From assembly GCF_900142085.1 (NCBI RefSeq), contig NZ_FQZQ01000003.1, positions 62,001-126,000 on the forward strand: a stretch of 64,000 nucleotides of DNA, read 5' to 3'. The position numbers and the translations under genes are program-made. Source of the DNA: Shimia gijangensis. Its GTDB lineage: Bacteria; Pseudomonadota; Alphaproteobacteria; Rhodobacterales; Rhodobacteraceae. Positions 1 through 64,000 of the stretch are shown one piece after another. Under the pieces are notes generated by a model. It was not told the DNA's origin, did not search any database, and saw nothing but the letters and a program-made list of their open reading frames with translations. Each line of letters opens with the position of its first letter. Within the stretch, counting starts at the first letter, position 1.

Positions 1-50
1 AGAAATTATTCTGCATCGCGGAAAGCCATTGAAAAACACAAGGAAATCTA

Positions 51-1349
51 ATGTCGCGGGACACTTTGACTGGCAGCCGTATCCGGGAACGACGCGCAAT
101 GGCGGGTTTCCGGCAGGCTGATCTTGCCCGGCAGGTAGGGATATCGGCTTCCTACCTCAATTTGATCGAACATAACCGCCGCAGAATCGGCGGAAAACTG
201 TTGGTCAACATCGCCACAGTGCTTGGGGTTGAGCCTTCGTTGTTAAGCGAAGGCGCTGAAGCGGCTTTGATCTCCACCCTGCGAGAGGCCGCAGCGGACT
301 CGGTTGCGGTTCAGCCTGAGCTGGACCGAGTGGATGAGTTTGCAGGGCGATTTCCCGGATGGGCGGAACTGATTGCTGACGGGCACCGTCGGATCGGGAC
401 ACTTGAACGTACAGCGGCCACTTTGACGGATCGCCTGACACATGACCCGCATCTGGCGACCTCAATGCACGAGATGCTGACCATGGTCACGGCCATTCGC
501 TCGACCGCCGGAATTTTGGCCGACACCAAAGAAATTGAACCAGAATGGCGCAACCGTTTCCATCGCAACATCAACGAAGACAGTCAGCGTTTGGCGGAAA
601 GTTCCCAGCGGTTGGTCGAATACCTCGACGGAGCCGGAGACGCAGGTGCGGCACTGACCTCTCCGATGGAAGAGGTCGAAATGATGCTCGCAGCACATGA
701 CTATCGGTTTCCGCATCTTGAGGAAGATGGTGAGGATATAGATGCCTTCGCTGCGGCTCAGCCACAACTAACCACTCAGGAAGCCCGCGCAGCCGCAACA
801 GTCACCCTCAAGCAGCTGCGCTCGGATGCACGCAAAATGCCGCGTCCAGAAGTTGCCAAGGCGCTTGAAGAGGTTGGTTTGGATCCCGCGATGCTTGCCC
901 AGCGTTTCCGTGTGTCTGTCGCAGTGGTGTTTCGCCGTATCGCCGTTCTGTCGGATGATTTGTTGCCGGAACCTGTGGGCATTGTGATGTGTGACAGTTC
1001 GGGAACACTGATGTTGCGCAAACCGATTGAAGGATTTCCGTTGCCACGTTTCAGTGCGGCCTGTCCAAAGTGGCCTCTGTTTCAGTCATTAACCCGCCCG
1101 ATGCGCCCCATACGTCGGGTCGTCACCGCCACTGGTCGCGAGTCCAAACAATTCACCTGCTACGCAATTGCCGAGGCCATTGGCCTGCTACAGTTCAATG
1201 AAGACCCCCTTTACCGGGCCTATATGCTTGTGGTTCCCAGCGATATTGCCGTGCAGGGTGCGCAGGAAGTAGGGTCAACCTGTCGTGTCTGTCCCAGCAC
1301 GGATTGCCACGGACGTCGCGAACCTTCGATCCTGGTGGATGGGATTTAA
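51..1349 (+). CDS. XRE-family regulator, short-chain fatty acyl-CoA (ScfR/PrpR-like) type
   Basis: This 432-residue regulator opens with an XRE helix-turn-helix (about residues 8-65, with the QADLARQVGIS and SYLNLIEHNRR segments). The long C-terminal part matches the layout of the ScfR/PrpR/RamB family, which senses short-chain acyl-CoA. The end carries a CxxC-x4-C motif (CRVCPSTDC). In the mycobacterial relative PrpR the equivalent cysteines bind an Fe-S cluster, so a redox-sensitive cluster is possible here. AGGAAATCTA lies directly before the ATG. The genes that follow are a response regulator and a symporter-kinase, so I infer a role in acetate, propionate or other short-chain acid metabolism. 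The family call is good; the ligand is inference. Confidence 0.82.
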   Translation: MSRDTLTGSRIRERRAMAGFRQADLARQVGISASYLNLIEHNRRRIGGKLLVNIATVLGVEPSLLSEGAEAALISTLREAAADSVAVQPELDRVDEFAGRFPGWAELIADGHRRIGTLERTAATLTDRLTHDPHLATSMHEMLTMVTAIRSTAGILADTKEIEPEWRNRFHRNINEDSQRLAESSQRLVEYLDGAGDAGAALTSPMEEVEMMLAAHDYRFPHLEEDGEDIDAFAAAQPQLTTQEARAAATVTLKQLRSDARKMPRPEVAKALEEVGLDPAMLAQRFRVSVAVVFRRIAVLSDDLLPEPVGIVMCDSSGTLMLRKPIEGFPLPRFSAACPKWPLFQSLTRPMRPIRRVVTATGRESKQFTCYAIAEAIGLLQFNEDPLYRAYMLVVPSDIAVQGAQEVGSTCRVCPSTDCHGRREPSILVDGI

Positions 1350-1423
1350 CTTGGATTCTGTGGACAGGCGGATAAGATCGCCAAAACGCGATATGTCGCG
1401 TGATGCAGGGAGGGGACGGCTGC

Positions 1424-1792
1424 ATGGGTAAAAGAGTTCTTCTCATAGAAGATGAACCTAATATTATTGAGGCGATCAGTTTCATTCTGTCGCGTGATGG
1501 TTGGAGTGTGTCTACGCATTCTAACGGGCATGATGCAGTGGATGTGGTGAAGGAAAGTACACCCGACCTTTTGATCCTTGACGTGATGCTGCCGGGCAAA
1601 AGCGGCTTTGATATCCTGAAAGAACTTCGCGAGACGACCTCGGCCGAGACGTTACCTGTTTTGATGCTCACGGCCCGCGGTCAGAAAGCGGATCGCGAAA
1701 TGGCTGAGCGCGCAGGCGCCAGCCGTTTTATGACCAAGCCTTTTTCAAACTCCGAGGTTCTTGACGCTGTCAGAGAACTGGTTGGCTCATGA
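1424..1792 (+). CDS. Single-domain response regulator (receiver only)
   Basis: A 122-residue CheY-like receiver with no output domain. The acidic pocket (E9-D10-E11), the phosphoacceptor Asp53 (ILDVMLPG) and the conserved lysine in TKPFSN are all visible. I chose the ATG at 1424 over an in-frame GTG at 1400 because AGGGAGGGG sits about 8 bases before it and the protein then starts with the usual MGKRVLLIEDE. The stop overlaps the start of the next gene by ATGA, so it is translated with the small membrane protein and the hybrid symporter-kinase. The kinase downstream is the natural phosphodonor. With no output domain it must act by protein contact or as a phosphate sink. Confidence 0.9.
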   Translation: MGKRVLLIEDEPNIIEAISFILSRDGWSVSTHSNGHDAVDVVKESTPDLLILDVMLPGKSGFDILKELRETTSAETLPVLMLTARGQKADREMAERAGASRFMTKPFSNSEVLDAVRELVGS

Positions 1793-2055
1793 CAGAAGGC
1801 CATACACCTTTATTCCACGAGCGGAAAAGCTATCGCCGTCGTCGTCTGATCGACATGATCCGTATGTTACCGCTGATCGGTGCGTTTCTTTGGGCTGTGC
1901 CATTGTTGTGGCCTAGCGGCAAAGACAGCGCGACTCCGACATCACTGGCAATAATCTATCTGTTTGCTGTGTGGTTGGGCATGGTTCTTTTGGGAGCACT
2001 CCTTGCGCGCCTGTTGAAAAAGGCCGAGGATCAGGACCCTGATAGGGGCACCTGA
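1789..2055 (+). CDS. Small two-helix membrane protein ahead of the symporter-kinase
   Basis: This 88-residue protein has a basic N-terminus (RKSYRRRRL), two hydrophobic segments (about residues 27-45 and 53-75) and a charged tail. It overlaps both neighbours (ATGA upstream, TGATG downstream), so it is surely made together with them. Its size, topology and place directly before a sodium/solute symporter domain recall the small subunits (DUF4212 type) that accompany some SSS-family transporters. The sequence match to that family is not clear by eye, so the link rests on context. The function is unknown; an accessory subunit of the symporter-kinase is my inference. Confidence 0.7.
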   Translation: MTEGHTPLFHERKSYRRRRLIDMIRMLPLIGAFLWAVPLLWPSGKDSATPTSLAIIYLFAVWLGMVLLGALLARLLKKAEDQDPDRGT

Positions 2056-4745
2056 TGGCGACACTGAATATTCTGGTTGCAGTCTGCCTGATCTACGTAA
2101 CCTTTCTGTTCGTCGTTGCCTTTGCCGCAGAGCGTGCCGCCAAACAGGGGCACGGCGGCTGGTTGCGCTCTCCCTTGGTATATACGTTATCGCTGTCGAT
2201 CTATTGCACAGCCTGGACGTTTTATGGTGCCGTCGGCTATGCGGCGCGCTCGGGGCTTGAATACCTAACCATCTATATTGGCCCGTCACTTGTGATGGTA
2301 GGGTGGTGGTGGATATTGCGTAAGCTGGTGCGCATTGGGCGTAGCCAGCGGGTGACGTCTATCGCCGACCTGATTTCTTCGCGATATGGCAAATCAAACC
2401 TTTTGGCCGTTGGGGTGACCCTTTTGGCGGTGATTGGCACCACGCCTTACATTGCTTTGCAGCTTCAGTCCGTCACACTAAGCTTTGATGTGTTCAGTGG
2501 TTCAAACGAAGTGGCCGGCAGCATTGTAGACCGCGATTCCACCGCTCTTTGGGTGGCCATGGGGTTGACGTTGTTCACCATCGTGTTCGGCACTCGCAAT
2601 CTGGATGTCAACGAGCGTCACCATGGCGTCGTGATCGCCATTGCGGTCGAAGCTATTGTAAAACTGTTTGCTCTGCTGGCCGTTGGGGTTTTTGTGGTCT
2701 GGGGCCTTGGTGGCGGCCTGAGCGAAACCTTACAGCGAATCGATGCCTCAGAAATCGGCATGTGGGAAATGCGCGGAGATCGTTGGGCCTCGCTGATTTT
2801 CCTGTCTGCTGCGGCATTTTTATGCCTGCCGCGTATGTTTCAGGTGATGGTGGTCGAAAATGATCACGAAAGCTATCTGCGCACCGCATCCTGGGCCTTT
2901 CCGGCCTATCTTATGGTGATGAGCCTGTTTGTCGTGCCGATTGCGGTGTTGGGGTTGGATATTCTGCCCGAGGGCTCAAACCCTGACCTTTTCGTGCTGA
3001 CTTTGCCACTGGCCACAGGCCGGGAAGGATTGGCGATGCTGTCATTCCTCGGTGGGTTTTCGTCTGCCACATCTATGGTGATTGTGGCGTCTCTGGCTTT
3101 GTCGACGATGGTGTCCAACCACATCGTGATGCCAATCTGGCTGTCTGCGACTGGCGGGGGGGCCAAAATCTCGGGCGACGTGCGCAACGTGGTGATCCTG
3201 TCGCGCCGCCTGTCGATTGCCGCAGTTGTCGCGCTTGGCTATCTCTATTTCCGGCTGTCCGGAGGCGGCACGGCACTGGCCTCGATCGGTCTGATTTCCT
3301 TTGCAGGTGTTGCCCAGTTCCTGCCGGTTCTTCTGGGCGGCATCTTTTGGCGCGGGGCGACACGCACAGGGGCCTTTGCAGGCCTGAGCGTCGGCTTTCT
3401 GGTCTGGGCCTTTGCTTTGTTGTTGCCCAGCTTTGGCAGCGGCGTTCTGATTTCACAAAGTGTCATGGACAATGGATTGTTCGGATTGGCCTGGCTGCGA
3501 CCACAAGCCTTTTTTGGTATTGAGGGTATGGATCCTTTGGTGCACGCGGTGATGTGGTCTATCTCTTTGAACACGTTGGTGTTTTTTGTGTCTTCTCTGG
3601 TTGGGTTTCCGTCACCGCTTGAGCGTTTGCAAGGCGCGCAGTTTGTTAATGTGTACGAACACTCCCGTCGCCCACAAGGCTGGAGCGGCAGTGCTGCGCA
3701 AAGCGAAGACCTGATGATTATGGCACAGCGCATTCTGGGTGCGCGCGAGGCACAAAACTTGTTCGAGCGCGAGGCACAAAGACAGGGTGTCAGCGGGTAT
3801 CTTCCTGATCCAAGCCCGGATTTCCTGCAGATACTTGAGCGCGAGTTGTCCGGCTCAGTGGGCGCTGCAACGGCGCATGCCATGATTGGCCAGATTGTCG
3901 GCGGGGCGTCGGTTTCGGTGCGGGATTTGATGGCGGTGGCGGATGAAACCGCTCAGATGATGGAATACTCAAGCAAGTTGGAAGCAAAGTCCGAAGAACA
4001 GGCCCGCACAGCCCGTCAACTTCGTCAGGCCAATGAAAAGCTTACGCAATTGTCCGTGCAAAAGGATGCGTTCCTTAGCCAGGTCAGCCATGAATTGCGC
4101 ACGCCCATGACGTCCATACGGGCCTTTTCGGAAATTTTACGCGACAGCGAAAAATTGAGCGGTCAGGAAAAAGTCAAATATTCATCAATTATTCACGACG
4201 AGGCGATCCGCCTGACGCGACTTTTGGATGATCTTCTGGATCTAAGTGTTCTTGAAAACGGGCAGGTCAATCTCAACACCCAAACCGGGGTGTTGGTGGA
4301 TGTTCTTGACCACGCGATTTCCTCTGCCCTAACGGGGAGCAGTGACACGCGTTTGACCGTACGCCGCCGCAAGAGCCACGAGGTTGTTCATATGACCACC
4401 GATCTTGACCGGTTGGCACAGGTGTTCATCAATCTGATCGGAAATGCCCAAAAATACTGTGATGCCGATCCGGCAGAATTGACCATCAATGCAAGCCTCA
4501 GCCAAGGTCAGATGCTGGTCGATTTCATCGACAATGGATCAGGAATCAGTAAAGAAGATCAGGCGGTTATCTTTGAAAAATTTGCGCGTGTTGGTGAAAT
4601 GAAGGCCGGAGGTGCTGGGCTTGGGCTGGCGATCTGTCGCGAGATTATGGCGCGGCTGGGTGGGTCTGTCAGCTATCTGCCGGGGCAGGGTGGCGCGGCG
4701 TTTCGGGTGATCCTGCCTTTGGCCGCCTCAAAGACGACCCTTTAA
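2055..4745 (+). CDS. Hybrid sodium/solute symporter - sensor histidine kinase
   Basis: An 896-residue membrane protein. Roughly residues 1-520 form a multi-helix SLC5/SSS-type symporter (for example GTTPYIALQLQ and the FLGGFSSATSMV helix). A linker with a coiled coil follows (about 620-665), then HisKA with phosphoacceptor His679 (SHELRTPMTSI) and an HATPase domain with NLIGNAQKY (N box), DNGSG (G1) and GAGLGLAI (G2). This architecture resembles CrbS/ActS-type kinases, which sense or transport acetate and control acetate use. It overlaps the upstream small membrane protein by TGATG. The receiver at 1424-1792 is the likely partner. The substrate is not determinable here; acetate or another short acid is inferred from the acyl-CoA-type regulator next door. 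Confidence 0.88.
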   Translation: MATLNILVAVCLIYVTFLFVVAFAAERAAKQGHGGWLRSPLVYTLSLSIYCTAWTFYGAVGYAARSGLEYLTIYIGPSLVMVGWWWILRKLVRIGRSQRVTSIADLISSRYGKSNLLAVGVTLLAVIGTTPYIALQLQSVTLSFDVFSGSNEVAGSIVDRDSTALWVAMGLTLFTIVFGTRNLDVNERHHGVVIAIAVEAIVKLFALLAVGVFVVWGLGGGLSETLQRIDASEIGMWEMRGDRWASLIFLSAAAFLCLPRMFQVMVVENDHESYLRTASWAFPAYLMVMSLFVVPIAVLGLDILPEGSNPDLFVLTLPLATGREGLAMLSFLGGFSSATSMVIVASLALSTMVSNHIVMPIWLSATGGGAKISGDVRNVVILSRRLSIAAVVALGYLYFRLSGGGTALASIGLISFAGVAQFLPVLLGGIFWRGATRTGAFAGLSVGFLVWAFALLLPSFGSGVLISQSVMDNGLFGLAWLRPQAFFGIEGMDPLVHAVMWSISLNTLVFFVSSLVGFPSPLERLQGAQFVNVYEHSRRPQGWSGSAAQSEDLMIMAQRILGAREAQNLFEREAQRQGVSGYLPDPSPDFLQILERELSGSVGAATAHAMIGQIVGGASVSVRDLMAVADETAQMMEYSSKLEAKSEEQARTARQLRQANEKLTQLSVQKDAFLSQVSHELRTPMTSIRAFSEILRDSEKLSGQEKVKYSSIIHDEAIRLTRLLDDLLDLSVLENGQVNLNTQTGVLVDVLDHAISSALTGSSDTRLTVRRRKSHEVVHMTTDLDRLAQVFINLIGNAQKYCDADPAELTINASLSQGQMLVDFIDNGSGISKEDQAVIFEKFARVGEMKAGGAGLGLAICREIMARLGGSVSYLPGQGGAAFRVILPLAASKTTL

Positions 4746-4817
4746 GAGCAAAATAAAGGATCTGGTAACCGGTTTCGCCTAATTTCAAAGAATGGCTTTG
4801 AATCGGACACGCGATCT

Positions 4818-5888
4818 ATGACAAGCGACATTGCACAGTCGACTTTGCGCAGGATGATGGGGGATGCACGCGCACATCCGCACGCCCCGTCAGTCTCTCG
4901 TCTCTTGCGTCTGGCCTTGGAACGCACCGCAGAAGATTTGTTGGGCCTGACGTTTGAAGTGACATCCATGCGGCAAAGCCAATGCGCGTTGGACATGGTT
5001 GTGTCCCGATTTCCGCAAAACGGGATGATTGCCCTGCTTGAGGGCGAAGCACAGGGCGCCGCAGTCGTTGAGACGGGGCTGCTCAGTGGTCTTGTTGAGT
5101 TTCAGACGATTGGCCGGGTGCTGCCCAATCTGGCTGCTGGGCGCAGTGCGACCCGTGTTGATGCAGCCCTGGTCGCACCATTTTTGGATGCAGCCCTCAC
5201 CGCATTTGATGACTCTGTGACCGGTCAGGGACAGGCACCATGGGCCAGGGGCTATGTTTTTGGGGCCATGGTTGCCGATGTGCGCACGTTGTTGCTGGCG
5301 TTGAATGCAGAGTCTTTTCATGTTTTTGAAATCGAAGTGTCACTTTGTAACGGCGCGCGTCAGGGCACGCTGACTTTGGTTTTTGCCGAACAAGAGGACG
5401 CATCGCAAACAACCGACGCGGCGACCGGGCGCTCTGAGGGGGGCGATGCGTTGCGTCAGGCGGTGCTTTCATCCCCGGCGGCCTTCCATGCAGTCATCGG
5501 CCAATTGTCGATCCCACTGCAACATCTGCAAGAGTTGAAAGTTGGCGATACACTTAGCCTTCCAGCAAAAGCTTTGCGTGAAGTCAGATTGGAAGCTGTT
5601 GGAGGCGACTACATCATTTCAGCCAACCTTGGACAGCTTAATGGCTTTCGGGCCGTACGCCTGAAAGGGGCACAGCCGGCGGCAGCAACCAATACACAAG
5701 CGGGAAGGGTTAAGATCGCTGATGTTGCGACTGACGCGCCAGGCCCCATGGTCACAGAAAACCCGCCGCAACAGAACGCGGCGGGTCAAGAATTGCCGGT
5801 TGATCCAGGCGAAGACCTTGAAGACCTAGACGATTTGGATACCTTCCTGAATGACGCGCAATCCGACACAGATATGGAACTGGCCTGA
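4818..5888 (+). CDS. FliM/FliN-like protein with C-terminal SpoA domain
   Basis: This 356-residue protein ends with a SpoA (surface presentation of antigens) domain at about residues 230-285, where segments such as PLQHLQELKVGDTLSLP and GQLNGFRAVRLKG are typical of FliM/FliN C-termini. The N-terminal part looks like a weak FliM-type middle domain. The tail (about 320-356) is very acidic (EDLEDLDDLDTF). No flagellar genes are nearby; it follows the symporter-kinase by 72 bases on the same strand. It may be a stray motor-switch subunit, or a SpoA protein reused with the receiver-only regulator, since FliM proteins bind CheY-like receivers. The second idea is speculation based on context. Confidence 0.72.
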   Translation: MTSDIAQSTLRRMMGDARAHPHAPSVSRLLRLALERTAEDLLGLTFEVTSMRQSQCALDMVVSRFPQNGMIALLEGEAQGAAVVETGLLSGLVEFQTIGRVLPNLAAGRSATRVDAALVAPFLDAALTAFDDSVTGQGQAPWARGYVFGAMVADVRTLLLALNAESFHVFEIEVSLCNGARQGTLTLVFAEQEDASQTTDAATGRSEGGDALRQAVLSSPAAFHAVIGQLSIPLQHLQELKVGDTLSLPAKALREVRLEAVGGDYIISANLGQLNGFRAVRLKGAQPAAATNTQAGRVKIADVATDAPGPMVTENPPQQNAAGQELPVDPGEDLEDLDDLDTFLNDAQSDTDMELA

Positions 5889-5905
5889 CACCTGTCCGGC
5901 GGGCT

Positions 5906-6334
5906 TCAGCCTTTTTCGACAAGCGCCTGCAGGGACGGGCGCAATCCAGCCAGATCATAACCCGCAGCCGCCGCGCTATCCAGAACGCTATCGGCCCCAA
6001 GATCGACAACATGAGCCAGACTCCAGGCCACAGTCGAGCGGGTGCCAGAGGCGCAATAGGCCAATACCTTGCCACTCGCGTTTTCCAGCGTTTCACGCTG
6101 CAGCCCCAGGCGATCCGATGTCATGGTGTCATGCGTTAGCGGATTGACGACAAATTCAAGCCCGGCAGCTTTGACGGCGGCTCCCACGGCATCCGCCTGA
6201 TGACTTGCAGGCACTTCAGCATCAGGGCGGTTACAAATCACATGAGTGAAACCGGCCTCGGCCAATCCCGCCACATCTTCGGGCGAGATTTGCGGAGAAA
6301 CGAAATAGCGGGGGGTTACTTGGCGAAGTTGCAT
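5906..6334 (-). CDS. TIGR01244-type sulfur transferase/phosphatase (Blh N-domain-like)
   Basis: A 142-residue protein of the DUF442/TIGR01244 family, a dual-specificity-phosphatase-like fold found as the N-terminal domain of Blh proteins and often linked to sulfur handling. The catalytic loop CASGTRS (HCxxGxxR type, with C at the usual place) and the opening RYFVSPQISPEDV support this. I chose the ATG at 6334, preceded by GGAG; the longer open frame reaches back into the next gene and is unlikely. It is the last gene of a minus-strand operon with two YeeE/YedE half-transporters and a persulfide dioxygenase-like enzyme. That context points to sulfide or persulfide metabolism. Confidence 0.82.
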   Translation of the reverse strand: MQLRQVTPRYFVSPQISPEDVAGLAEAGFTHVICNRPDAEVPASHQADAVGAAVKAAGLEFVVNPLTHDTMTSDRLGLQRETLENASGKVLAYCASGTRSTVAWSLAHVVDLGADSVLDSAAAAGYDLAGLRPSLQALVEKG

Positions 6335-6344
6335 GGGGACTCCG

Positions 6345-6779
6345 TTACTCTGCCGGCACTGCGGTGTCCAGCCGGGCACGCACTTTGGGGGCTGCGAACA
6401 TGCCCGCCAACATCGCAGCAAAGAAGACCCAATGCGGCCATCCGCCATAGCTGAGTGAGGCAACTGAAGGGCCAGGGCACAGACCTGCCAGGCCCCATCC
6501 AGCCCCAAACAGAACAGAGCCTAAAACTAGGTTGCGCCCCAACTTCGGTTCGGCCGGTGCAGGGAAATCCCCTCCGACAAGAGGTTTGCGCCCCCGGGTA
6601 AAGGCCCAGGCAACCGCCATAGGAAGAATGGCGCCGCCCATGACAAAGGCCAACGTTGGGTCCCAGTGACCAAACACGTCCAGCCAGCCCTGTACTTTGG
6701 AGGTGTCAGTCATGCCCGAAATGAACAGACCTGCACCAAACAGGCCGCCTGCGATGAATGCAAAAACAAGACGCTGCAT
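6345..6779 (-). CDS. YeeE/YedE-family sulfur transporter half (DUF6691-type)
   Basis: A 144-residue integral membrane protein with about four hydrophobic segments. It contains GLFISGMTDTSKVQGWLD and GAGWGLAGLCPGPS; the latter holds the conserved cysteine found in YeeE/YedE transporters, which move thiosulfate or related sulfur compounds. Its start overlaps the stop of the next upstream gene by 4 bases (6779-6781), so the two half-size proteins are coupled and probably form one transporter, as in the paired PmpA/PmpB arrangement. I set the start at MQRLVFAF; the longer frame only covers the neighbour's end. The exact substrate cannot be read from the sequence. Confidence 0.87.
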   Translation of the reverse strand: MQRLVFAFIAGGLFGAGLFISGMTDTSKVQGWLDVFGHWDPTLAFVMGGAILPMAVAWAFTRGRKPLVGGDFPAPAEPKLGRNLVLGSVLFGAGWGLAGLCPGPSVASLSYGGWPHWVFFAAMLAGMFAAPKVRARLDTAVPAE

Positions 6780-7216
6780 CAGATCACTCCCAGAATGTGG
6801 CGGAACAGGACAACGGTCAGCCCGCCTGCCATGATATAGAAAACCGTGGCGACCATGCCGCGCAATGACAGCCGCGAGATACCGCAGACCCCGTGGCCGG
6901 ATGTGCACCCATTGGCGATGCGCGTCCCAATCCCCACCAAAAGACCTGCTGCGACCAGAACTGCAATGTTGGTCGTCGCATGGGTTTCAAACGGACGATA
7001 CAAAGGCTTAATTAGTATCGGCAACAGGAAGACACCGATCAGAAACACAATGCGTTCCGCTGAACTGTTGCGGCCTGATCCATCCACCAGTCCCCCAATG
7101 ATGCCACTGGCGCCCATAATGCGACCATTGGCGAGCAGAAAGACTGCCCCTCCGGTGCCAATCAGAAGACCTCCAATCAGCCCCCAAACCCAATCGACTG
7201 GGATCATTTCTAACAT
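6779..7216 (-). CDS. YeeE/YedE-family sulfur transporter half
   Basis: A 145-residue membrane protein with the second conserved cysteine signature, NGCTSGHGVCGISRLS, and hydrophobic segments around residues 10-28, 55-72, 82-98 and 120-142. Together with the downstream 144-residue partner it makes up the equivalent of one full-length YeeE/YedE thiosulfate or sulfur-compound transporter. It sits 74 bases downstream of the persulfide dioxygenase gene on the same strand. Import of a reduced sulfur species or export of a product are both possible. The family assignment is firm; the direction and substrate are not. Confidence 0.88.
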   Translation of the reverse strand: MLEMIPVDWVWGLIGGLLIGTGGAVFLLANGRIMGASGIIGGLVDGSGRNSSAERIVFLIGVFLLPILIKPLYRPFETHATTNIAVLVAAGLLVGIGTRIANGCTSGHGVCGISRLSLRGMVATVFYIMAGGLTVVLFRHILGVI

Positions 7217-7290
7217 TGCGTTTCCTTTTCTTGCCCCAAGAGGGTGTTAAAACCGGCGCGTCTGGTTCGCAACAGATCGCGCCCAGTAAT

Positions 7291-8154
7291 TTAGATTTTG
7301 TTCACGGGGACTTTCAGGAACACATCGCCCTGATCGTCCGGCTCGGGCATCTGGCCCGCGCGCATGTTGACCTGCAGCGATGGTATGATCAGTTTGGGCA
7401 TCGCCAATGTGGCATCCCGCGCATCGCGCATCTCGATGAATGTGCCCTTATCCTTGCCTTCGCCAACGTGAATGTTGCGGGCTTTTTGCTCGGCCACTGT
7501 GGTTTCCCAGGCGAATTCATCACGTCCCGGTGCTTTATAGTCATGGCCCACAAAAATGCGGGTCTCGTCCGGCAAGGCGAGGATTTTCTGAATTGAGGCA
7601 AAAAGGGTTTCAGACGACCCCCCCGGAAAATCACAACGTGCCGTGCCAAAGTCGGGCATGAACAAAGTATCTCCGACAAAGGCGGCATCGCCGATCACAT
7701 AAGTCAGGCAAGCGGGCGTATGGCCGGGCGTGTGCAGCACGTCGGCGCGCATCTGCCCAATCATCAGGCTATCGCCTTCAGTGAACAATTGGTCAAACTG
7801 AGACCCATCGCGCTGAAACTCGGTACCTTCGTTAAAGACCTTGCCAAAGGTGTCCTGCACCATCGTGATGTTTTCACCAATGCCGATCTTACCGCCTACT
7901 TTTTCCTGAATATAGGGCGCGGCAGATAGGTGGTCTGCATGCACATGACTTTCCAATAACCACTCGACCTTCAATCCATTGTCCTGAACATAGGCAATGA
8001 CCTGATCAGCGGACCGGGTGTCGGTGCGACCTGACGAATAGTCAAAATCCAGTACGCTATCGATGATCGCACAAGCCGTGCTATCAGGGTCTTTTACGAT
8101 GAACGAGATCGTGTTTGTTGCATCGTCAAAAAAGGCGGTCACTTCGGGTGTCAT
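7291..8154 (-). CDS. ETHE1-like persulfide dioxygenase (metallo-beta-lactamase fold)
   Basis: A 287-residue metallo-hydrolase-fold protein with His70-x-His72-x-Asp74-His75 (HVHADH), a later HTPGHT and FVGHDY, and the GDTLF aspartate. These fit the ETHE1/Blh group, which binds one iron and oxidises glutathione persulfide to sulfite. The open frame extends far upstream, but GGAGG at 8162-8166 lies 7 bases before the ATG at 8154, and that start gives the normal family length. It is the first gene of the operon with the YeeE/YedE pair and the Blh-type phosphatase. The upstream region holds an inverted repeat and an FNR-type box. No BigR-like ArsR regulator is adjacent. Confidence 0.88.
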   Translation of the reverse strand: MTPEVTAFFDDATNTISFIVKDPDSTACAIIDSVLDFDYSSGRTDTRSADQVIAYVQDNGLKVEWLLESHVHADHLSAAPYIQEKVGGKIGIGENITMVQDTFGKVFNEGTEFQRDGSQFDQLFTEGDSLMIGQMRADVLHTPGHTPACLTYVIGDAAFVGDTLFMPDFGTARCDFPGGSSETLFASIQKILALPDETRIFVGHDYKAPGRDEFAWETTVAEQKARNIHVGEGKDKGTFIEMRDARDATLAMPKLIIPSLQVNMRAGQMPEPDDQGDVFLKVPVNKI

Positions 8155-8174
8155 CGGGGAATCCTCCATTTGAA

Positions 8175-8206
8175 TGAAACATATATTGTTTTGCGCATGT
8201 GTTTCA
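8175..8206. promoter_or_regulatory. Inverted repeat upstream of the sulfur operon, candidate operator
   Basis: TGAAACA (8175-8181) and TGTTTCA (8200-8206) are perfect inverted repeats 18 bases apart, 21 bases upstream of the dioxygenase start codon. The AT-rich spacer holds a second near-palindrome (AACA-tatat-TGTT). BigR-type ArsR repressors control similar operons elsewhere, but I cannot match this sequence to a known BigR site. Confidence 0.4.
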
Positions 8207-8220
8207 AGCCCGAATACTGA

Positions 8221-8234
8221 TTGACCTAAATCAA
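8221..8234. promoter_or_regulatory. FNR/FnrL-type binding site
   Basis: TTGACctaaATCAA fits the FNR/Dnr dyad (TTGAY-N4-RTCAA) exactly. It lies in the divergent region, 67 bases upstream of the persulfide dioxygenase start and 54 bases upstream of the DksA/TraR-like start. Oxygen- or nitric-oxide-responsive control of one or both transcription units is likely. Confidence 0.65.
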
Positions 8235-8287
8235 GGCTGATCACACGAGGGTATGTCAGTGTCTTAACGCAATTTAAGGATGAGGCG

Positions 8288-8617
8288 ATGACCGATATCA
8301 AAACCCGAAAAACCGCTCTTTTGAAACGTTTGTCCGAATTGGATTCGCGTCTGCATGCCATTGAAGCCGAGCTGGATGTGCCAATCTCAAAAGACTGGGA
8401 AGAGTCGGCGGTTGAGCGGGAAGGTGATGAAGTTCTCGAGCAATTGGGCCAATCCGGCCAGGATGAGATTTTGAGAATTCGTGCGGCATTGCAGCGAATT
8501 CGGGACGAAGAGTACGGATTTTGTGCCCGCTGTGGTGAAGATATTTCATCAGAGCGTCTTGATGTTCTGCCAGATACACCTTTGTGCATGAAATGCGCAT
8601 CCGCCGTAGCGCATTGA
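8288..8617 (+). CDS. TraR/DksA-family zinc-finger regulator
   Basis: A 109-residue protein with an N-terminal coiled-coil region and a C-terminal four-cysteine zinc finger (C79, C82, C100, C103; CARCGEDI and PLCMKC). DksA/TraR proteins enter the RNA polymerase secondary channel and change promoter choice, often in stress. The coiled-coil tip is acidic (KDWEESAVERE) but lacks the standard DxxDxA motif of DksA, so its activity may differ. It is divergent from the persulfide operon and shares the FNR-type box region. A 71-residue gene follows 22 bases downstream, probably in the same transcript. Confidence 0.88.
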   Translation: MTDIKTRKTALLKRLSELDSRLHAIEAELDVPISKDWEESAVEREGDEVLEQLGQSGQDEILRIRAALQRIRDEEYGFCARCGEDISSERLDVLPDTPLCMKCASAVAH

Positions 8618-8639
8618 GATTTGATTTGAGGAGGAAGAC

Positions 8640-8855
8640 ATGACTGTTGATGAATTGCTAAAGCAAGCCCGGAACCTGTCCGAAGAAATCAAAGGGACCG
8701 AAGGCCAGGAGCGTTACGATCTGCATCAAAAACTGCACCGCGCGATCGAAAACATTCGTCTGCAAGGCGGGCATGTGCCTGCGTATCTGCGGGATCTGGA
8801 TCTTGATCTGGTCGACGAAGAGGTCGAAGACGTGTTTGACAACATGCCGGTATAA
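8640..8855 (+). CDS. Conserved small protein of unknown function, DksA-linked
   Basis: A 71-residue soluble, acidic, mostly helical protein (MTVDELLKQARNL at the start, LDLDLVDEEVEDVFD near the end). A strong GAGGAGG ribosome site precedes the ATG. It follows the DksA/TraR-like gene by 22 bases and is followed by a clear terminator, so the two form a short operon. I do not recognise a named domain and give no function. Confidence 0.75.
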   Translation: MTVDELLKQARNLSEEIKGTEGQERYDLHQKLHRAIENIRLQGGHVPAYLRDLDLDLVDEEVEDVFDNMPV

Positions 8856-8872
8856 TTCGGGCAGAAGAGTTT

Positions 8873-8912
8873 GAAAAAGGGCGCGCCTGGGCAACCATGC
8901 GCGCCTTTTTCG
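8873..8912 (+). terminator. Rho-independent terminator after the DksA-like operon
   Basis: An A-rich stretch and GGGCGCGC pair with GCGCGCC followed by five T residues, with one bulged base and a loop of about 12 bases. Confidence 0.8.
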
Positions 8913-9029
8913 ATCCGGCGCTTGCGTGGTGCCGGTTTCCGCCTAAAGTTACAAAAAACCATGCGACGCTGGATCAGGGCCCACAAACGGTGCCAACTCA
9001 GACCTGCAGGCGCAATGAAGGGGGGCGTG

Positions 9030-11123
9030 ATGACACAGACCGTGCTTTATGAAGTCGAGGATGGCATTGCCATTCTGAGTGTGAACAACCCACCAGCAAA
9101 TACTCTGACTGCGACCGTTCGGGCCGGGCTTGTTGAGCGATTGGACCAGGCGTCGGACGACCCGGAAGTCAAAGCGATTATTCTTCGGGGGCATCAGCGT
9201 ACCTTTCCTTCCGAGATCGACATTAAGCAAATTGGACACGCCGAAGCGGGACCGGAGTTGTCAGAAGTTTGTGATCGAATTGAGGCGGCAACCAAGCCGG
9301 TCATCGCTGTCATCCATGGCGCGGCTCTTAGTGGTGGATTTGAATTGGCGTTGGCTGCACATTACCGGGTAGCCAATCGCGGAGCCTGGTTTGGTTTGCC
9401 CGATGTGACTTTGGGCTTGGTGCCCGGGGCAGGCGGTACCCAACGCGCGCCAAGGCTACTTGGGGCTGATCTGGCGCTGAACCTGATGGTGCCAGGCAAA
9501 GCAATGTCCGCAAACGCCCCCGAGGCGGCGCGCTTTCTGGATGAGGTCTTTAAGGGCGATTTGTGGACAGGTGCCAAACACTTCGTCCAAAACCTGATCG
9601 CGCGCGGCACCGGGCCGCGTCCAACTCAAGAGATTCGAACCGGGTTTCAGGACGTTGCAGCCTATCAAGCCGCCATTGCATCGCACCGTAAAGCGATTTC
9701 AACGGCGCCGGAGGAGGCGCCCCAGGAAATTTTGCGCTGTGTCGAAGCCGCGATATTGCTGCCGTTTGAGCAGGGTTTGGCTTTTGAGCGATCCGCTTTT
9801 GAGCAATGCGTGGCCTCTGATCAGTCAGCGGCTTTGCGTCACGTCTATTTTTCCGAGCGGCGCGCCGCCAAATTTCAAGAGTTGCGGACCGGTCGGGTGC
9901 GCGATCTGCGCAAGATCGGAATTGTCGGTGGCGGAGAGCGCGGCTGCAGTCTGGCCGAGGGGTGCCTGGAGGCTGGATTTGAAGTGGTTCTGGCCGAGAA
10001 GGACGACGCTGCTCTTGAGAAGGCAACAGCCCGGATCAATACACATTTCTCACAGGCCGAAGACGTGGGGCAGATTTCCTCGCGCGCACGTCAGAGTCAG
10101 TCTGGGCGGTTGAGCGGGACCTTAGAGTTTCAGGATTTGTCCGAGTGCGATTTGGTTTTCGAGGCCGTCCCTGATGATCTCGCGCGCAAACTGGCGGTCT
10201 TTGGGCGCCTTGACGGGGTTGTAAAAGAGGGCGCAATCTTGGTGACCACAACGGCAAATCCAGACTTAGCCCGGATCGCTGATGAAACAGGCGCGCCCGC
10301 GGATGTTTTGGGCATGCATTTCTATACATCCGTCAAAGACTCCCGGCTGGTCGAAATCGTTGCCGGACCGGAAACCTCTGCAGATGCTGTGGCCACGGGG
10401 GTGATTTTGGCCAAACGCCTGCGCAAAACGCCGATTAAGGCTGGTTTGGTGGACGGATTTGTCGGCCAGCGCCTGATGGCGGCTTATCGCTTTGCGGCAG
10501 ACCTTATGCTGGAACAGGGCGCGACGCCGTATATCGTGGACGAAGCCATGAAATCTTATGGTATGGCGTTGGGGCCTTATCGGCAGCTTGATTACGAAGG
10601 GCTGGATGTTTCCTGGGCCCGGCGTCAGCGATTGGCCGTGGCTGGCGGGCCTGCCGGTGATCACGTGGCCGTCGGTGATGTTCTTTGCAACGCCGGTCGG
10701 TTGGGACGCAAAGTTGGCAAGGGGTATTACCGTTATGACTCACCAACACAGCACGGTGACAACGACCCCGATGTGATAGACCTGATCCGTGGCGAACGCG
10801 ATCGCAAAGGTATACGCGCACGTCGTGTTCTTGCGAAAGAAATTCAGCGCTGTTGTCTGGCGGCTTTGGTCAATGAAGGGGCGCGGCTGCTGAGGGAAGG
10901 CGTCGCAGTGAGCCCATCCGATATTGATATGGTGATGATCCAGGGATGTGGTTTTCCACGCTGGCGTGGCGGTCCGATGATGGCGGCAGATCAGGCGGGT
11001 CTTCTGGACCTTCAAAACGACTTGCGTGACTATGCACAGCAAGACGCCTGGTTTTGGACGCCGGAACCTGTGCTTGAGGACCTTATTAAGAATGGGCGGC
11101 GATTTTCAGACCTGAATGACTAG
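9030..11123 (+). CDS. Bifunctional enoyl-CoA hydratase/3-hydroxyacyl-CoA dehydrogenase (FadB/FadJ-like)
   Basis: A 697-residue beta-oxidation enzyme. The N-terminal crotonase domain (about 1-190) has Glu105 (GGFELALA), but the second catalytic position is Asp125 (GLPDVTLG) where Glu is usual. The oxyanion segment RTFPSEIDI also departs from the common AGADI. The dehydrogenase part starts at about residue 295 with the dinucleotide site GIVGGGERG and keeps the catalytic pair His430 (GMHF) and Glu442 (LVEIV). I chose the ATG at 9030, with GGGGGG just upstream; the longer frame runs back through the terminator. No thiolase is adjacent. The dehydrogenase half looks active; hydratase activity may be altered. 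Confidence 0.9.
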   Translation: MTQTVLYEVEDGIAILSVNNPPANTLTATVRAGLVERLDQASDDPEVKAIILRGHQRTFPSEIDIKQIGHAEAGPELSEVCDRIEAATKPVIAVIHGAALSGGFELALAAHYRVANRGAWFGLPDVTLGLVPGAGGTQRAPRLLGADLALNLMVPGKAMSANAPEAARFLDEVFKGDLWTGAKHFVQNLIARGTGPRPTQEIRTGFQDVAAYQAAIASHRKAISTAPEEAPQEILRCVEAAILLPFEQGLAFERSAFEQCVASDQSAALRHVYFSERRAAKFQELRTGRVRDLRKIGIVGGGERGCSLAEGCLEAGFEVVLAEKDDAALEKATARINTHFSQAEDVGQISSRARQSQSGRLSGTLEFQDLSECDLVFEAVPDDLARKLAVFGRLDGVVKEGAILVTTTANPDLARIADETGAPADVLGMHFYTSVKDSRLVEIVAGPETSADAVATGVILAKRLRKTPIKAGLVDGFVGQRLMAAYRFAADLMLEQGATPYIVDEAMKSYGMALGPYRQLDYEGLDVSWARRQRLAVAGGPAGDHVAVGDVLCNAGRLGRKVGKGYYRYDSPTQHGDNDPDVIDLIRGERDRKGIRARRVLAKEIQRCCLAALVNEGARLLREGVAVSPSDIDMVMIQGCGFPRWRGGPMMAADQAGLLDLQNDLRDYAQQDAWFWTPEPVLEDLIKNGRRFSDLND

Positions 11124-11139
11124 GCCAGAAAAAGATATT

Positions 11140-11355
11140 CTAGCCTAGAAAAATGCCCATAATGACCATCATGAGACCGATAACCGATAGAAAAAGCGCG
11201 CCCATGTTCAAAGGCATAACCTTTTGAACCGCGTCGCGCAGTTCTTCGTCGCTCAGATTGGCTTTACGTGCCTTGGCGACCCGTAAAATGGACAGGATCA
11301 GGCCCAACAGTCCGATCACAGATACCAATGCACCGCTCCAGATCAACCAACCCAT
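11140..11355 (-). CDS. Small two-helix membrane protein, unknown function
   Basis: A 71-residue protein with two transmembrane helices (about 3-23 and 47-68) joined by a charged loop (RVAKARKANLSDEELRDAVQKV). The ATG at 11355 has AAGGAAGTG before it; the longer open frame adds a stretch with no such signal. It lies convergent to the FadB-like gene, with 16 bases between stops, and is divergent from GapR. Small proteins of this shape are common in Rhodobacteraceae, but I know of no assigned role. Confidence 0.72.
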   Translation of the reverse strand: MGWLIWSGALVSVIGLLGLILSILRVAKARKANLSDEELRDAVQKVMPLNMGALFLSVIGLMMVIMGIFLG

Positions 11356-11523
11356 GTTCACTTCCTTTCGCCAAACTTCGCCACGGCCTAATGGATTGAG
11401 CGCGATATCGCAAGCCATGCAGCAGATGTCCCTACATTAAACCGATGGGGGCGTATTTGGCCGCTTGCGGGGACGCAAGGGGGGAGATAGGTTGCAGCTC
11501 CTATTCGACCCCGAGGAGTTCCC

Positions 11524-11784
11524 ATGAGCGAATATTCGTCCGACGCCAGCTACCGTGTAACCGCAGACGAACTGCGCCAGTTCATCGAGCGTATTGAACG
11601 TCTTGATATGGAAAAAAAGGACATTGCCGACCAGCAAAAAGAAGTGATGGCCGAAGCCAAATCACGTGGCTATGACACCAAAGTGATCCGCAAAGTTGTC
11701 GCGCTGCGCAAACGCGATCAGGACGACATTGCCGAAGAAGAAGCTGTAATGGCGATGTACAAAGAAGCTCTGGGCATGGCCTGA
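11524..11784 (+). CDS. gapR: GapR-family DNA-binding protein (DUF2312)
   Basis: An 86-residue, highly charged helical protein matching the DUF2312/UPF0335 family. In Caulobacter, GapR binds AT-rich, overtwisted DNA and helps chromosome replication and segregation. Family features seen here are the start YRVTADELRQFIERIERLD, the stretch VMAEAKSRGYDTKV and the basic VIRKVVALRKRDQ. A GAGGAG site precedes the ATG. It stands alone. The length is normal for the family, and the assignment is strong. Confidence 0.93.
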   Translation: MSEYSSDASYRVTADELRQFIERIERLDMEKKDIADQQKEVMAEAKSRGYDTKVIRKVVALRKRDQDDIAEEEAVMAMYKEALGMA

Positions 11785-11854
11785 AAAGGCATAGATGTCT
11801 CGCGATATCAACAGGGATCGCTGCTTTAACTGTGTTGCAGACGGATTTTGATAA

Positions 11855-11903
11855 CAGGCTTGGCGCGGCGTAGCCTCCAAATAGCGAAGTCTCGCCAAGC
11901 CTG
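11855..11903. repeat. Long perfect inverted repeat in the gapR-AraC gap
   Basis: CAGGCTTGGCG (11855-11865) and CGCCAAGCCTG (11893-11903) are an 11-base perfect inverted repeat with a 27-base spacer. The flanking sequence has no run of T, so it is not a standard terminator. It marks the left side of the accessory block. The rest of the gap (11785-12169) holds no gene that I can recognise. Confidence 0.6.
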
Positions 11904-12032
11904 CGTCGGTTATAGTGGCATTTTCCTTGTAGCTGGCAGAGTTGAATTTGGTTGAGACCGAACCGTGAAGCCGTCAACTCACTAACTGCGCCACTATTTT
12001 GACCGTCAATGCTTTATGCTTTCGTGGCGATT

Positions 12033-12069
12033 TTGCTTTGTTAGGGGAAGTAATGTCGCGACAAAGCAA
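12033..12069. promoter_or_regulatory. Inverted repeat upstream of the AraC regulator
   Basis: TTGCTTTGT (12033-12041) and ACAAAGCAA (12061-12069) are perfect 9-base inverted repeats 19 bases apart, about 100 bases upstream of the AraC start. It could be an operator for autoregulation or an RNA hairpin in the leader. Confidence 0.4.
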
Positions 12070-12169
12070 TGAACGCCGCTGCTACGCAAACTTTTTAAAC
12101 TTCTTGAAACAACTCAGAAAACAGGGTTTCTTCCTTGTCAGTTACTGGGCCGGGCCTTCAAAATAATCC

Positions 12170-13171
12170 ATGTCGCACAATATTCCTCTCATTCTGGCTG
12201 GTGCCCTGATCCCCATGCTTCGTTGGATGAGACGTAACGGAAAACCCGTCAGTGATTTGCTTGAAGAAGCTGATCTTCAGTTCCTGCCCTACATTGATCC
12301 ACAGCAACCCATACCTTTGCGAAATGCGATTCGATTGTTGGGGGAATTGGGCGCACGGGAACAGGCTGACATTGGCCTCAGGATGGTTTCGGAACACAGC
12401 GTACATGAGTTAGCGTTTATTGGGCGCGTTGCCCTGGGGGCGAAAACGCCGCGTGAATCCTTTGAGAGGATCGCTTTGGCCATCCCTTACCACAGCAGCC
12501 ACGAAGTCTTTTCCATCAGACCTTCACAGGACAGTCTTGCAGTCATCGAGGGCTGGTCTCTTTCCATTGATGACGTCGACCTGTATCTTATTCATCAGTA
12601 TTTTACAGGTGTGATTCACCGAATTTGTGCTTTTACGCAGCTGGGTGAACCGCTTTTGTCAGAGGTGAAAATGCTGCCACACCCTGAGTACGGTCTGGAA
12701 CATCTGAACATGTCGTTTGCTCGCCAGGTTAAACCAGCACCAGATCGACTGCTCAGGATTACAATTTCGAATGCTGTGGTGGACAGTAGGTATTTCAAAG
12801 TCGCACGTGAACGGCATGCGCTAAAAGACCAGGGACAATTCTCGAACCTCAATTTTAACGGTTCTCTAAGTGCTTCAATCAAAGCCGTTCTGGGTCTGCA
12901 GCTTCTTGACGGCTCTCCGAGCATTGATCGACTTGCAGTATGGGCTGGAGTGCCCAGAAGGACACTGCAAAGAAGGTTGAGCGATGAGGGCACAAGCTTT
13001 TCAACTCTTTTGGAATCCGTCCGGATGGATATGGCACTTCATAGCCTGAAGTCAGGGCGCGAAAGCATGGACGAGATTGCAGCAAAGCTTGGTTTCGAGA
13101 GGCAATCGACGTTTACAAGAGCGGTTCGGCGGTGGACGGGACAAACCCCCAGCCAAGTGAGAAACAGGTAG
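12170..13171 (+). CDS. AraC-family regulator with arabinose-binding-type N-domain
   Basis: A 333-residue regulator. The N-terminal about 200 residues match the ligand-binding domain seen in OruR/ArgR-like AraC proteins. The C-terminal double helix-turn-helix (about 255-330) carries RTLQRRLSDEGTSFSTLLESVR and ERQSTFTRAVRRWTGQTPSQ. It is convergent with the arylsulfatase gene, so it is a candidate controller of that locus. A related but truncated AraC C-terminal domain lies at 18144-18521, on the other side of the sulfatase genes. The effector is unknown. Confidence 0.9.
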   Translation: MSHNIPLILAGALIPMLRWMRRNGKPVSDLLEEADLQFLPYIDPQQPIPLRNAIRLLGELGAREQADIGLRMVSEHSVHELAFIGRVALGAKTPRESFERIALAIPYHSSHEVFSIRPSQDSLAVIEGWSLSIDDVDLYLIHQYFTGVIHRICAFTQLGEPLLSEVKMLPHPEYGLEHLNMSFARQVKPAPDRLLRITISNAVVDSRYFKVARERHALKDQGQFSNLNFNGSLSASIKAVLGLQLLDGSPSIDRLAVWAGVPRRTLQRRLSDEGTSFSTLLESVRMDMALHSLKSGRESMDEIAAKLGFERQSTFTRAVRRWTGQTPSQVRNR

Positions 13172-13284
13172 ATCTTGGTTTGTACGGGTCCTCCAGGGGG
13201 CCGTGATGCGGCCTGCGAAACGATCCTATCGGCTGTTCGACCCAAGCTCACATGGCGCCAACGCTCTTGAAAACGCTTACTCAT

Positions 13285-13320
13285 GAAAAAGGGCGGCGCC
13301 ATCCCTGACATCGCCCTTTA
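13285..13320 (-). terminator. Terminator of the arylsulfatase gene
   Basis: AAAGGGCG (13288-13295) pairs with CGCCCTTT (13312-13319). On the minus strand the hairpin is followed by TTTTT, just after the arylsulfatase stop. It may also serve the convergent AraC gene. Confidence 0.7.
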
Positions 13321-13344
13321 CCGGTTGGTTCGTGAACGGCCGTT

Positions 13345-15717
13345 TTAGAAAACCTCGACCGTCACTTTGCTGATCGTGCCGTCAAATCGTGATGCTGCTT
13401 CCGACCCGATGACCTCGATAACAGGGGTCGCAAGATCGATACCCACGTCTGCGGTTTCATCAGCCGAGAACACCATGGGTTGGGTGCGCTCAATCCGTCC
13501 TTCGGCCACCAGTTCATCGTCGACGAACAACGTTGCATTGCCGCCTTTTCCAAGGCCATCTCCGTCATAGTCAAACTCAAACCGGACGGAATGCTTGCCG
13601 GGCGCCAGCGGTTGATCTGACAGGATCGTATAACGCTCCAGCCCAAGAAAATTATAGTCATAGCCTGGCTTTCCATCGGCCACGTAGAGGCCCCAGCCAC
13701 CAAACCGGCCCCCTTGCACGATGATCGCGCCATTGCCGCCACCTTCGGGAACGTCGATCTCGGCGGTGATTGTCTTGGACTTGTTCTTGATGTTCAGGAA
13801 CACGTTCTCGGTCATGCCTGTCATGCCTTCGGCCAATGTGAGCGAGGTGCGCCCCTGCATCACGTCAGGACGCCCGACAAGTTCGCCATTGATCCGCATG
13901 AAGACCCGGTCATCGATGGGCAGCACCTTGTTACGGGCGGCTTCCACCAGGAAAATGTCTTGCAGTTTGGCGAGCATTTCGGGGTGGGTTTCGGACAGAT
14001 CATTGGTGAGGCTGAAATCCTTGCTCGTGTCATAGAGTTCCCAGATATCATCTGCGATGGCACGGCGCGGCTCGTGTTCCCATGGGGCCTTGTGAATGGT
14101 GCGCGCAAACCAGCCATCGTGATAGATCGCACGGTTGCCGAACATCTCGAAATACTGCGTGGTGTGGCGGTCTTCAGCCTCGGCATTCTCAAAGCTGTAA
14201 GCCATGCTCACACCGTCCATGGGCCACTGGGAAACACCGTTCACGCTCGTGGGTTCTGGCAGGCCCGCAGCCTCAAGGATCGTCGGGGCCACATCAATCA
14301 CATGGTGGAACTGATCGCGTTGCTCGCCCTTGGCCTTGATCCCGGCGGGCCAGTGAATGGCCATGCCAACCTTGGTGCCACCATGGTCCGAAGCCACCTG
14401 CTTGGTCCATTTGTAGGGCGTGTCAAAGGCCACGGCCCAACCAGCCGCCATATGGGGGTAGGTCTCGGGCCCACCCCATTTGTCCATTTTCTTGAGCATG
14501 TCTTCGACCTGTTCCTGCACGCCGTTGAAGTAGGTCATCTCACTGAACATACCGCTGCGCCCGCCTTCGGCGCTGGTGCCATTGTCGCCGTACACCAGTA
14601 CAATCAGCGTGTTCTCCAGCTGGCCCACATCCTCAATCGCCTGAACCACACGTCCGATTTCATAGTCGGTCATCTCGATATAGCCGGCAAAAACCTCGAC
14701 CTGACGGGTGAACAGGGTCTTTTCATCGTCACTCAGGCTGTCCCAGTTCGGAATGGCTGAAGGCTTTTCGGTCAGCCCGGTACCGGCGGGAATAAGCCCG
14801 CTTTCCAGCTGTCGCGCGATGATCTGATCGCGCAGCACATCCCAGCCTTGATCGAACTTGCCCTTCCAGCGCGCAGACCAGTCTTGCGGCACATGGTGCG
14901 GCGCATGGGTGGCGCCCGGCGCATAGTAGACAAAGAACGGACGATCCGGCGTCAGCGCCTTTTGGTATTTGATCCACGACACGGTCTGATCCGTCATGTC
15001 CTCAAGAAAGTGATACGCGGGGTCTTCGGGCAGTTCGACAGGCACCGTGCCATCATAAATAAAGGGCGCCCACTGGTTGGTCTCACCACCAAGAAAGCCA
15101 TAGAACTTGTCGAACCCCTGATGGGTCGGCCAGCGATCAAAGGGTCCGGAAACGCTTGCTTCCCAAGCAGCGGTTTCATGCCACTTGCCGAAAGCCGCTG
15201 TACTGTAGCCGTTCAACCGCAAAATCTCAGCCAAAGGAGCGACATCGCCGGTGATCTGGCCAGTGTTGCCGGGGAAGGTTGTGCCGTTTTCGATAATGCC
15301 ACCCATGTTGTTCACATGGTGGTTGCGGCCGCTTTTGATCGCGACACGGGTTGGCGAGCACACAGCCGTGGTGTGAAAGTCGCTATAACGCAGGCCTTCG
15401 GCTGCCAGTTCATCGAACGTCGGCGTTGAAACCGGCCCACCAAAGGTGCTGGTGCCGGCAAATCCTAGGTCGTCAACAAGGACCACCAGAACGTTCGGTG
15501 CGCCTTCTGGCGCGGTCACCTGAAACAACTCCGGAGGCGTGGCGTCATGCACATCTATTTCGGAGAACTGAGGCTCTGCCGGGCGATCAATCGGCAACAC
15601 CGTTCGATCAAGATCGGGCTGGGCATGAACCGAAGCGCCAACCAACACAGATGCCAGCGGGATCAAGGTGAGCGCCGCAAGTCGTTTCGCGTGAAAGGAT
15701 GCGTAATTGGCCAACAT
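13345..15717 (-). CDS. Secreted type I arylsulfatase
   Basis: A 790-residue sulfatase with an N-terminal signal peptide (cleavage likely after VHA, about residue 32). The metal site VDDLG (Asp82-Asp83) and the formylglycine motif C120-S-P-T-R are present, as are RNHHVNN and GDNGTS. The cysteine form needs the aerobic formylglycine-generating enzyme, which is not encoded nearby. I set the start at the ATG at 15717, since GGAG lies 7 bases before it. The C-terminal part (about 600-790) is a beta-rich extension seen in long arylsulfatases. It lies between an AraC regulator and a DUF2092 gene. The substrate (an aryl or polysaccharide sulfate) cannot be told from the sequence. Confidence 0.9.
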   Translation of the reverse strand: MLANYASFHAKRLAALTLIPLASVLVGASVHAQPDLDRTVLPIDRPAEPQFSEIDVHDATPPELFQVTAPEGAPNVLVVLVDDLGFAGTSTFGGPVSTPTFDELAAEGLRYSDFHTTAVCSPTRVAIKSGRNHHVNNMGGIIENGTTFPGNTGQITGDVAPLAEILRLNGYSTAAFGKWHETAAWEASVSGPFDRWPTHQGFDKFYGFLGGETNQWAPFIYDGTVPVELPEDPAYHFLEDMTDQTVSWIKYQKALTPDRPFFVYYAPGATHAPHHVPQDWSARWKGKFDQGWDVLRDQIIARQLESGLIPAGTGLTEKPSAIPNWDSLSDDEKTLFTRQVEVFAGYIEMTDYEIGRVVQAIEDVGQLENTLIVLVYGDNGTSAEGGRSGMFSEMTYFNGVQEQVEDMLKKMDKWGGPETYPHMAAGWAVAFDTPYKWTKQVASDHGGTKVGMAIHWPAGIKAKGEQRDQFHHVIDVAPTILEAAGLPEPTSVNGVSQWPMDGVSMAYSFENAEAEDRHTTQYFEMFGNRAIYHDGWFARTIHKAPWEHEPRRAIADDIWELYDTSKDFSLTNDLSETHPEMLAKLQDIFLVEAARNKVLPIDDRVFMRINGELVGRPDVMQGRTSLTLAEGMTGMTENVFLNIKNKSKTITAEIDVPEGGGNGAIIVQGGRFGGWGLYVADGKPGYDYNFLGLERYTILSDQPLAPGKHSVRFEFDYDGDGLGKGGNATLFVDDELVAEGRIERTQPMVFSADETADVGIDLATPVIEVIGSEAASRFDGTISKVTVEVF

Positions 15718-15861
15718 ATGATGCTCCTGCAACTGGAATTTGAGAACCCAAAACTGACGGGACTCCTATGTTTCGATGGTTGGCAGAATAATCTGACTCG
15801 CCTCTGCTTCTTTGCCTTTCCGCGCCACAACGCGTGCAGATAATTCAGTGCCTTTTTGTGG

Positions 15862-15895
15862 CGTCATTCCCAGAGATTTCACTGCGTGAATGACG
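15862..15895. promoter_or_regulatory. Inverted repeat in the arylsulfatase/DUF2092 divergent promoter
   Basis: CGTCATTC (15862-15869) and GAATGACG (15888-15895) form a perfect 8-base inverted repeat with an 18-base spacer, inside the 362-base gap (15718-16079) between the divergent arylsulfatase and DUF2092 genes. It could bind a regulator acting on both sides. Nothing else is recognised in this gap. Confidence 0.35.
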
Positions 15896-16079
15896 GCTGG
15901 ATGGTCACGTTCCTCCTTGGTTTCTCGGCCCAATTGGCTCGGAAGCCGGGTTTGGCAGCGTAGGGAGGGCCCAGTTCTGAACTGGTGCGTGAAGTCAAAA
16001 GTTAGTCTGAAGGCATGATAAATTCACGGCCGTAGAGGCGTTCAACAGAGCGTTGAGAATCTGACCTATGGAGGACACG

Positions 16080-16871
16080 ATGCAAAAATCCAGAGCCGCA
16101 AACACAGTTGTTTCAGCGGCGAGTTTCGGCCTTGTGGTGTTAACCCCGATTGCGGCGAGTGCTGACGAAACGGACGCCAAACAGATACTGTTGAACATGT
16201 CTGACTACATGACCTCGGCACAGAGTTTTGAGTTTGACTATGACGCATCGCTGGATGTTGTCACAACGGATGCACAGGTTCTGGGTATTGCCAGTTCCGG
16301 AACCATTTTGGTCAACCGCCCTGACAAAATCCATGCGCGTCGTATCGGAGGGTTTGCAGACCTCGAAATGTTCTACGATGGCAATGCCTTTACCTTGGTC
16401 GGGAACCACGCAGGGCTTTACACGCAGCTCCCGGTGACCGGAACCATTGATGGTCTTATTGATGAGTTACGCGGCTCGCATGGCATGCCTTTGCCGGCGG
16501 CCGATCTGTTGATCGAAAACCCGTACGAAGTGCTCATGTCAGATGTCACGGATGTAAAGGATATGGGCGTTGGAGTGATTTCCGGGCGCATGTGCGATCA
16601 TCTGGCGTTTCGAACACCTGACGTGGATTGGCAGATATGGATTTCTCAGGGGGAAACTCCGTACCCATGCCGTTTTGTCATAACGACACATAGTATCGAC
16701 CAAGGCCCACAGTACCGCGTTGATATTCGGGACTGGCGCGAGGTCGAAGACATTTCAGCCGAAAAATTTACCTTCCAGAACGAAGGGGCGGCCGAAATGA
16801 TCGCTCTGGAAGACTATCAGACCAAAGTAGGTGATTTGCCAGGTCACTATCAAATGGGGGATTCAGAATGA
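16080..16871 (+). CDS. Secreted DUF2092-family protein
   Basis: A 263-residue periplasmic or lipid-binding-like protein with a signal peptide (AAS-ADE cleavage near residue 28). The body matches DUF2092: SDYMTSAQSFEFDYDAS, then NRPDKIHARR, DLEMFYDGNAFTL and a C-terminal KFTFQNEGAAE segment, a pattern close to LolA/LolB-like folds. The ATG at 16080 follows GGAGGACACG. It overlaps the next small gene by ATGA and is divergent from the arylsulfatase. DUF2092 genes sit beside sulfatase and barrel genes here, which suggests one envelope-linked unit. The molecular role is unknown. Confidence 0.83.
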   Translation: MQKSRAANTVVSAASFGLVVLTPIAASADETDAKQILLNMSDYMTSAQSFEFDYDASLDVVTTDAQVLGIASSGTILVNRPDKIHARRIGGFADLEMFYDGNAFTLVGNHAGLYTQLPVTGTIDGLIDELRGSHGMPLPAADLLIENPYEVLMSDVTDVKDMGVGVISGRMCDHLAFRTPDVDWQIWISQGETPYPCRFVITTHSIDQGPQYRVDIRDWREVEDISAEKFTFQNEGAAEMIALEDYQTKVGDLPGHYQMGDSE

Positions 16872-17074
16872 GATTTGTACGCAAGAGCATGGTTTTGGCC
16901 GCGGCCACGGGTTTGGTTGTCATGGCTTTGGAACTGGGTGCATCATTCGACATAGGAGGAGGGTACGCGTCCGAAGCCGAAGCAAGACTGGGCCGTCCGG
17001 CAACACCGGTAAGCGTTGCCGGAGTGGGCCGCAGAACCGTACGCCGGTGCGCGGCTGGCGTTTTCAACTGCTGA
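16868..17074 (+). CDS. Small exported protein coupled to DUF2092
   Basis: A 68-residue protein whose start overlaps the DUF2092 stop (ATGA). It has a basic start and a hydrophobic segment (about 8-26), then a basic tail with PVSVAGVGRRTVRRC and a final FNC, giving two cysteines eight residues apart. The N-terminal part is either a signal peptide or an anchor. I do not recognise the family; its link to the DUF2092 protein is by translational coupling. Confidence 0.65.
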   Translation: MRFVRKSMVLAAATGLVVMALELGASFDIGGGYASEAEARLGRPATPVSVAGVGRRTVRRCAAGVFNC

Positions 17075-17361
17075 ACAAATTATGAATTTCACGATTTGGA
17101 TCAGGGATTTTTTCAACCCCGATCCATAATGGTGAACGTTCGGCTATTTGCTCAATCGGATCCACAAGCGCTGATCTTAAGGCGCAAAGCATCCGAGGAC
17201 TTTGACATCACTTGGCTGGCAGCAACGGTCGCGGCCTCTTTTTGCCTTTGGTGGTTATTCCCAAAAATGGACTCCGATAGGATGAACCCAACACGTAAAA
17301 GAGTGGAGAAGATGCTGACGGTAATCGGAATCCGCATAAGGTGCATCGAGCCGCCTTGGCT

Positions 17362-18094
17362 TTAGAAACGATAGGTGGCACCAAAAATCGGACCGGAAAT
17401 TCCAGTTTTCAAATCGTTTCCACCAACCGGTTTGTCGATTTCCAAGTATCGATAACCAAATCGCAACGCCCAGGAGTCGTTGAGTTGGTAGTCGAATGTC
17501 GCCATCACCTGCCAGGTGAGATCTGATCCAACTCCAAAACCACCAATATCTGCAAAGCCGGTCAGCAGCCATTTTTCTGACAGGGCCCAGTTTCCGCGGA
17601 TCGCAATGATCGGGTCAACCCAGCTTTCGCTGCCTCCGAAAGGCACCGAAGCCCCCCCACCAGTGTTCAGGGCACCATCAACTTGCATGTCATACGCCCG
17701 AAAACCGGCAGCCAGATCGATACTCGACCGGGATGTTTCGTCAACACGGTACGCCGCATACCCGCTGAACATGGTCAACTTCAAACCCAAATTTGCGCTG
17801 GTAAACAAACCGCCTGAATCGGCACCCCGGTTGCCCGAAATATCCGTATAGAACAGGTCACCTATCAAGCCCCACTTGCCATTGCGGCCTCAAGGGCCCC
17901 CATAAAGGCCATGTCCAGATTTGATAAATGTCTTTTCCGGACGCCCCAAAGCTCACATCTCCAAGTGGTGTTCCCGCAGTCGCATCAAGCCCGGCTGGCC
18001 ATCCGTAAAGCGACGCTGCATAGGTCCAATTGCCATCCTCAGCCAGTGCAGGGGTCGCAAGAGCAGCGAAAATGGCGAAAGTTGCCAGCTTCAT
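17362..18094 (-). pseudogene. Outer-membrane beta-barrel protein, broken by two single-base losses
   Basis: The N-terminus (signal peptide MKLATFAIFAALATPALAE, then WTYAASLYGWPAGLD) and the C-terminus (barrel strands ending in the classical aromatic YRF) are both intact but lie in different frames. Restoring one A in caaatctgg (17920-17922 on the plus strand) and one A in gcaatggc (17882-17883) gives a continuous reading ...DIYQNLDMAFMGALEAANGKWGLIGDLF..., in pieces I can check. The rejoined product would be about 244 residues, a normal size for this barrel family. It is either a recent pseudogene or carries two sequence errors. It lies in the arylsulfatase/DUF2092 block. Confidence 0.82.
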
Positions 18095-18143
18095 TTCGAG
18101 GTGTCCTTCTTATTCCTTGCGGCAATTATATTCGCGCTCTTGG

Positions 18144-18521
18144 CTATGGTTTTACCTTCTCGCGCCAGATTGAGGTTTTTGTTTTGTTCATTTGTTTCAG
18201 CGAATTTGTTGGAGAAGCTCCGGTCCACCGATGGAATGCGCGGGTCAACGTTGACTGTTGTTTGTATCCCAGCAGCTTTGCCAACTGACCCATGTCTCTC
18301 CCTCCGTCTAATAGAAATGCATGCGCTTTTTCGCAGCGGACTTCATCAAGTAAGGTCGAAAAGTTGGTGCCTTCTTCACTAAGGCGTCGTTGAAGTGTTC
18401 TTTTGGTTAAAGACATCTCGCCAGCAACCATTCCCGGCGAAGGGGGGCATTCGCAAAGCCGGTTTGAAACGATCAACCGAACTTTTCTGACAAAACAGGA
18501 TGTTGAATTGCGATCCCTCAT
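18144..18521 (-). pseudogene. Truncated AraC-family regulator (C-terminal DNA-binding part only)
   Basis: This 125-codon frame keeps only the AraC double helix-turn-helix (RTLQRRLSEEGTNFSTLLDEVR and QQSTLTRAFHRWTGASP). The ligand-binding domain is missing and the region upstream (18522-18753) shows no trace of it. It is clearly related to the full-length AraC at 12170-13171 (shared RTLQRRLS, EGT, FSTLL, RWTG). The upstream break adjoins the IS3 remnant, so loss by insertion or deletion is likely. Confidence 0.75.
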
Positions 18522-18753
18522 CGGACTCTCACCTTTTACCTGGGTGAGATTTTACATCTAATTGGGATTGGTCTTTTTCTTCTTGCGCCAAAACGTCAAT
18601 AAAACCGGGATACACACATTTATGGCGACCATGGCGCCCATCTGGTTGGCCAACACGCATACGGTGAGGATGGGGTCGAACCACTTACAATAAAAACCCG
18701 GCAGCACTTCAGGGGTTTCAGGTGACGACTTGCTTTTTGTTCACTGCGCCTGA

Positions 18754-19409
18754 CGTTCCCGCCCGGCCAGTCGGAGACAGCGAATGGACATGGTATTTTT
18801 GGCCCACATCCGCGAACAATTCCGCCTGTCTCCGGGCAGTTATGCGCTGCACGGTAGGGTATTGCGCCGCAAAGCCCCGAGAATGGCAGGCCTCGCATGG
18901 CTGAAGAGCTGAAGGAACTTGGCTTTGAAGTTGGACATCCGTTGCCCGGCAGGCGATTGCAACGCACTCTGCCGAGAAGGGCCGCATTGGCCGTTTGATG
19001 CGATAGAACTGCATTACGGTAAAGAGGAACAGGACCTTCAAAGTGAAGAGGGTTCAGGATTTGATCCAGTGGATCGAATTCCCTGACGAAAGACCGACAG
19101 CACTCACAGATTCAACATCGCGCCGAACCCGTTGAACCGGAACTTCCTCGCTGGCCGCCCGAACCAGAAATGCCCTCTCATCGTTTGCTTTCCAAACGAC
19201 TGCCGGTAACGGTCAGCAACCGGATGAAACGCGATCTTGCAGTCCGAACATTGAAGATGGCCGTCGCGCTCAGGCAACCGCCCAAGGGCTACATCTATCA
19301 CACAGATAGTCATATGATGGTCACCAGTTCTCGGGTGGTTTGACTCGAACACCGATCGACCATTCGTTGGGTTGGCGCCCCGTGGCCTTCGAAAAAAGGC
19401 CGCCTAAAT
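18754..19409 (+). mobile_element. Degraded IS3-family transposase (orfB) remnant
   Basis: Blocks in changing frames match IS3-group orfB in order: RSRPASRRQR and LAHIREQFRLSPGSY (18754-18843), GRPRMAEELKELGFEVGH (18885-18938), GRIGRLMR (18980-19003), TDSTHRFNIAPNPLNRNF and PNQK (19093-19170), VSNRMKRDLA with VALRQPPKGYIYHTDS (19212-19310), and HSLGWRPVAFE near the end. Non-matching inserts of about 41 bases separate the blocks, and the catalytic middle part is deleted. It cannot encode an active transposase. It adjoins a tyrosine integrase remnant and appears to have entered it. Homology was judged from memory of the family. Confidence 0.8.
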
Positions 19410-19446
19410 GAGCAATCTGCGCGGCATCAATCCGTAACAGGTTCAA

Positions 19447-19630
19447 AAGTGAGACGGCCGGTTAACGACCGAAGGTGATCAGTTTGCTCTTGCCGTTGAA
19501 CCTAAGTGACATCTGCCAAATTTTTTGTGCCACCGAGGCGAACGAGCAAATACATACCGCTACCATCAAATAGTTTTCGCCTCGTTTCCCCGGGGTTAGC
19601 TGTTTTGCACGTGAGATTTGTAAGCGTCAT
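19447..19630 (-). pseudogene. Tyrosine integrase N-terminal remnant beside tRNA-Pro
   Basis: The start (MTLTNLTCKTANPGETRRKLFDGSGMY in its first part) is a DUF4102-type arm-binding domain. After GGTK the frame is lost; skipping one A of a six-A run restores WQMSLRFNGKSKLITFGR, then a TAA replaces the usual tyrosine before PAVSL. The rest is gone, with the IS3 remnant following. AGGGGGAAT precedes the ATG at 19630. It lies 166 bases from the 3' end of tRNA-Pro, the normal place for an island integrase. Confidence 0.8.
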
Positions 19631-19641
19631 ATCCCGATTCC

Positions 19642-19780
19642 CCCTACAAAACATGTGTAGGGCGTTTTCTGAGATGCACCCCACAAAAACGCCCTACTGG
19701 TCTGGGATCGTGTGGGGTTTCTTGGGATGAGCAGTCCCACAGAAGATTGATTGTATTCAATCTTTTTCTTCTGTGGGACC
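19642..19780. repeat. Nested inverted repeats between integrase remnant and tRNA-Pro
   Basis: Several perfect repeats overlap here: CCCTAC/GTAGGG (19642/19657), GTAGGGCGTTTT/AAAACGCCCTAC (19657-19668/19686-19697), CCCCACA/TGTGGGG (19679/19711), and a 13-base GTCCCACAGAAGA/TCTTCTGTGGGAC hairpin (19734-19780). Their place between the integrase and the tRNA suggests arm-type or excision sites of a lost island. The last hairpin could also terminate tRNA-Pro transcription. Confidence 0.6.
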
Positions 19781-19795
19781 TATGGGGATGTTATT

Positions 19796-19872
19796 TGGTC
19801 GGGCTAGCAGGACTCGAACCTGCGACCTTCCGTCCCCCAGACGGACGCGCTACCAGGCTGCGCCATAGCCCG
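19796..19872 (-). tRNA. tRNA-Pro (anticodon GGG)
   Basis: A 77-base cloverleaf with acceptor stem CGGGCTA/TAGCCCG, discriminator A and an encoded CCA end. The anticodon stem TCCGT/ACGGA closes the loop CTGGGGG, giving anticodon GGG. The T arm has GTTCGAGTC. The integrase remnant lies past its 3' end, so it was probably an integration target. Confidence 0.96.
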
Positions 19873-19931
19873 ACGATGGGCTGTTCATAGCGATTTTGGG
19901 GGTAGGAGCAAGTCAAAAATCGCAAACTACT

Positions 19932-20888
19932 TCAGGCATTTTCGGTCTGAGCGATCCGGTCCCGCAGCGCCTGCAGCTTTTGCAAAAGTTCACGTGTCGC
20001 AGGCCGGTTTTCGCGGGCGATGCCCGATGTGCGCGACAGGTCGTAGAGAATGGGTGTTTTGGATTCCATAACGGTGGCTGCTGGCTCTTTTGGGGTGTCG
20101 TTGTCCACATCACTTGCTGCGGTCTCGACGGTTTCACTGTCTGCGGCTTCACTGGCGGCGGCGGTCTCTTTCTGAGATGTCTCGTCGCCAGGCTCTTCTT
20201 GCGTTTCTTGTGTCTGGGCAACTTCCGGAACCGGTGCTGCGTCCATGTCTGTGGCTGGGTCCGAAGACGCACTATCAACCGACGTCTCGGTTGGTGCGTC
20301 CTCTGTCGTTGCGCGCTGCACAAATGCAGGCATTTCATCCTGAGAAGGGATCACGTCGTCGTCTTCCGCGTCGCCAAAAGGCGCATCACTTTCATCAGGT
20401 TCGTCCGCAATGTCCTGCGTGTCACTCTGGCCTGCAAGAACCAAATCTCCAACCATGTCTGACAGGTCTTCGTCCAACAGATCATCATCAATTGATAGCG
20501 CAGGCGCTGGCGGTGTCGTGCTGGCAAATTCAAGAACGGCGGCAGTCTCGACCTCTTTTTCAAGATCATCGGCTTGCACCGGTGTCGTTTGCAAGTCGTC
20601 GTTCAGATCATCGTCAAGCGATTGAGACAGACCCGAAACATGTTTCACGCCTTTTTCACGCAACAGTTTCTGAGCACCCTTGATGGTCATGCCATCATCA
20701 TGCAGCAATTTCTTGATACCGCCCAACAGCAGCATATCGGCAGGGCGATAGTATCGCCGACCACCCGCACGTTTCACAGGTTTTACTTGCGAAAATTTGC
20801 TTTCCCAAAAGCGCAATACATGCGCCTGAGTGTCGAGCCATTCGGCGACTTCGCTTATCGTGCGAAAGGCGTCCTTGGATTTGCCCAT
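19932..20888 (-). CDS. MerR-family regulator with long acidic tail
   Basis: A 318-residue protein. Residues about 9-80 are a MerR winged helix-turn-helix ([34 protein letters not shown]). The remainder is low-complexity, rich in Asp, Glu, Ala and Thr, with a short basic end ([18 protein letters not shown]). No effector-binding domain is recognisable. It is the last gene of the plsX-fabH-ihfA cluster, a very stable neighbour of ihfA in this family of bacteria. Its target genes are unknown; the acidic region may serve protein contacts. Confidence 0.88.
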
Positions 20889-20903
20889 CGCGCCAACCCC
20901 GCT

Positions 20904-21206
20904 TTAACTTTTGTTCCCGGCTGCCACGCGCTCTTTCATGAGATGCGACGGACGGAATGTCAGCACACGACGCGGGCTGATTGGAACTTCTTCACCGGTT
21001 TTGGGATTGCGGCCAACACGCGCGGCTTTGTCTCGCACATTGAAAGTCCCGAAAGAAGAAATCTTGACTTGCTCGCCCTGCACAAGGGCGTCGGACATGT
21101 GAGCCAGGACACTTTCAACCAGCTGCGCCGAGTCATTTCGCGACAGTCCCACTTCACGAAACACAGCTTCGCTGAGGTCCATCCGGGTCAAAGTCTTTTC
21201 GCTCAT
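20904..21206 (-). CDS. ihfA: Integration host factor subunit alpha
   Basis: A 100-residue DNA-bending protein. It shows the IHF/HU pattern: a helical N-terminus ([17 protein letters not shown]), [21 protein letters not shown] and the beta-arm region [17 protein letters not shown], where the conserved proline intercalates into DNA. I start at ATG 21206 with GAGGGG upstream, rather than the adjacent TTG. It is 15 bases upstream of the MerR gene and downstream of fabH on the same strand. It pairs with IhfB, encoded elsewhere. Confidence 0.95.
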
Positions 21207-21330
21207 CAATCAATCCCCTCGTTGTGTGGACCAACTCTAGGGTGAAGGAAAATTGCGAGTCAACAAGAACCGTATGGAAACAGCAGTTTAGAGCGCATTT
21301 CTCATGGAATGGCGCCCGAATGGCGTGGTT

Positions 21331-22305
21331 TTACCAGCGTATTACGACCGATCCCCAAGCCAATCCACCACCGATGGCCTCTGTCACCAGCAAGTCTCTG
21401 GTCTTGATCCGACCTTCCTCGACACCCACCGAAAGCGCCAATGGGATCGATGCGGCGGAGGTATTGCCGTGATCCTGAACGGTCACGATCACTCGGTCCA
21501 TCGGCACGCCCATTTTCTTGGCCGTGCCCTTGATAATCCGAATATTTGCCTGATGCGGTACGATCCAGTCGACCGCGTCGTCCGTCAGACCAATTTTGTT
21601 TAGTGACGCATGCGCTGTCGCGGTCAGTTTTTCGACCGCCTGACGGAACAAGGCATTGCCCTGCATACGTAATTTTCCAGATTGACCATTGGTCGAAACA
21701 CCGCCATCGACAAACAGCATGTCTTTGAAGCGCCCGTCAGAATTCAGGTCAGCCGACAGGATTCCGCGGTCATCACTGTTGCCGTTGCCGACCTCGGCCT
21801 GCAATACCAGCGCGCCGGCCCCATCGCCGAAAAGAACACAGGTAGCGCGGTCTTCCCAATCCATGATCCGGCTAAAGGTTTCTGCCCCGACCACCAGCAC
21901 GGTTTTGCACTGACCCGACAGAATCAGCGCATTGGCGGTGGTCAACGCATAGACAAACCCAGCGCAGACGGCCTGAACATCAAATCCAAACCCGCGCGTC
22001 ATACCCAATTTGCTTTGCAGCATGGTGGCCACAGAGGGAAAAGTCAGGTCAGGTGTGGATGTGGCAACAACGATTCCATCGATGTCGTCTGCCTGCATGC
22101 CCGCATTTTCCAATGCAGCACGCGCGGCTTCATACCCCAAATCTGATGTTGTCTGACCTTCGGCCGCAAACCTGCGCCGCTCAATGCCTGACCGCGAGCG
22201 AATCCACTCGTCAGTTGTATCAAGGGTCTTTTCAAACTCAGAGTTAGGGACAATTCGCTCGGGCAGATAATGCCCAACGCCTTTGACCACGGCGCGTACA
22301 GTCAT
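21331..22305 (-). CDS. fabH: Beta-ketoacyl-ACP synthase III
   Basis: A 324-residue condensing enzyme that starts fatty acid synthesis from acetyl-CoA and malonyl-ACP. The catalytic triad is visible: Cys114 (AVCAGF), His251 (VPHQAN) and Asn281 (DHGNTSAAS). The glycine-rich end GGGLAWGS is typical. Its start overlaps the plsX stop by 4 bases, so the two are translated together. Length and motifs are all normal. Confidence 0.97.
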   Translation of the reverse strand: MTVRAVVKGVGHYLPERIVPNSEFEKTLDTTDEWIRSRSGIERRRFAAEGQTTSDLGYEAARAALENAGMQADDIDGIVVATSTPDLTFPSVATMLQSKLGMTRGFGFDVQAVCAGFVYALTTANALILSGQCKTVLVVGAETFSRIMDWEDRATCVLFGDGAGALVLQAEVGNGNSDDRGILSADLNSDGRFKDMLFVDGGVSTNGQSGKLRMQGNALFRQAVEKLTATAHASLNKIGLTDDAVDWIVPHQANIRIIKGTAKKMGVPMDRVIVTVQDHGNTSAASIPLALSVGVEEGRIKTRDLLVTEAIGGGLAWGSVVIRW

Positions 22306-23408
22306 GATGGGTTTCCGCTATTGTCCTGTGACGTAGAGGCATCTTGCGGCAGGCTTACGGCTGATGCAACCCGCGCGGCAAGTTTTTCGGAAAACCCGGA
22401 CTGACCCAATTTGAAGGCCAGCTTGATCGCCGCCGATACTCCGGTGGCATCAGACGCGCCATGGGATTTAACGACCGTGCCGTTCAAACCCAAAAAGACG
22501 CCGCCATTGACGCGGCGTGGATCGATACGTTTGTTCAAACGGCGCAACGACGGATAGGCCAGCAAAGCGGCCAGCCGTGACAGGGGGGTGTATTTGAACG
22601 CTTCACGCAGCAAATCTCCGACCAGACTGGCTGTGCCTTCGCCGGTTTTCAGCGCCACGTTGCCGGTGAATCCATCCGTTACGATTACGTCGACCGTCTC
22701 TCCCGGAAGATCGCGCCCTTCGACAAACCCGACAAAATCGAAATTTGCCGCATCGGCGTTTTCCTGGATCATTTCGTGCGCCAGCTTTAACTCTGGGCGG
22801 CCTTTGTGTTCTTCGGTGCCGACGTTCAGCAATCCAATGCGCGGGCGCTTTAATTCCATGCCATTGCGGGCATAAGACGCGCCCATCAGGGCATATTGCA
22901 AAAGATCGTTTTCATCGGCGCTGATATCGGCGCCCGCATCCAGCATGATGTTGAACCCCTGCGGATTGCGCGAGGGCCACAGCACGGCAATGGCGGGGCG
23001 GGCAACACCGGGAATTTTGCGCAGGCGCACCACAGACAGCATCATCAGCGCGCCGGTGTTTCCGCAAGAGACGACCGCGTCGGCTTCTCCGTTGCGGACA
23101 GATTCGATCGCGGACCACATTGAGGTGCTTTTGCCCGTGCGTATCACATCGCGCGGTTTGTCTTCCATCGAGACAACATCCGGGGCGTCGCGAATCTCTA
23201 TCCGGTCAGCAAGGATTTTCTTGCGAGCGATGAGAGGTGCCAGCTTGGCCCTTGGCCCATGCAGAATGAACCCGATATCCGGGTTTTTCTTGGCCGACAG
23301 CGAAATGCCGGCAACAACAGCTGCCGGCCCGCGATCGCCACCCATGGCGTCAACCGAAATGATGGTGCGCCCGGCACCTGCCTTACCAATATTTGTATCA
23401 GCGGCCAT
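22302..23408 (-). CDS. plsX: Phosphate acyltransferase
   Basis: A 368-residue PlsX, which makes acyl-phosphate from acyl-ACP for phospholipid synthesis. The start region ISVDAMGGDRGP and later VSCGNTGALM, DAGAD and TDGFTGNVALKTGEG are hallmark segments. It sits between rpmF and fabH in the usual order, overlapping fabH. The N-terminal 13 residues before IISVDAMGG are a little longer than in many homologues; ATG 23408 is kept as start. Confidence 0.97.
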   Translation of the reverse strand: MAADTNIGKAGAGRTIISVDAMGGDRGPAAVVAGISLSAKKNPDIGFILHGPRAKLAPLIARKKILADRIEIRDAPDVVSMEDKPRDVIRTGKSTSMWSAIESVRNGEADAVVSCGNTGALMMLSVVRLRKIPGVARPAIAVLWPSRNPQGFNIMLDAGADISADENDLLQYALMGASYARNGMELKRPRIGLLNVGTEEHKGRPELKLAHEMIQENADAANFDFVGFVEGRDLPGETVDVIVTDGFTGNVALKTGEGTASLVGDLLREAFKYTPLSRLAALLAYPSLRRLNKRIDPRRVNGGVFLGLNGTVVKSHGASDATGVSAAIKLAFKLGQSGFSEKLAARVASAVSLPQDASTSQDNSGNPS

Positions 23409-23428
23409 GCGGGCGCGGTCCGAAGCGC

Positions 23429-23635
23429 TTATGCCGCGTCTTCGTCCAGATCGACGTCTTCAACCATCGAGACAACTTCACGGTCGTCATAGTGGCCGCA
23501 CGACGCGCAAACGTGGTGGGGACGCTTCAGTTCGCCACAGTTCGGGCATTCATTCGGGTTTGCTGCAACCAGTGCATCATGTGCGCGGCGGTTGTTGCGA
23601 CGCGATTTCGAAACTTTATTCTGCTGGACAGCCAT
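23429..23635 (-). CDS. rpmF: 50S ribosomal protein L32
   Basis: A 68-residue L32. It has the basic start [19 protein letters not shown] and a zinc ribbon with two CxxC pairs (CPNCGE and CASCGH). It lies between the DUF177 gene and plsX, the classic order. The acidic tail ([10 protein letters not shown]) is usual in alphaproteobacteria. Confidence 0.97.
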
Positions 23636-23774
23636 GTCGCAACCTTCGATTATCTGGGGGCATCGAGCCCGATTTCCTGAGTGTTCCGAGGCATTACGCG
23701 GTCTGCGCGCCCAAGTCCAACTCTAAATTCCAATGAGCGCGCGAAAATACTGTGAATCTCGCAATGCGCAAGAG

Positions 23775-24341
23775 CTATTTTTCGCCGTCTTTGGCAAGCT
23801 TGTTGCGCAGGTCTGCCAAGCCGGCAAAAGGGCGCGCATCTTCGTCTTTCATAGGGGTTTGGCCGGGTTCGGTAAAGACCGCGTTGGCCAGTTTCGCATC
23901 CTCAGCCCGTGGATAAAGTGGCAGGTTCAGCGCCAGCGACTCTGACATGATCTGATCCACATCGATCGAGGTGCCCAGCAGATCAGCATTTTCATCATCT
24001 GGCATTTCGACTTCTTCATCGTCATTTTCAGAGTCCGACATTTCCTGCTGTGACAAAAAGAGCCGCCGTACAGTCACGTCAATCCGTGTCGTGACCGGCT
24101 CAAGAGTGACAACGCAGGGCTGAACAATCGTCGCACCCAATTTGGCAGAAAGCTCCCAATCAGATTTTCCAACCGCGCAAAGTTCCCCCACAAAGCTCAG
24201 TTTTCTCAAGGCAACAAGGCCCAATTCGGCCACCAGCGCCTTGCAAAACGCGGCATCGGGGCGCAATTCAAAGGGGGTCGGGCGGTTCTGTGGCAGGTCC
24301 GCAATCCGAAATTTTACCGTGTCTGAAGCAGAATCATTCAT
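23775..24341 (-). CDS. DUF177 (YceD-like) protein upstream of rpmF
   Basis: A 188-residue protein of the YceD/DUF177 family, whose genes precede rpmF widely and which is linked to 23S rRNA levels and ribosome assembly. It shows the C-rich middle strand region (TIVQPCVVTLEPVTTRIDVTVRRLF), an acidic stretch (SENDDEEVEMPDDE) and the C-terminal PFAGLADL motif. The open frame runs further upstream, but ATG 24341 gives the family length and leaves a proper divergent gap to bamE. First gene of the rpmF-plsX-fabH operon. Confidence 0.9.
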   Translation of the reverse strand: MNDSASDTVKFRIADLPQNRPTPFELRPDAAFCKALVAELGLVALRKLSFVGELCAVGKSDWELSAKLGATIVQPCVVTLEPVTTRIDVTVRRLFLSQQEMSDSENDDEEVEMPDDENADLLGTSIDVDQIMSESLALNLPLYPRAEDAKLANAVFTEPGQTPMKDEDARPFAGLADLRNKLAKDGEK

Positions 24342-24428
24342 CAAAGAGGGGCTTCCATTACTTGAACCAAAGGCATTCCTTCTGTAATCGAGATAAAAGG
24401 CGCCACAAGCCAAGGCAAGAGGGCAGTT

Positions 24429-24875
24429 ATGACCGCTGGAACAAAACGCATGAAGACGGCGATGCTGGGAGCATGTTTGCTGTTGGTAATGGCCTGCACG
24501 ACGCAATACCGAAACCATGGATATGTCCCGCTGCCGGAAGATCTCGAAAAGATCAAAATCGGCGCGGACAATCGCAATAGTGTGGCCGAAGCCGTAGGCA
24601 CACCATCGGCGTCGGGAGTTTTGGATGACAGCGGGTATTACTATGTGCGCACACGGGTCAAACATTACGGAGCCCGTAAACCTCAGGTGGTGGAACGTCG
24701 CCTTGTTGCCATCACCTTTGATTCGCGCGGCACGGTCCGCAATGTGGCCGAGTATTCGTTGGAGGACGGCAAAGCTGTGCCTCTTACGCGCCGGGTCACG
24801 GACAATGGCATCGAAAACCAAAATCTTCTGAAACAACTGACCAAAAATATCGGTGGCTTCACACCCGCGTTTTAA
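24429..24875 (+). CDS. bamE: Outer membrane assembly lipoprotein BamE
   Basis: A 148-residue lipoprotein. The signal peptide ends in a lipobox (VMAC, Cys23), followed by NHGYVPLPEDLEKIKIG and VAEAVGTPSASGVLDDSGYYYV, the SmpA/OmlA fold. BamE supports the BAM complex in folding outer-membrane barrels. It is divergent from the DUF177 gene across 87 bases. An in-frame ATG at residue 8 is an alternative start and gives a more compact signal peptide. Confidence 0.9.
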   Translation: MTAGTKRMKTAMLGACLLLVMACTTQYRNHGYVPLPEDLEKIKIGADNRNSVAEAVGTPSASGVLDDSGYYYVRTRVKHYGARKPQVVERRLVAITFDSRGTVRNVAEYSLEDGKAVPLTRRVTDNGIENQNLLKQLTKNIGGFTPAF

Positions 24876-24951
24876 ATAATTGGAAATTTGTCATTAGAGT
24901 GTCGCCGAAACTGTCCTATATAGGGCAGGTAATAGCGGAGCCACTTATGAG

Positions 24952-25689
24952 ATGAGTGCACTGTCCAAAGGGCGCTACGCGGTGCGTGTGGCCGAAAACG
25001 CAAAGGATTTGAGCGCGGCTCAGCAATTGCGACAACTTGCTTTTCGCGGTGAAGCAGCTGGGGTGCTGGATCAGGATGCGTTTGATCCGTTGTGCACGCA
25101 TTTTCTGGTCGAAGAGCGCGAGACCCGTGCGCTGGTCTGTTGTTTTCGTATCCTGACCCTGACCGGGGGAAACGAGATCGATCGCTGCTATTCGGCCCAG
25201 TTTTACGAGTTAAGCGCCCTCAGATCGTTTGAGGGGCCTATGGTCGAGATGGGCCGCTTTTGTATGCACCCGGACGTGCATGATCCTGATATCCTGCGTG
25301 CTGCTTGGGCCGCAATGACCGCTTATGTGGATGAAAACAAAGTGGAAATGCTGTTTGGCTGTTCGTCATTTTCGGGCACGGATGCGGCAGAATACGTTGA
25401 TGCCTTTGCAATGCTGCGTGACCGCCATCTGGCGCCCAAACGCTGGTTGCCCAAAGTAAAAGCCCCAAATGTGTTTCGATATGCGGCGCGGCTTCGGCGC
25501 AAACCTGATCTCAAACGTGCCCAGATGCGGATGCCACCGCTTTTGCGGACTTATTTGTTGATGGGCGGCTGGGTCAGCGATCACGCCGTGGTGGATCGCA
25601 AGATGAACACGTTGCATGTCTTCACGGGCCTTGAGATCCGCGCAATTCCCCCAGCCCGCAAGCGGTTGCTTCGCGCGATTGCGGTTTGA
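24952..25689 (+). CDS. olsB: L-ornithine N-alpha-acyltransferase (OlsB-like)
   Basis: A 245-residue GNAT-fold acyltransferase of the COG3176 (putative hemolysin) type. In Rhodobacteraceae and rhizobia this enzyme adds a 3-hydroxyacyl chain to ornithine, the first step of ornithine-lipid synthesis. Supporting segments are AQQLRQLAFRGE, DQDAFDPLCTHFLVEE, EMGRFCMHPD and LFGCSSFSG. The C-terminal MGGWVSDHAVVDRKMNTLHVF also fits the family. No olsA acyltransferase is adjacent. Confidence 0.87.
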   Translation: MSALSKGRYAVRVAENAKDLSAAQQLRQLAFRGEAAGVLDQDAFDPLCTHFLVEERETRALVCCFRILTLTGGNEIDRCYSAQFYELSALRSFEGPMVEMGRFCMHPDVHDPDILRAAWAAMTAYVDENKVEMLFGCSSFSGTDAAEYVDAFAMLRDRHLAPKRWLPKVKAPNVFRYAARLRRKPDLKRAQMRMPPLLRTYLLMGGWVSDHAVVDRKMNTLHVFTGLEIRAIPPARKRLLRAIAV

Positions 25690-25760
25690 TTTTTTGAGTA
25701 TTTTTGAAAAGGTGAAGCCGACCGGTTGACCCTATGCGGGCAGGGCGGTAGCCCCATGCC

Positions 25761-27569
25761 ATGGCACGTATACCTTTATTACAGATGAGCGGCATTTCCC
25801 TGACTTTTGGGGGCGATCCGGTATTTGATGGTCTGGACCTTGTGGTGCAACCGGGCGATCGCGTCGCGCTTGTCGGGCGCAACGGGTCGGGGAAATCGAC
25901 TTTGATGAAGGTTATGGCTGGGTTGGTGGAAGCCGACCGTGGTGATCTTGTGGTGCCGCCGGGCGTGTCTGTTGGCTATATGGAGCAGGACCCGGATATG
26001 TCAGGGTTCGCGACCTTGGGCGAATTTGCCTCGGCGGGCTTGCAGCCGGGTGAGATGTATAAGGTTGAGCGCGCTGGAGAAGGGCTGAAATTTGATCCAA
26101 ACCGGTCTGTCGACACGGCCTCTGGCGGTGAAAAGCGGCGCGCGGCACTGGCCCGCCTGATGGCCGAAGCACCGGAATTGATGCTGCTGGACGAGCCGAC
26201 CAACCACTTGGATATCGAGGCCATCGGCTGGCTTGAGGCCGAGCTGGCCACCACCCGTGCGGCCTTTGTTTTGATCAGCCACGACCGCGCATTTTTACGT
26301 GCACTTACGCGCGCAACCCTTTGGATTGACAGAGGAATGGTGCGTCGGCAGGAAAAGGGTTTTGAGGCCTTTGAAGAATGGCGTGACAAGGTCTGGGACG
26401 ACGAAGACATGCAGCGCCACAAGCTTAATCGCAAGATCAAAGCCGAGGCCCGCTGGGCTGTCGAAGGCATCAGTGCCCGGCGCAAACGCAATCAGGGGCG
26501 TGTGCGCGCCCTGAAGGATTTGCGCGCTGAACGGTCTTCGCAGATCAAACGTCAGGGCGCAGCCGCCTTTGAGCTGGCCGCAGGACCAAAGTCGGGCAAA
26601 AAGGTTATCGATGCCAAAGGGTTGGGTAAGTCCTTTGACGAGAACAGAATCGTGCGTGATTTCTCTCTGACGATACAACGCGGCGATCGCGTGGCCTTTG
26701 TCGGCCCCAATGGCGTGGGTAAAACCACGGTCATCAAAATGCTGATGGGGCAGGAAGCGCCCGATGAGGGCACGGTGAGCCTTGGCACCAATCTGGTGCC
26801 CGCCATCTTTGACCAAAGCCGATCTCAGCTGGACCCCGATATGACCCTTTGGGACAGCCTGACAGGGGACCCGGATATGCGCGTGTCGGGCAAGGCTGAT
26901 CAGGTCATGGTGCGCGGCAATCCCAAACATGTTGTCGGCTACCTCAAAGAGTTCCTGTTTGATGAGCGACAAGCCCGCGCGCCTGTACGATCTTTGTCAG
27001 GCGGGGAAAAGGCGCGGTTGTTGCTGGCCAAACTGATGGCGCGGGAAAGCAATATTCTGGTGCTGGACGAGCCGACCAACGATCTGGACGTCGAAACGCT
27101 CGACCTGTTGCAGGAAATTCTCGACGACTATGATGGCACCGTTCTTCTGGTCAGCCACGACCGGGATTTTCTGGATCGCGTGGCGACAACGACGGTTGCC
27201 ATGGAAGGCAATGGACGGGCCACGGCCTATGCTGGCGGTTGGAGTGACTACCGGGCGCAACGCGGCGTCGACTCAGTCAAAACCGTCGAAAAAACAAAGA
27301 CTAAAGGCGAAAAGCTTAAGCAGGAAAAATCCGCCACTGAAGGTCTGAGCTTTACCGAAAAGCACCGGCTGGAGGAATTGCCCGCTGTTATGGACCGCCT
27401 GAGCGCTGAGATTGCCAAACTCGAAGAGTTCCTGATGGATCCCGATCTGTTCAGCGAGCAACCGATCAAGTTCCAAAAGGCCACGGACGCCTTGGTTGAA
27501 CGTCATACTGCCCTGTCGGATGCCGAAGAAGAATGGCTGATGCTTGAGGAAAAAGCCGAAAGCGCCTAG
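25761..27569 (+). CDS. ABC-F family ATPase (Uup-like)
   Basis: A 602-residue soluble protein with two ABC cassettes: Walker A at about 39-47 (GRNGSGKST) and 314-323 (GPNGVGKTT), signature motifs SGGEKRRA and SGGEKARL, and Walker B DEPTNHLD and DEPTNDLD. There are no membrane segments. The C-terminal about 80 residues form a coiled coil, as in Uup. ABC-F proteins act on the ribosome. Its TAG stop shares the palindrome CTAG with the stop of the convergent downstream gene. Confidence 0.93.
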   Translation: MARIPLLQMSGISLTFGGDPVFDGLDLVVQPGDRVALVGRNGSGKSTLMKVMAGLVEADRGDLVVPPGVSVGYMEQDPDMSGFATLGEFASAGLQPGEMYKVERAGEGLKFDPNRSVDTASGGEKRRAALARLMAEAPELMLLDEPTNHLDIEAIGWLEAELATTRAAFVLISHDRAFLRALTRATLWIDRGMVRRQEKGFEAFEEWRDKVWDDEDMQRHKLNRKIKAEARWAVEGISARRKRNQGRVRALKDLRAERSSQIKRQGAAAFELAAGPKSGKKVIDAKGLGKSFDENRIVRDFSLTIQRGDRVAFVGPNGVGKTTVIKMLMGQEAPDEGTVSLGTNLVPAIFDQSRSQLDPDMTLWDSLTGDPDMRVSGKADQVMVRGNPKHVVGYLKEFLFDERQARAPVRSLSGGEKARLLLAKLMARESNILVLDEPTNDLDVETLDLLQEILDDYDGTVLLVSHDRDFLDRVATTTVAMEGNGRATAYAGGWSDYRAQRGVDSVKTVEKTKTKGEKLKQEKSATEGLSFTEKHRLEELPAVMDRLSAEIAKLEEFLMDPDLFSEQPIKFQKATDALVERHTALSDAEEEWLMLEEKAESA

Positions 27570-28168
27570 GCGTGGCGCAACCTCACCTGAGGCTGAAACC
27601 CGTTTCTCAGGGCGTTCAGGCTGGGTGTGGGGGTCAAAACCGTGACCTCTCCAACTGGCAAAGCTGTGGCAGGCTGGTAACCTTGCGGCAGAAATGGGTG
27701 GGCCGCCTGTTGCCAGATAAGATTAGGAACACCTGCGCCCGTCAGGAAAAATGTCCCTTCTGGCAGATCAGACATATCCGCTTGGTGACGTCGTTGGCCA
27801 AACACTCGCGGGACCGCTCGGGCCGCATGCAGCGCCTTGTCAAATTCAGTGACTTTCCCAACATGACCAACAGCTTGCAGGTAATCTCTAAAGTCAGGCC
27901 GGCGGCATTCGGCACATGGCCGGTGGCCCGCAGCCAGCGCGACGGCCTCATCGTGAAAGAACAACTCGGTATAGGCGCCGGGGGTCATCAACGGTCGTTT
28001 GCGGTTTTTGAAGTCTGTGACGCAGCACACCCAAGCCTTGTGTCGCCAGCGGGCGTGACCGAGCTGCCCGCTGTCGTCATGCAAAATACCACGATTGCCC
28101 ATAAGCAGACCCCGCGCTGGATGCGCGAGGATCTCTCCGGTGGGCTGAACGCGGTTTTGGCGGGGCAT
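27566..28168 (-). CDS. Conserved protein with Ada-like CxxC motif, unknown function
   Basis: A 200-residue protein. The segment HRPCAECRRPDF resembles the zinc-binding CxxC region of Ada-type proteins, but the second cysteine pair of the Ada site is not obvious. The body has LMTPGAYTELFFHDEAVALAAG before it and LPEGTFFLTGAGVPNLIW after it. It starts inside the stop of the upstream SDR gene (TGATG), so the two are coupled, and its TAG stop overlaps the ABC-F stop. I do not recognise a named function; nucleic-acid binding is only a guess from the motif. Confidence 0.75.
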   Translation of the reverse strand: MPRQNRVQPTGEILAHPARGLLMGNRGILHDDSGQLGHARWRHKAWVCCVTDFKNRKRPLMTPGAYTELFFHDEAVALAAGHRPCAECRRPDFRDYLQAVGHVGKVTEFDKALHAARAVPRVFGQRRHQADMSDLPEGTFFLTGAGVPNLIWQQAAHPFLPQGYQPATALPVGEVTVLTPTPSLNALRNGFQPQVRLRHA

Positions 28169-28923
28169 CACTGCATCCGCAGGGCACCATCAAGACGAAT
28201 CACTTCGCCGTTCAGATAGCCACATTCCACGATGAATTCCGCCAGACGCGCATATTCGCTGGGATCGCCCAGACGTTTGGGGCAGGTGACATCTTGGGCC
28301 AACTGATCCTGAACGTCCTGGGGCAGCCCCATCAGCATGGGTGTGAGGAAAATTCCCGGCGCAATCGCCATCACCCGAATGCCAGAGCGTGCCAGATCGC
28401 GGGCCATCGGCAAAGAAAGTCCGACAATACCACCTTTGGAGGCCGCATATGCTGCCTGTCCGCGCTGGCCGTCCATGGCGGCGACCGAGGCTGTGTTGAT
28501 GATCACACCGCGCGCGCCGTCGTCTTCGGGGTCGTTTTGCGCGATGACTTCGGCGGCCAGCCTTGAGACGTTAAAGCTGCCGACCAGATTGATATCGATG
28601 GTCTGTTGAAATGTGTGCAGCGGGTGGGGGCCGTTTTTTCCAAGAGTGGTTGCGGCCGGTGCGATGCCTGCACAGTTCACGGCGGCGGTGATGCTGCCCA
28701 TGGCTTCGCGCGCGGCGTTGATGCTGGCCTGAACCGAAGCTTCATCTGTGACGTTGGTCTTGTGAAAGGTGCCACCGAGTTCTGCGGCAAGCGCAGTACC
28801 CGCTTCTTCGTTGAGATCAAACAGGGCAACTTTGGCGCCACTCGCGGCAAATTGGCGGGCAGTGGCGGCGCCAAGGCCGGACGCACCACCGGTGATAACG
28901 GCACGGGTGTCGGAAATTTTCAT
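28168..28923 (-). CDS. Short-chain dehydrogenase, 3-hydroxyacyl-CoA dehydrogenase type 2-like
   Basis: A 251-residue SDR. The NAD site TGGASGLG, the NCAG motif (NCAGIAPA) and the catalytic Ser/Tyr/Lys (TASVAA, YAASKGG) are present. The end GYLNGEVIRLDGALRM and the overall pattern resemble type II 3-hydroxyacyl-CoA dehydrogenase (HSD17B10-like). I start at ATG 28923 with GAGGAG upstream. The region upstream carries one palindrome and a pair of TTTGTACAAA sites, so expression looks regulated. Substrate: probably a short or branched hydroxyacyl-CoA, by family. Confidence 0.85.
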   Translation of the reverse strand: MKISDTRAVITGGASGLGAATARQFAASGAKVALFDLNEEAGTALAAELGGTFHKTNVTDEASVQASINAAREAMGSITAAVNCAGIAPAATTLGKNGPHPLHTFQQTIDINLVGSFNVSRLAAEVIAQNDPEDDGARGVIINTASVAAMDGQRGQAAYAASKGGIVGLSLPMARDLARSGIRVMAIAPGIFLTPMLMGLPQDVQDQLAQDVTCPKRLGDPSEYARLAEFIVECGYLNGEVIRLDGALRMQ

Positions 28924-28948
28924 GGGGCTCTCCTCAGGCGGCACGAAA

Positions 28949-28962
28949 TGAACATGTGTTCA
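28949..28962. promoter_or_regulatory. Palindromic operator candidate upstream of the SDR gene
   Basis: TGAACATGTGTTCA has perfect arms TGAACA/TGTTCA around two bases, 25 bases upstream of the SDR start codon. The shape suits a TetR- or GntR-type repressor. No such regulator gene is adjacent. Confidence 0.45.
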
Positions 28963-29040
28963 GATAACCGAGACAAGGTTGCCCTGTCCAGTGCGACGCG
29001 GCGGCGTAAAGGGTATTTTACGGCTCGAATGGCTGGAAAA

Positions 29041-29087
29041 CGTTTTGTACAAACCGGGCATCTGGCCAAAAATGTTTGTACAAAACG
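29041..29087. promoter_or_regulatory. Two mirror copies of a TTTGTACAAA site, 31 bases apart
   Basis: CGTTTTGTACAAAC (29041-29054) and GTTTGTACAAAACG (29074-29087) are perfect inverted copies, each holding the palindrome TTTGTACAAA. The centres are 31 bases apart, about three helical turns, so bound dimers would face the same side. They lie 120-165 bases upstream of the SDR start and just past the tyrS terminator. Confidence 0.6.
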
Positions 29088-29093
29088 GACAAA

Positions 29094-29113
29094 ACCCGCG
29101 CATTTCGCGCGGG
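29094..29113 (-). terminator. Terminator of tyrS
   Basis: CCCGCGC/GCGCGGG stem with a short loop, followed on the minus strand by TTTT, 38 bases after the tyrS stop. Confidence 0.8.
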
Positions 29114-29150
29114 CTTTATCACTTAATAACGATCCTTAAGGCAGGATTAA

Positions 29151-30398
29151 TCAGCCGTCCAACTGCACCAACGCATGGCGTTTCTTGCCTGCACTTAACT
29201 TAATTGGCGAAGCCAAATCTGCGGCGTCAATCATCAATCCCGCATTGGTCAATGCCACGTCATTCAGCTTGGCGCCGTTTTCTGCGATCAACCGTTTGGC
29301 GTCCTTGCCCGATTTGGCCAGGCCCGACTTCACAACAAGCTGCACGATGGACACAGGTAAATCTGCGGAAGTCACTGTAAGTGTTGGTAAATCGTCGCCA
29401 ACACCCCCTTTTTCGAACACTTCACGCGCGGTCGCTTCTGCGGCTTTGGCTGCCTCAACCCCGTGACACAGCGTGGTCACTTCGTTGGCCAGAATGATTT
29501 TGGCATCGTTGATTTCCTGGCCCTCAAGAGCGCCCAAACGGTTGCATTCATCAACCGGTAACTCACTGTAAAGTTTCAAGAAACGCCCAACGTCAGCATC
29601 GGTAGTGTTGCGCCAGAACTGCCAGAATTCGTAAGGGCTGCGCATGTCGGCATTCAGCCAAACCGCCCCATCCGCCGACTTACCCATCTTCTTGCCATCC
29701 GATGTGGTGAGCAACGGGGACGTCAGGCCAAAAATCTGGTTGTCGATCACCCGGCGGGTCAGGTCGATACCGTTGACGATATTGCCCCATTGGTCTGATC
29801 CGCCGAACTGAACCAAACAGCCATATCTGCGATTTAATTCAAGAAAATCATAAGCTTGCAGGATCATGTAGTTGAATTCGAGGAACGACAGGGATTGTTC
29901 ACGATCCAGCCGCGATTTCACTGATTCAAAACTCAGCATCCGGTTGACCGAGAAATGGCGGCCAATGTCACGCAGGAACTCAAGGTAGTTCAGATCGTCC
30001 AGCCACTCGGCGTTGTTCAGCATCAATGCGCCGTTATCGCTGTCGTCATAAGAGATGTACTTTGAGAATACCTGTTTGATTCCATTGATGTTTTCATCAA
30101 TCATGTCAGCGGTGAGCAGGGGGCGTTCATCGGCGCGGAACGACGGATCGCCCACTTTGGTGGTGCCGCCACCCATCAGCGTGATTGGCTTGTGGCCGGT
30201 TTTTTGCAGCCAACGCAGCATCATGATCTGAATAAGAGACCCAACATGCAGCGACTTGGCCGTTGCATCAAAGCCGATATAACCCGGTACCACACCCTTG
30301 GTCAGCGCCTCATCAAGGCCTTGATAATCGGTGCAATCTGCCAGAAAGCCGCGTTCGATCATCACCGACATGAAGTCGGATTTGGGGTGGTAGGTCAT
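29151..30398 (-). CDS. tyrS: Tyrosyl-tRNA synthetase
   Basis: A 415-residue class I synthetase. The HIGH-type motif is HVGSL (after GFDATAKSL), and the KMSKS-type motif is KMGKS in [15 protein letters not shown]. Tyrosine-recognition segments GGSDQWGNI and an S4-like C-terminal domain ([22 protein letters not shown]) are present. The open frame extends far upstream across anmK, but ATG 30398 gives the standard length. It is divergent from anmK across 63 bases. Confidence 0.97.
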
Positions 30399-30461
30399 GG
30401 TATTCGTCCCGTAATGTAATTGTAGCTGTGTATAGGCGGCGTTTGGGCAAAGGAAAAGGCC

Positions 30462-31568
30462 ATGTTGAAGGCCAAAACAGGCAAAACGCAATGGCGCGCT
30501 TTGGGGGCCATGTCGGGGACTTCGCTGGACGGAGTCGATGCGGCTGTGATTGAGACCGACGGGACACAAATTTTTGAATTTGGCGAAAGTGCGTACCGCG
30601 AGTACTCCTCTGACGAACGCGCAGTGTTGACCAAAGCCCTTGGGCAATGGGGTGGAGAGAATGCACTGGCGGCAGCCCAAGTGGTTGAAAACGCTCATGT
30701 TGACGTCTTGCAGGGGTTCGACGAGATCGATCTGGTTGGGTTTCACGGCCAAACTCTGGCCCATGAACCACGTGGACGCGGGACATGCCAAGTGGGCGAT
30801 GGACGGGTTCTGGCCGAGGCGCTGCAAAGCCCGGTGGTCTGGGATTTTCGCACTGCTGATGTGAAGCTCGGCGGAGAAGGAGCGCCTTTGGCTCCTTTTT
30901 TTCATTTTGCCTGTGCCAAATGGATCGGCTTAAAAGACCCGGTTTGTTTTCTGAACCTTGGGGGCGTTGGCAACATCACATGGATTGATCCATCAAAATC
31001 TGCACCAGAAGAGGCCGGGGCTTTGCTGGCATTTGACACTGGTCCAGCCAATGCGCCGGTCAATGACCTGATGCGCGAACGTTTGGGGTTGACCTATGAT
31101 AAAAGTGGGGCCGTTGCGATGGACGGCACAGTGGAAACCGGAGCATTGGAGTTGTTTCTGGCAGAGCCCTATTTTTCAAGAATCCCCCCGAAGTCGCTGG
31201 ATCGAAATGATTTTTCTGAAATGATTAATCTTGTCCGTGAGTTGTCAAATGCAGATGCCGCCGCCACATTGACGGCAATGTGTGCCGCAGGTGTGGCTGC
31301 GGGTATGCAACATTTACCCAGCGCGCCAACCCAGGTTTTCGTTACCGGAGGCGGGCGAAAAAATCCGGTGCTGATGGAAATGCTGCGGGTCAGTCTTGAG
31401 TGCCCCGTCGTGACCGTAGAGGGCGTCGGGCTGGATGGGGATATGCTGGAAGCGCAGGCCTTTGCCTATTTGGCGGTGCGTGTGGCCCGTGGGTTACCAA
31501 CATCGGGGCCGATGACAACCGGTGTACGGGCTCTTGTGGGTGGTGGGGTTGTGACTTCGCCGGGTTGA
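30462..31568 (+). CDS. anmK: Anhydro-N-acetylmuramic acid kinase
   Basis: A 368-residue sugar kinase of peptidoglycan recycling. It phosphorylates 1,6-anhydro-MurNAc with ring opening. The N-terminal [15 protein letters not shown], the middle [21 protein letters not shown] and the C-terminal [10 protein letters not shown] are the family motifs. AAAGGAAAAGG precedes the ATG. It is divergent from tyrS. The DNA past its stop is an island scar (31569-32486). Confidence 0.95.
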
Positions 31569-31693
31569 GGGGCGTTGCTCGGCGGTGATGTGGCAAAGCA
31601 AGAATTGAGGGTGATCTGGAATGAAGGCATTCGCCTCTTGGTTCGCCAATGTCAGAGTTCAGTAGTCAAACCTGTTGAATTGGGCTTCGATTT

Positions 31694-31900
31694 TCACAAA
31701 GCGTGGCCAATCTTACCCTTCCAGACGGTCAACTGCGGAAAAACAGCCACCATTTCAGTGGGTGGAGTTTCCGTAATATCTTCTTTTAGGACGATGAAAT
31801 CGGCCCATTTTCCAGCTTTCAATGCCCCTGTCCCATGGTCCATTCCTAAAGAACGCGCACCATTGACGGTGAAAATCGGCGGAGCCGACGACATCGAGAT
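31694..31900 (-). pseudogene. C-terminal fragment of an amidohydrolase
   Basis: About 66 codons match the end of YtcJ-like amidohydrolases: IFTVNGARSLGMDHGTG, LKAGKWADFIVL and a final VWKGKIGH. All of the catalytic domain is missing. Upstream it runs directly into the integrase remnant, marking a deletion junction at about 31896-31960. Confidence 0.7.
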
Positions 31901-32324
31901 AGCCTAATCAGGAGCCGAAACGCCGGGGTAGTCGTTGCGGGGGATCGAGTGGCGGGGCCGTGCTGACCTTCAGCCACTTGAGAGGCAAACTCCATAAGAT
32001 CACGTGCTAGAAGCGAAGTAACCTCAAAGTCGGTCACCTCAAAACGTTTGATCGCCCTAAGAACTTGGGTTTTGGTTTTCCCCATGTCTTTACGGTTCCT
32101 TTCAACTACCTTGTCGATTAGCTCGCCAGCTGTTGTCCGTTCACGATCACTAATTAGGGTTCCTTTGTCGTATTCGGCTTCGATGCGCTTGATCCAAGCA
32201 TTGGTTGTTGTCTTTCTGGAGAAGTTGGCCGAGTTCCTGTAGACCACTTTACATCTTGTTTCTTAATGATTTGTGCTCGGTACTTGATGCCCGATTTTGT
32301 CTTGCGTTCAACGATAGTGCCCAT
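31900..32324 (-). pseudogene. Frameshifted 5' part of a dusA-associated tyrosine integrase
   Basis: From ATG 32324 the frame reads MGTIVERKTKSGIKYRAQII and then breaks at 32252/32253. Adding one base (ggtaaagtg instead of gtaaagtg) continues it into VVYRNSANFSRKTTTNAWIK and the core-binding region ERTTAGELIDKVVERN...LARDLMEFASQVAEG. The catalytic half is absent. The start lies 163 bases upstream of dusA in divergent orientation, the usual position for integrases that target the 5' end of dusA. Confidence 0.78.
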
Positions 32325-32343
32325 TATTTCTCACTTCTTATTT

Positions 32344-32411
32344 TTGGCATACCGCAGATATAGGAGGGCGGTATGCCAAGCTCCAAGCGGGTATGCCAAA
32401 CGGTATGCCAA
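32344..32411. repeat. Four copies of GGTATGCCAA between integrase remnant and dusA
   Basis: One inverted copy (TTGGCATACC, 32344-32353) and three direct copies of GGTATGCCAA (32370-32379, 32390-32399, 32402-32411). The first and second form a 12-base inverted repeat with the flanking GC. They look like integrase or excisionase arm-type sites left from a lost island. Confidence 0.75.
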
Positions 32412-32486
32412 AAACTCAAAACGTTTAGAAATCCAGCAAAATAAGGCCAAATATGATGGTCTCAAAGCTCAACCAAAGTTGGCGAA

Positions 32487-33485
32487 ATGACAGATAAGCC
32501 CTTAATAACAAAGGCCGCGAGGCTGTCCGTCGCCCCGATGATGGATTGGACAGATCGCCATTGTCGGTATCTGCACCGGTTGTTGTCACGCGAGGCCCTG
32601 CTTTATACGGAAATGGTCACGGCTCCGGCATTGGTGCGGGGTGGCGCCTTGCATCTGTTGGACTTCAATGTCGAAGAACACCCCGTCGCTTTGCAACTTG
32701 GCGGCTCGGATCCCAAAGAACTGGCCGAGGCCACGCGGCTGGGTGGCGCGCATGGCTATGATGAGATCAACCTCAACGTCGGCTGCCCGTCGGATCGTGT
32801 GCAATCAGGCACCTTTGGTGCGGTTCTGATGAAAACGCCGGATTTGGTCGCCGAATGTGTGTCAGCCATGAACGAAGCGACTCCGGTTGAGATCACGGTC
32901 AAGTGTCGCATCGGGGTGGACGATCAGGAACCGCGCGATGTGCTGCCTGATTTCCTTGAAAAAGTCAGCGCTGCAGGCGTGCGCCGGTTCACGATCCATG
33001 CCCGCAAGGCGTGGCTGCAAGGCCTCAGCCCCAAGGAAAACCGCGATATCCCTCCGTTGGATTACCCTTTGGTACACGAGATGAAGGCGGCCTTTCCTGA
33101 CCTGCATCTTTCGGTCAATGGCGGAGTCACGTCATTGCAGCAGGCCGAAGAGTTTTTGGCCGCGGGTCTGGACGGTGTGATGATCGGGCGCTCGACCTAT
33201 CACAACCCGGCCGACATTCTGCTGGGGGTCGACACGCAAGTATTCGGCAAGGGCCACAGAACAACCGCAGAGCAAACTGTGCTCGACATGTTGCCCTATA
33301 TTGAAAACCACCTTGCCGAGGGTGGGCGTCTGCACCAGATTACCCGCCACATGCTGGGGCTGTTTACAGGGCGTCCCGGCGCCCGGATGTGGCGTCGGGT
33401 TTTGTCCGAAGGTGCAACCCGCGACGGTGCAGGCCCCGACCTCGTGTTGCAGGCGCTGGGACATGTCAGTGATATCGCGGCCTGA
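32487..33485 (+). CDS. dusA: tRNA-dihydrouridine(20/20a) synthase DusA
   Basis: A 332-residue flavin enzyme that reduces uridine 20/20a in tRNA. The FMN-binding start RLSVAPMMDWTDRHCR, the catalytic Cys100 (NVGCPSDRVQ) and VNGGV and MIGRSTYHNP near the end are typical of the DusA subgroup. The 5' end is a known insertion hot spot, and a broken integrase lies just upstream. The frame is intact, so the gene either escaped or was rebuilt by the insertion. Confidence 0.95.
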   Translation: MTDKPLITKAARLSVAPMMDWTDRHCRYLHRLLSREALLYTEMVTAPALVRGGALHLLDFNVEEHPVALQLGGSDPKELAEATRLGGAHGYDEINLNVGCPSDRVQSGTFGAVLMKTPDLVAECVSAMNEATPVEITVKCRIGVDDQEPRDVLPDFLEKVSAAGVRRFTIHARKAWLQGLSPKENRDIPPLDYPLVHEMKAAFPDLHLSVNGGVTSLQQAEEFLAAGLDGVMIGRSTYHNPADILLGVDTQVFGKGHRTTAEQTVLDMLPYIENHLAEGGRLHQITRHMLGLFTGRPGARMWRRVLSEGATRDGAGPDLVLQALGHVSDIAA

Positions 33486-33511
33486 GAGCCGCCCAAAAAG
33501 AAAGAGGCGAC

Positions 33512-34336
33512 ATGCCTGAAATGAACGTGCTGTTGCCGCTGGTGGCGATGCTGATGGGGATTGGCGCCTTTGCCGGTGTGCTGGCCGGCCTGTTGGGTGT
33601 CGGCGGTGGAATTGTTTTGGTGCCTGCTTTTTTCTATGCTTTTCAATCTCTTGGATACGATGGAGATCAGGTAATGCAGGTCTGCCTGGCCACGTCCTTG
33701 GCCACGATCATTGTCACTTCTGTGCGCTCGGTTCTCAGCCACAATAAAAAAGGCGCGGTAGACTGGAGCATTTTGCGCACCTGGGCCCCGGGTATTGCGG
33801 TTGGGGCCATTTTGGGCGTGCTGGTCGCCTCATCTTTGCGCTCGGTCACGCTGCAGGCGATCTTTGGCTGCCTTGGCATTGTGATTGGTCTTTATTTGGG
33901 CTTGGGCAAATCCGAATGGCGTCTGGCACAGGAAATGCCCAAAGGCCCCAAACGTGCCGCTCTGAGTTCTTTGATGGGCTTCATGTCGGTTCTGATGGGC
34001 ATTGGTGGTGGTAGCTTTGGGGTGCCTGTGATGGCCCTGCACAACACGCCCATTCACCGCGCAGTTGCCACGGCCGCAGGCTTTGGTGTGTTGATCGCGG
34101 TGCCCTCGGTGGCTGGCTTTTTGTTGCTCGACATCGCCGATGCCTCACGCCCGCCATACACAATTGGCGCGGTGAACATCCCGGCCTTATTACTGATCAT
34201 TGCTATGACGCTTTTGACGGCGCCCATTGGCGTGAAAATTGCCCATGCCATGGACCCAAAACCGCTGAAACGCGTCTTCGCCGTGTTCCTGACGCTGGTC
34301 GCGCTCAACATGCTGCGCAAGGCCTTTGGATGGTAG
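33512..34336 (+). CDS. TauE/SafE-family exporter
   Basis: A 274-residue membrane protein with about eight hydrophobic segments and the family repeats GLLGVGGGIVLVPAF and GIGGGSFGVPVMAL. TauE/SafE proteins are thought to export sulfite, sulfoacetate or similar anions. It follows dusA by 26 bases and overlaps the next gene by 7 bases. The substrate cannot be read here. Confidence 0.9.
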   Translation: MPEMNVLLPLVAMLMGIGAFAGVLAGLLGVGGGIVLVPAFFYAFQSLGYDGDQVMQVCLATSLATIIVTSVRSVLSHNKKGAVDWSILRTWAPGIAVGAILGVLVASSLRSVTLQAIFGCLGIVIGLYLGLGKSEWRLAQEMPKGPKRAALSSLMGFMSVLMGIGGGSFGVPVMALHNTPIHRAVATAAGFGVLIAVPSVAGFLLLDIADASRPPYTIGAVNIPALLLIIAMTLLTAPIGVKIAHAMDPKPLKRVFAVFLTLVALNMLRKAFGW

Positions 34337-35103
34337 GCTATCTGGCCCAAAAAGGGTGGCAGCGGATCGAATTTGATCCCGCTCTCCTCGGCTGGGCCAC
34401 GGCGGCCAATGATCTGGCAAGTCACGCCATGCAAGACCCTGCACTGGCCCATTGGTGGGTTTGCGAGGATACGTGGTTCGTCGGTGTGGATGCACTGGAA
34501 AACGACGCACAGGGCAGATTGCCGGATGGCACCAGCCTGCCATCGTCCCTAATGCAAAACCTTGCCAATCGCTTTGACAGACTGCCGTTTCACAAAGCGC
34601 AATTATCAGTGATCCGGCCCGGATATCCCAAGCCGCGTGACAACGAAAGCGTCGCGGCCTTTCGCTATCGTCTCAAACGCAATGCCGCACATGTTGACGG
34701 GCTCAAAGCCGAAGGACCGGACCGGCAGCGTATGGTCAAAGAACCGCACGCCTATATCTTGGGGATACCGTTGAACCATGCGTCAGATCAGGCCGCGCCG
34801 CTTGTGATCTGGGAGGGCAGCGTGGGCATCATGCGCACCGCCCTTAAAACCGCATTGGCACCATATCCGGCAGAAGACTGGAGCAACGTCGATGTCACAG
34901 CCGTCTATCAGGCCGCTCGCCGCGAAGTGTTTGAGACTTGTGAACGCGTCACCGTGCATGCCCAACCCGGCGAAGCTTACCTCATGCACCGCTTGGCAGT
35001 GCACGGTATGGCGTCATGGCAGGGGGATGACACAGGCGACCGGCGGATCGCCTATTTTCGCCCCGATTTACCCTCTGTAAGTGACTGGCTGGAACGCCCC
35101 TAG
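34330..35103 (+). CDS. Putative Fe(II)/2-oxoglutarate-type oxygenase
   Basis: A 257-residue soluble protein without a family I can name. It shows the spacing of a cupin-type Fe(II)/2OG oxygenase: an HxD pair (AHVDG, about residue 121), a distal His (RLAVHGMASW, about 228) and a following arginine (RRIAYFRP). Middle segments YILGIPLNHASDQAAPLVIWEG resemble the double-stranded helix. It overlaps the TauE-like gene by 7 bases, so a shared substrate is possible. The stop shares CTAG with the convergent DUF1289 gene. The enzyme call is inference from motif spacing. Confidence 0.6.
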   Translation: MVGYLAQKGWQRIEFDPALLGWATAANDLASHAMQDPALAHWWVCEDTWFVGVDALENDAQGRLPDGTSLPSSLMQNLANRFDRLPFHKAQLSVIRPGYPKPRDNESVAAFRYRLKRNAAHVDGLKAEGPDRQRMVKEPHAYILGIPLNHASDQAAPLVIWEGSVGIMRTALKTALAPYPAEDWSNVDVTAVYQAARREVFETCERVTVHAQPGEAYLMHRLAVHGMASWQGDDTGDRRIAYFRPDLPSVSDWLERP

Positions 35104-35345
35104 CGGGCCACGCGTGATGCGCGACCACCCCGGCGTTTGCGCAGACGTGGTGCGCGCGCGGGCAGTTCTTGGATGATTGTGTGACGTTCGTCGTTGTCCA
35201 TCTTGGACCAGCGAGTGATCTCGTCAATGCTGCGCAAACAGCCCGTGCACAGACGCTCTTCGGGGTGGATCACACAGACCTGAATACACGGGCTGTCCAC
35301 CTCGTTGCGTTTCCACACGCTGTCTTTCTCGGCTTTACTGCTCAC
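35100..35345 (-). CDS. DUF1289-family cysteine protein
   Basis: An 81-residue protein with the DUF1289 core SPCIQVCVIHPEERLCTGCLRSIDEITRW, that is, four conserved cysteines that could bind a metal. It has a GTG start with GAGGAG upstream, overlapping the ruvX stop by GTGA. The C-terminus is very basic (RLRKRRGGRASR). Last gene of the ccmI-ruvX operon. The function is unknown. Confidence 0.88.
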   Translation of the reverse strand: MSSKAEKDSVWKRNEVDSPCIQVCVIHPEERLCTGCLRSIDEITRWSKMDNDERHTIIQELPARAPRLRKRRGGRASRVAR

Positions 35346-35824
35346 GTCGCGCTCCTCAGGTGGCCCAAACGATCAAGGACTCCCTGAAGGATATAAGACG
35401 CCGCCACGTGATCGATAACCTCAGTGCGACGCTTGCGAGTCGTATCCGCCTCTAAAAGCGCTCTTTCAGCGGCCACAGTCGACAGGCGCTCGTCCCAATA
35501 CGAGATGGGCAGGGGCGTCAGTTTGGCAATATTGCGGGCAAAAGCGCGGGTAGATTGGCACCGCGGGCCTTCGCTGCCATCCATATTGCGCGGCAACCCA
35601 AGTATAATGGCCCCGACGCTGCGGTGCTCAATGATCTCCAGCAAACGCGCGGCATCGACGCCAAACTTTTTGCGCTTCACCGTTTCCAGTGGCGTTGCCA
35701 CAGATTGAAAACTGTCCGAGACCGCCACGCCAATGGTTTTGGTGCCCAAATCCAACCCCATGATCGCCTGCGTTTTGGGCAGCTTCTCAATCAGCTCTTC
35801 GATGGTCTCGAAGGGGTGGTTCAT
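35342..35824 (-). CDS. ruvX: Putative Holliday junction resolvase RuvX (YqgF)
   Basis: A 160-residue RNase H-fold protein. MGLDLGTKTIGVAVSD, GLPRNMDGSEG, WDERLSTVAAERALLE and the late DHVAASYIL carry the conserved acidic residues. YqgF proteins act in pre-16S rRNA processing and perhaps recombination. It overlaps ccmI (ATGA) and DUF1289 (GTGA) by 4 bases each, so all three are coupled. Confidence 0.93.
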   Translation of the reverse strand: MNHPFETIEELIEKLPKTQAIMGLDLGTKTIGVAVSDSFQSVATPLETVKRKKFGVDAARLLEIIEHRSVGAIILGLPRNMDGSEGPRCQSTRAFARNIAKLTPLPISYWDERLSTVAAERALLEADTTRKRRTEVIDHVAASYILQGVLDRLGHLRSAT

Positions 35825-37047
35825 TCGATGATCCCGGCCTGGCGCGCACCTTGCTCCACGATGGCCAAGGCCTCAGGCGCTTCGGCAAAAACCGACTGAG
35901 CCTCAGCCCAGATAGCTTTGGCGCGGTCGGTCTCTTCCAACACGCCATAAGCACCAATCAGACGGGCCCATTCTGCTGGCGTGCCGCCTTCGGTGGCCAG
36001 CCGTTCAGACAGGTTCGACACCATGCCGCGGATCATTTCCTGCCGGTCTTCGGCGCTCATGTCTCCGGCCGCCTGCATGTCAGCCTGTGATGGGCCCGGC
36101 GTTGCAGAATTTTCTTCTGGCAGGCGGAATTTTTCACCCGCCATCCAAGCCAGATCTTCGATGCGCGCGCGGATGGGCATCATCCACGGCGCTTCGGGTG
36201 CACTTTCATAATAGAGTTTTTCCCACAAGCGGAATGCCAAATCCGGGCGTCCGCTCTGGATCAGCATTTCCCCCCAGTAATACCGCGCAACCGGGTGACG
36301 GGGTTGCAATTCCATCGCCGCACTCAGAGCATTTTCCGCCTCAGGTGACACATAACCTTGGGCAACCGAAATCATCAATTCCGCCAGCATCAGGTAATCC
36401 TCGGGTAGAACGTCGTCCCCCTTAAGGCGGATCACCCCTTGTTGGGCCTCATAGGCCTGCTTGTCGTTGCCAAGGTTCATCTCAGTGCGCGCCAACAACT
36501 GGTGCCCCTTGAGATCCTCCGGCGCGTTGGCAACCGTGTCGCGCAGCTTGGTCACCAGATTGGCAAGATCGCCCTCTGGCGTGTTGGGTGCAGTATCGGG
36601 CAGGCGGGATTCTATTTCTGCCTGACCTGGACGGGTGTCATGCAGTTTGCGTGCATCCTGAATACGCACGTCGAGCGGCATGTCGCGATATCCCGGCGCG
36701 CCAAGCTTCCAATAGGTGCCCATGGCGCCGCCCAACAGTACAACGGCCATCACGACCGCCATGATCACACCACCCGAGCGTGGCTGACCACCACTTTGGC
36801 CGCCATCCTGTGCTTGGGCGTCTGCTGCCAGAATACGGCGTGAAATCTCGGCGCGTACGCGATCTGCGTCCTCTTCGGCGACAACGCCGCGCGCCACATC
36901 ACGTTCGATTTCCTTCAGCTGGTCGCGGTACACCCGCAGATCATATGCGGCGGGTGGCTCTTCATCAGAACGCCCCTTGAGCAATGCAATCGCCAGAAGG
37001 CCCGCAATAGCGAGTACGATCAGACTTGCAACAATCCAGAATACCAT
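35821..37047 (-). CDS. ccmI: c-type cytochrome biogenesis protein CcmI
   Basis: A 408-residue membrane-anchored TPR protein that hands apocytochrome c to the haem-ligation complex. The first helix is at residues 1-22, then AAYDLRVYRDQLKEIERDVARG, a second helix at about 90-112, and TPR-like repeats from about residue 150 (for example RHPVARYYWGEMLIQSGRPDLAFRLWEKL). ATG 37047 follows GGAGGC. The other ccm genes are not here. Confidence 0.92.
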   Translation of the reverse strand: MVFWIVASLIVLAIAGLLAIALLKGRSDEEPPAAYDLRVYRDQLKEIERDVARGVVAEEDADRVRAEISRRILAADAQAQDGGQSGGQPRSGGVIMAVVMAVVLLGGAMGTYWKLGAPGYRDMPLDVRIQDARKLHDTRPGQAEIESRLPDTAPNTPEGDLANLVTKLRDTVANAPEDLKGHQLLARTEMNLGNDKQAYEAQQGVIRLKGDDVLPEDYLMLAELMISVAQGYVSPEAENALSAAMELQPRHPVARYYWGEMLIQSGRPDLAFRLWEKLYYESAPEAPWMMPIRARIEDLAWMAGEKFRLPEENSATPGPSQADMQAAGDMSAEDRQEMIRGMVSNLSERLATEGGTPAEWARLIGAYGVLEETDRAKAIWAEAQSVFAEAPEALAIVEQGARQAGIIE

Positions 37048-37227
37048 GATGCCTCCAGCAGTATTTGCCCTCCATCTATAGTGCCGGGGTCTCCGAAAAA
37101 AGGGCAAATCGGCGTGATCGCCCCACATGTCGCAACCGACCTGCAAAAGGACGGTTTAAAACGGATGTCTGGGCGCGTGCGGGGTAAGACACAATCAGAC
37201 CTGTCCCCGAGATCGGAATCAACGACC

Positions 37228-38475
37228 ATGAGACGTTATTCAGCATTTGCCATCGCCCGCGAAGCCGCCCGTTTCCACACCGGTTGGGAGCGTGCATGGC
37301 GTTCGCCTGAGCCGAAAAAGAAATACGATGTCATCATCGTAGGTGCCGGGGGCCATGGGCTCGCCACGGCGTTCTATCTGGGCAAGAATTTCGGTATCAC
37401 CAATGTGGCGATCATCGAAAAGGGCTGGCTGGGGGGCGGTAACACCGGCCGTAACACCACCATCATCCGCTCGAACTATCTGCAGGATCCCTCGGCGGCG
37501 ATCTACGAGAAAGCCCGCTCGCTCTATGAGACCATGTCTCAGGACCTGAACTATAACGTCATGTTCAGTCCCCGCGGCGTGATGATGCTGGCGCAGACCC
37601 AGTCCGAAATCCGAGGCTACGAGCGCACGGCGCATGCCAATGCCCTGCAAGGCGTGACCACGGAATTCATCGGCCCTGAGCGCGTCAAGGAACTGGTGCC
37701 GATCATCAACATCGATGGGCCGCGTTATCCTGTCTTGGGTGCGCTCTGGCAGGCACGTGGTGGCACTGGTCGCCATGACGCCGTGGCCTGGGGCTATGCG
37801 CGGGCGTGCTCAGACATGGGCATGGACATCATCCAGAAGACCGAAGTCATCGGTGTGCGGCAAGAGGGCGGCAAAGTCACCGGCGTCGACACCACCAAAG
37901 GCCCCATCGATTGCGACAAGCTGGGTCTGGTCGTCGCGGGCAACTCGGGCGATCTGGCCAATATGGCCGGTTTCCGTCTGCCAATGGAATCCGTCGCCCT
38001 GCAGGCGCTGGTGTCTGAGCCGATCAAACCCTGCATGGATGTGGTTGTGATGGCCAACACCGTGCATGGCTATATGTCTCAGTCAGACAAAGGCGAGATG
38101 GTGATCGGCGGCGGCACTGACGGGTTCAACAACTACACCCAGCGCGGATCGTTCCACCATGTTGAGGAAACTGTAAGGGCGCTGGTTGAGACCTTCCCGA
38201 TCGTCTCACGCCTGAAAATGTTGCGCCAGTGGGGCGGCATCGTGGACGTCACCGGCGACCGCTCACCCGTCATCGGCAAAACACCCTTGGGCAACTGCTT
38301 TATCAACGCAGGCTGGGGCACCGGCGGCTTTAAGGCCATCCCCGGCGGCGGCTGGGCCACAGCCGAGCTGATCGCCAAGGGTGAACCCGGACCGCTATCC
38401 GCCGAATTCGGCATGGACCGTTTCATCGAAGGTCGCTTTATCGACGAAAGCGTAGCAGCAGGGGTGGCGCACTAA
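37228..38475 (+). CDS. soxB: Sarcosine oxidase subunit beta
   Basis: A 415-residue flavoprotein subunit of heterotetrameric sarcosine oxidase, which demethylates sarcosine to glycine. The FAD site is VIIVGAGGHG (about 35-44), then GNTGRNTTIIRSNY. His183 (GRHDAVAW) aligns by context with the histidine that holds FMN covalently in this family. ATG 37228 gives the usual length. First gene of soxBDAG. The intercistronic region before soxD holds two strong hairpins. Confidence 0.96.
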   Translation: MRRYSAFAIAREAARFHTGWERAWRSPEPKKKYDVIIVGAGGHGLATAFYLGKNFGITNVAIIEKGWLGGGNTGRNTTIIRSNYLQDPSAAIYEKARSLYETMSQDLNYNVMFSPRGVMMLAQTQSEIRGYERTAHANALQGVTTEFIGPERVKELVPIINIDGPRYPVLGALWQARGGTGRHDAVAWGYARACSDMGMDIIQKTEVIGVRQEGGKVTGVDTTKGPIDCDKLGLVVAGNSGDLANMAGFRLPMESVALQALVSEPIKPCMDVVVMANTVHGYMSQSDKGEMVIGGGTDGFNNYTQRGSFHHVEETVRALVETFPIVSRLKMLRQWGGIVDVTGDRSPVIGKTPLGNCFINAGWGTGGFKAIPGGGWATAELIAKGEPGPLSAEFGMDRFIEGRFIDESVAAGVAH

Positions 38476-38495
38476 TGGAATTTTACCTGACCCAA

Positions 38496-38543
38496 TGCCC
38501 GGCATTGCCGGGCAGCGCCCGCCCCGCCCCCATGGGCGGGCGC
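38496..38543 (+). promoter_or_regulatory. Two adjacent GC hairpins between soxB and soxD
   Basis: TGCCCGGC-att-GCCGGGCA (38496-38514) and GCGCCCGCC...GGGCGGGCGC (38515-38543) follow each other directly. There is no T run, so they are more likely mRNA processing or stability elements than a terminator. Confidence 0.5.
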
Positions 38544-38599
38544 TTCACGCCCCCCCTCGGGACGGGCGCTGGCCTCATTACTTTGCAGGAGATAGCCCA

Positions 38600-38929
38600 A
38601 TGCTAACCCTTCAATGCCCCTATTGCGGCGTCGATGCCGAAGAAACTGAACTGCACGCCGAAGGCGAAGCGCATCTCAAGCGTTTTGGCCCGGGCTCGTC
38701 GGATGACGACTTTGAGACCTATCTCTTCATGCGCGAAAACCCCAAGGGCGTGCATTTCGAACGCTGGCGGCACAGCAATGGCTGCGGCAAGTTTTTCCAC
38801 GCCGCCCGTTCAACCACCACACTTGAGGTCTTTGGCACCTATAGCGCGCAGACCTATGAGCCGCCGCAAGACATCAAAGACAAGATCACCGCCAAATATC
38901 CCGGCTGGTCCTGGAGGGAATTCGCATGA
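38600..38929 (+). CDS. soxD: Sarcosine oxidase subunit delta
   Basis: A 109-residue zinc-binding subunit. Ligands Cys6 and Cys9 (CPYCG), His58 (RWRHSNGC) and Cys62 are at the expected places. AGGAG lies 8 bases before ATG 38600; the longer open frame only covers the hairpin region. It overlaps soxA by ATGA. Confidence 0.95.
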   Translation: MLTLQCPYCGVDAEETELHAEGEAHLKRFGPGSSDDDFETYLFMRENPKGVHFERWRHSNGCGKFFHAARSTTTLEVFGTYSAQTYEPPQDIKDKITAKYPGWSWREFA

Positions 38930-41900
38930 GCACACGTCTCGCCACCGGAGGCCGTTTGCTGAACAAAGGCAAACAGCTGAATTTCACCTTTAATGGCAAG
39001 CAGTTGACCGGGTTTGAGGGCGACACGCTCGCCAGCGCCCTGTTGGCCAATGACCAGATGATGATGGGCCGGTCGTTCAAATACCATCGCCCGCGTGGGG
39101 TTGTGGCCTCTGGCGCCGAAGAGCCTAATGCGCTGATGAATATGGGCAAGGGCGGCAAGTTTGAGCCGAACCAACGCGCCACCACAACCGAGCTGTTTGA
39201 TGGCCTGACCTGCGCGTCGCAGAACCACTGGCCGTCGCTGGAGTTCGACGTCGGTGCGGTCAACAACTACATGACCCGGTTCTTCCCGGCAGGGTTCTAC
39301 TATAAAACTTTCATGTTCCCGAAATTCGCGTGGAAACATGTGTTTGAACCCATCGTGCGCCAATCCGCCGGTCTGGGCCAGGTGCCCAAAGACCGCGATG
39401 TCGACACCTATGAACACTTCTATGCCTATGTCGACATTGCGGTGATCGGTGGCGGTGTTGCCGGATTGCAGGCCGCCAAAGCGGCGGCATTGTCCGGTGC
39501 CAAAGTTCTGCTCATGGAGCAAACCGCCCATTGGGGTGGCCGCGCGGCCACCGATGGCGGCGAGGTCGATGGCAAACCCGTTGCGGATTACATCGCCGAT
39601 CTGGTGGCCGAACTGGACGCAATGGACAACGTCACCATGCGCACCCGCATGATGGGCTCGGGCGTGTATGACCACGGCTATGTGCTGGGCTACGAGCGTG
39701 TGAACGATCACACCCCCGGCAATGATGGCCCGCGTCACCGTCTCTGGCGCATCCGCGCCAAGCAGATCGTGACCGCAACCGGTGCGATCGAACGCCCCTT
39801 GTCCTTTGCGGGCAACGACATTCCCGGCGTCATGCTGGCCGCTGCCATTCGCGATTATGCGGCGGATTACGGCGTGTCTATTGGTGATCGCACTGTGGTG
39901 GTAACCAACAACGACGACGCTTACCGCACAGCGATTTTGCTGAAAAACGCGGGCCTCGAAGTGCCCGTGATCCTTGATGCCCGCGCAGGCGGCGGCGGGG
40001 CACTGGCCGAAGAGGCACGTGCCCTTGGTATCCGCATTGAGAACGGCAAAGGCATCGCCAAGGTCAAGGGCGGCAAGCGCGTGACCAGCGTCGCGATCTG
40101 TTCGCAGGCCGGGGAAGGCGCTGTTTTGGAGGAGATCCAGTGTGACGCGGTTGCCATGTCCGGTGGCTGGTCGCCAGTGGTGCACCTGTGGTCGCACTGC
40201 GGTGGCAAGCTGACGTGGGACGACGCCCAGGCGCATTTCCGCCCCGACGCGACCCGCGCGCCAACCAATCAGGACGGCATCGGCTTTGTGGTGCCTGCCG
40301 GCAGCGCAAACGGCGAAATGGACCTCGCGGCGATCCTGAACGATGCCCATGATGCGGGCAAAGCAGCCTCCAAAGCTGCCGGTTTCAACGCCACCCGCAA
40401 AGCTGCCCCCAAGGCCGACGCGCAAGCCGAGGCTGCAATGGAACCTGTCTGGCTGATGCCACAGGGCGCTGGCCCGAAACTGCGCATCAAAGCGTGGCTC
40501 GATTTCCAGAACGACGTCAAAGTGTCGGATGTGCGGCTGGCCGCGCAAGAAGGCTACGAGAGCGTCGAACACACCAAACGTTATACCACGCTGGGCATGG
40601 CGACGGACCAGGGGAAACTCAGCAATATCAACGGTCTGGCAACGCTTGCTGGACAATTGAATGCACCAATTCCTGCGGTCGGCACAACCACATTCCGCCC
40701 GCCCTATACGCCGATCAGCTTTGGTGCGATTGCAGGTGAGGCACGCGACGAAGTGTTCCAACCGCTGCGCCGCACCACGATCCACGGCTACCATGAAGAC
40801 GTGAACGCCTTCTACGAACCCGTTGGTCAGTGGCGTCGCCCCTACACCTTCCCGCGCAAAGGCGAGAGCCATGCGGACGCGGTGAAACGGGAAATTCTGC
40901 AAACCCGCGACAGCGTGGGCCTGCTGGATGCCTCCACCTTAGGCAAGATCATCGTCAAGGGGCCGGATGCGGGCAAGTTCCTCGACATGCTCTACACCAA
41001 CATGATGTCCAACCTGAAACCGGGCAAATGTCGCTATGGATTGATGTGTTCGGAAAACGGGTTCCTGTCGGACGACGGCGTGGTTGCGCGGATCGACGAG
41101 GACACGTTCCTCTGCCACACCACCACCGGCGGTGCCGAGCGTATTCACGGCTGGATGGAAGACTGGCTGCAATGCGAATGGTGGGACTGGAAAGTCTATA
41201 CCGCCAATGTGACCGAGCAATATGCGCAAGTCGCGGTTGTGGGCCCCAATGCCCGCAAGGTGATCGAGAAACTTGGCGGTGACATGGATGTCTCCAAAGA
41301 GGGGCTGGCGTTCATGGAGTGGAAAGACGGCAAGATCGGCGATTTTGACGCCCGCGCTTACCGGATTTCCTTCTCGGGTGAGCTGTCTTACGAGATCGCC
41401 GTGCCTGCGTCGCAAGGCCGTGCCTTTTGGGACGCCCTGATGGAGGCTGGCGCCGAGTTCAACATCATGCCCTATGGCACCGAAGCCTTGCACGTGATGC
41501 GCGCCGAAAAGGGGTTCATCATGATCGGGGACGAAACCGACGGGACCATTATTCCGCAGGATCTGGGCCTCAACTGGGCAATCTCTAAGAAGAAAGAGGA
41601 TTTCCTTGGCAAACGCGCGCAGTTGCGCAGCCATATGGCTGATCCCAACCGCTGGAAACTGGTGGGGCTGAAAACCGTCGATGGCTCGGTCATCCCGGAT
41701 GGCTCTTATGCGATTGCCGCAGGCTCCAACGCCAACGGTCAGCGCAATACCCAAGGTCGCGTGACCTCGACCTACTATTCACCGACGCTGGACTGTGGCA
41801 TCGCCATGGGACTGGTGCACAACGGGCCGGATCGCATGGGCGAGGTGATCGAGTTCAACAAGGTTGATGGCAGCACCGTAAAGGCCGAAATCGTCAATCC

Positions 41901-41940
41901 GGTGTTCTATGATATGGACGGGGAGAAGCAGAATGTCTAA
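38926..41940 (+). CDS. soxA: Sarcosine oxidase subunit alpha
   Basis: A 1004-residue subunit. An N-terminal ferredoxin-like region without cluster cysteines comes first, then a dinucleotide site (IAVIGGGVAGLQAAKAA, about 168-185) and a C-terminal aminomethyltransferase-like domain from about residue 615 that takes the methyl group onto tetrahydrofolate. It overlaps soxD and soxG. The length is normal. Confidence 0.96.
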   Translation: MSTRLATGGRLLNKGKQLNFTFNGKQLTGFEGDTLASALLANDQMMMGRSFKYHRPRGVVASGAEEPNALMNMGKGGKFEPNQRATTTELFDGLTCASQNHWPSLEFDVGAVNNYMTRFFPAGFYYKTFMFPKFAWKHVFEPIVRQSAGLGQVPKDRDVDTYEHFYAYVDIAVIGGGVAGLQAAKAAALSGAKVLLMEQTAHWGGRAATDGGEVDGKPVADYIADLVAELDAMDNVTMRTRMMGSGVYDHGYVLGYERVNDHTPGNDGPRHRLWRIRAKQIVTATGAIERPLSFAGNDIPGVMLAAAIRDYAADYGVSIGDRTVVVTNNDDAYRTAILLKNAGLEVPVILDARAGGGGALAEEARALGIRIENGKGIAKVKGGKRVTSVAICSQAGEGAVLEEIQCDAVAMSGGWSPVVHLWSHCGGKLTWDDAQAHFRPDATRAPTNQDGIGFVVPAGSANGEMDLAAILNDAHDAGKAASKAAGFNATRKAAPKADAQAEAAMEPVWLMPQGAGPKLRIKAWLDFQNDVKVSDVRLAAQEGYESVEHTKRYTTLGMATDQGKLSNINGLATLAGQLNAPIPAVGTTTFRPPYTPISFGAIAGEARDEVFQPLRRTTIHGYHEDVNAFYEPVGQWRRPYTFPRKGESHADAVKREILQTRDSVGLLDASTLGKIIVKGPDAGKFLDMLYTNMMSNLKPGKCRYGLMCSENGFLSDDGVVARIDEDTFLCHTTTGGAERIHGWMEDWLQCEWWDWKVYTANVTEQYAQVAVVGPNARKVIEKLGGDMDVSKEGLAFMEWKDGKIGDFDARAYRISFSGELSYEIAVPASQGRAFWDALMEAGAEFNIMPYGTEALHVMRAEKGFIMIGDETDGTIIPQDLGLNWAISKKKEDFLGKRAQLRSHMADPNRWKLVGLKTVDGSVIPDGSYAIAAGSNANGQRNTQGRVTSTYYSPTLDCGIAMGLVHNGPDRMGEVIEFNKVDGSTVKAEIVNPVFYDMDGEKQNV

Positions 41941-42499
41941 TGCAGTAAGCGCCCTAAACAGCGCCTCATTTGAAGGCTTTGCAACAGTCACCGAGACCGG
42001 CCTGCGCGGCATGATCACGCTTCGCGGTGATCTGTCCTCGGCCAAGCTGAAAGCTGCCGTAAAGGCCGCCACCGGCGCCGCCATTCCGGACGTGCGCCGG
42101 GTTACAACAGGTAAGGACGGCATGGCGGCATGGATGTCGCCGGACGAATTGCTGATCTTGTGCGACTATGCCTCAGTGAATGACACAATCGCGACGCTGA
42201 CCGCTAAACTGACGGGTGAACACGCCTTGGCCGTCAATGTGTCAGACGCCCGCGCTGTATTTCGCATCGCAGGTGACGGTGCGCGCGAAGTTTTGGCCAA
42301 ATTGGCCCCGGTTGATTTGTCCGCCGGCGCGTTTCAGGCTGGTGATTTTCGCCGTTCTCGGATCGCGCAAGTGGCCGCGGCGTTCTGGCTGAATGACGAC
42401 AACAGCTTTGAATTGGTCTGTTTCCGGTCCGTCGCGCAATACGTGTTTGACGTGCTGAAAGTATCGGCGCAGCCGGGCGGCGAGGTTGGGTTCCTGTAA
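41933..42499 (+). CDS. soxG: Sarcosine oxidase subunit gamma
   Basis: A 188-residue subunit with the family segments LRGDLSSAKLKAAVKAATG, AAWMSPDELLILC and the ending FRSVAQYVFDVLK. ATG 41933 overlaps the soxA stop by 8 bases. It is followed by a strong terminator. No folate genes (purU, folD, glyA) are adjacent in this window. Confidence 0.93.
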   Translation: MSNAVSALNSASFEGFATVTETGLRGMITLRGDLSSAKLKAAVKAATGAAIPDVRRVTTGKDGMAAWMSPDELLILCDYASVNDTIATLTAKLTGEHALAVNVSDARAVFRIAGDGAREVLAKLAPVDLSAGAFQAGDFRRSRIAQVAAAFWLNDDNSFELVCFRSVAQYVFDVLKVSAQPGGEVGFL

Positions 42500-42524
42500 C
42501 CTGTCGACAATTTGACACGAAACT

Positions 42525-42557
42525 AAAAAGGGTCGCCTCGATTGGGCGACCCTTTTT
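42525..42557 (+). terminator. Terminator of the soxBDAG operon
   Basis: AAAAAGGGTCGCC pairs with GGCGACCCTTTTT, 26 bases after the soxG stop. Confidence 0.9.
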
Positions 42558-42829
42558 GCTGACCATTTGCTCGCGCGAAATTGCCGCGTGGAGGCTGAAG
42601 TCTTTTCGTGCGCCGTTCAAAGTCACGGGCCCTACAAGATCATTGGCAAAAAAATCGTGTTTGATGTCAACCCAAAGGTAAAAAGGTGATGTTTGCTGAT
42701 CAGGTTCTTGCCTACCTTGAGCAAATGCCGAAGCCGGAAAAACTGCACCGTTACAACGACAAAGTTGGGATTGTGCCATGAAAGTTGCGCGCGTCGGTGG
42801 GCAATGAACGTCCTCGGGGCGTGCCCTAA

Positions 42830-42952
42830 ACATTCACTTGCAAGCCCGTTTATGATCGCAAAACCAAAGCGATTACGGTTTCTGGCTGCATAGATCCGAT
42901 TGGCCAAATCGAGGGCACTGGCATTTGTGCCAGCGCCACGCACAAGACTTAA
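42830..42952 (+). pseudogene. Decayed 3' end of a small exported-protein gene (DUF2147-like at best)
   Basis: An open stretch reads CKPVYDRKTKAITVSGC, then GTGICAS and a stop. This loosely recalls the C-termini of DUF2147 proteins. A stop codon lies just upstream at 42827, and the preceding 270 bases show only short pieces (for example HGPYKIIGKKIVFDV). The rest of the 42558-43188 gap holds nothing that I recognise. Confidence 0.3.
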
Positions 42953-43188
42953 AAGATGCAGAAAAGGCCAAAAACCGGTGAGGTAGAGGATGACAGCTGT
43001 CATTCAGCACGCAAAAGCCAAAGTTGTGATGAAGATGTGTGCGCAGAAAATGGAAACCATCACGCAAAGCCAGTAATTGCTGTTAGCCCTTTGATTTTCA
43101 CACTCAATTGGCATTGATTTCTGCAGCTCAGATCACACATAGTTATGTGTGCATCAATTTGGTTGTGGCCAGCTTTAGGAGAACAGAA

Positions 43189-43614
43189 ATGAAAATTGCA
43201 ATCGCGACGGTTGCCTTTGTTACCGCACTGCTACCTGCAACCAATGCATTGGCCGAGCAATGGTCCTGTTCCTTTCCCAACCAGCGACTGGATGCTTGGA
43301 TCCGGGGCCAAATAATGGTGTCTACCGACGGCACCGAGGCGACGGTGTTTGACTCGCTTATCAACGAGGCGCACGCAGGCCCGATAGGGGCCCGTGTCAC
43401 GGCCAACAACGACAAACGACTTACCGCCAAATGGACGCTCAAACGGATTGAGCTACGCCACGGCTTTGCTCCACGTATTGATTATACGCTGACCTATCTC
43501 AAGGACACCGGGCGCGCCAATATCACGGCCACCGCGCCTTTGCTGGAAGACTACAACAACGCAGACCGTGCAGGTGGTAACTTTGTGGCTTCCGGTAGCT
43601 GCAAGCCTCGATAG
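43189..43614 (+). CDS. Secreted hypothetical protein
   Basis: A 141-residue protein with a signal peptide (NALA-EQW cleavage near residue 20) and no membrane segment after it. Strand-like segments suggest a small beta fold (EATVFDSLINEAHAGPIGARV, RIDYTLTYLKDTGRANITATAP). Two cysteines (WSCSF near the start and SGSCKPR at the end) could form a disulfide. AGGAG precedes ATG 43189. It lies upstream of sodB on the same strand, 111 bases apart. I do not recognise the family. Confidence 0.7.
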   Translation: MKIAIATVAFVTALLPATNALAEQWSCSFPNQRLDAWIRGQIMVSTDGTEATVFDSLINEAHAGPIGARVTANNDKRLTAKWTLKRIELRHGFAPRIDYTLTYLKDTGRANITATAPLLEDYNNADRAGGNFVASGSCKPR

Positions 43615-43725
43615 CCTGATTTCTCTGCCAAAAACCGCAAGTTGTCCGGTTTGCGCTTGACCTTTGCCGCCTTCCTCTCGCATTCAGTAACCAGAAACCG
43701 CACGAACAGAAAAAGGAGCCCGACA

Positions 43726-44325
43726 ATGGCTTTTGAACTTCCCGATCTTCCCTATGCACACGACGCGCTGGCCGATCTTGGCATGTCGGCTGAAACGCTG
43801 GAATTCCACCACGACCTGCACCACAACGCTTATGTGACCAATGGCAACGCTGCCATCGCGGGCACCGAGTGGGAAAGCAAGTCGATGGAAGACATCATCA
43901 CTGGCACCTATAATGCGACGTCTGTTGCTCAAAACGGTATCTTCAACAACATCTCGCAGCTGTGGAACCACAACCAGTTCTGGGAAATGATGGGCCCGAA
44001 CGGCAACGCCATGCCGGGTGAGCTGGAAAAAGCTCTGGTCGAGAACTTTGGCTCTGTTGACGATTTCAAGTCGCAGTTTGCAGCCGCTGGTGCCGGTCAG
44101 TTCGGTTCAGGTTGGTGCTGGCTTGTGAAAAACGCTGACGGGTCTTTGGCTGTGACCAAAACCGAAAACGGCGTGAACCCGCTTTGCTTTAACCAGACCG
44201 CTCTGTTGGGTTGCGACGTATGGGAGCATTCCTACTACATCGATTTCCGCAACAAGCGCCCTGTGTACCTGACCAACTTCCTTGAGAAACTGGTCAACTG
44301 GGAAAACGTTGCTTCGCGCATGTAA
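43726..44325 (+). CDS. sodB: Iron/manganese superoxide dismutase
   Basis: A 199-residue SOD. Metal ligands His28 (EFHHDLHH), His82 (LWNHNQFW), Asp164 and His168 (CDVWEHSYY) are present. The overall pattern is closer to bacterial Fe-type SODs, but the metal cannot be settled from the sequence. No signal peptide, so cytoplasmic. ATG 43726 follows AAAAGGAG. A terminator follows. Confidence 0.95.
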   Translation: MAFELPDLPYAHDALADLGMSAETLEFHHDLHHNAYVTNGNAAIAGTEWESKSMEDIITGTYNATSVAQNGIFNNISQLWNHNQFWEMMGPNGNAMPGELEKALVENFGSVDDFKSQFAAAGAGQFGSGWCWLVKNADGSLAVTKTENGVNPLCFNQTALLGCDVWEHSYYIDFRNKRPVYLTNFLEKLVNWENVASRM

Positions 44326-44349
44326 CTCCAAACACAATCTACCTTTTGA

Positions 44350-44380
44350 AAACCCCGCGCCCTCGTGACGCGGGGTTTTT
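44350..44380 (+). terminator. Terminator of sodB
   Basis: AACCCCGCG pairs with CGCGGGGTT, with A and T runs on the two sides. Confidence 0.9.
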
Positions 44381-44433
44381 CTTTGCGCTTGGGGCAGGGC
44401 AGGGTCATGATTTGGCCATAGGAGGACCGCCCC

Positions 44434-45216
44434 ATGACCAAAGCTGCCGAAGACGCCCTTATTGCTGAAACTCTTATCGACGGTGTTTTGACCCTGACCC
44501 TTGGCGCAGGCACGGCCCACGCCCTGTCCAGCGCCATGCTTGCGGCCTTTAATGCCGCCTTGAAACGTGCGGGCGGCAATGATGCGGTCCGGGTCATCGT
44601 GATCCATGGACCCGGCCACATCTTCTGTGCCGGGCATGACCTCAAGGAAATTGCAAAACACCGAACCGATGCGGATGACGGAAAGGCGTATCTGCGCCAG
44701 TTATTTGACGATTGTGCCGAAGCCATGCAGCGCCTGACCAAAGGCCCGAAACCGACGGTTGCCATGGTTGATGGCATTGCCACAGCCGCAGGCCTTCAGA
44801 TCGTCGCTGCCTGTGATCTGGCCTTTGCCTCGGATCGGGCGACGTTCTGCCTGCCGGGTGTGAACAACGGCGGGTTTTGTTCCACGCCCGCAGTGGCTGT
44901 CGGGCGGGCCATGTCTCGCAAACATGCGATGGAAATGGCGCTGTCCGGTGCGGTCTATGACGCCCGCTGGGCTCAAGATGCCGGACTGCTCAATCGCGTG
45001 ACGTCTTCTGCAGATTTGTCCGCCACCGTTTATGATTTTACCAAAACGCTGTCCACACGCCACGGCCCCGCCATTTCTAGTGGCAAGCAAACTTTTTACG
45101 ATCAGATCGAACAGCCATTGGGTCAGGCCTATGAAACTGCCACAGAGACGATGCTAGGCCATTTTATGGACCCACTTCGCATAGCTGAAGAAAGAAAAAC
45201 CTGGGGTGACACCTAA
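44434..45216 (+). CDS. Crotonase-fold protein without catalytic glutamates (ECHDC3-like)
   Basis: A 260-residue enoyl-CoA hydratase/isomerase-family protein. The oxyanion segment FCAGHDLKEI is kept. Where hydratases have two glutamates this protein reads AAGLQIVAACDLA and CLPGVNNGGF, with Gln and Gly. It therefore cannot work as a standard hydratase and resembles the ECHDC3 group, whose reaction is unsettled. AGGAGG precedes the ATG. Confidence 0.87.
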   Translation: MTKAAEDALIAETLIDGVLTLTLGAGTAHALSSAMLAAFNAALKRAGGNDAVRVIVIHGPGHIFCAGHDLKEIAKHRTDADDGKAYLRQLFDDCAEAMQRLTKGPKPTVAMVDGIATAAGLQIVAACDLAFASDRATFCLPGVNNGGFCSTPAVAVGRAMSRKHAMEMALSGAVYDARWAQDAGLLNRVTSSADLSATVYDFTKTLSTRHGPAISSGKQTFYDQIEQPLGQAYETATETMLGHFMDPLRIAEERKTWGDT

Positions 45217-45278
45217 GGCGGCTTGTCTTTGACACAGTCCCACGCCATCAGTGGCTGCATTGATCCGGGAGAACATCA

Positions 45279-46190
45279 ATGAGCGAAGCGGCCAAGGGTG
45301 TTCTGGCGATGGTTGCGGCCTGTACCATCTGGGGGCTGGGCCCGATTTACTGGAAGCTGCTGGCTCATGTTCCCGCGATCGACGTGATTGCGCAGCGCAC
45401 GCTATGGTCTGCAGTAACCTTTGTTCTGATCCTGGCCTTTCAGCGACGTCTTACCGTGCTTTGGGCCGCCTTGCGCCACCCGCGCGTGGCTTTGACGGTG
45501 TTTCTGGCCGCTCTGATGATTTCACTGAACTGGTTTACGTTTGTCTGGGCCGTGGGGAATGGCCGTACGGTCGAGGCCAGTTTGGGCTATTTTCTCTTTC
45601 CTCTGGTGGCTGTGATTGCGGGCCGTGTAATCTTTAAAGAACACCTTGGGGCCTTGCAAAAATTGGCGGTGGGATTGGCCGCCTTTGCGGTGGTGGTTCT
45701 GACGGTGGGGTTGGGCGTGTTGCCGTGGATCGCGTTGGTTCTGGCAGCAAGCTTTGGTCTTTACGGGGTGATCAAGAAAGGGCTCGATATGGGCCCTGTA
45801 GTATCGGTCACCGGCGAAGTTCTGTTGCTCAGCCCTCTGGCCCTCTTTTTGATCCTCACCAGCCCCTCGGGCACCGGAGGCCTTGGCAATGCGTGGCAGG
45901 ACGCAGCTCTATTGGTCTTTTCCGGCGTTTTCACCGCCACGCCTCTGATCCTGTTTTCCTATGCCGCGCGGCGTGCGCCATTATCGACTGTCGGGTTGGT
46001 GCAATACCTGAACCCAACCCTGCAGTTCTTCTGCGCCGTAGCGATTTTTGGAGAACCATTTGGGTTCTGGCACGCGGTCAGTTTCCCGATGATCTGGGTG
46101 TCACTGGCGATCTACACCTATGCGTCCTTGCGTCAGGAAAAACTCCGCAAAAGGGCGGCTTCTAAAGCGTCCACATCATCGACCACCTGA
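45279..46190 (+). CDS. rarD: EamA-family transporter, RarD type
   Basis: A 303-residue membrane protein with about ten helices in two EamA repeats. CTIWGLGPIYWKLL, the ALMISLNWFTFVWAV helix and LVQYLNPTLQFF are typical of RarD proteins, transporters of unknown substrate (early reports link RarD to chloramphenicol tolerance). Its last 58 bases overlap the 3' end of the convergent LOG-like gene. Confidence 0.9.
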   Translation: MSEAAKGVLAMVAACTIWGLGPIYWKLLAHVPAIDVIAQRTLWSAVTFVLILAFQRRLTVLWAALRHPRVALTVFLAALMISLNWFTFVWAVGNGRTVEASLGYFLFPLVAVIAGRVIFKEHLGALQKLAVGLAAFAVVVLTVGLGVLPWIALVLAASFGLYGVIKKGLDMGPVVSVTGEVLLLSPLALFLILTSPSGTGGLGNAWQDAALLVFSGVFTATPLILFSYAARRAPLSTVGLVQYLNPTLQFFCAVAIFGEPFGFWHAVSFPMIWVSLAIYTYASLRQEKLRKRAASKASTSSTT

Positions 46191-46684
46191 ATGAATTCGA
46201 GGATCGAGGCGTCCGCAAAACCTTGGGCGATCACATGGTCCATCAATGCCGTCAATGGCGACCAGTAGCCTTCGACATTGACCAGAAAGATCGGCTTTTC
46301 ATGCAAGCCCAGCTGGCGCCATGTCAGCACCTCAAAAAATTCGTCCAGCGATCCGGCACCACCGGGTAAGACCACAATCGCGTCCGAGTTCATGAACATG
46401 ACTTTTTTACGCTCATGCATATTTTCTGTCACCACATAGCGCGTCAGATCGGTCTTGCCGACTTCCCATTTGACCAGATGGTCCGGGATCACGCCAAAGG
46501 TATCACCACCATGCGCCTGCGTGGCATTGGCCACGGCGCCCATGATGCCGATATCGCCAGCGCCATAGACCAGCCGCCAGTTTCGCGCGGCCAGAATGCC
46601 ACCCAGCTTGACCGCTTCAGCCTGATAGGTTGCGCTTTTGCCCAAACGTGCGCCGCAAAAGACACAGATTGATGGCTGTTGCAT
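46133..46684 (-). CDS. LOG-family protein (TIGR00730)
   Basis: A 183-residue Rossmann-fold protein. The start SICVFCGARLGKS, the GGDTFGVIP segment and the motif PGGAGSLDEFFE (PGGxGTxxE type, with Ser for Thr) place it in the lysine decarboxylase-like/LOG group, which frees bases from nucleoside monophosphates (cytokinin activation in plants). ATG 46684 has GGGGAA upstream. The 3' end overlaps rarD by 58 bases on the other strand. Confidence 0.88.
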   Translation of the reverse strand: MQQPSICVFCGARLGKSATYQAEAVKLGGILAARNWRLVYGAGDIGIMGAVANATQAHGGDTFGVIPDHLVKWEVGKTDLTRYVVTENMHERKKVMFMNSDAIVVLPGGAGSLDEFFEVLTWRQLGLHEKPIFLVNVEGYWSPLTALMDHVIAQGFADASILEFIQVVDDVDALEAALLRSFS

Positions 46685-46783
46685 GGAGTTCCCCGATATG
46701 TTCAAACCTGTTTTGACCAGTGTTAGACAGGTTGATAAGGTCTCTCAACCGTTAAGGCTGGCGGAAACTGGGGAAATGCTGCC

Positions 46784-48124
46784 ATGAGCAAATTTGCGTC
46801 CTTCCTTGGGGGGAACGTCGTCGTCGCGAGCGGAGCTGCCGTAGCAGCCATTGTTGCCGTGATTGTTGTGGCCACCGGCGTATTCCGGTCTCCTGATCCG
46901 CAACCAGAGCCGGTTGTGGCGGCCCCCGTCACCAGCACGCCTGAAACGGTGGCGCCGGTTGAGACTGAGACGCCGGCCGAGACCAAAGAGCCAGTTCCAG
47001 AACCCGAGACCGAAACTGTCGCCAAACCTGCCCCGGAAACCGAACCCGAAGCGGCCCCTGTCATTGCTGAACCCGCACCCGTTCCACCGTCCATCGCTCC
47101 AACCTTTGATCTGGTACGTGTGGAACCCGATGGGCGCACGTTGGTGGCAGGCATCGCTGCTCCCGGCGTGGAAATTTCCATCATTCTCGACCGCGACGAA
47201 GTGGCGGTAACCTCGACCGACGCCTCCGGTAAATTTGTGAGCTTTCTGAACATTGAGGCCAGCGACAAGGCGCGCGTCATGAGCCTCGTTCAAAAAGGTG
47301 AGGGCGGGCTTGCCTCAGAAGCAACTGTCATTATCGCGGCGACCCCAGTTGTGATTGCCTCGGTTGTGGAACCAGAGCAAGAGCCGACAAGTACGCCTGT
47401 TGAAGAGACCGCGGTTGAAACGGCCACGACCGAAGACACCTCTGTTGCTCCGACTGAAGAGCCCGCCGCAGAAAGTGCGGCCACACAACCCTCCGCAGTT
47501 GCCACCGCCGAGGTTCCAGAGCAGGCAGAGACCACTGAGACCACTGAGACCACTGAAACCGCTGAGGCCACTGAAACCCCGGTCACCACGACTGTTCTTT
47601 TGAAAGACCCGTCTGGCGTGACCGTTATGCAAGCGCCAAACGAAGCCTCGCCCGAGGTCATGTCGACGGTTGCCTTGGATGCCATCAGCTATTCCGAGGC
47701 AGGTGAAGTGCAACTTTCTGGCCGCTCCGGTCAAGAAGGCTTTGTGCGCGTCTACCTCGACAACACGCCCGTCACGACGTCCCGGATTGAAGAGGACGGA
47801 AATTGGCGCATGGAACTGCCGGACGTCGACACCGGGGTCTACACCCTGCGGGTGGACGAGGTGGCAAAAGATGGAACCGTGGTGTCGCGGGTTGAAACAC
47901 CGTTCAAACGCGAAGATCAGGAAACGCTGAAGGCCGCAACCGAAGACGCCGTGGCAGACGCGCAAGTGGTCACTGTTCAACCCGGTTCAACCCTATGGGC
48001 GATTGCCGATGAACGTTATGGCGACGGTGTCATGTATGTGCGTGTGTTTGACGCCAACCGTGACCGCATTCGTGACCCCGATCTGATCTATCCCGGTCAG
48101 GTGTTCGCACTGCCAGAAAACTGA
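46784..48124 (+). CDS. Membrane-anchored LysM protein with long linker
   Basis: A 446-residue protein: one N-terminal helix (about 10-30), a Pro/Glu/Thr-rich linker (35-105), a beta-rich Ig-like unit (about 107-185, GIAAPGVEISIILDRDEV), a second low-complexity linker with ETT repeats (190-272), another similar unit (about 290-375, LSGRSGQEGFVRVYLD) and a C-terminal LysM domain (about 395-445, VQPGSTLWAIADERYG...YPGQVFALP). LysM should bind peptidoglycan. This layout is common in roseobacters, with unknown function. Confidence 0.87.
   Translation: MSKFASFLGGNVVVASGAAVAAIVAVIVVATGVFRSPDPQPEPVVAAPVTSTPETVAPVETETPAETKEPVPEPETETVAKPAPETEPEAAPVIAEPAPVPPSIAPTFDLVRVEPDGRTLVAGIAAPGVEISIILDRDEVAVTSTDASGKFVSFLNIEASDKARVMSLVQKGEGGLASEATVIIAATPVVIASVVEPEQEPTSTPVEETAVETATTEDTSVAPTEEPAAESAATQPSAVATAEVPEQAETTETTETTETAEATETPVTTTVLLKDPSGVTVMQAPNEASPEVMSTVALDAISYSEAGEVQLSGRSGQEGFVRVYLDNTPVTTSRIEEDGNWRMELPDVDTGVYTLRVDEVAKDGTVVSRVETPFKREDQETLKAATEDAVADAQVVTVQPGSTLWAIADERYGDGVMYVRVFDANRDRIRDPDLIYPGQVFALPEN
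47528..47581 (+). repeat. Six 9-base units in the LysM protein linker
   Basis: Three exact gagaccact units followed by three diverged ones encode ETT-ETT-ETT-ETA-EAT-ETP. The copy number is likely to vary by slippage. Confidence 0.85.
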
Positions 48125-48530
48125 TCCAGCTCTGCAACTATGATTGTGAGTGTCGACAGTGCCGTGACGTGGGCTCTGGTCCTGTCAGACGGGTTCTGAG
48201 GAGACAATGAAGGCTGTGTGAGAAGAACTGCCATTTGGCATACTATCAGCATGGGCAACTTCCGGCCCTTTGCCGAACTTTGTGGGCGTTGCAGTGAATG
48301 TCAGGTTCGATGGCAGGATTGATTTGAAAAGCATTTCCACGCATTATCGGTTTCACGGTGTCGACCCATTTCAATCACGGTCCCTCAAAAATTTGAATGA
48401 TAGACACAATTGTTTGAGCTTTTTTGTTTCTGTACCTGCTATCGATAGATGCTGAATTTGTGTCTCGCCTGTCGTACGGTGCTGCTGACAGAAAATTGCA
48501 ATTGACCAAGTAGGCAAACAGGAATTCACA
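48125..48530. other. 406-base gap with no recognised gene
   Basis: This stretch between the LysM and DUF3604 genes has only short open frames without a convincing ribosome site or family match. It must hold the promoter of the DUF3604 gene; I could not pick a clear -35/-10 pair. Confidence 0.5.
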
Positions 48531-50456
48531 ATGGCTAATTTTGCAACTCATCAGATCTACCACGTCATTTTTCTTGGCTGCACTCTTTCCCTCGCTCATC
48601 AAGCCGTATCCCAGGAATTGGGTGACCTGGGATCTCAGCCGACTGAGAAAATCGAGTATTCACCTTACATAAATGACGATTTTCCAAATCAGGTTTTTTT
48701 TGGGGATACACATTTGCACACTGCTTACTCGGCAGATGCCGGTCTGGTTGGGGCAATTCTGACCCCGGATGACGCCTACAAGTTTGCCAAGGGTGAAGAA
48801 ATCACATCGTCCAATGGAATTCCTGCGCGTTTGCAACAGCCACTAGATTGGCTGGTGGTGACGGACCATGCAGAAAACCTTGGCCTGCCCATCGCGCTGG
48901 AAGAAGATAGCCCCGCCCTTCTGGAGAATGAGTGGGGGCGCAAGATCAGCGAAATTTACGCACCACGTACAGATGAATCTCGGGCTTTGTCCTATGATAC
49001 CTGGATGCAAGACGCGCTCAACATCGTCACCGACCCGCTTGCAGGAACTGGCTTCAGCGAGGCCATGTGGCCGCGTGTTACGGCTGCTGCCGAACAGCAC
49101 AATCAGCCGGGCGCCTTTACCGCGTTGATCGGCTATGAATGGACGTCTGGACCAAACGGCAACAACTTGCATCGGAACGTCATATTTCGGGATGGCAAAG
49201 CACTGGCAGACCAAATCATTCCGTTTAGTGCCTATGATTCCGAAGACCCTGAGGCGCTTTGGGACTGGCTTGAGAACTACGAAAGCCTGACCGGAGGGCA
49301 GGTGCTGGCAATCCCGCACAATGGGAACCTGTCCAACGGGCTGATGTTTGATGATGTCACCCTTTCAGGTGAGCCGATTGATCGCACCTATGCGTTGCGC
49401 CGTCAGCGGTGGGAACCGATCTATGAGATCACCCAGATCAAGGGCGACGGAGAGGCACACCCCCTGTTGTCGCCACAAGATGATTTCGCGGACTACGGAA
49501 CCTGGGACAAAGGCAGCTTTGGGCCAGAACCCAAGACAAACGATATGTTGCCCAAAGAATATGCCCGCAGCGCATGGAAGCGCGGCATGGCCTATGAAGA
49601 TGATTTTGGGGTGAACCCGTTCAAATTTGGCGTGGTTGGATCAACGGATTCTCATACTGGCCTGTCTACAGCGCAGGAAAGCAACTTTTTCGGCAAGGTG
49701 TCGCTGGTTGAACCTTCGGCCAATCCGCATCGCTTTGAAGAGCGCATCACGGGACGTTTTACTCCGGATGACCCATCTGATGACCTGACCCATGCAGACG
49801 GGCTAGCCGCCGGGCTTGCGGCCGTCTGGGCGCGTGAAAACACACGCGAGGGGATTTGGGACGCGCTCATGCGCAAAGAAGTCTTTGCAACAACCGGCAC
49901 ACGTATGCGTGTGCGCGTTTTCGCAGGGTTCGGTTTTACTGAAGATGACCTTACCCGTTCCGACTTTGCCAAATTTGGCTATGCAAACGGAGTGCCGATG
50001 GGCGGCGATTTAATCGCTGACGCCCAAACGCGCGCGCCGAAACTTTTGGTTCGGGCGCTGCGTGACCCTAATGGAGCCAATCTTGATCGTGTTCAGATCG
50101 TTAAGGGGTGGCGCACAAAGACTGGCGATTTGCACGAACAGGTTTTTGACGTCGCGTGGTCAGATGACCGTGTTGTCGGAGATGACAACAAGCTGCCGCT
50201 GGTTGGCAATACTGTCGATGTCGAAACCGCAACCTACCGCAACTCAATAGGGTCGCCATTTCTCGAGGCATTTTGGGAAGATCGCGATTTTGATCCGGGC
50301 CAACGCGCGTTTTACTATGTCCGTGTTCTGGAAATCCCGACGCCGCGCTGGACCACATTTGATGCTCTGATGTTTGGCGTGGATCGACCTTCCCATCTTA
50401 AGCCGTGGCAACAAGAAAGAGCCTATTCATCGCCCATTTGGGTCACACCAAAGTAA
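48531..50456 (+). CDS. Secreted DUF3604-family, PHP-like metal-dependent protein
   Basis: A 641-residue protein with a signal peptide (about 1-28). His61 and His63 in FFGDTHLHTAYSADAG resemble the first metal site of PHP-domain phosphoesterases, and VVTDHAEN, IPHNGN and GSTDSHTG supply further likely ligands. AGGAATTCACA precedes the ATG. DUF3604 proteins are common in marine bacteria and lack a proven substrate. It stands alone between gaps. Confidence 0.88.
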   Translation: MANFATHQIYHVIFLGCTLSLAHQAVSQELGDLGSQPTEKIEYSPYINDDFPNQVFFGDTHLHTAYSADAGLVGAILTPDDAYKFAKGEEITSSNGIPARLQQPLDWLVVTDHAENLGLPIALEEDSPALLENEWGRKISEIYAPRTDESRALSYDTWMQDALNIVTDPLAGTGFSEAMWPRVTAAAEQHNQPGAFTALIGYEWTSGPNGNNLHRNVIFRDGKALADQIIPFSAYDSEDPEALWDWLENYESLTGGQVLAIPHNGNLSNGLMFDDVTLSGEPIDRTYALRRQRWEPIYEITQIKGDGEAHPLLSPQDDFADYGTWDKGSFGPEPKTNDMLPKEYARSAWKRGMAYEDDFGVNPFKFGVVGSTDSHTGLSTAQESNFFGKVSLVEPSANPHRFEERITGRFTPDDPSDDLTHADGLAAGLAAVWARENTREGIWDALMRKEVFATTGTRMRVRVFAGFGFTEDDLTRSDFAKFGYANGVPMGGDLIADAQTRAPKLLVRALRDPNGANLDRVQIVKGWRTKTGDLHEQVFDVAWSDDRVVGDDNKLPLVGNTVDVETATYRNSIGSPFLEAFWEDRDFDPGQRAFYYVRVLEIPTPRWTTFDALMFGVDRPSHLKPWQQERAYSSPIWVTPK

Positions 50457-50748
50457 AACTCCAAATGACGCTCTGAAACCTGCGCTCCTGTTTGCAAGGA
50501 GAAGATGAAAACTCGCACAGCAGGCCTTGGTACGTCCCGCAGTGAATGACCGCTTCCCGCACGCATTACTACTTTGTACGATTTCAGCATCCTTCGCACT
50601 GGACACAAATCAGACATTTGACACTTTTTACTCAATTATTTGAACCCGAAGACAAAAGTAATCGGCCTTGATCAGCATTTTTTGCGCGCCCCTCTGGTCA
50701 TCGACCTGAGGGACGCTTAACTCTGTGGCCAGGGAACAGGAAAAACAC

Positions 50749-52572
50749 ATGTCTCAATGGCGCACGGCCTCCGCCGAAGAATTGGCACGCAATGAAAAAC
50801 GCTCGGGTTGGCGCACAATCCGCAATGTCGCGCCATACCTGTGGCCCGAAGACCAGTCTTGGGTGAAATACCGCGTTGTGCTGGCGATGGTTGCATTGCT
50901 GGCGTCCAAGCTGATCGCCGTGACAACCCCTATTTTGTACAAATCCGCCGTGGACTCTCTGGCAGGAGAAGGCGTGCCACCGCTGGCACTTGGGGCGATT
51001 GGCGTGACCATTGCCTATGGCATGGCACGACTGATGACCAACGGCTTCCAGCAACTGCGCGACGCGATTTTTGCCAAAGTGGCACAAAGCGCGCTTCGAC
51101 AACTGGCATTAGAGACGTTTGAGCACATCCACCGCCTGTCGATGCGCTATCACATCACCCGTAAAACCGGGGGCCTCAGCCGCATTATCGAACGTGGCGT
51201 CAAAGGCGTTGAATTCCTGTTGCGGTTCCTTTTGTTCTCAATTGGCCCGCTCGTGCTGGAATTGTTGATGATTGCTGTCATTCTGTTTTGGCTGTTTGAC
51301 GTCTGGTATCTGGCCATCGTGGCCGGCACCATCGCGGCCTATGTCTGGTTCACCTTTAAAGTCACCGAATGGCGCGTGAAACTGCGCCGTGAAATGAACG
51401 ATCAGGACACCGACGCCAACCAAAAGGCCATCGACAGCCTGCTGAACTTTGAGACCGTGAAATACTTTGGCGCCGAGGCCCGCGAAGCCGCCCGCTATGA
51501 CGTGGCCATGGCCGGATATGAACGCGCGGCGCTCAAGACATCTTATTCTCTGGCGGCGCTGAATTTTGGCCAATCTTTCCTGATCACCTCGGGCCTTGTC
51601 GGAGTTATGGTTCTGGCCGCAATTGGCGTGCAGAATGGCACCCTGACAGTGGGTGATTTTGTGATGGTCAACGCCTATATGATCCAGATCACCATGCCGC
51701 TGAATTTTCTAGGAACGGTTTACCGCGAAATCCGCCAAAGCCTTGTCGACATGGGGGAAATGTTTGATCTGCTCGAACAGCCATCGGAGGTTTCCGACAA
51801 AAAAGATGCGCCGGAACTGGCCATAAATGGCGGCGAGATTTCCCTTGAGAACGTGCATTTTGGCTATGATGCTGAACGCCCTATCCTGAAAGGCGTCAGC
51901 CTGTCTGTGCCCGCTGGCAATAACATTGCGATTGTGGGCGCCTCTGGGTCAGGAAAATCCACCATCGGACGACTGTTGTTCCGGTTTTATGATGTGGGCG
52001 AGGGGGCGTTGAAGATTGACGGCCAGGACGTACGTGATGTCACCCAAACCAGCCTGCATGACGCCATTGGTGTGGTGCCTCAGGACACAGTTCTGTTCAA
52101 CGACACCATCCGCTATAACATCGCCTATGGTCGCGACGGGGCCACCATGGCCGAAATCGAAGATGCGGCTCGTGCGGCGCAAATCCACGACTTTATTCAG
52201 TCCCTTCCTGAAGGCTATGAAACCGCTGTTGGCGAGCGTGGGCTCAAGCTTTCGGGCGGCGAGAAACAACGGGTCGGCATAGCCCGCACATTGTTAAAAA
52301 ACCCACCCATCCTATTGTTGGACGAGGCCACCTCAGCGCTGGACACGGAAACCGAGATGGAGATCAAGGACGCGCTGGCACGCGCTGGCGAAGGCCGCAC
52401 CGTGATCACCATCGCACACCGCCTGTCGACCATTGCCGAGGCCGATCGCATCATTGTTCTGGAAAATGGTCAGATTGTCGAAGAGGGCACGCATTCCGAT
52501 CTTCTGGACAGGAATGCCCGCTATGCTCAACTCTGGCTTCGTCAGCAATCCGAAGATGAATTGGTGGCATAG
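50749..52572 (+). CDS. ABC exporter of the Atm1/ABCB7 type
   Basis: A 607-residue half-transporter: six helices (about 40-310) and a C-terminal ATPase with Walker A GASGSGKST, signature LSGGEKQR and Walker B ILLLDEATSALD. The transmembrane part (MRYHITRKTGGLSRIIERG, ALNFGQSFLITSG) matches mitochondrial Atm1 and its alphaproteobacterial relatives, which export glutathione-bound sulfur, iron-sulfur precursors or metal conjugates. ATG 50749 follows AGGAAAAACAC. The 233-base gap after it holds nothing that I recognise. Confidence 0.92.
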   Translation: MSQWRTASAEELARNEKRSGWRTIRNVAPYLWPEDQSWVKYRVVLAMVALLASKLIAVTTPILYKSAVDSLAGEGVPPLALGAIGVTIAYGMARLMTNGFQQLRDAIFAKVAQSALRQLALETFEHIHRLSMRYHITRKTGGLSRIIERGVKGVEFLLRFLLFSIGPLVLELLMIAVILFWLFDVWYLAIVAGTIAAYVWFTFKVTEWRVKLRREMNDQDTDANQKAIDSLLNFETVKYFGAEAREAARYDVAMAGYERAALKTSYSLAALNFGQSFLITSGLVGVMVLAAIGVQNGTLTVGDFVMVNAYMIQITMPLNFLGTVYREIRQSLVDMGEMFDLLEQPSEVSDKKDAPELAINGGEISLENVHFGYDAERPILKGVSLSVPAGNNIAIVGASGSGKSTIGRLLFRFYDVGEGALKIDGQDVRDVTQTSLHDAIGVVPQDTVLFNDTIRYNIAYGRDGATMAEIEDAARAAQIHDFIQSLPEGYETAVGERGLKLSGGEKQRVGIARTLLKNPPILLLDEATSALDTETEMEIKDALARAGEGRTVITIAHRLSTIAEADRIIVLENGQIVEEGTHSDLLDRNARYAQLWLRQQSEDELVA

Positions 52573-52805
52573 CCCGGTTTTTTGGCTTCGCGTCCCCGGA
52601 AACAGGCATGACGCAGCCATCCATCACCATGGTGACAATTGTTCGTAGTGCTTGAAGGCGCCTTGACCCGCATTTTCATAGCCAGCTTTCGCCTTCGTAT
52701 GAAAGGCACAACCGGCAAGCGGGCATGGGGCGCGTCCTCTCAGAAGAGAGATAGCAGCCATCGTGATTGCTCTGGATTAGGGTGCGCCCCTTGGCCTGAT
52801 GGCGA

Positions 52806-55800
52806 TCACTCGGCTGCACGCAATCCTTTGTCATCCGGTGAAGGTGTGTCATCCGGGCTGTCCAATGCCGGGGCGTCCTTTGTAATTTCGACAGGCTCTG
52901 GTTCGTCCCACAACAACAAGGGGGCTTTGACTTTGCGGGCCGTGCGGCGCAGGTCCCAGTCACGCGCAGCCCGGCTGCTGCGGCCCATGGACAGGCGTGC
53001 CAAAAGGCGCGCCAACCAGCTTACATAAGTCGAGAACCACACGCGCAACGCCAGCATTGAAGGCGTGAACACCAGCGTCAGAACCGTGGCAATGCCAAGC
53101 CCAAAGACAACGGCAGTGGCCAGTTGTTTCCACCAAAGCGATGTGGGGCTGTCGATGGAATAGCCACCATTCACAAAATCTAGGCTCAGGCCGAACATCA
53201 TAGGTGCCAAACCTGCCATCGTGGTGATGGTGGTCAGCAAAACAGGGCGGATGCGCGACTGGGCCGTGCGCACAATCGCCTCAATGCGTGGCATGTATTG
53301 CGAATATTCCTGATAGGTATCGATCAGAACAATGTTGTTGTTCACCACGATCCCGGCCAGCGCCACGATGCCGGTCCCGGTCATAATGATCGAAAACGCC
53401 TGATCCATCACCAACATGCCGATCAGAACCCCAGCCGTCGACAGAACCACAGCCAATAGCACCAGAACCGAGTTATAAATGCTGTTGAACTGCGCCAGCA
53501 GAATAATGAACATCAGTCCCAACGCACCGGCAAAGGCGCTCATCAGAAAAGCCTGGCTTTCGGCCTCGTCTTCAGCGTCTCCGGTCCACTCCCATTCGAT
53601 GCCCGGAGGCAGGGGCTTGGTGTCCAGCCATTCGGTCAACACCGCAATACGTTCATTGGCATTCAACGGCACCGCCGTGAATCCTCGATCGGTGTAATCC
53701 TGTTTCAGGTCGGTGTCAGTGTTCCAAATGTCGCCATCCAGAACCTCGCGCTCGCCGGTTTCGGAATTGGTCAGCACCATCAGGTTGCTTTTGACCCCGG
53801 CTTTGACATCAAAGAAACGGCTTTGATCGACGCGTCGGATTTCGGCCAGCTTGGCCACCGGCTTGCGGGTTGTGAAATTCGACAGCGGCACCAGCCCGTC
53901 CGCCGTTCGAACTTTAAGTGAATCCAGCGTCGACAACACCCGATCGTCTTCCGGCAGGCGCACGCGGATTTCGATCTCTTCATCCGAGGTAGCCACCCGC
54001 ATTGTGTCCAGCAGGATGCCGCGGGTCACAAGCTGCACCATGCCGCCCACAGTGGCCACATCCGCGCCATAGCGGCCCGCCTGGGCCACATCCACATTGA
54101 TCTGCCAGTCGATGCCGGGCAGGGGGCGCGTGTCTTCGGTCAATTGAAGTCCGGGAGTTTCGTCAAACATGGCGCGCGCTCGTGTGGCGGCCTCGATCAG
54201 ATCATCCCAATCGTCGCCCTTGACCCGCAGGTGCACAGGCTTGGCCGATGCCGGGCCACGCGAGGCTTCGAGAATTTCGATCTGCACACCGGCGATCTGG
54301 CTCAAATCTGCTTCCAGCTCGTCCAGCACAGTGTTGCCATCCCAGGCCTGATCTTTCACCGAGCGTTGAACCGCATAGTTGATCACCGGGATGGTGAACC
54401 AGTTTTCATAGATATTGGGGCGATCTTCCCATGGAATGGTCTCCAACTGGATTTGACCAATGGCATCTTTCGGGGCTTGCGCACCACCTGTGTTGCTGTC
54501 CAACCCGCCTTCACCGGCAAAGGCAAAGGCGGTTTTGACACCCGGATGTTTCAGAACAATGTCTTCGGCCTGCTGCAACAGATCGTCTTTTTGATCCAAC
54601 GACAGGTTGCCACGCGCCAGCACATAGACAATCGCCTGTTCCGGTTCGGATTCTACGAAGAATTCCACACCTTTGTTGTTCTGTCCGAAGTATCCGAACA
54701 CTGAAATCACAAAGGCAATCACGGCGGCAATGGTCACCAGTGGCATGATCGGATTGCCCGCGATCAGCTTGATAAACCAGCCGAATGCCGACAACTGACG
54801 CCCGGCGCGGACCTTTTTCTGACGACGCTCAAGTCGGGCCGCGTCCAAAGTTACGGACGACGCAAACGCCCCGGCCAGAAACAACAGAACCCCCGGGAGC
54901 AGGCTGCTCACACCGGAAGAAACAGGCTCTCCGCCAAACAGATAACCGGGGTTTAACGATTGCATCGACCCAAGGAAAATCAAGTAGAGAGAGGGCGGAA
55001 CCAAGGCCGCGCGTACCCACCATGATGTGCGCTCGCGCAGCCATTCAGAAGCAATATGGAACTTGCGGCTCAGACGGCCAGATACACCACCCATCACAGG
55101 TAAATAGATCAGCGCCACCACCAGCGACGCCGACAAAACAAAGATCAATGTGACGGGCAGCATGCCCATGAACTGACCGGGCACACCGGGCCAGAACAGC
55201 ATCGGCAGAAAGGCACAAAGCGTTGTCGCTGTAGACGACACAATGGGCCAGAACATACGTTTGGCGGCCTCAACATAGGCATGCATCGGGCCAACGCCCT
55301 GATGGATACGTTTGTCGGCATATTCGACCACCACGATCGCGCCATCCACCAACATGCCAACCGCCAGAATCAGGCCGAACATTACGATGTTTGAAATGGT
55401 GATGCCCATCGCGGCCAACAGCGCAAAACACAACAGGAACGAAGTCGGAATAGCAAAGCCCACCAACAGCGCGGCACGCGATCCCAAAGCGGCCAGCACC
55501 ACGATCATCACCAGCGCAATCGCGGTCATAACCGATCCTTCAAGCTGACTGACCATAGAGCCAACGATGCGCGATTGGTCGTTTGATGTGCCAACTTCAA
55601 CGGCGGCCTGCATTTCCGGCGGCCAGTCAGCGCTGGCTTTCTCAACCTCTTCACGCACCAGATTGGCGGTGTCGATCAGGTTGAACCCTTTGCGTTTCAC
55701 CACCTGCAGCGCGACTGTGTTTTTGCCGTTAAAGCGCGCAGTGCCCAGACGATCTTCAAAGGTGAGGTTGATTTCTGCCAGATCGCCCAAGGTGACGATC

Positions 55801-56549
55801 CGGTCGCCATTGGTTTTGACGGGCAGGTCGTAAATATCGCGTGGCTCGTTAAACGACGACGGGATTTTTACGGCAAACTTACCTTGCGAGGTCTCAATTT
55901 CACCCGCTGCAATCAACTGGTTGTTGTTAACCACAACATTGATCAGCTCGCCTGCAGTGATGTTATAGGATTCAAGCCGCAGCGGATCGATAATGACTTC
56001 GACCATCTCATCGCGCCCACCCGCCATACCGGCCTCAAGCACCGCTTCCATCGTCTCAAGCCGATCCTGCAGGCGGTTGGCGATTTGCGACATGGTGCGC
56101 TCGGGCACATCACCGGTGAGATTGACGATGATGATCGGGAATTCAGAAAAGTTAATCTCGTTGATCGAGTATTTTTCAAAACCGTCAGGAAACTTGCCCT
56201 CGGCGGTGTTCATTGCGTCGCGCACATCAGCAATGGTTTTCGATTTGTCCCAGCCAAAATCGAACTCGACAAAAATACCGGCATAGTTTTCAGCCGCCGT
56301 TGACGTCATCTTGTCGAGACCGTCCAAATCGGACAGTTCGGTTTCCATTGGCTTGATCAGCAGCGCTTCGCTGTCAGCGGCGGAAATACCGGGGAAGGGG
56401 ACGGATACAAAAAGACCCGGAATCTGAATGTCCGGCTCGCCTTCTTTGGGCAGGGTGTTATAGGCGTATCCCCCAACCGCAAGCGACAGGAAGATAAAGG
56501 CCAGCACCATTCGCGCACGGGCGGCGGCCCAGTCGACCATGCCGATCAT
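52806..56549 (-). CDS. RND-family efflux transporter permease
   Basis: A 1247-residue inner-membrane pump. It has the AcrB-type layout of two halves, each with a periplasmic loop. GLFVSVPFPGISAADSEALLIKP opens the first periplasmic domain, VGMLVDGAIVVVEYAD lies in the helix with the proton-relay acidic residue, and the second half has GIVALAGIVVNNNIVLIDT. It is longer than AcrB (about 1050), because of an extra stretch between the halves (about 515-610) and a charged tail. Overlaps the adaptor gene by ATGA. Confidence 0.93.
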   Translation of the reverse strand: MIGMVDWAAARARMVLAFIFLSLAVGGYAYNTLPKEGEPDIQIPGLFVSVPFPGISAADSEALLIKPMETELSDLDGLDKMTSTAAENYAGIFVEFDFGWDKSKTIADVRDAMNTAEGKFPDGFEKYSINEINFSEFPIIIVNLTGDVPERTMSQIANRLQDRLETMEAVLEAGMAGGRDEMVEVIIDPLRLESYNITAGELINVVVNNNQLIAAGEIETSQGKFAVKIPSSFNEPRDIYDLPVKTNGDRIVTLGDLAEINLTFEDRLGTARFNGKNTVALQVVKRKGFNLIDTANLVREEVEKASADWPPEMQAAVEVGTSNDQSRIVGSMVSQLEGSVMTAIALVMIVVLAALGSRAALLVGFAIPTSFLLCFALLAAMGITISNIVMFGLILAVGMLVDGAIVVVEYADKRIHQGVGPMHAYVEAAKRMFWPIVSSTATTLCAFLPMLFWPGVPGQFMGMLPVTLIFVLSASLVVALIYLPVMGGVSGRLSRKFHIASEWLRERTSWWVRAALVPPSLYLIFLGSMQSLNPGYLFGGEPVSSGVSSLLPGVLLFLAGAFASSVTLDAARLERRQKKVRAGRQLSAFGWFIKLIAGNPIMPLVTIAAVIAFVISVFGYFGQNNKGVEFFVESEPEQAIVYVLARGNLSLDQKDDLLQQAEDIVLKHPGVKTAFAFAGEGGLDSNTGGAQAPKDAIGQIQLETIPWEDRPNIYENWFTIPVINYAVQRSVKDQAWDGNTVLDELEADLSQIAGVQIEILEASRGPASAKPVHLRVKGDDWDDLIEAATRARAMFDETPGLQLTEDTRPLPGIDWQINVDVAQAGRYGADVATVGGMVQLVTRGILLDTMRVATSDEEIEIRVRLPEDDRVLSTLDSLKVRTADGLVPLSNFTTRKPVAKLAEIRRVDQSRFFDVKAGVKSNLMVLTNSETGEREVLDGDIWNTDTDLKQDYTDRGFTAVPLNANERIAVLTEWLDTKPLPPGIEWEWTGDAEDEAESQAFLMSAFAGALGLMFIILLAQFNSIYNSVLVLLAVVLSTAGVLIGMLVMDQAFSIIMTGTGIVALAGIVVNNNIVLIDTYQEYSQYMPRIEAIVRTAQSRIRPVLLTTITTMAGLAPMMFGLSLDFVNGGYSIDSPTSLWWKQLATAVVFGLGIATVLTLVFTPSMLALRVWFSTYVSWLARLLARLSMGRSSRAARDWDLRRTARKVKAPLLLWDEPEPVEITKDAPALDSPDDTPSPDDKGLRAAE

Positions 56550-57784
56550 TGATCAGCCTCCTGAAAGACCGCTTCGGCCTGCACACCTTTTACGACATAT
56601 TCCTGACCGATGATGATGACATTTGCCTGATCTGCCAGTCCGGTGACCCAGATACCATCCGTCGAGTCGCGCATGATTGTGATCGCCGAGAAATCAACCA
56701 GGCCCTGATCGTCAATGGTGCGAACCCCCATGGTGCCTTCGTCATTCAAAGTCAGCGCAGATTGCGGTACCAAATGCGCATCGGCGCCATCCGCTTTGAT
56801 GGCGATTTCGGCGGTTTGACCGTCACGGATCGCGAGGTCGGGGTTTGGCACGTCAATTTCCACACGAAACGTCCGGGTTGTCTGGTCTGCAGATCGCGAC
56901 AGAAAGGTGACCAGGCCAGAGACTTCCTGACCGGTGGCCAATCGCGCGCCGGAAAACGCGCCGACCTTAAGGCGCGCAACTTCGGTTTCCGGGACAAACC
57001 CCACAACTTTGATCGGGTCCAGACGGATCACGGTGGCACAAAGCGATCCGGGCTGCATCAGGCTGCCAAGTTCGGCCGAGTCTGTCTCCAACAGGCCCGC
57101 AAACGGTGCCCGAATGGTCAGATGCTCAATCTCACGCTCTGCCACAGCCACGGCGGCCTCGGCGCCTTCAATCCCGGCCTCAGATGATTGAACACCCGAA
57201 ATTGCGGCCTGAATGCCAGCTTCCGCCGCACGCACAGCCGCCTGAGCAGACGCCACACGTGTCTCAGAGGCAAAGCCGCCTTCTGACAGCTTCTTGGCGG
57301 CATTGTTGTTGATCTCGGCCTCTTCTAGGCGCGCATAGGCTTCGTCGAGACGGGCCTTGGTTTCAGGAACCCGCGCTTTGGCTTCAAGCAGGCGGGCTTT
57401 GGTTTCGCCCAAAGCGGCCTGACGCGTGCCAGGATCCAGTTCGCACAGGGTTTGACCTGTCGATACCCGCGATCCGCGCGGCAAGGGGGCTGAAATCACC
57501 CGAGCCGTGGTTTCGGCGCGTACTTCGACCTGTCGATCCGCTTCGGTCTGGCCGCGCAGAATGACCGCGCTGCCGATAGGAGAAGACTGTGATCTGATCG
57601 CGATCACCCGCACCAAATTCGTTTTGGGCGTCTCTGTGGCCGAGGCATCGGGCGTCTGATTTTGACTCATGTCCGGTTCAGCTGCCTCCGCCGACGCAAA
57701 CGACATCAGGTCATCGCGTTTCACCACAATGAAGAAAAGGAAAACCGTCACCAGTACCGCGGTAAGAATTGGCACAATGCGCAT
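56546..57784 (-). CDS. RND efflux periplasmic adaptor (MFP)
   Basis: A 412-residue adaptor with an N-terminal helix (about 4-22), a lipoyl-like barrel (VEVRAETTARVISAPLPRGSRVSTGQ), an alpha-hairpin with heptads (about 135-215) and a beta-barrel domain (IRAPFAGLLETDSAELGSLMQPG). With the downstream permease it forms the inner two parts of a tripartite pump; no outer-membrane TolC-like gene is adjacent. A palindrome lies upstream. Confidence 0.93.
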   Translation of the reverse strand: MRIVPILTAVLVTVFLFFIVVKRDDLMSFASAEAAEPDMSQNQTPDASATETPKTNLVRVIAIRSQSSPIGSAVILRGQTEADRQVEVRAETTARVISAPLPRGSRVSTGQTLCELDPGTRQAALGETKARLLEAKARVPETKARLDEAYARLEEAEINNNAAKKLSEGGFASETRVASAQAAVRAAEAGIQAAISGVQSSEAGIEGAEAAVAVAEREIEHLTIRAPFAGLLETDSAELGSLMQPGSLCATVIRLDPIKVVGFVPETEVARLKVGAFSGARLATGQEVSGLVTFLSRSADQTTRTFRVEIDVPNPDLAIRDGQTAEIAIKADGADAHLVPQSALTLNDEGTMGVRTIDDQGLVDFSAITIMRDSTDGIWVTGLADQANVIIIGQEYVVKGVQAEAVFQEADQ

Positions 57785-57875
57785 CAGATGGAATCCCTGT
57801 CTGTTGTTGTTTGTCGTCTTGTTTTGTTGCGATTTAATTGCATCTGTACCAATTACAAGCGCGAATTTAATTTTT

Positions 57876-57895
57876 CTGAACTGATCGGTTCAGTT
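57876..57895. promoter_or_regulatory. Palindrome upstream of the RND operon, candidate TetR operator
   Basis: CTGAAC-tgatcg-GTTCAG (57876-57893) overlaps a second repeat AACTG...CAGTT (57879-57895). It lies about 90 bases upstream of the adaptor start and 110 bases upstream of the divergent YfgM-like gene. RND operons are often controlled by TetR/AcrR proteins at such sites; no such gene is adjacent. Confidence 0.45.
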
Positions 57896-58003
57896 TAGAC
57901 GTACATAACGTTTGGTGCAACCAACAGACTGTCTTTGCAAACGGTGGGTCTTGGCACTGTGTTTGCTTCGCTGTAAGAGGGGGCAAAATAAGGGAGTAGC
58001 GGC

Positions 58004-58690
58004 GTGAGCGACAGCGACAGTTTCATCGAAGAAGTCACCGAAGAGGTCCGCCGCGACCGTCTTTTCGGATATATTCGCAAATATGCCTGGGTTGCCGTCT
58101 CGGTGGTTGTTCTGATTGTGGGTGGTGCTGCCTATAATGAATACAGCAAGGCCCAACAGCGCGCGCGCGCCCAAGCCACAGGCGATGCGATTTACTCAGC
58201 TGTTGAGCAAAATGAAAACGCGGCCCGTATCGCATCCCTTGCTGCACTTGATCCAGAGGCCAAAGAAGCCACACTTGTGATTGATTTCCTTTTGGCGTCG
58301 CATCAGGTTGTAGAAGGTCAACATGCGGATGCCGCGGTAACGCTTGACCGGGTCGCCAACGCATCCGATCAGGATATCCCAGAGATTTATCGTCAGATTG
58401 CCCTGTTCAAATCTGTGGCAGCGCGCGGGTCCGAGATGGCGATGGCCGATCGCCGCAGCACGCTCGAAGCTATGGCCGCTCCTGGCGCACCTCTGGCATT
58501 GCTGGCTCAGGAACAATTGGCGCTGGCAGATATCGAAGAAAGCAAGACAGACGAAGCAATTGCCCGCCTAAGCGTGATAATCGTTGATTCCGGGGTCACA
58601 CCGGGCTTGCTTCGACGCGCAACTCAGTTGATTGTAGCATTGGGTGGCGAGCTTCCGGCTATTCAAGCTGGGCAGGCAGGCTCCGAATAA
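58004..58690 (+). CDS. YfgM-like membrane-anchored TPR protein
   Basis: A 228-residue protein with an N-terminal cytoplasmic part, one helix (YAWVAVSVVVLIVGGAAY, about 27-45) and helical TPR-like repeats after it. It precedes bamB, as YfgM does in many proteobacteria, and it probably acts as a periplasmic chaperone partner of the Sec translocon. GTG start with AGGGAG upstream. Confidence 0.85.
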   Translation: MSDSDSFIEEVTEEVRRDRLFGYIRKYAWVAVSVVVLIVGGAAYNEYSKAQQRARAQATGDAIYSAVEQNENAARIASLAALDPEAKEATLVIDFLLASHQVVEGQHADAAVTLDRVANASDQDIPEIYRQIALFKSVAARGSEMAMADRRSTLEAMAAPGAPLALLAQEQLALADIEESKTDEAIARLSVIIVDSGVTPGLLRRATQLIVALGGELPAIQAGQAGSE

Positions 58691-58715
58691 GAACGAAATC
58701 GTGGGGGATCGGGCA

Positions 58716-60026
58716 GTGAGAACGCGAAATTTGGTACTGGCTCTGATTGGGGCATCCATTCTTATTGGGTGCGCTGAAAAGCAAGTCATCCTACCGGGAA
58801 AACGTGAAGAATTGCGTGGCGGCGAAGTGACCACCGCCAACGACCTCCAAAATCAAACCAAATCGATAAGCCTGCCGGGCCAGTCGAAAAATGCCTCCTG
58901 GACCCATCGTCCCGGATCCCAGATGTACCGGACATCAAACGCTGCGTTTTCGGCGCCTGCGACACTGATGTGGAGCGCCTCAATCGGCAAAGGCAGCAGT
59001 CGCAAGCAGCGCATTACCGCTGATCCGGTTGTCGCTGATGGCCGTGTGTTTACCATGGACAGCGAAGGCAACCTCAGCGGCTTCACAACCGCTGGTTTGC
59101 AAATCTGGACGCGCAACCTCACGCCGCCCAGAGACAAATCCACTGACGCGGCTGGGGGCGGACTTGCCTACAACAACGGCAAACTCTTTGTGACCACGGG
59201 CTTTGGCCGTCTGGAAGCGGTCGATCCCAAAACCGGTAAGATGATCTGGGAGCAACGTCTCGAAGCCATTGGCAGCGGGACACCCACTGTTTACGGCAAT
59301 CTGGTTTATTTGGTGTCCGGCGATGAACGTGGCTGGGCCATTGACACTGAAACCGGCAAAGTTGCCTGGCAGCTGAACTCGGTGCCTTCGGTGACCAACG
59401 TTCAAAGCCCCTCTGCACCAGCCGTGAACGACCGTTTGGTTGTGTTCCCGTTTGGCTCGGGCGAGTTGCAGGCCACGTTCCGCCGCGGGGGCTTGCGCCT
59501 TTGGGACGCGGGCGTTGCGGGTGAACGCCTTGGCCGTGCGGTCAGCAAGATTGGCGACATCTCGGGGGACCCGGTGATTTCGGGCTCAACTGTTTATGCC
59601 GCAAACCACTCAGGACGTCTTGTGGCGCTTGACCTTGAAACCGGCGAACGTAAGTGGACGGCAGAAGAGGGCGCGCTAAGCCCGGTTTGGCCGGTTGGCA
59701 ATTCGGTCTTTCTGGTCAGTGACCGCAACAAACTTGTCCGTTTGAACGCCAGCGATGGCGCACATGTCTGGAGTGTCGACCTGCCGTTGTTTGTAAAAGA
59801 CAAACCCAAGAAACAAGCCTCTGTCTATTCGCATTTTGGTCCTATTCTGGCGGGTGGTCGTTTGATTGTTGCGTCGTCAGATGGTCTTTTGCGCAGCTTT
59901 GACCCTGCTTCCGGTGCTCTGTTGAGTTCGGTTGAAATCCCTGGCGGTGCGGCCTCAAATCCGGTTGTGGCAAGCGGGACGCTGTATGTGGTTGGCGGCA
60001 AGGGTGAATTGCACGCTTTCCGTTGA
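58716..60026 (+). CDS. bamB: Outer membrane assembly lipoprotein BamB
   Basis: A 436-residue beta-propeller lipoprotein. From the GTG at 58716 it has a signal peptide ending in lipobox LIGC (Cys19). PQQ-like blade motifs repeat along the chain (DPKTGKMIWEQ, DTETGKVAWQL, DLETGERKWTA, DPASGALL). The GTG fits better than the upstream ATG at 58644, which lies inside the YfgM-like gene and adds no lipobox-compatible signal. Part of the BAM complex. Confidence 0.92.
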   Translation: MRTRNLVLALIGASILIGCAEKQVILPGKREELRGGEVTTANDLQNQTKSISLPGQSKNASWTHRPGSQMYRTSNAAFSAPATLMWSASIGKGSSRKQRITADPVVADGRVFTMDSEGNLSGFTTAGLQIWTRNLTPPRDKSTDAAGGGLAYNNGKLFVTTGFGRLEAVDPKTGKMIWEQRLEAIGSGTPTVYGNLVYLVSGDERGWAIDTETGKVAWQLNSVPSVTNVQSPSAPAVNDRLVVFPFGSGELQATFRRGGLRLWDAGVAGERLGRAVSKIGDISGDPVISGSTVYAANHSGRLVALDLETGERKWTAEEGALSPVWPVGNSVFLVSDRNKLVRLNASDGAHVWSVDLPLFVKDKPKKQASVYSHFGPILAGGRLIVASSDGLLRSFDPASGALLSSVEIPGGAASNPVVASGTLYVVGGKGELHAFR

Positions 60027-60074
60027 CGCCGAATTGGTATATCGGAGCGTCTTCACACGTGTCGGAGACATCAG

Positions 60075-61535
60075 ATGAGTTTTACACTCGCCATTGTGGG
60101 GCGCCCGAATGTGGGCAAATCCACCCTGTTCAATCGCCTTGTCGGCAAAAAGCTTGCGCTGGTTGATGATCAGCCCGGGGTCACGCGTGATTTACGTGAA
60201 GGCGAAGCTCGTCTGGCTGACCTGCGCTTTACTGCGATTGACACGGCCGGCCTTGAGGATGCCACTGACGACAGCCTTGAAGGACGGATGCGCCGCCTGA
60301 CCGAACGCGCCGTGGACATGGCCGATGTCTGCCTGTTCATGATCGACGCGCGTCAGGGCGTGACGCCGATAGATATGATGTTCGCTGAAATTCTGCGCAA
60401 ACGCTCGGCGCATGTGATTCTTGCCGCCAACAAAGGCGAAGGATCAGCGGCTGACGCCGGTGTGATCGAAGCTTACTCTCTGGGGTTGGGTGAGCCGGTG
60501 CGCCTTTCGGCAGAGCACGGTGAAGGGTTGAACGACCTTTATACCCACCTGATGCCGTTGGCCGATGAATTTGCAAAACGCGCGTCAGACATCTCGCCGG
60601 ACACGGACGTTGACCTTGATGAAGATGACTGGGATGAAAGTGAGGTTCGCAAGCCAACCTCGTCCAGACCTTTGCAAATTGCTGTTGTTGGCCGCCCGAA
60701 TGCAGGCAAATCAACGCTGATTAACAAAATCCTTGGCGAAGACAGATTGCTGACAGGTCCGGAAGCCGGAATCACCCGCGATGCCATCAGCCTTCAGATT
60801 GACTGGCACGGAACACCGACGCGAATATTTGACACCGCTGGCATGCGCAAAAAAGCAAAAGTTCAGGGCAAGCTTGAAAAACTGTCCGTCTCTGATGGCC
60901 TGCGTGCTGTGAAATTTGCCGAAGTTGTCGTGGTATTGCTGGATGCGGCGATCCCGTTTGAGCAACAGGATTTGCGCATTGCTGACCTCGCGGAACGCGA
61001 AGGCCGCGCCGTGGTTGTCGCGGTGAATAAATGGGACATCGAAGACGAAAAACAACAAAAACTGAGAGACTTGAAGGAGTCTTTTGAACGTCTTTTGCCG
61101 CAATTGCGAGGCGCGCCACTGATCACCGTGTCGGCCAAAACCGGACGTGGACTGGATCGATTGCACGATGCCATTATGCGCGCCTATGACGTCTGGAACC
61201 GTCGTGTGACCACAGCCAATCTGAACCGCTGGTTGACGGGCATGCTGGAACAGCATCCGCCCCCCGCACCGCAAGGTAAACGCATCAAACTGCGCTATAT
61301 GACACAGGCGAAAACCCGCCCGCCGGGATTTGTGGTGATGTGCTCACATCCCGACAAAATCCCCGAAAGCTATTCGCGCTATCTGGTCAATGGATTGCGG
61401 GTGGATTTTGATATGCCGGGCACGCCGATCCGTCTGTTTATGCGGGGCCAAAACGACAAGAACCCGTATAAAGGGCGCAAGAAGCCGGGGACGTCTCGAT
61501 TGCGTAAGCACCTTAAAGGGCCGTCTGCGGACTGA
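60075..61535 (+). CDS. der: Ribosome biogenesis GTPase Der (EngA)
   Basis: A 486-residue protein with two GTPase domains: P-loops GRPNVGKST (about 8-16) and GRPNAGKST (about 206-215), G3 DTAG in both, and NKWD in the second; the first domain shows ANKGE in place of NKxD. A KH-like C-terminal domain follows ([18 protein letters not shown]). It acts in 50S subunit assembly. The yfgM-bamB-der order is widespread. Confidence 0.96.
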
Positions 61536-61647
61536 CCTTTTGATTTGCATTGGTTTTGCTTGCCAAAAAAAACGCGCTATAATTGTGGGACGTCTGTGCA
61601 CTGACGGCACAAGACAAGTGTATCTTTACGGCTAGGGGTGGCCTGAC

Positions 61648-62634
61648 ATGGAAATTCGTGAGCGTTTACAGCAGCATGTTCAAAAAGATGACCGCATCGG
61701 CGCGGTCAGTCTATTTGGCACATTTGTGGTTTATTTCGCCTCGCTTTATCTGGCGATCGTGTTTGTTGAAACTTGGGTCATTCTGATTCCCATGATGATC
61801 CTGAATGCGTTCTCGGCGGTGCGCCTATACGTGGTGCAACATGATTGCGGCCATGCGTCGCTGTTCAAACAACGCAAACACAATGACTGGGCGGGCGAGG
61901 CCCTGTCAGTGGTGACTTTCGCGCCTTATGCCGCAATGCGCCACAATCACAACCTGCACCATTCGCACCTTGGTAATCTGGAAAAGCGTGAAACCGGTGA
62001 GATTCACACCATGACCTTACGTGAATGGAACGCGGCCGGCTTCTGGCAACGCCTGCAGTATCGCCTCTATCGCAATCCCTTTGTCTTGATCCCTCTGGGC
62101 AGCCTGTTCACCTATTTCATTCGCTATCGCTGGCCCAAAAGCGCTGGTGAAATGGTAGCAAGCGTGCTGCGACATAATCTGATGATCCTGGCCTACATGG
62201 CCGCGCTCTATGGGCTGTTTGGCGGCACTGGTCTGTGGATATGGTTCCTCAGCTCGCTGATTGGCGGCATGATCGGCGTGTTCATGGTCTATCTTCAGCA
62301 TAACTTTGAAGACACCTATTGGGACCGCAAACCCGACCTCAACCCACGTACGGCGGCGCTTCAGGGCTCGTCTGCTCTGGATCTCGGCTGGTGGATGGAT
62401 TTGGGTTCAGCCAATATCGCCTATCACGACATCCACCACTATAATGCGCGCATCCCTCATTATCGCCTGCGCAAATGCCACCAGATGATCCGCGATGAAT
62501 ATGATCTGCCCACCATCAAATGGCCTGAGGCTTTGCGCTCTTTCACGTTGAAACTCTGGGATGAAGATCACGAACGCCTTGTGCCGTTCCCCAAATCCGC
62601 AACCAGCGGCGCCAAGGCCACCCCGGCAGAATAG
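61648..62634 (+). CDS. Membrane fatty acid desaturase
   Basis: A 328-residue integral membrane di-iron enzyme with three histidine boxes: His65-DCGH (residue 69), HNHNLHH (99-105) and HDIHH (260-264). Several helices surround them. Family members put double bonds into acyl chains or hydroxylate related substrates. The specificity is not readable. It stands alone after der and ends before a shared terminator. Confidence 0.88.
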   Translation: MEIRERLQQHVQKDDRIGAVSLFGTFVVYFASLYLAIVFVETWVILIPMMILNAFSAVRLYVVQHDCGHASLFKQRKHNDWAGEALSVVTFAPYAAMRHNHNLHHSHLGNLEKRETGEIHTMTLREWNAAGFWQRLQYRLYRNPFVLIPLGSLFTYFIRYRWPKSAGEMVASVLRHNLMILAYMAALYGLFGGTGLWIWFLSSLIGGMIGVFMVYLQHNFEDTYWDRKPDLNPRTAALQGSSALDLGWWMDLGSANIAYHDIHHYNARIPHYRLRKCHQMIRDEYDLPTIKWPEALRSFTLKLWDEDHERLVPFPKSATSGAKATPAE

Positions 62635-62742
62635 GGGGCGCTGCCCCCTCCCGGGCCATTAGCCCGGTTCACCCCCGGGATATTTGACAGCCAAAAGATG
62701 CGGCCCGGAACATCCGTCTTCACTATAAAAATACTCAAAAAC

Positions 62743-62772
62743 AAAAAACCGCGCTCAACAGCGCGGCCTTTT
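62743..62772. terminator. Bidirectional terminator between desaturase and serS
   Basis: CCGCGCT (62749-62755) pairs with AGCGCGG (62760-62766), with A and T runs on both sides, so it can end transcription from both strands. Confidence 0.85.
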
Positions 62773-62796
62773 TCAATTTTTAACCCTTGATCGGGA

Positions 62797-64000
62797 TCAG
62801 ACCAATACGCCCTCTGCCGTCAGGGTTGTCTTTCCGCCCAGGTAGGGCGCGAGAACGTCGGGCAAGACGACCGAGCCATCCGCCTTTTGGCCATTTTCCA
62901 GAACCGCGATCAAACACCGCCCCACAGCAAGGCCCGAGCCGTTCAGCGTGTGCACGAATTCTGGCTTACCACCTTCGGCGGGTTTAAAGCGTGCGTTCAT
63001 GCGGCGGGCCTGAAAGTCCCCACAGACCGACACCGACGAAATCTCGCGATAGGTGTTCTGTCCGGGCAGCCACACTTCGATATCATGGGTGCGCTGCGCG
63101 CCGAATCCCATGTCACCGGTGCACAAGGCAACCGTGCGATAAGGCAGGCCAAGACGCTCCAGAATTCCTTGCGCACAGTCTGTCATGCGATCCAATTCAG
63201 CCCGAGAGGCTTCTGGTTTGGTGATTGACACCATCTCAACTTTTTCAAACTGGTGCTGGCGCAGCATGCCCGATGTATCGCGTCCGGCACTGCCCGCTTC
63301 TGAGCGGAAACACTGCGTATGAGCCACCATACGGCGGGGCAGGCTGTCTTCTTCCACTGTCAGTCCGTTGACCGTATTGGTCAGCGTGACTTCGGCGGTC
63401 GGCACCATCCACCAGCCGTTGGTGGTCTCATATGAATCTTCGCCGAATTTTGGCAACTGTCCTGTGCCATACATCATTTCAGGTTTGACCAGCACAGGTG
63501 TCCAGGTCTCGGTCAGGCCGTTTTCGTCCACATGGGTGTTGATCATGAACTGCGCCAGCGCACGGTGAATGCGCGCAACAGACCCGGTCAGCACCACAAA
63601 CCGCGAGCCAGACAGCTTGGCTGCCAGTTCAAAATCCATACCCGGTTTCACACCGGCAATCTCGAAATGCTCAACCGCCTGAAAGTCCAATTCAACGGGC
63701 GTGCCCCAACGATGTGTTTCCACATTGTCGTCCTCATCCGCGCCCTCAGGCGTGTCTTCAAACGGCAGGTTGGGAATGCCCATCAACAGATCGGTGAGTT
63801 GCTGGTCCAACGCTTTGGCTTCGGTTTGCATGGCCGCTGTTTCGGCCTTTTTCTCGCCCACAAGGGCGCGAAGGCGTTCAAACTCGGCCTCATTTCCGCT
63901 GACCTTGGCAGCACCGACTTCTTTGGCGGCTTTCTTTTGGTCAGACTGAGCTTCTTCGGCGGCCTGGATCTTGGCGCGTCGCTCAGCGTCCAGCGCCAGA
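62797..64000 (-). CDS. serS: Seryl-tRNA synthetase (5' end beyond the window)
   Basis: The reading frame stays open to the right edge, where [20 protein letters not shown] belongs to the N-terminal coiled-coil arm that grips tRNA-Ser. About 400 residues are visible; roughly the first 30 are missing. Class II motifs are seen: motif 2 with [22 protein letters not shown] and motif 3 with [18 protein letters not shown]. Complete at the 3' end. Confidence 0.95.

Follow-up and report, generated by a model that had tools for sequence, protein, structure and literature searches.

Integrase remnant and island junctions at dusA

The window, i.e. the whole 64-kb stretch of DNA that was analysed (C67:62001–126000 of the own genome, G000, a 4.09-Mb draft in 78 contigs that is rated 99.95% complete), contains an intact dusA gene for tRNA-dihydrouridine(20/20a) synthase (32487..33485, plus strand; NCBIfam PRK11815, 480 bits against a cut-off of 269). 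The 5′ piece of an integrase gene (31930..32324, minus strand, ∼131 codons) is located at the dusA 5′ end and is divergent from dusA. Two minus-strand ORFs, 32324..32154 and 32247..31846, jointly span this one integrase 5′ end. The integrase gene begins at 32324. When its DNA is aligned with that of four relatives, a one-base gap at ∼32246–32253 splits the piece, and the homology stops at ∼31930, close to codon 131 out of 360. Over query residues 6–124, the 133-residue ORF shares 54% identity with the intact 360-residue integrase that adjoins dusA in the relative G013 (E 2.8e-33). Both the ORFs and the alignment agree with the first-pass annotation, which had described a broken integrase 5′ piece divergent from dusA with one base lost. 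The catalytic residues (RHRH and Y) are absent from the piece, the catalytic part having been lost through truncation, and PF00589 is matched by the intact relatives. Searches of Pfam and NCBIfam returned nothing above cut-off for the integrase pieces, and PHROGs returned a single weak match to an unknown family (E 0.00047).

A contig scan with four integrases identified at least 516 relatives, of which the best 80 were kept. The integrase is divergent from dusA in 72 of these best 80, so the window integrase is a dusA-associated integrase (DAI). This count and the G013 match support the earlier assignment to a special dusA-targeting group, and a comparison of the pieces with DAIs places them within it. 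Since its catalytic part is missing, the window holds a DAI gene remnant and no working member. NCBIfam returned nothing above cut-off for the intact DAIs tested. The other eight of the best 80 are L138 (at a contig start), L151, L159, L171, L186 (which adjoins metZ), L189, L194 and L205, where the dus neighbor is merely 30% identical to DusA and was taken as dusB. Farrugia et al. 2015 (PMC4482086) describe the DAI group together with att sequences of 21 bp and a dusA 5′ end that comes from the island. The window resembles the islands of that paper in having a tyrosine recombinase gene at the dusA 5′ end, a conserved core inside dusA and a start that is putatively of island type, but it keeps one end only and its integrase is broken.

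The segment from the dusA start to the att core (32487..32549, plus strand) is probably of island type by comparison with the relative G318. The putative att core itself lies within dusA (32528..32549, plus strand), and in relatives a conserved core is found at both island ends. Over its first 32 bases, dusA matches the integrase-side copy of G318 exactly and the outer copy of G318 almost exactly, as would be expected of island DNA. In the own genome, the core has one match at 0–1 mismatch, and two flanking cores are therefore absent. Three 2-mismatch matches (on C36, C63 and C73) were considered as the far att copy and rejected, as their context is unlike a dusA start. The 3′ half of the integrase has no match in the own genome at E ≤ 1e-10, and a second repeat array was not found there. 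The window contains the end of a dusA-specific genomic island, not an island.

At its truncated end, the integrase adjoins the 3′ end of an amidohydrolase gene (31694..31936, minus strand). A 66-codon ORF (31694–31894) matches PF07969 (E 2e-9), and the homology extends to 31936 across one in-frame TAG, with 53% identity over residues 470–544 of the full-length L120 protein. The alignments indicate that the fusion of integrase and amidohydrolase is direct and that the amidohydrolase remnant is itself a pseudogene. The fusion to an amidohydrolase 3′ end noted earlier therefore stands, but its length of 66 codons does not, because the homology reaches past the TAG. The 66-residue piece has matches in 10 of 24 congeners, at just 32–45% identity. 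Among the family's 294 other genomes, 6 have a match at E ≤ 1e-8 (34–56%). The amidohydrolase may have been either cargo or a chromosomal gene. Other amidohydrolase matches in the own genome were considered as the missing 5′ part; at 22–40% identity, they were taken as paralogues.

Next to this remnant, the left flank carries anmK (30462..31568, plus strand; NCBIfam anmK equivalog). Of the 24 congeners, 9 carry both genes on one contig, with no less than 98 kb between anmK and dusA, and the other 15 have them on separate contigs. In the ORF lists of 19 of these 24 congeners, a DUF985 cupin gene is readable downstream of anmK, in several of them one gene further; it was not seen in the lists for L073, L076, L080, L083 and L086. 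In the own genome, that cupin is on a different contig from anmK. The distance between anmK and dusA in congeners and the location of the cupin on another contig indicate that the left flank arrived by rearrangement. The loss of the island was not a clean excision, which corrects the earlier account. A transposase-like rve domain (PF00665) is located near the cupin of the own genome (L217:2777–3229, on contig C48).

Repeats in the window and at both ends of intact islands

The gap between the integrase and dusA contains four copies of GGTATGCCAA, each a putative arm site. Copy 1 is inverted (32344..32353, minus strand), and copies 2, 3 and 4 are on the plus strand (32370..32379, 32390..32399 and 32402..32411). 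The four copies had been counted in the first-pass annotation; they are exact and are the only occurrences in the 64 kb, and the inverted orientation of copy 1 is an addition to that account. When the 162-bp gap was shuffled 5000 times by mononucleotide, no 10-mer reached three copies. Stretches of 163 bp were also slid along the window, and only 5 of these 3192 had at least four copies, all of them overlapping the array in the integrase–dusA gap. Relative to the att core in dusA, the copies are at −191, −165, −145 and −133. These places are kept within 2 bases, with 0–3 mismatches, in G215, G216, G013 and G318, and the same holds for decayed older copies in G205 and G318. Relatives with the repeats of the window before dusA thus include three with an intact integrase (G013, G215 and G318) and one with a truncated integrase (G216). 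As a parallel to the junction in the window, an IS3-family transposase in G216 (NF033516, 243 bits against a cut-off of 160) directly adjoins a shortened integrase of the window's clade that is cut to 273 codons (L102:16742–18410).

In a survey of the genus that covered 25 dusA loci and as much as 550 bp before the core (just 186 bp for L033), GGTATGCC was found upstream of dusA at three loci (the window, G215 and G216), at each of which at least part of an integrase is also present. The repeats were not seen without an integrase, and the remaining 22 dusA loci lack GGTATGCC. One integrase among the best 80 relatives is accompanied by three GGTATGCC copies and adjoins metZ, the gene for O-succinylhomoserine sulfhydrylase (L186:1507–4086), so the repeat travels with the integrase and not with dusA or the target. 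An integrase with another target therefore exists, while dusA as the target of the window's clade is unaffected. The family of the integrase and the repeats of its relatives support the main proposal of the first-pass annotation, i.e. the scar of a dusA-targeting island.

In the intact G318 island, which belongs to the window's clade, the two att cores are 16.0 kb apart. At 76 and 87 bp inward from the far core, there are two further copies of the repeat in the opposite orientation; 9 of 875 control stretches of the locus also have two copies, integrase-side stretches included. The same arrangement with a different repeat is present in G199 and G205, in which five GTTTGCA copies are on the integrase side and two are inside the far core. 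The far pair is 12 bp apart and starts 82–83 bp inside that core. In G199, these seven are the only GTTTGCA copies in 17.4 kb. If one mismatch is allowed, GTTTGCA counts as high as those observed occur in 43 of 844 and 63 of 965 control stretches. Across the nine islands examined, the class repeat has at least one copy at the far end in seven at ≤1 mismatch, and the far ends of G334 and G326 have none at that threshold, so the outcome for far ends is mixed. In G328, the observed far-end count is reached by 6 of 45 control stretches. By eye, the far end of G326 contains a tandem GTACCAAGTACCAAC, at least 2 mismatches from the integrase-side repeat of the same island.

The G318 island also carries a Gabija-like defence pair (L210:6097–9773; GajA, E 5e-189; GajB, E 2.5e-179), in which the GajB reading frame stops early and resumes in another ORF. 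Near the far end of this island (L210:1514–4952), there is a trypsin-like protease (PF13365, E 2.1e-13) together with a weak astacin-like match below cut-off. A similar protease set was seen by eye near the G215 integrase (L101, oriented 6699–10980).

Putative arm sites and the origin of the scar

Lambda integrase binds arm sites with its N-terminal domain and cuts the core with its catalytic domain, and in the Tn916 integrase the arms are likewise bound by the N-terminal domain. The intact G013 relative was modelled with 32 sequences (pLDDT 89.6, pTM 0.68), and the model predicts three strands and a helix within residues 3–53, followed by the remaining recombinase. By Z score, its best match is DNA-bound lambda integrase (1z1b; model residues 1–346, Z 18.4, rmsd 5.5, 297 aligned), tied with other rows within 1 Z. 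In a Foldseek search with the whole model, the Tn1549 integrase is first (E 1.8e-9) and lambda is sixth. When modelled alone, the N-terminal domain yields no Foldseek hit that reaches E ≤ 0.001 (the best is 0.35), and its Z scores are ≤5.9; the arm-binding domain of lambda or Tn916 is not among the matches of this model, a result that excludes nothing. The similarity to lambda integrase and its attP thus comprises the modelled fold over the whole length and the short repeats that flank the core on either side in intact relatives, whereas identity in the structural alignment is 14%, and the repeats, spacing and target are different. Tn916 and Tn1549 also differ in target, and the solved Tn1549 fragment (residues 82–397) is without the N-terminal domain. 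From the domain order and the two-sided repeats, the GGTATGCCAA copies are best read as putative lambda-type arm sites of the integrase.

We propose, with a probability of roughly 0.87, that the window contains the integrase-side end of a dusA-specific island whose body was lost, that the repeats are putative arm sites, and that the remnant is kept by the dusA start. The island would have been inserted into the 5′ end of dusA by site-specific recombination, and dusA would thereby have acquired a new start codon and first codons along with a new upstream region. The N-terminal domain of the integrase would have held the GGTATGCCAA arms and the matching pair just inside the far island end, with the catalytic domain cutting at the core inside dusA in the manner of lambda integrase. 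A later deletion or rearrangement would have joined the integrase, cut near codon 131, to an amidohydrolase 3′ end and placed anmK alongside, with loss of the catalytic domain, the island body, the far arm pair and the far att copy. The deletion and the rearrangement of the left flank may be one event, for which an IS element would be a candidate agent. Precise excision would be impossible now that these parts are gone. As excision could not restore the old dusA start, selection on dusA should keep the island end, and the scar probably persists because the dusA start is in island DNA and the far att copy is gone. The dependence of dusA on the scar is suggested by analogy with a Vibrio island.

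The position of the repeats directly upstream of the integrase gene would also suit operators, bound by an island repressor or by the integrase itself, which would control int, and perhaps dusA, and would have no use in recombination. On the minus strand, copy 1 coincides in part with a promoter-like match (hexamers 32350–32323), but such matches are at chance level (2 found against 0.9, sd 1.1, in shuffles). The repeat is also present just inside the far att core in G318, as is GTTTGCA in G199 and G205, far from int, and we regard a purely regulatory role as unlikely. Regulation and arm binding are nevertheless compatible at the same repeats. That the repeats are a host regulatory element of dusA itself, next to an integrase that is present by chance, would fit their location less than 150 bp from the dusA start. 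This is scarcely credible, however, given that upstream GGTATGCC is lacking at 22 of the 25 dusA loci surveyed in the genus, that different repeats accompany other integrase clades at dusA, and that the L186 repeat is located at metZ.

In a draft of 78 contigs, the integrase–amidohydrolase fusion might also be an assembly or sequencing artefact in a strain that has an intact island or integrase. We consider this very improbable. The draft is 99.95% complete and the junction is within a 286-kb contig; neither the integrase 3′ half (at E ≤ 1e-10) nor a second core was found in the own genome, and the amidohydrolase remnant carries a TAG, as decay predicts. The favored reading of the window remains an island end with putative arm sites, and the scar adds one layer to the record of an integration site that was already known. 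Within its known group, such a scar is nothing unusual, and the clade-specific repeat system is the part that is worth specialist attention. Repeats of this kind provide a means to recognise former dusA islands once most of the integrase is gone.

Repeats of other clades and layers at dusA

Repeats in the gaps of other dusA integrase clades include GGTACAACA, GGTACGACA, GTTACAACA, GGAACAAC, TTTGGTACA and GGTGCTACA, with the class labels assigned by hand. For counting, 58 of the 72 dusA-adjacent loci (from the best 80 of at least 516 relatives) were used, with a gap stretch of ≤240 bp. A 7-mer with at least three copies is present in 37 of the 58 gaps (control mean 3.9, largest 7, in 20 draws), and one with at least four copies in 18 (control mean 0.35, largest 2, in 20 draws). 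The corresponding numbers for 8-mers are 27 (control mean 1.0) and 13 (control 0.15). The other 21 gaps have no 7-mer with at least three copies, and a clear array is absent in most of the long-gap loci.

The similarity of the motifs was compared with that of the integrases. L127, L189 and L194 were left out by hand, L164, L170 and L171 had short proteins, and five were added to give 79 proteins; 46 of these passed the motif filter, and 33 remained after removal of near-duplicates. Across these 33 loci, N-terminal identity and motif similarity are correlated (r 0.27, a value reached in 4 of 2000 permutations), with relatedness controlled just in part. With the catalytic part held constant, the N-terminal correlation is 0.18 (58/2000), and the reverse is 0.06 (539/2000). 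When the middle domain is controlled for instead, the N-terminal correlation is 0.13 against 0.11 for the reverse, so the N-terminal and middle domains are not separated. The repeat thus appears to follow the N-terminal domain weakly.

We see about an even chance that dusA integrases share one chromosomal target and have diversified the language of their arm sites, with each clade reading its own 7–10-base repeat in a set geometry on both sides of the core. Such clade-specific reading would allow islands to stack at one gene, each integrase moving only its own island, and the family would be a natural recognition code between a ∼55-residue domain and DNA. As the tracking of the N-terminal domain is weak and the middle domain performs nearly equally, we do not claim a recognition code. 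If the repeats are indeed read as arms, dusA loci with differing repeats would be ready material on how an arm-binding domain chooses its DNA.

The clade-specific arm sites of dusA integrases seem to be undescribed. In the main text of PMC4482086, the terms 'inverted' and 'GGTATGCC' are absent, and the passages with 'repeat' concern att copies or the protein fold. IMEVchUSA3 and related Vibrio dusA islands (PMC8409611) are mobilised by IncC plasmids and have RdfN as their directionality factor; the term 'arm' is absent from the main text of that paper. No title on arm sites of dusA integrases was found among open-licence PubMed Central papers.

In all three islands for which the outer flank was read (G199, G205 and G318), there is an older decayed scar beyond the far end. 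In G205, a decayed GGTATGCC-clade integrase is accompanied by its repeats and by a displaced dusA start (L106, flipped, ∼4250–5135), all outside the far end of a younger 13.5-kb GTTTGCA island. The older decayed scar outside the far end of G318 is of the window's clade, and the remnant beyond the far end of G199 was judged by eye to be GTGCTAC-like. From these older scars, it seems that the dusA start was replaced again and again, and dusA looks like a site of repeated arrivals. In G211, a genome in which the DAI query matched nothing at E ≤ 1e-10, the region upstream of dusA (L037) contains GTTGCAA matches (a count of 5, with one GTTGCAAC site counted twice), which are perhaps the scar of another clade.
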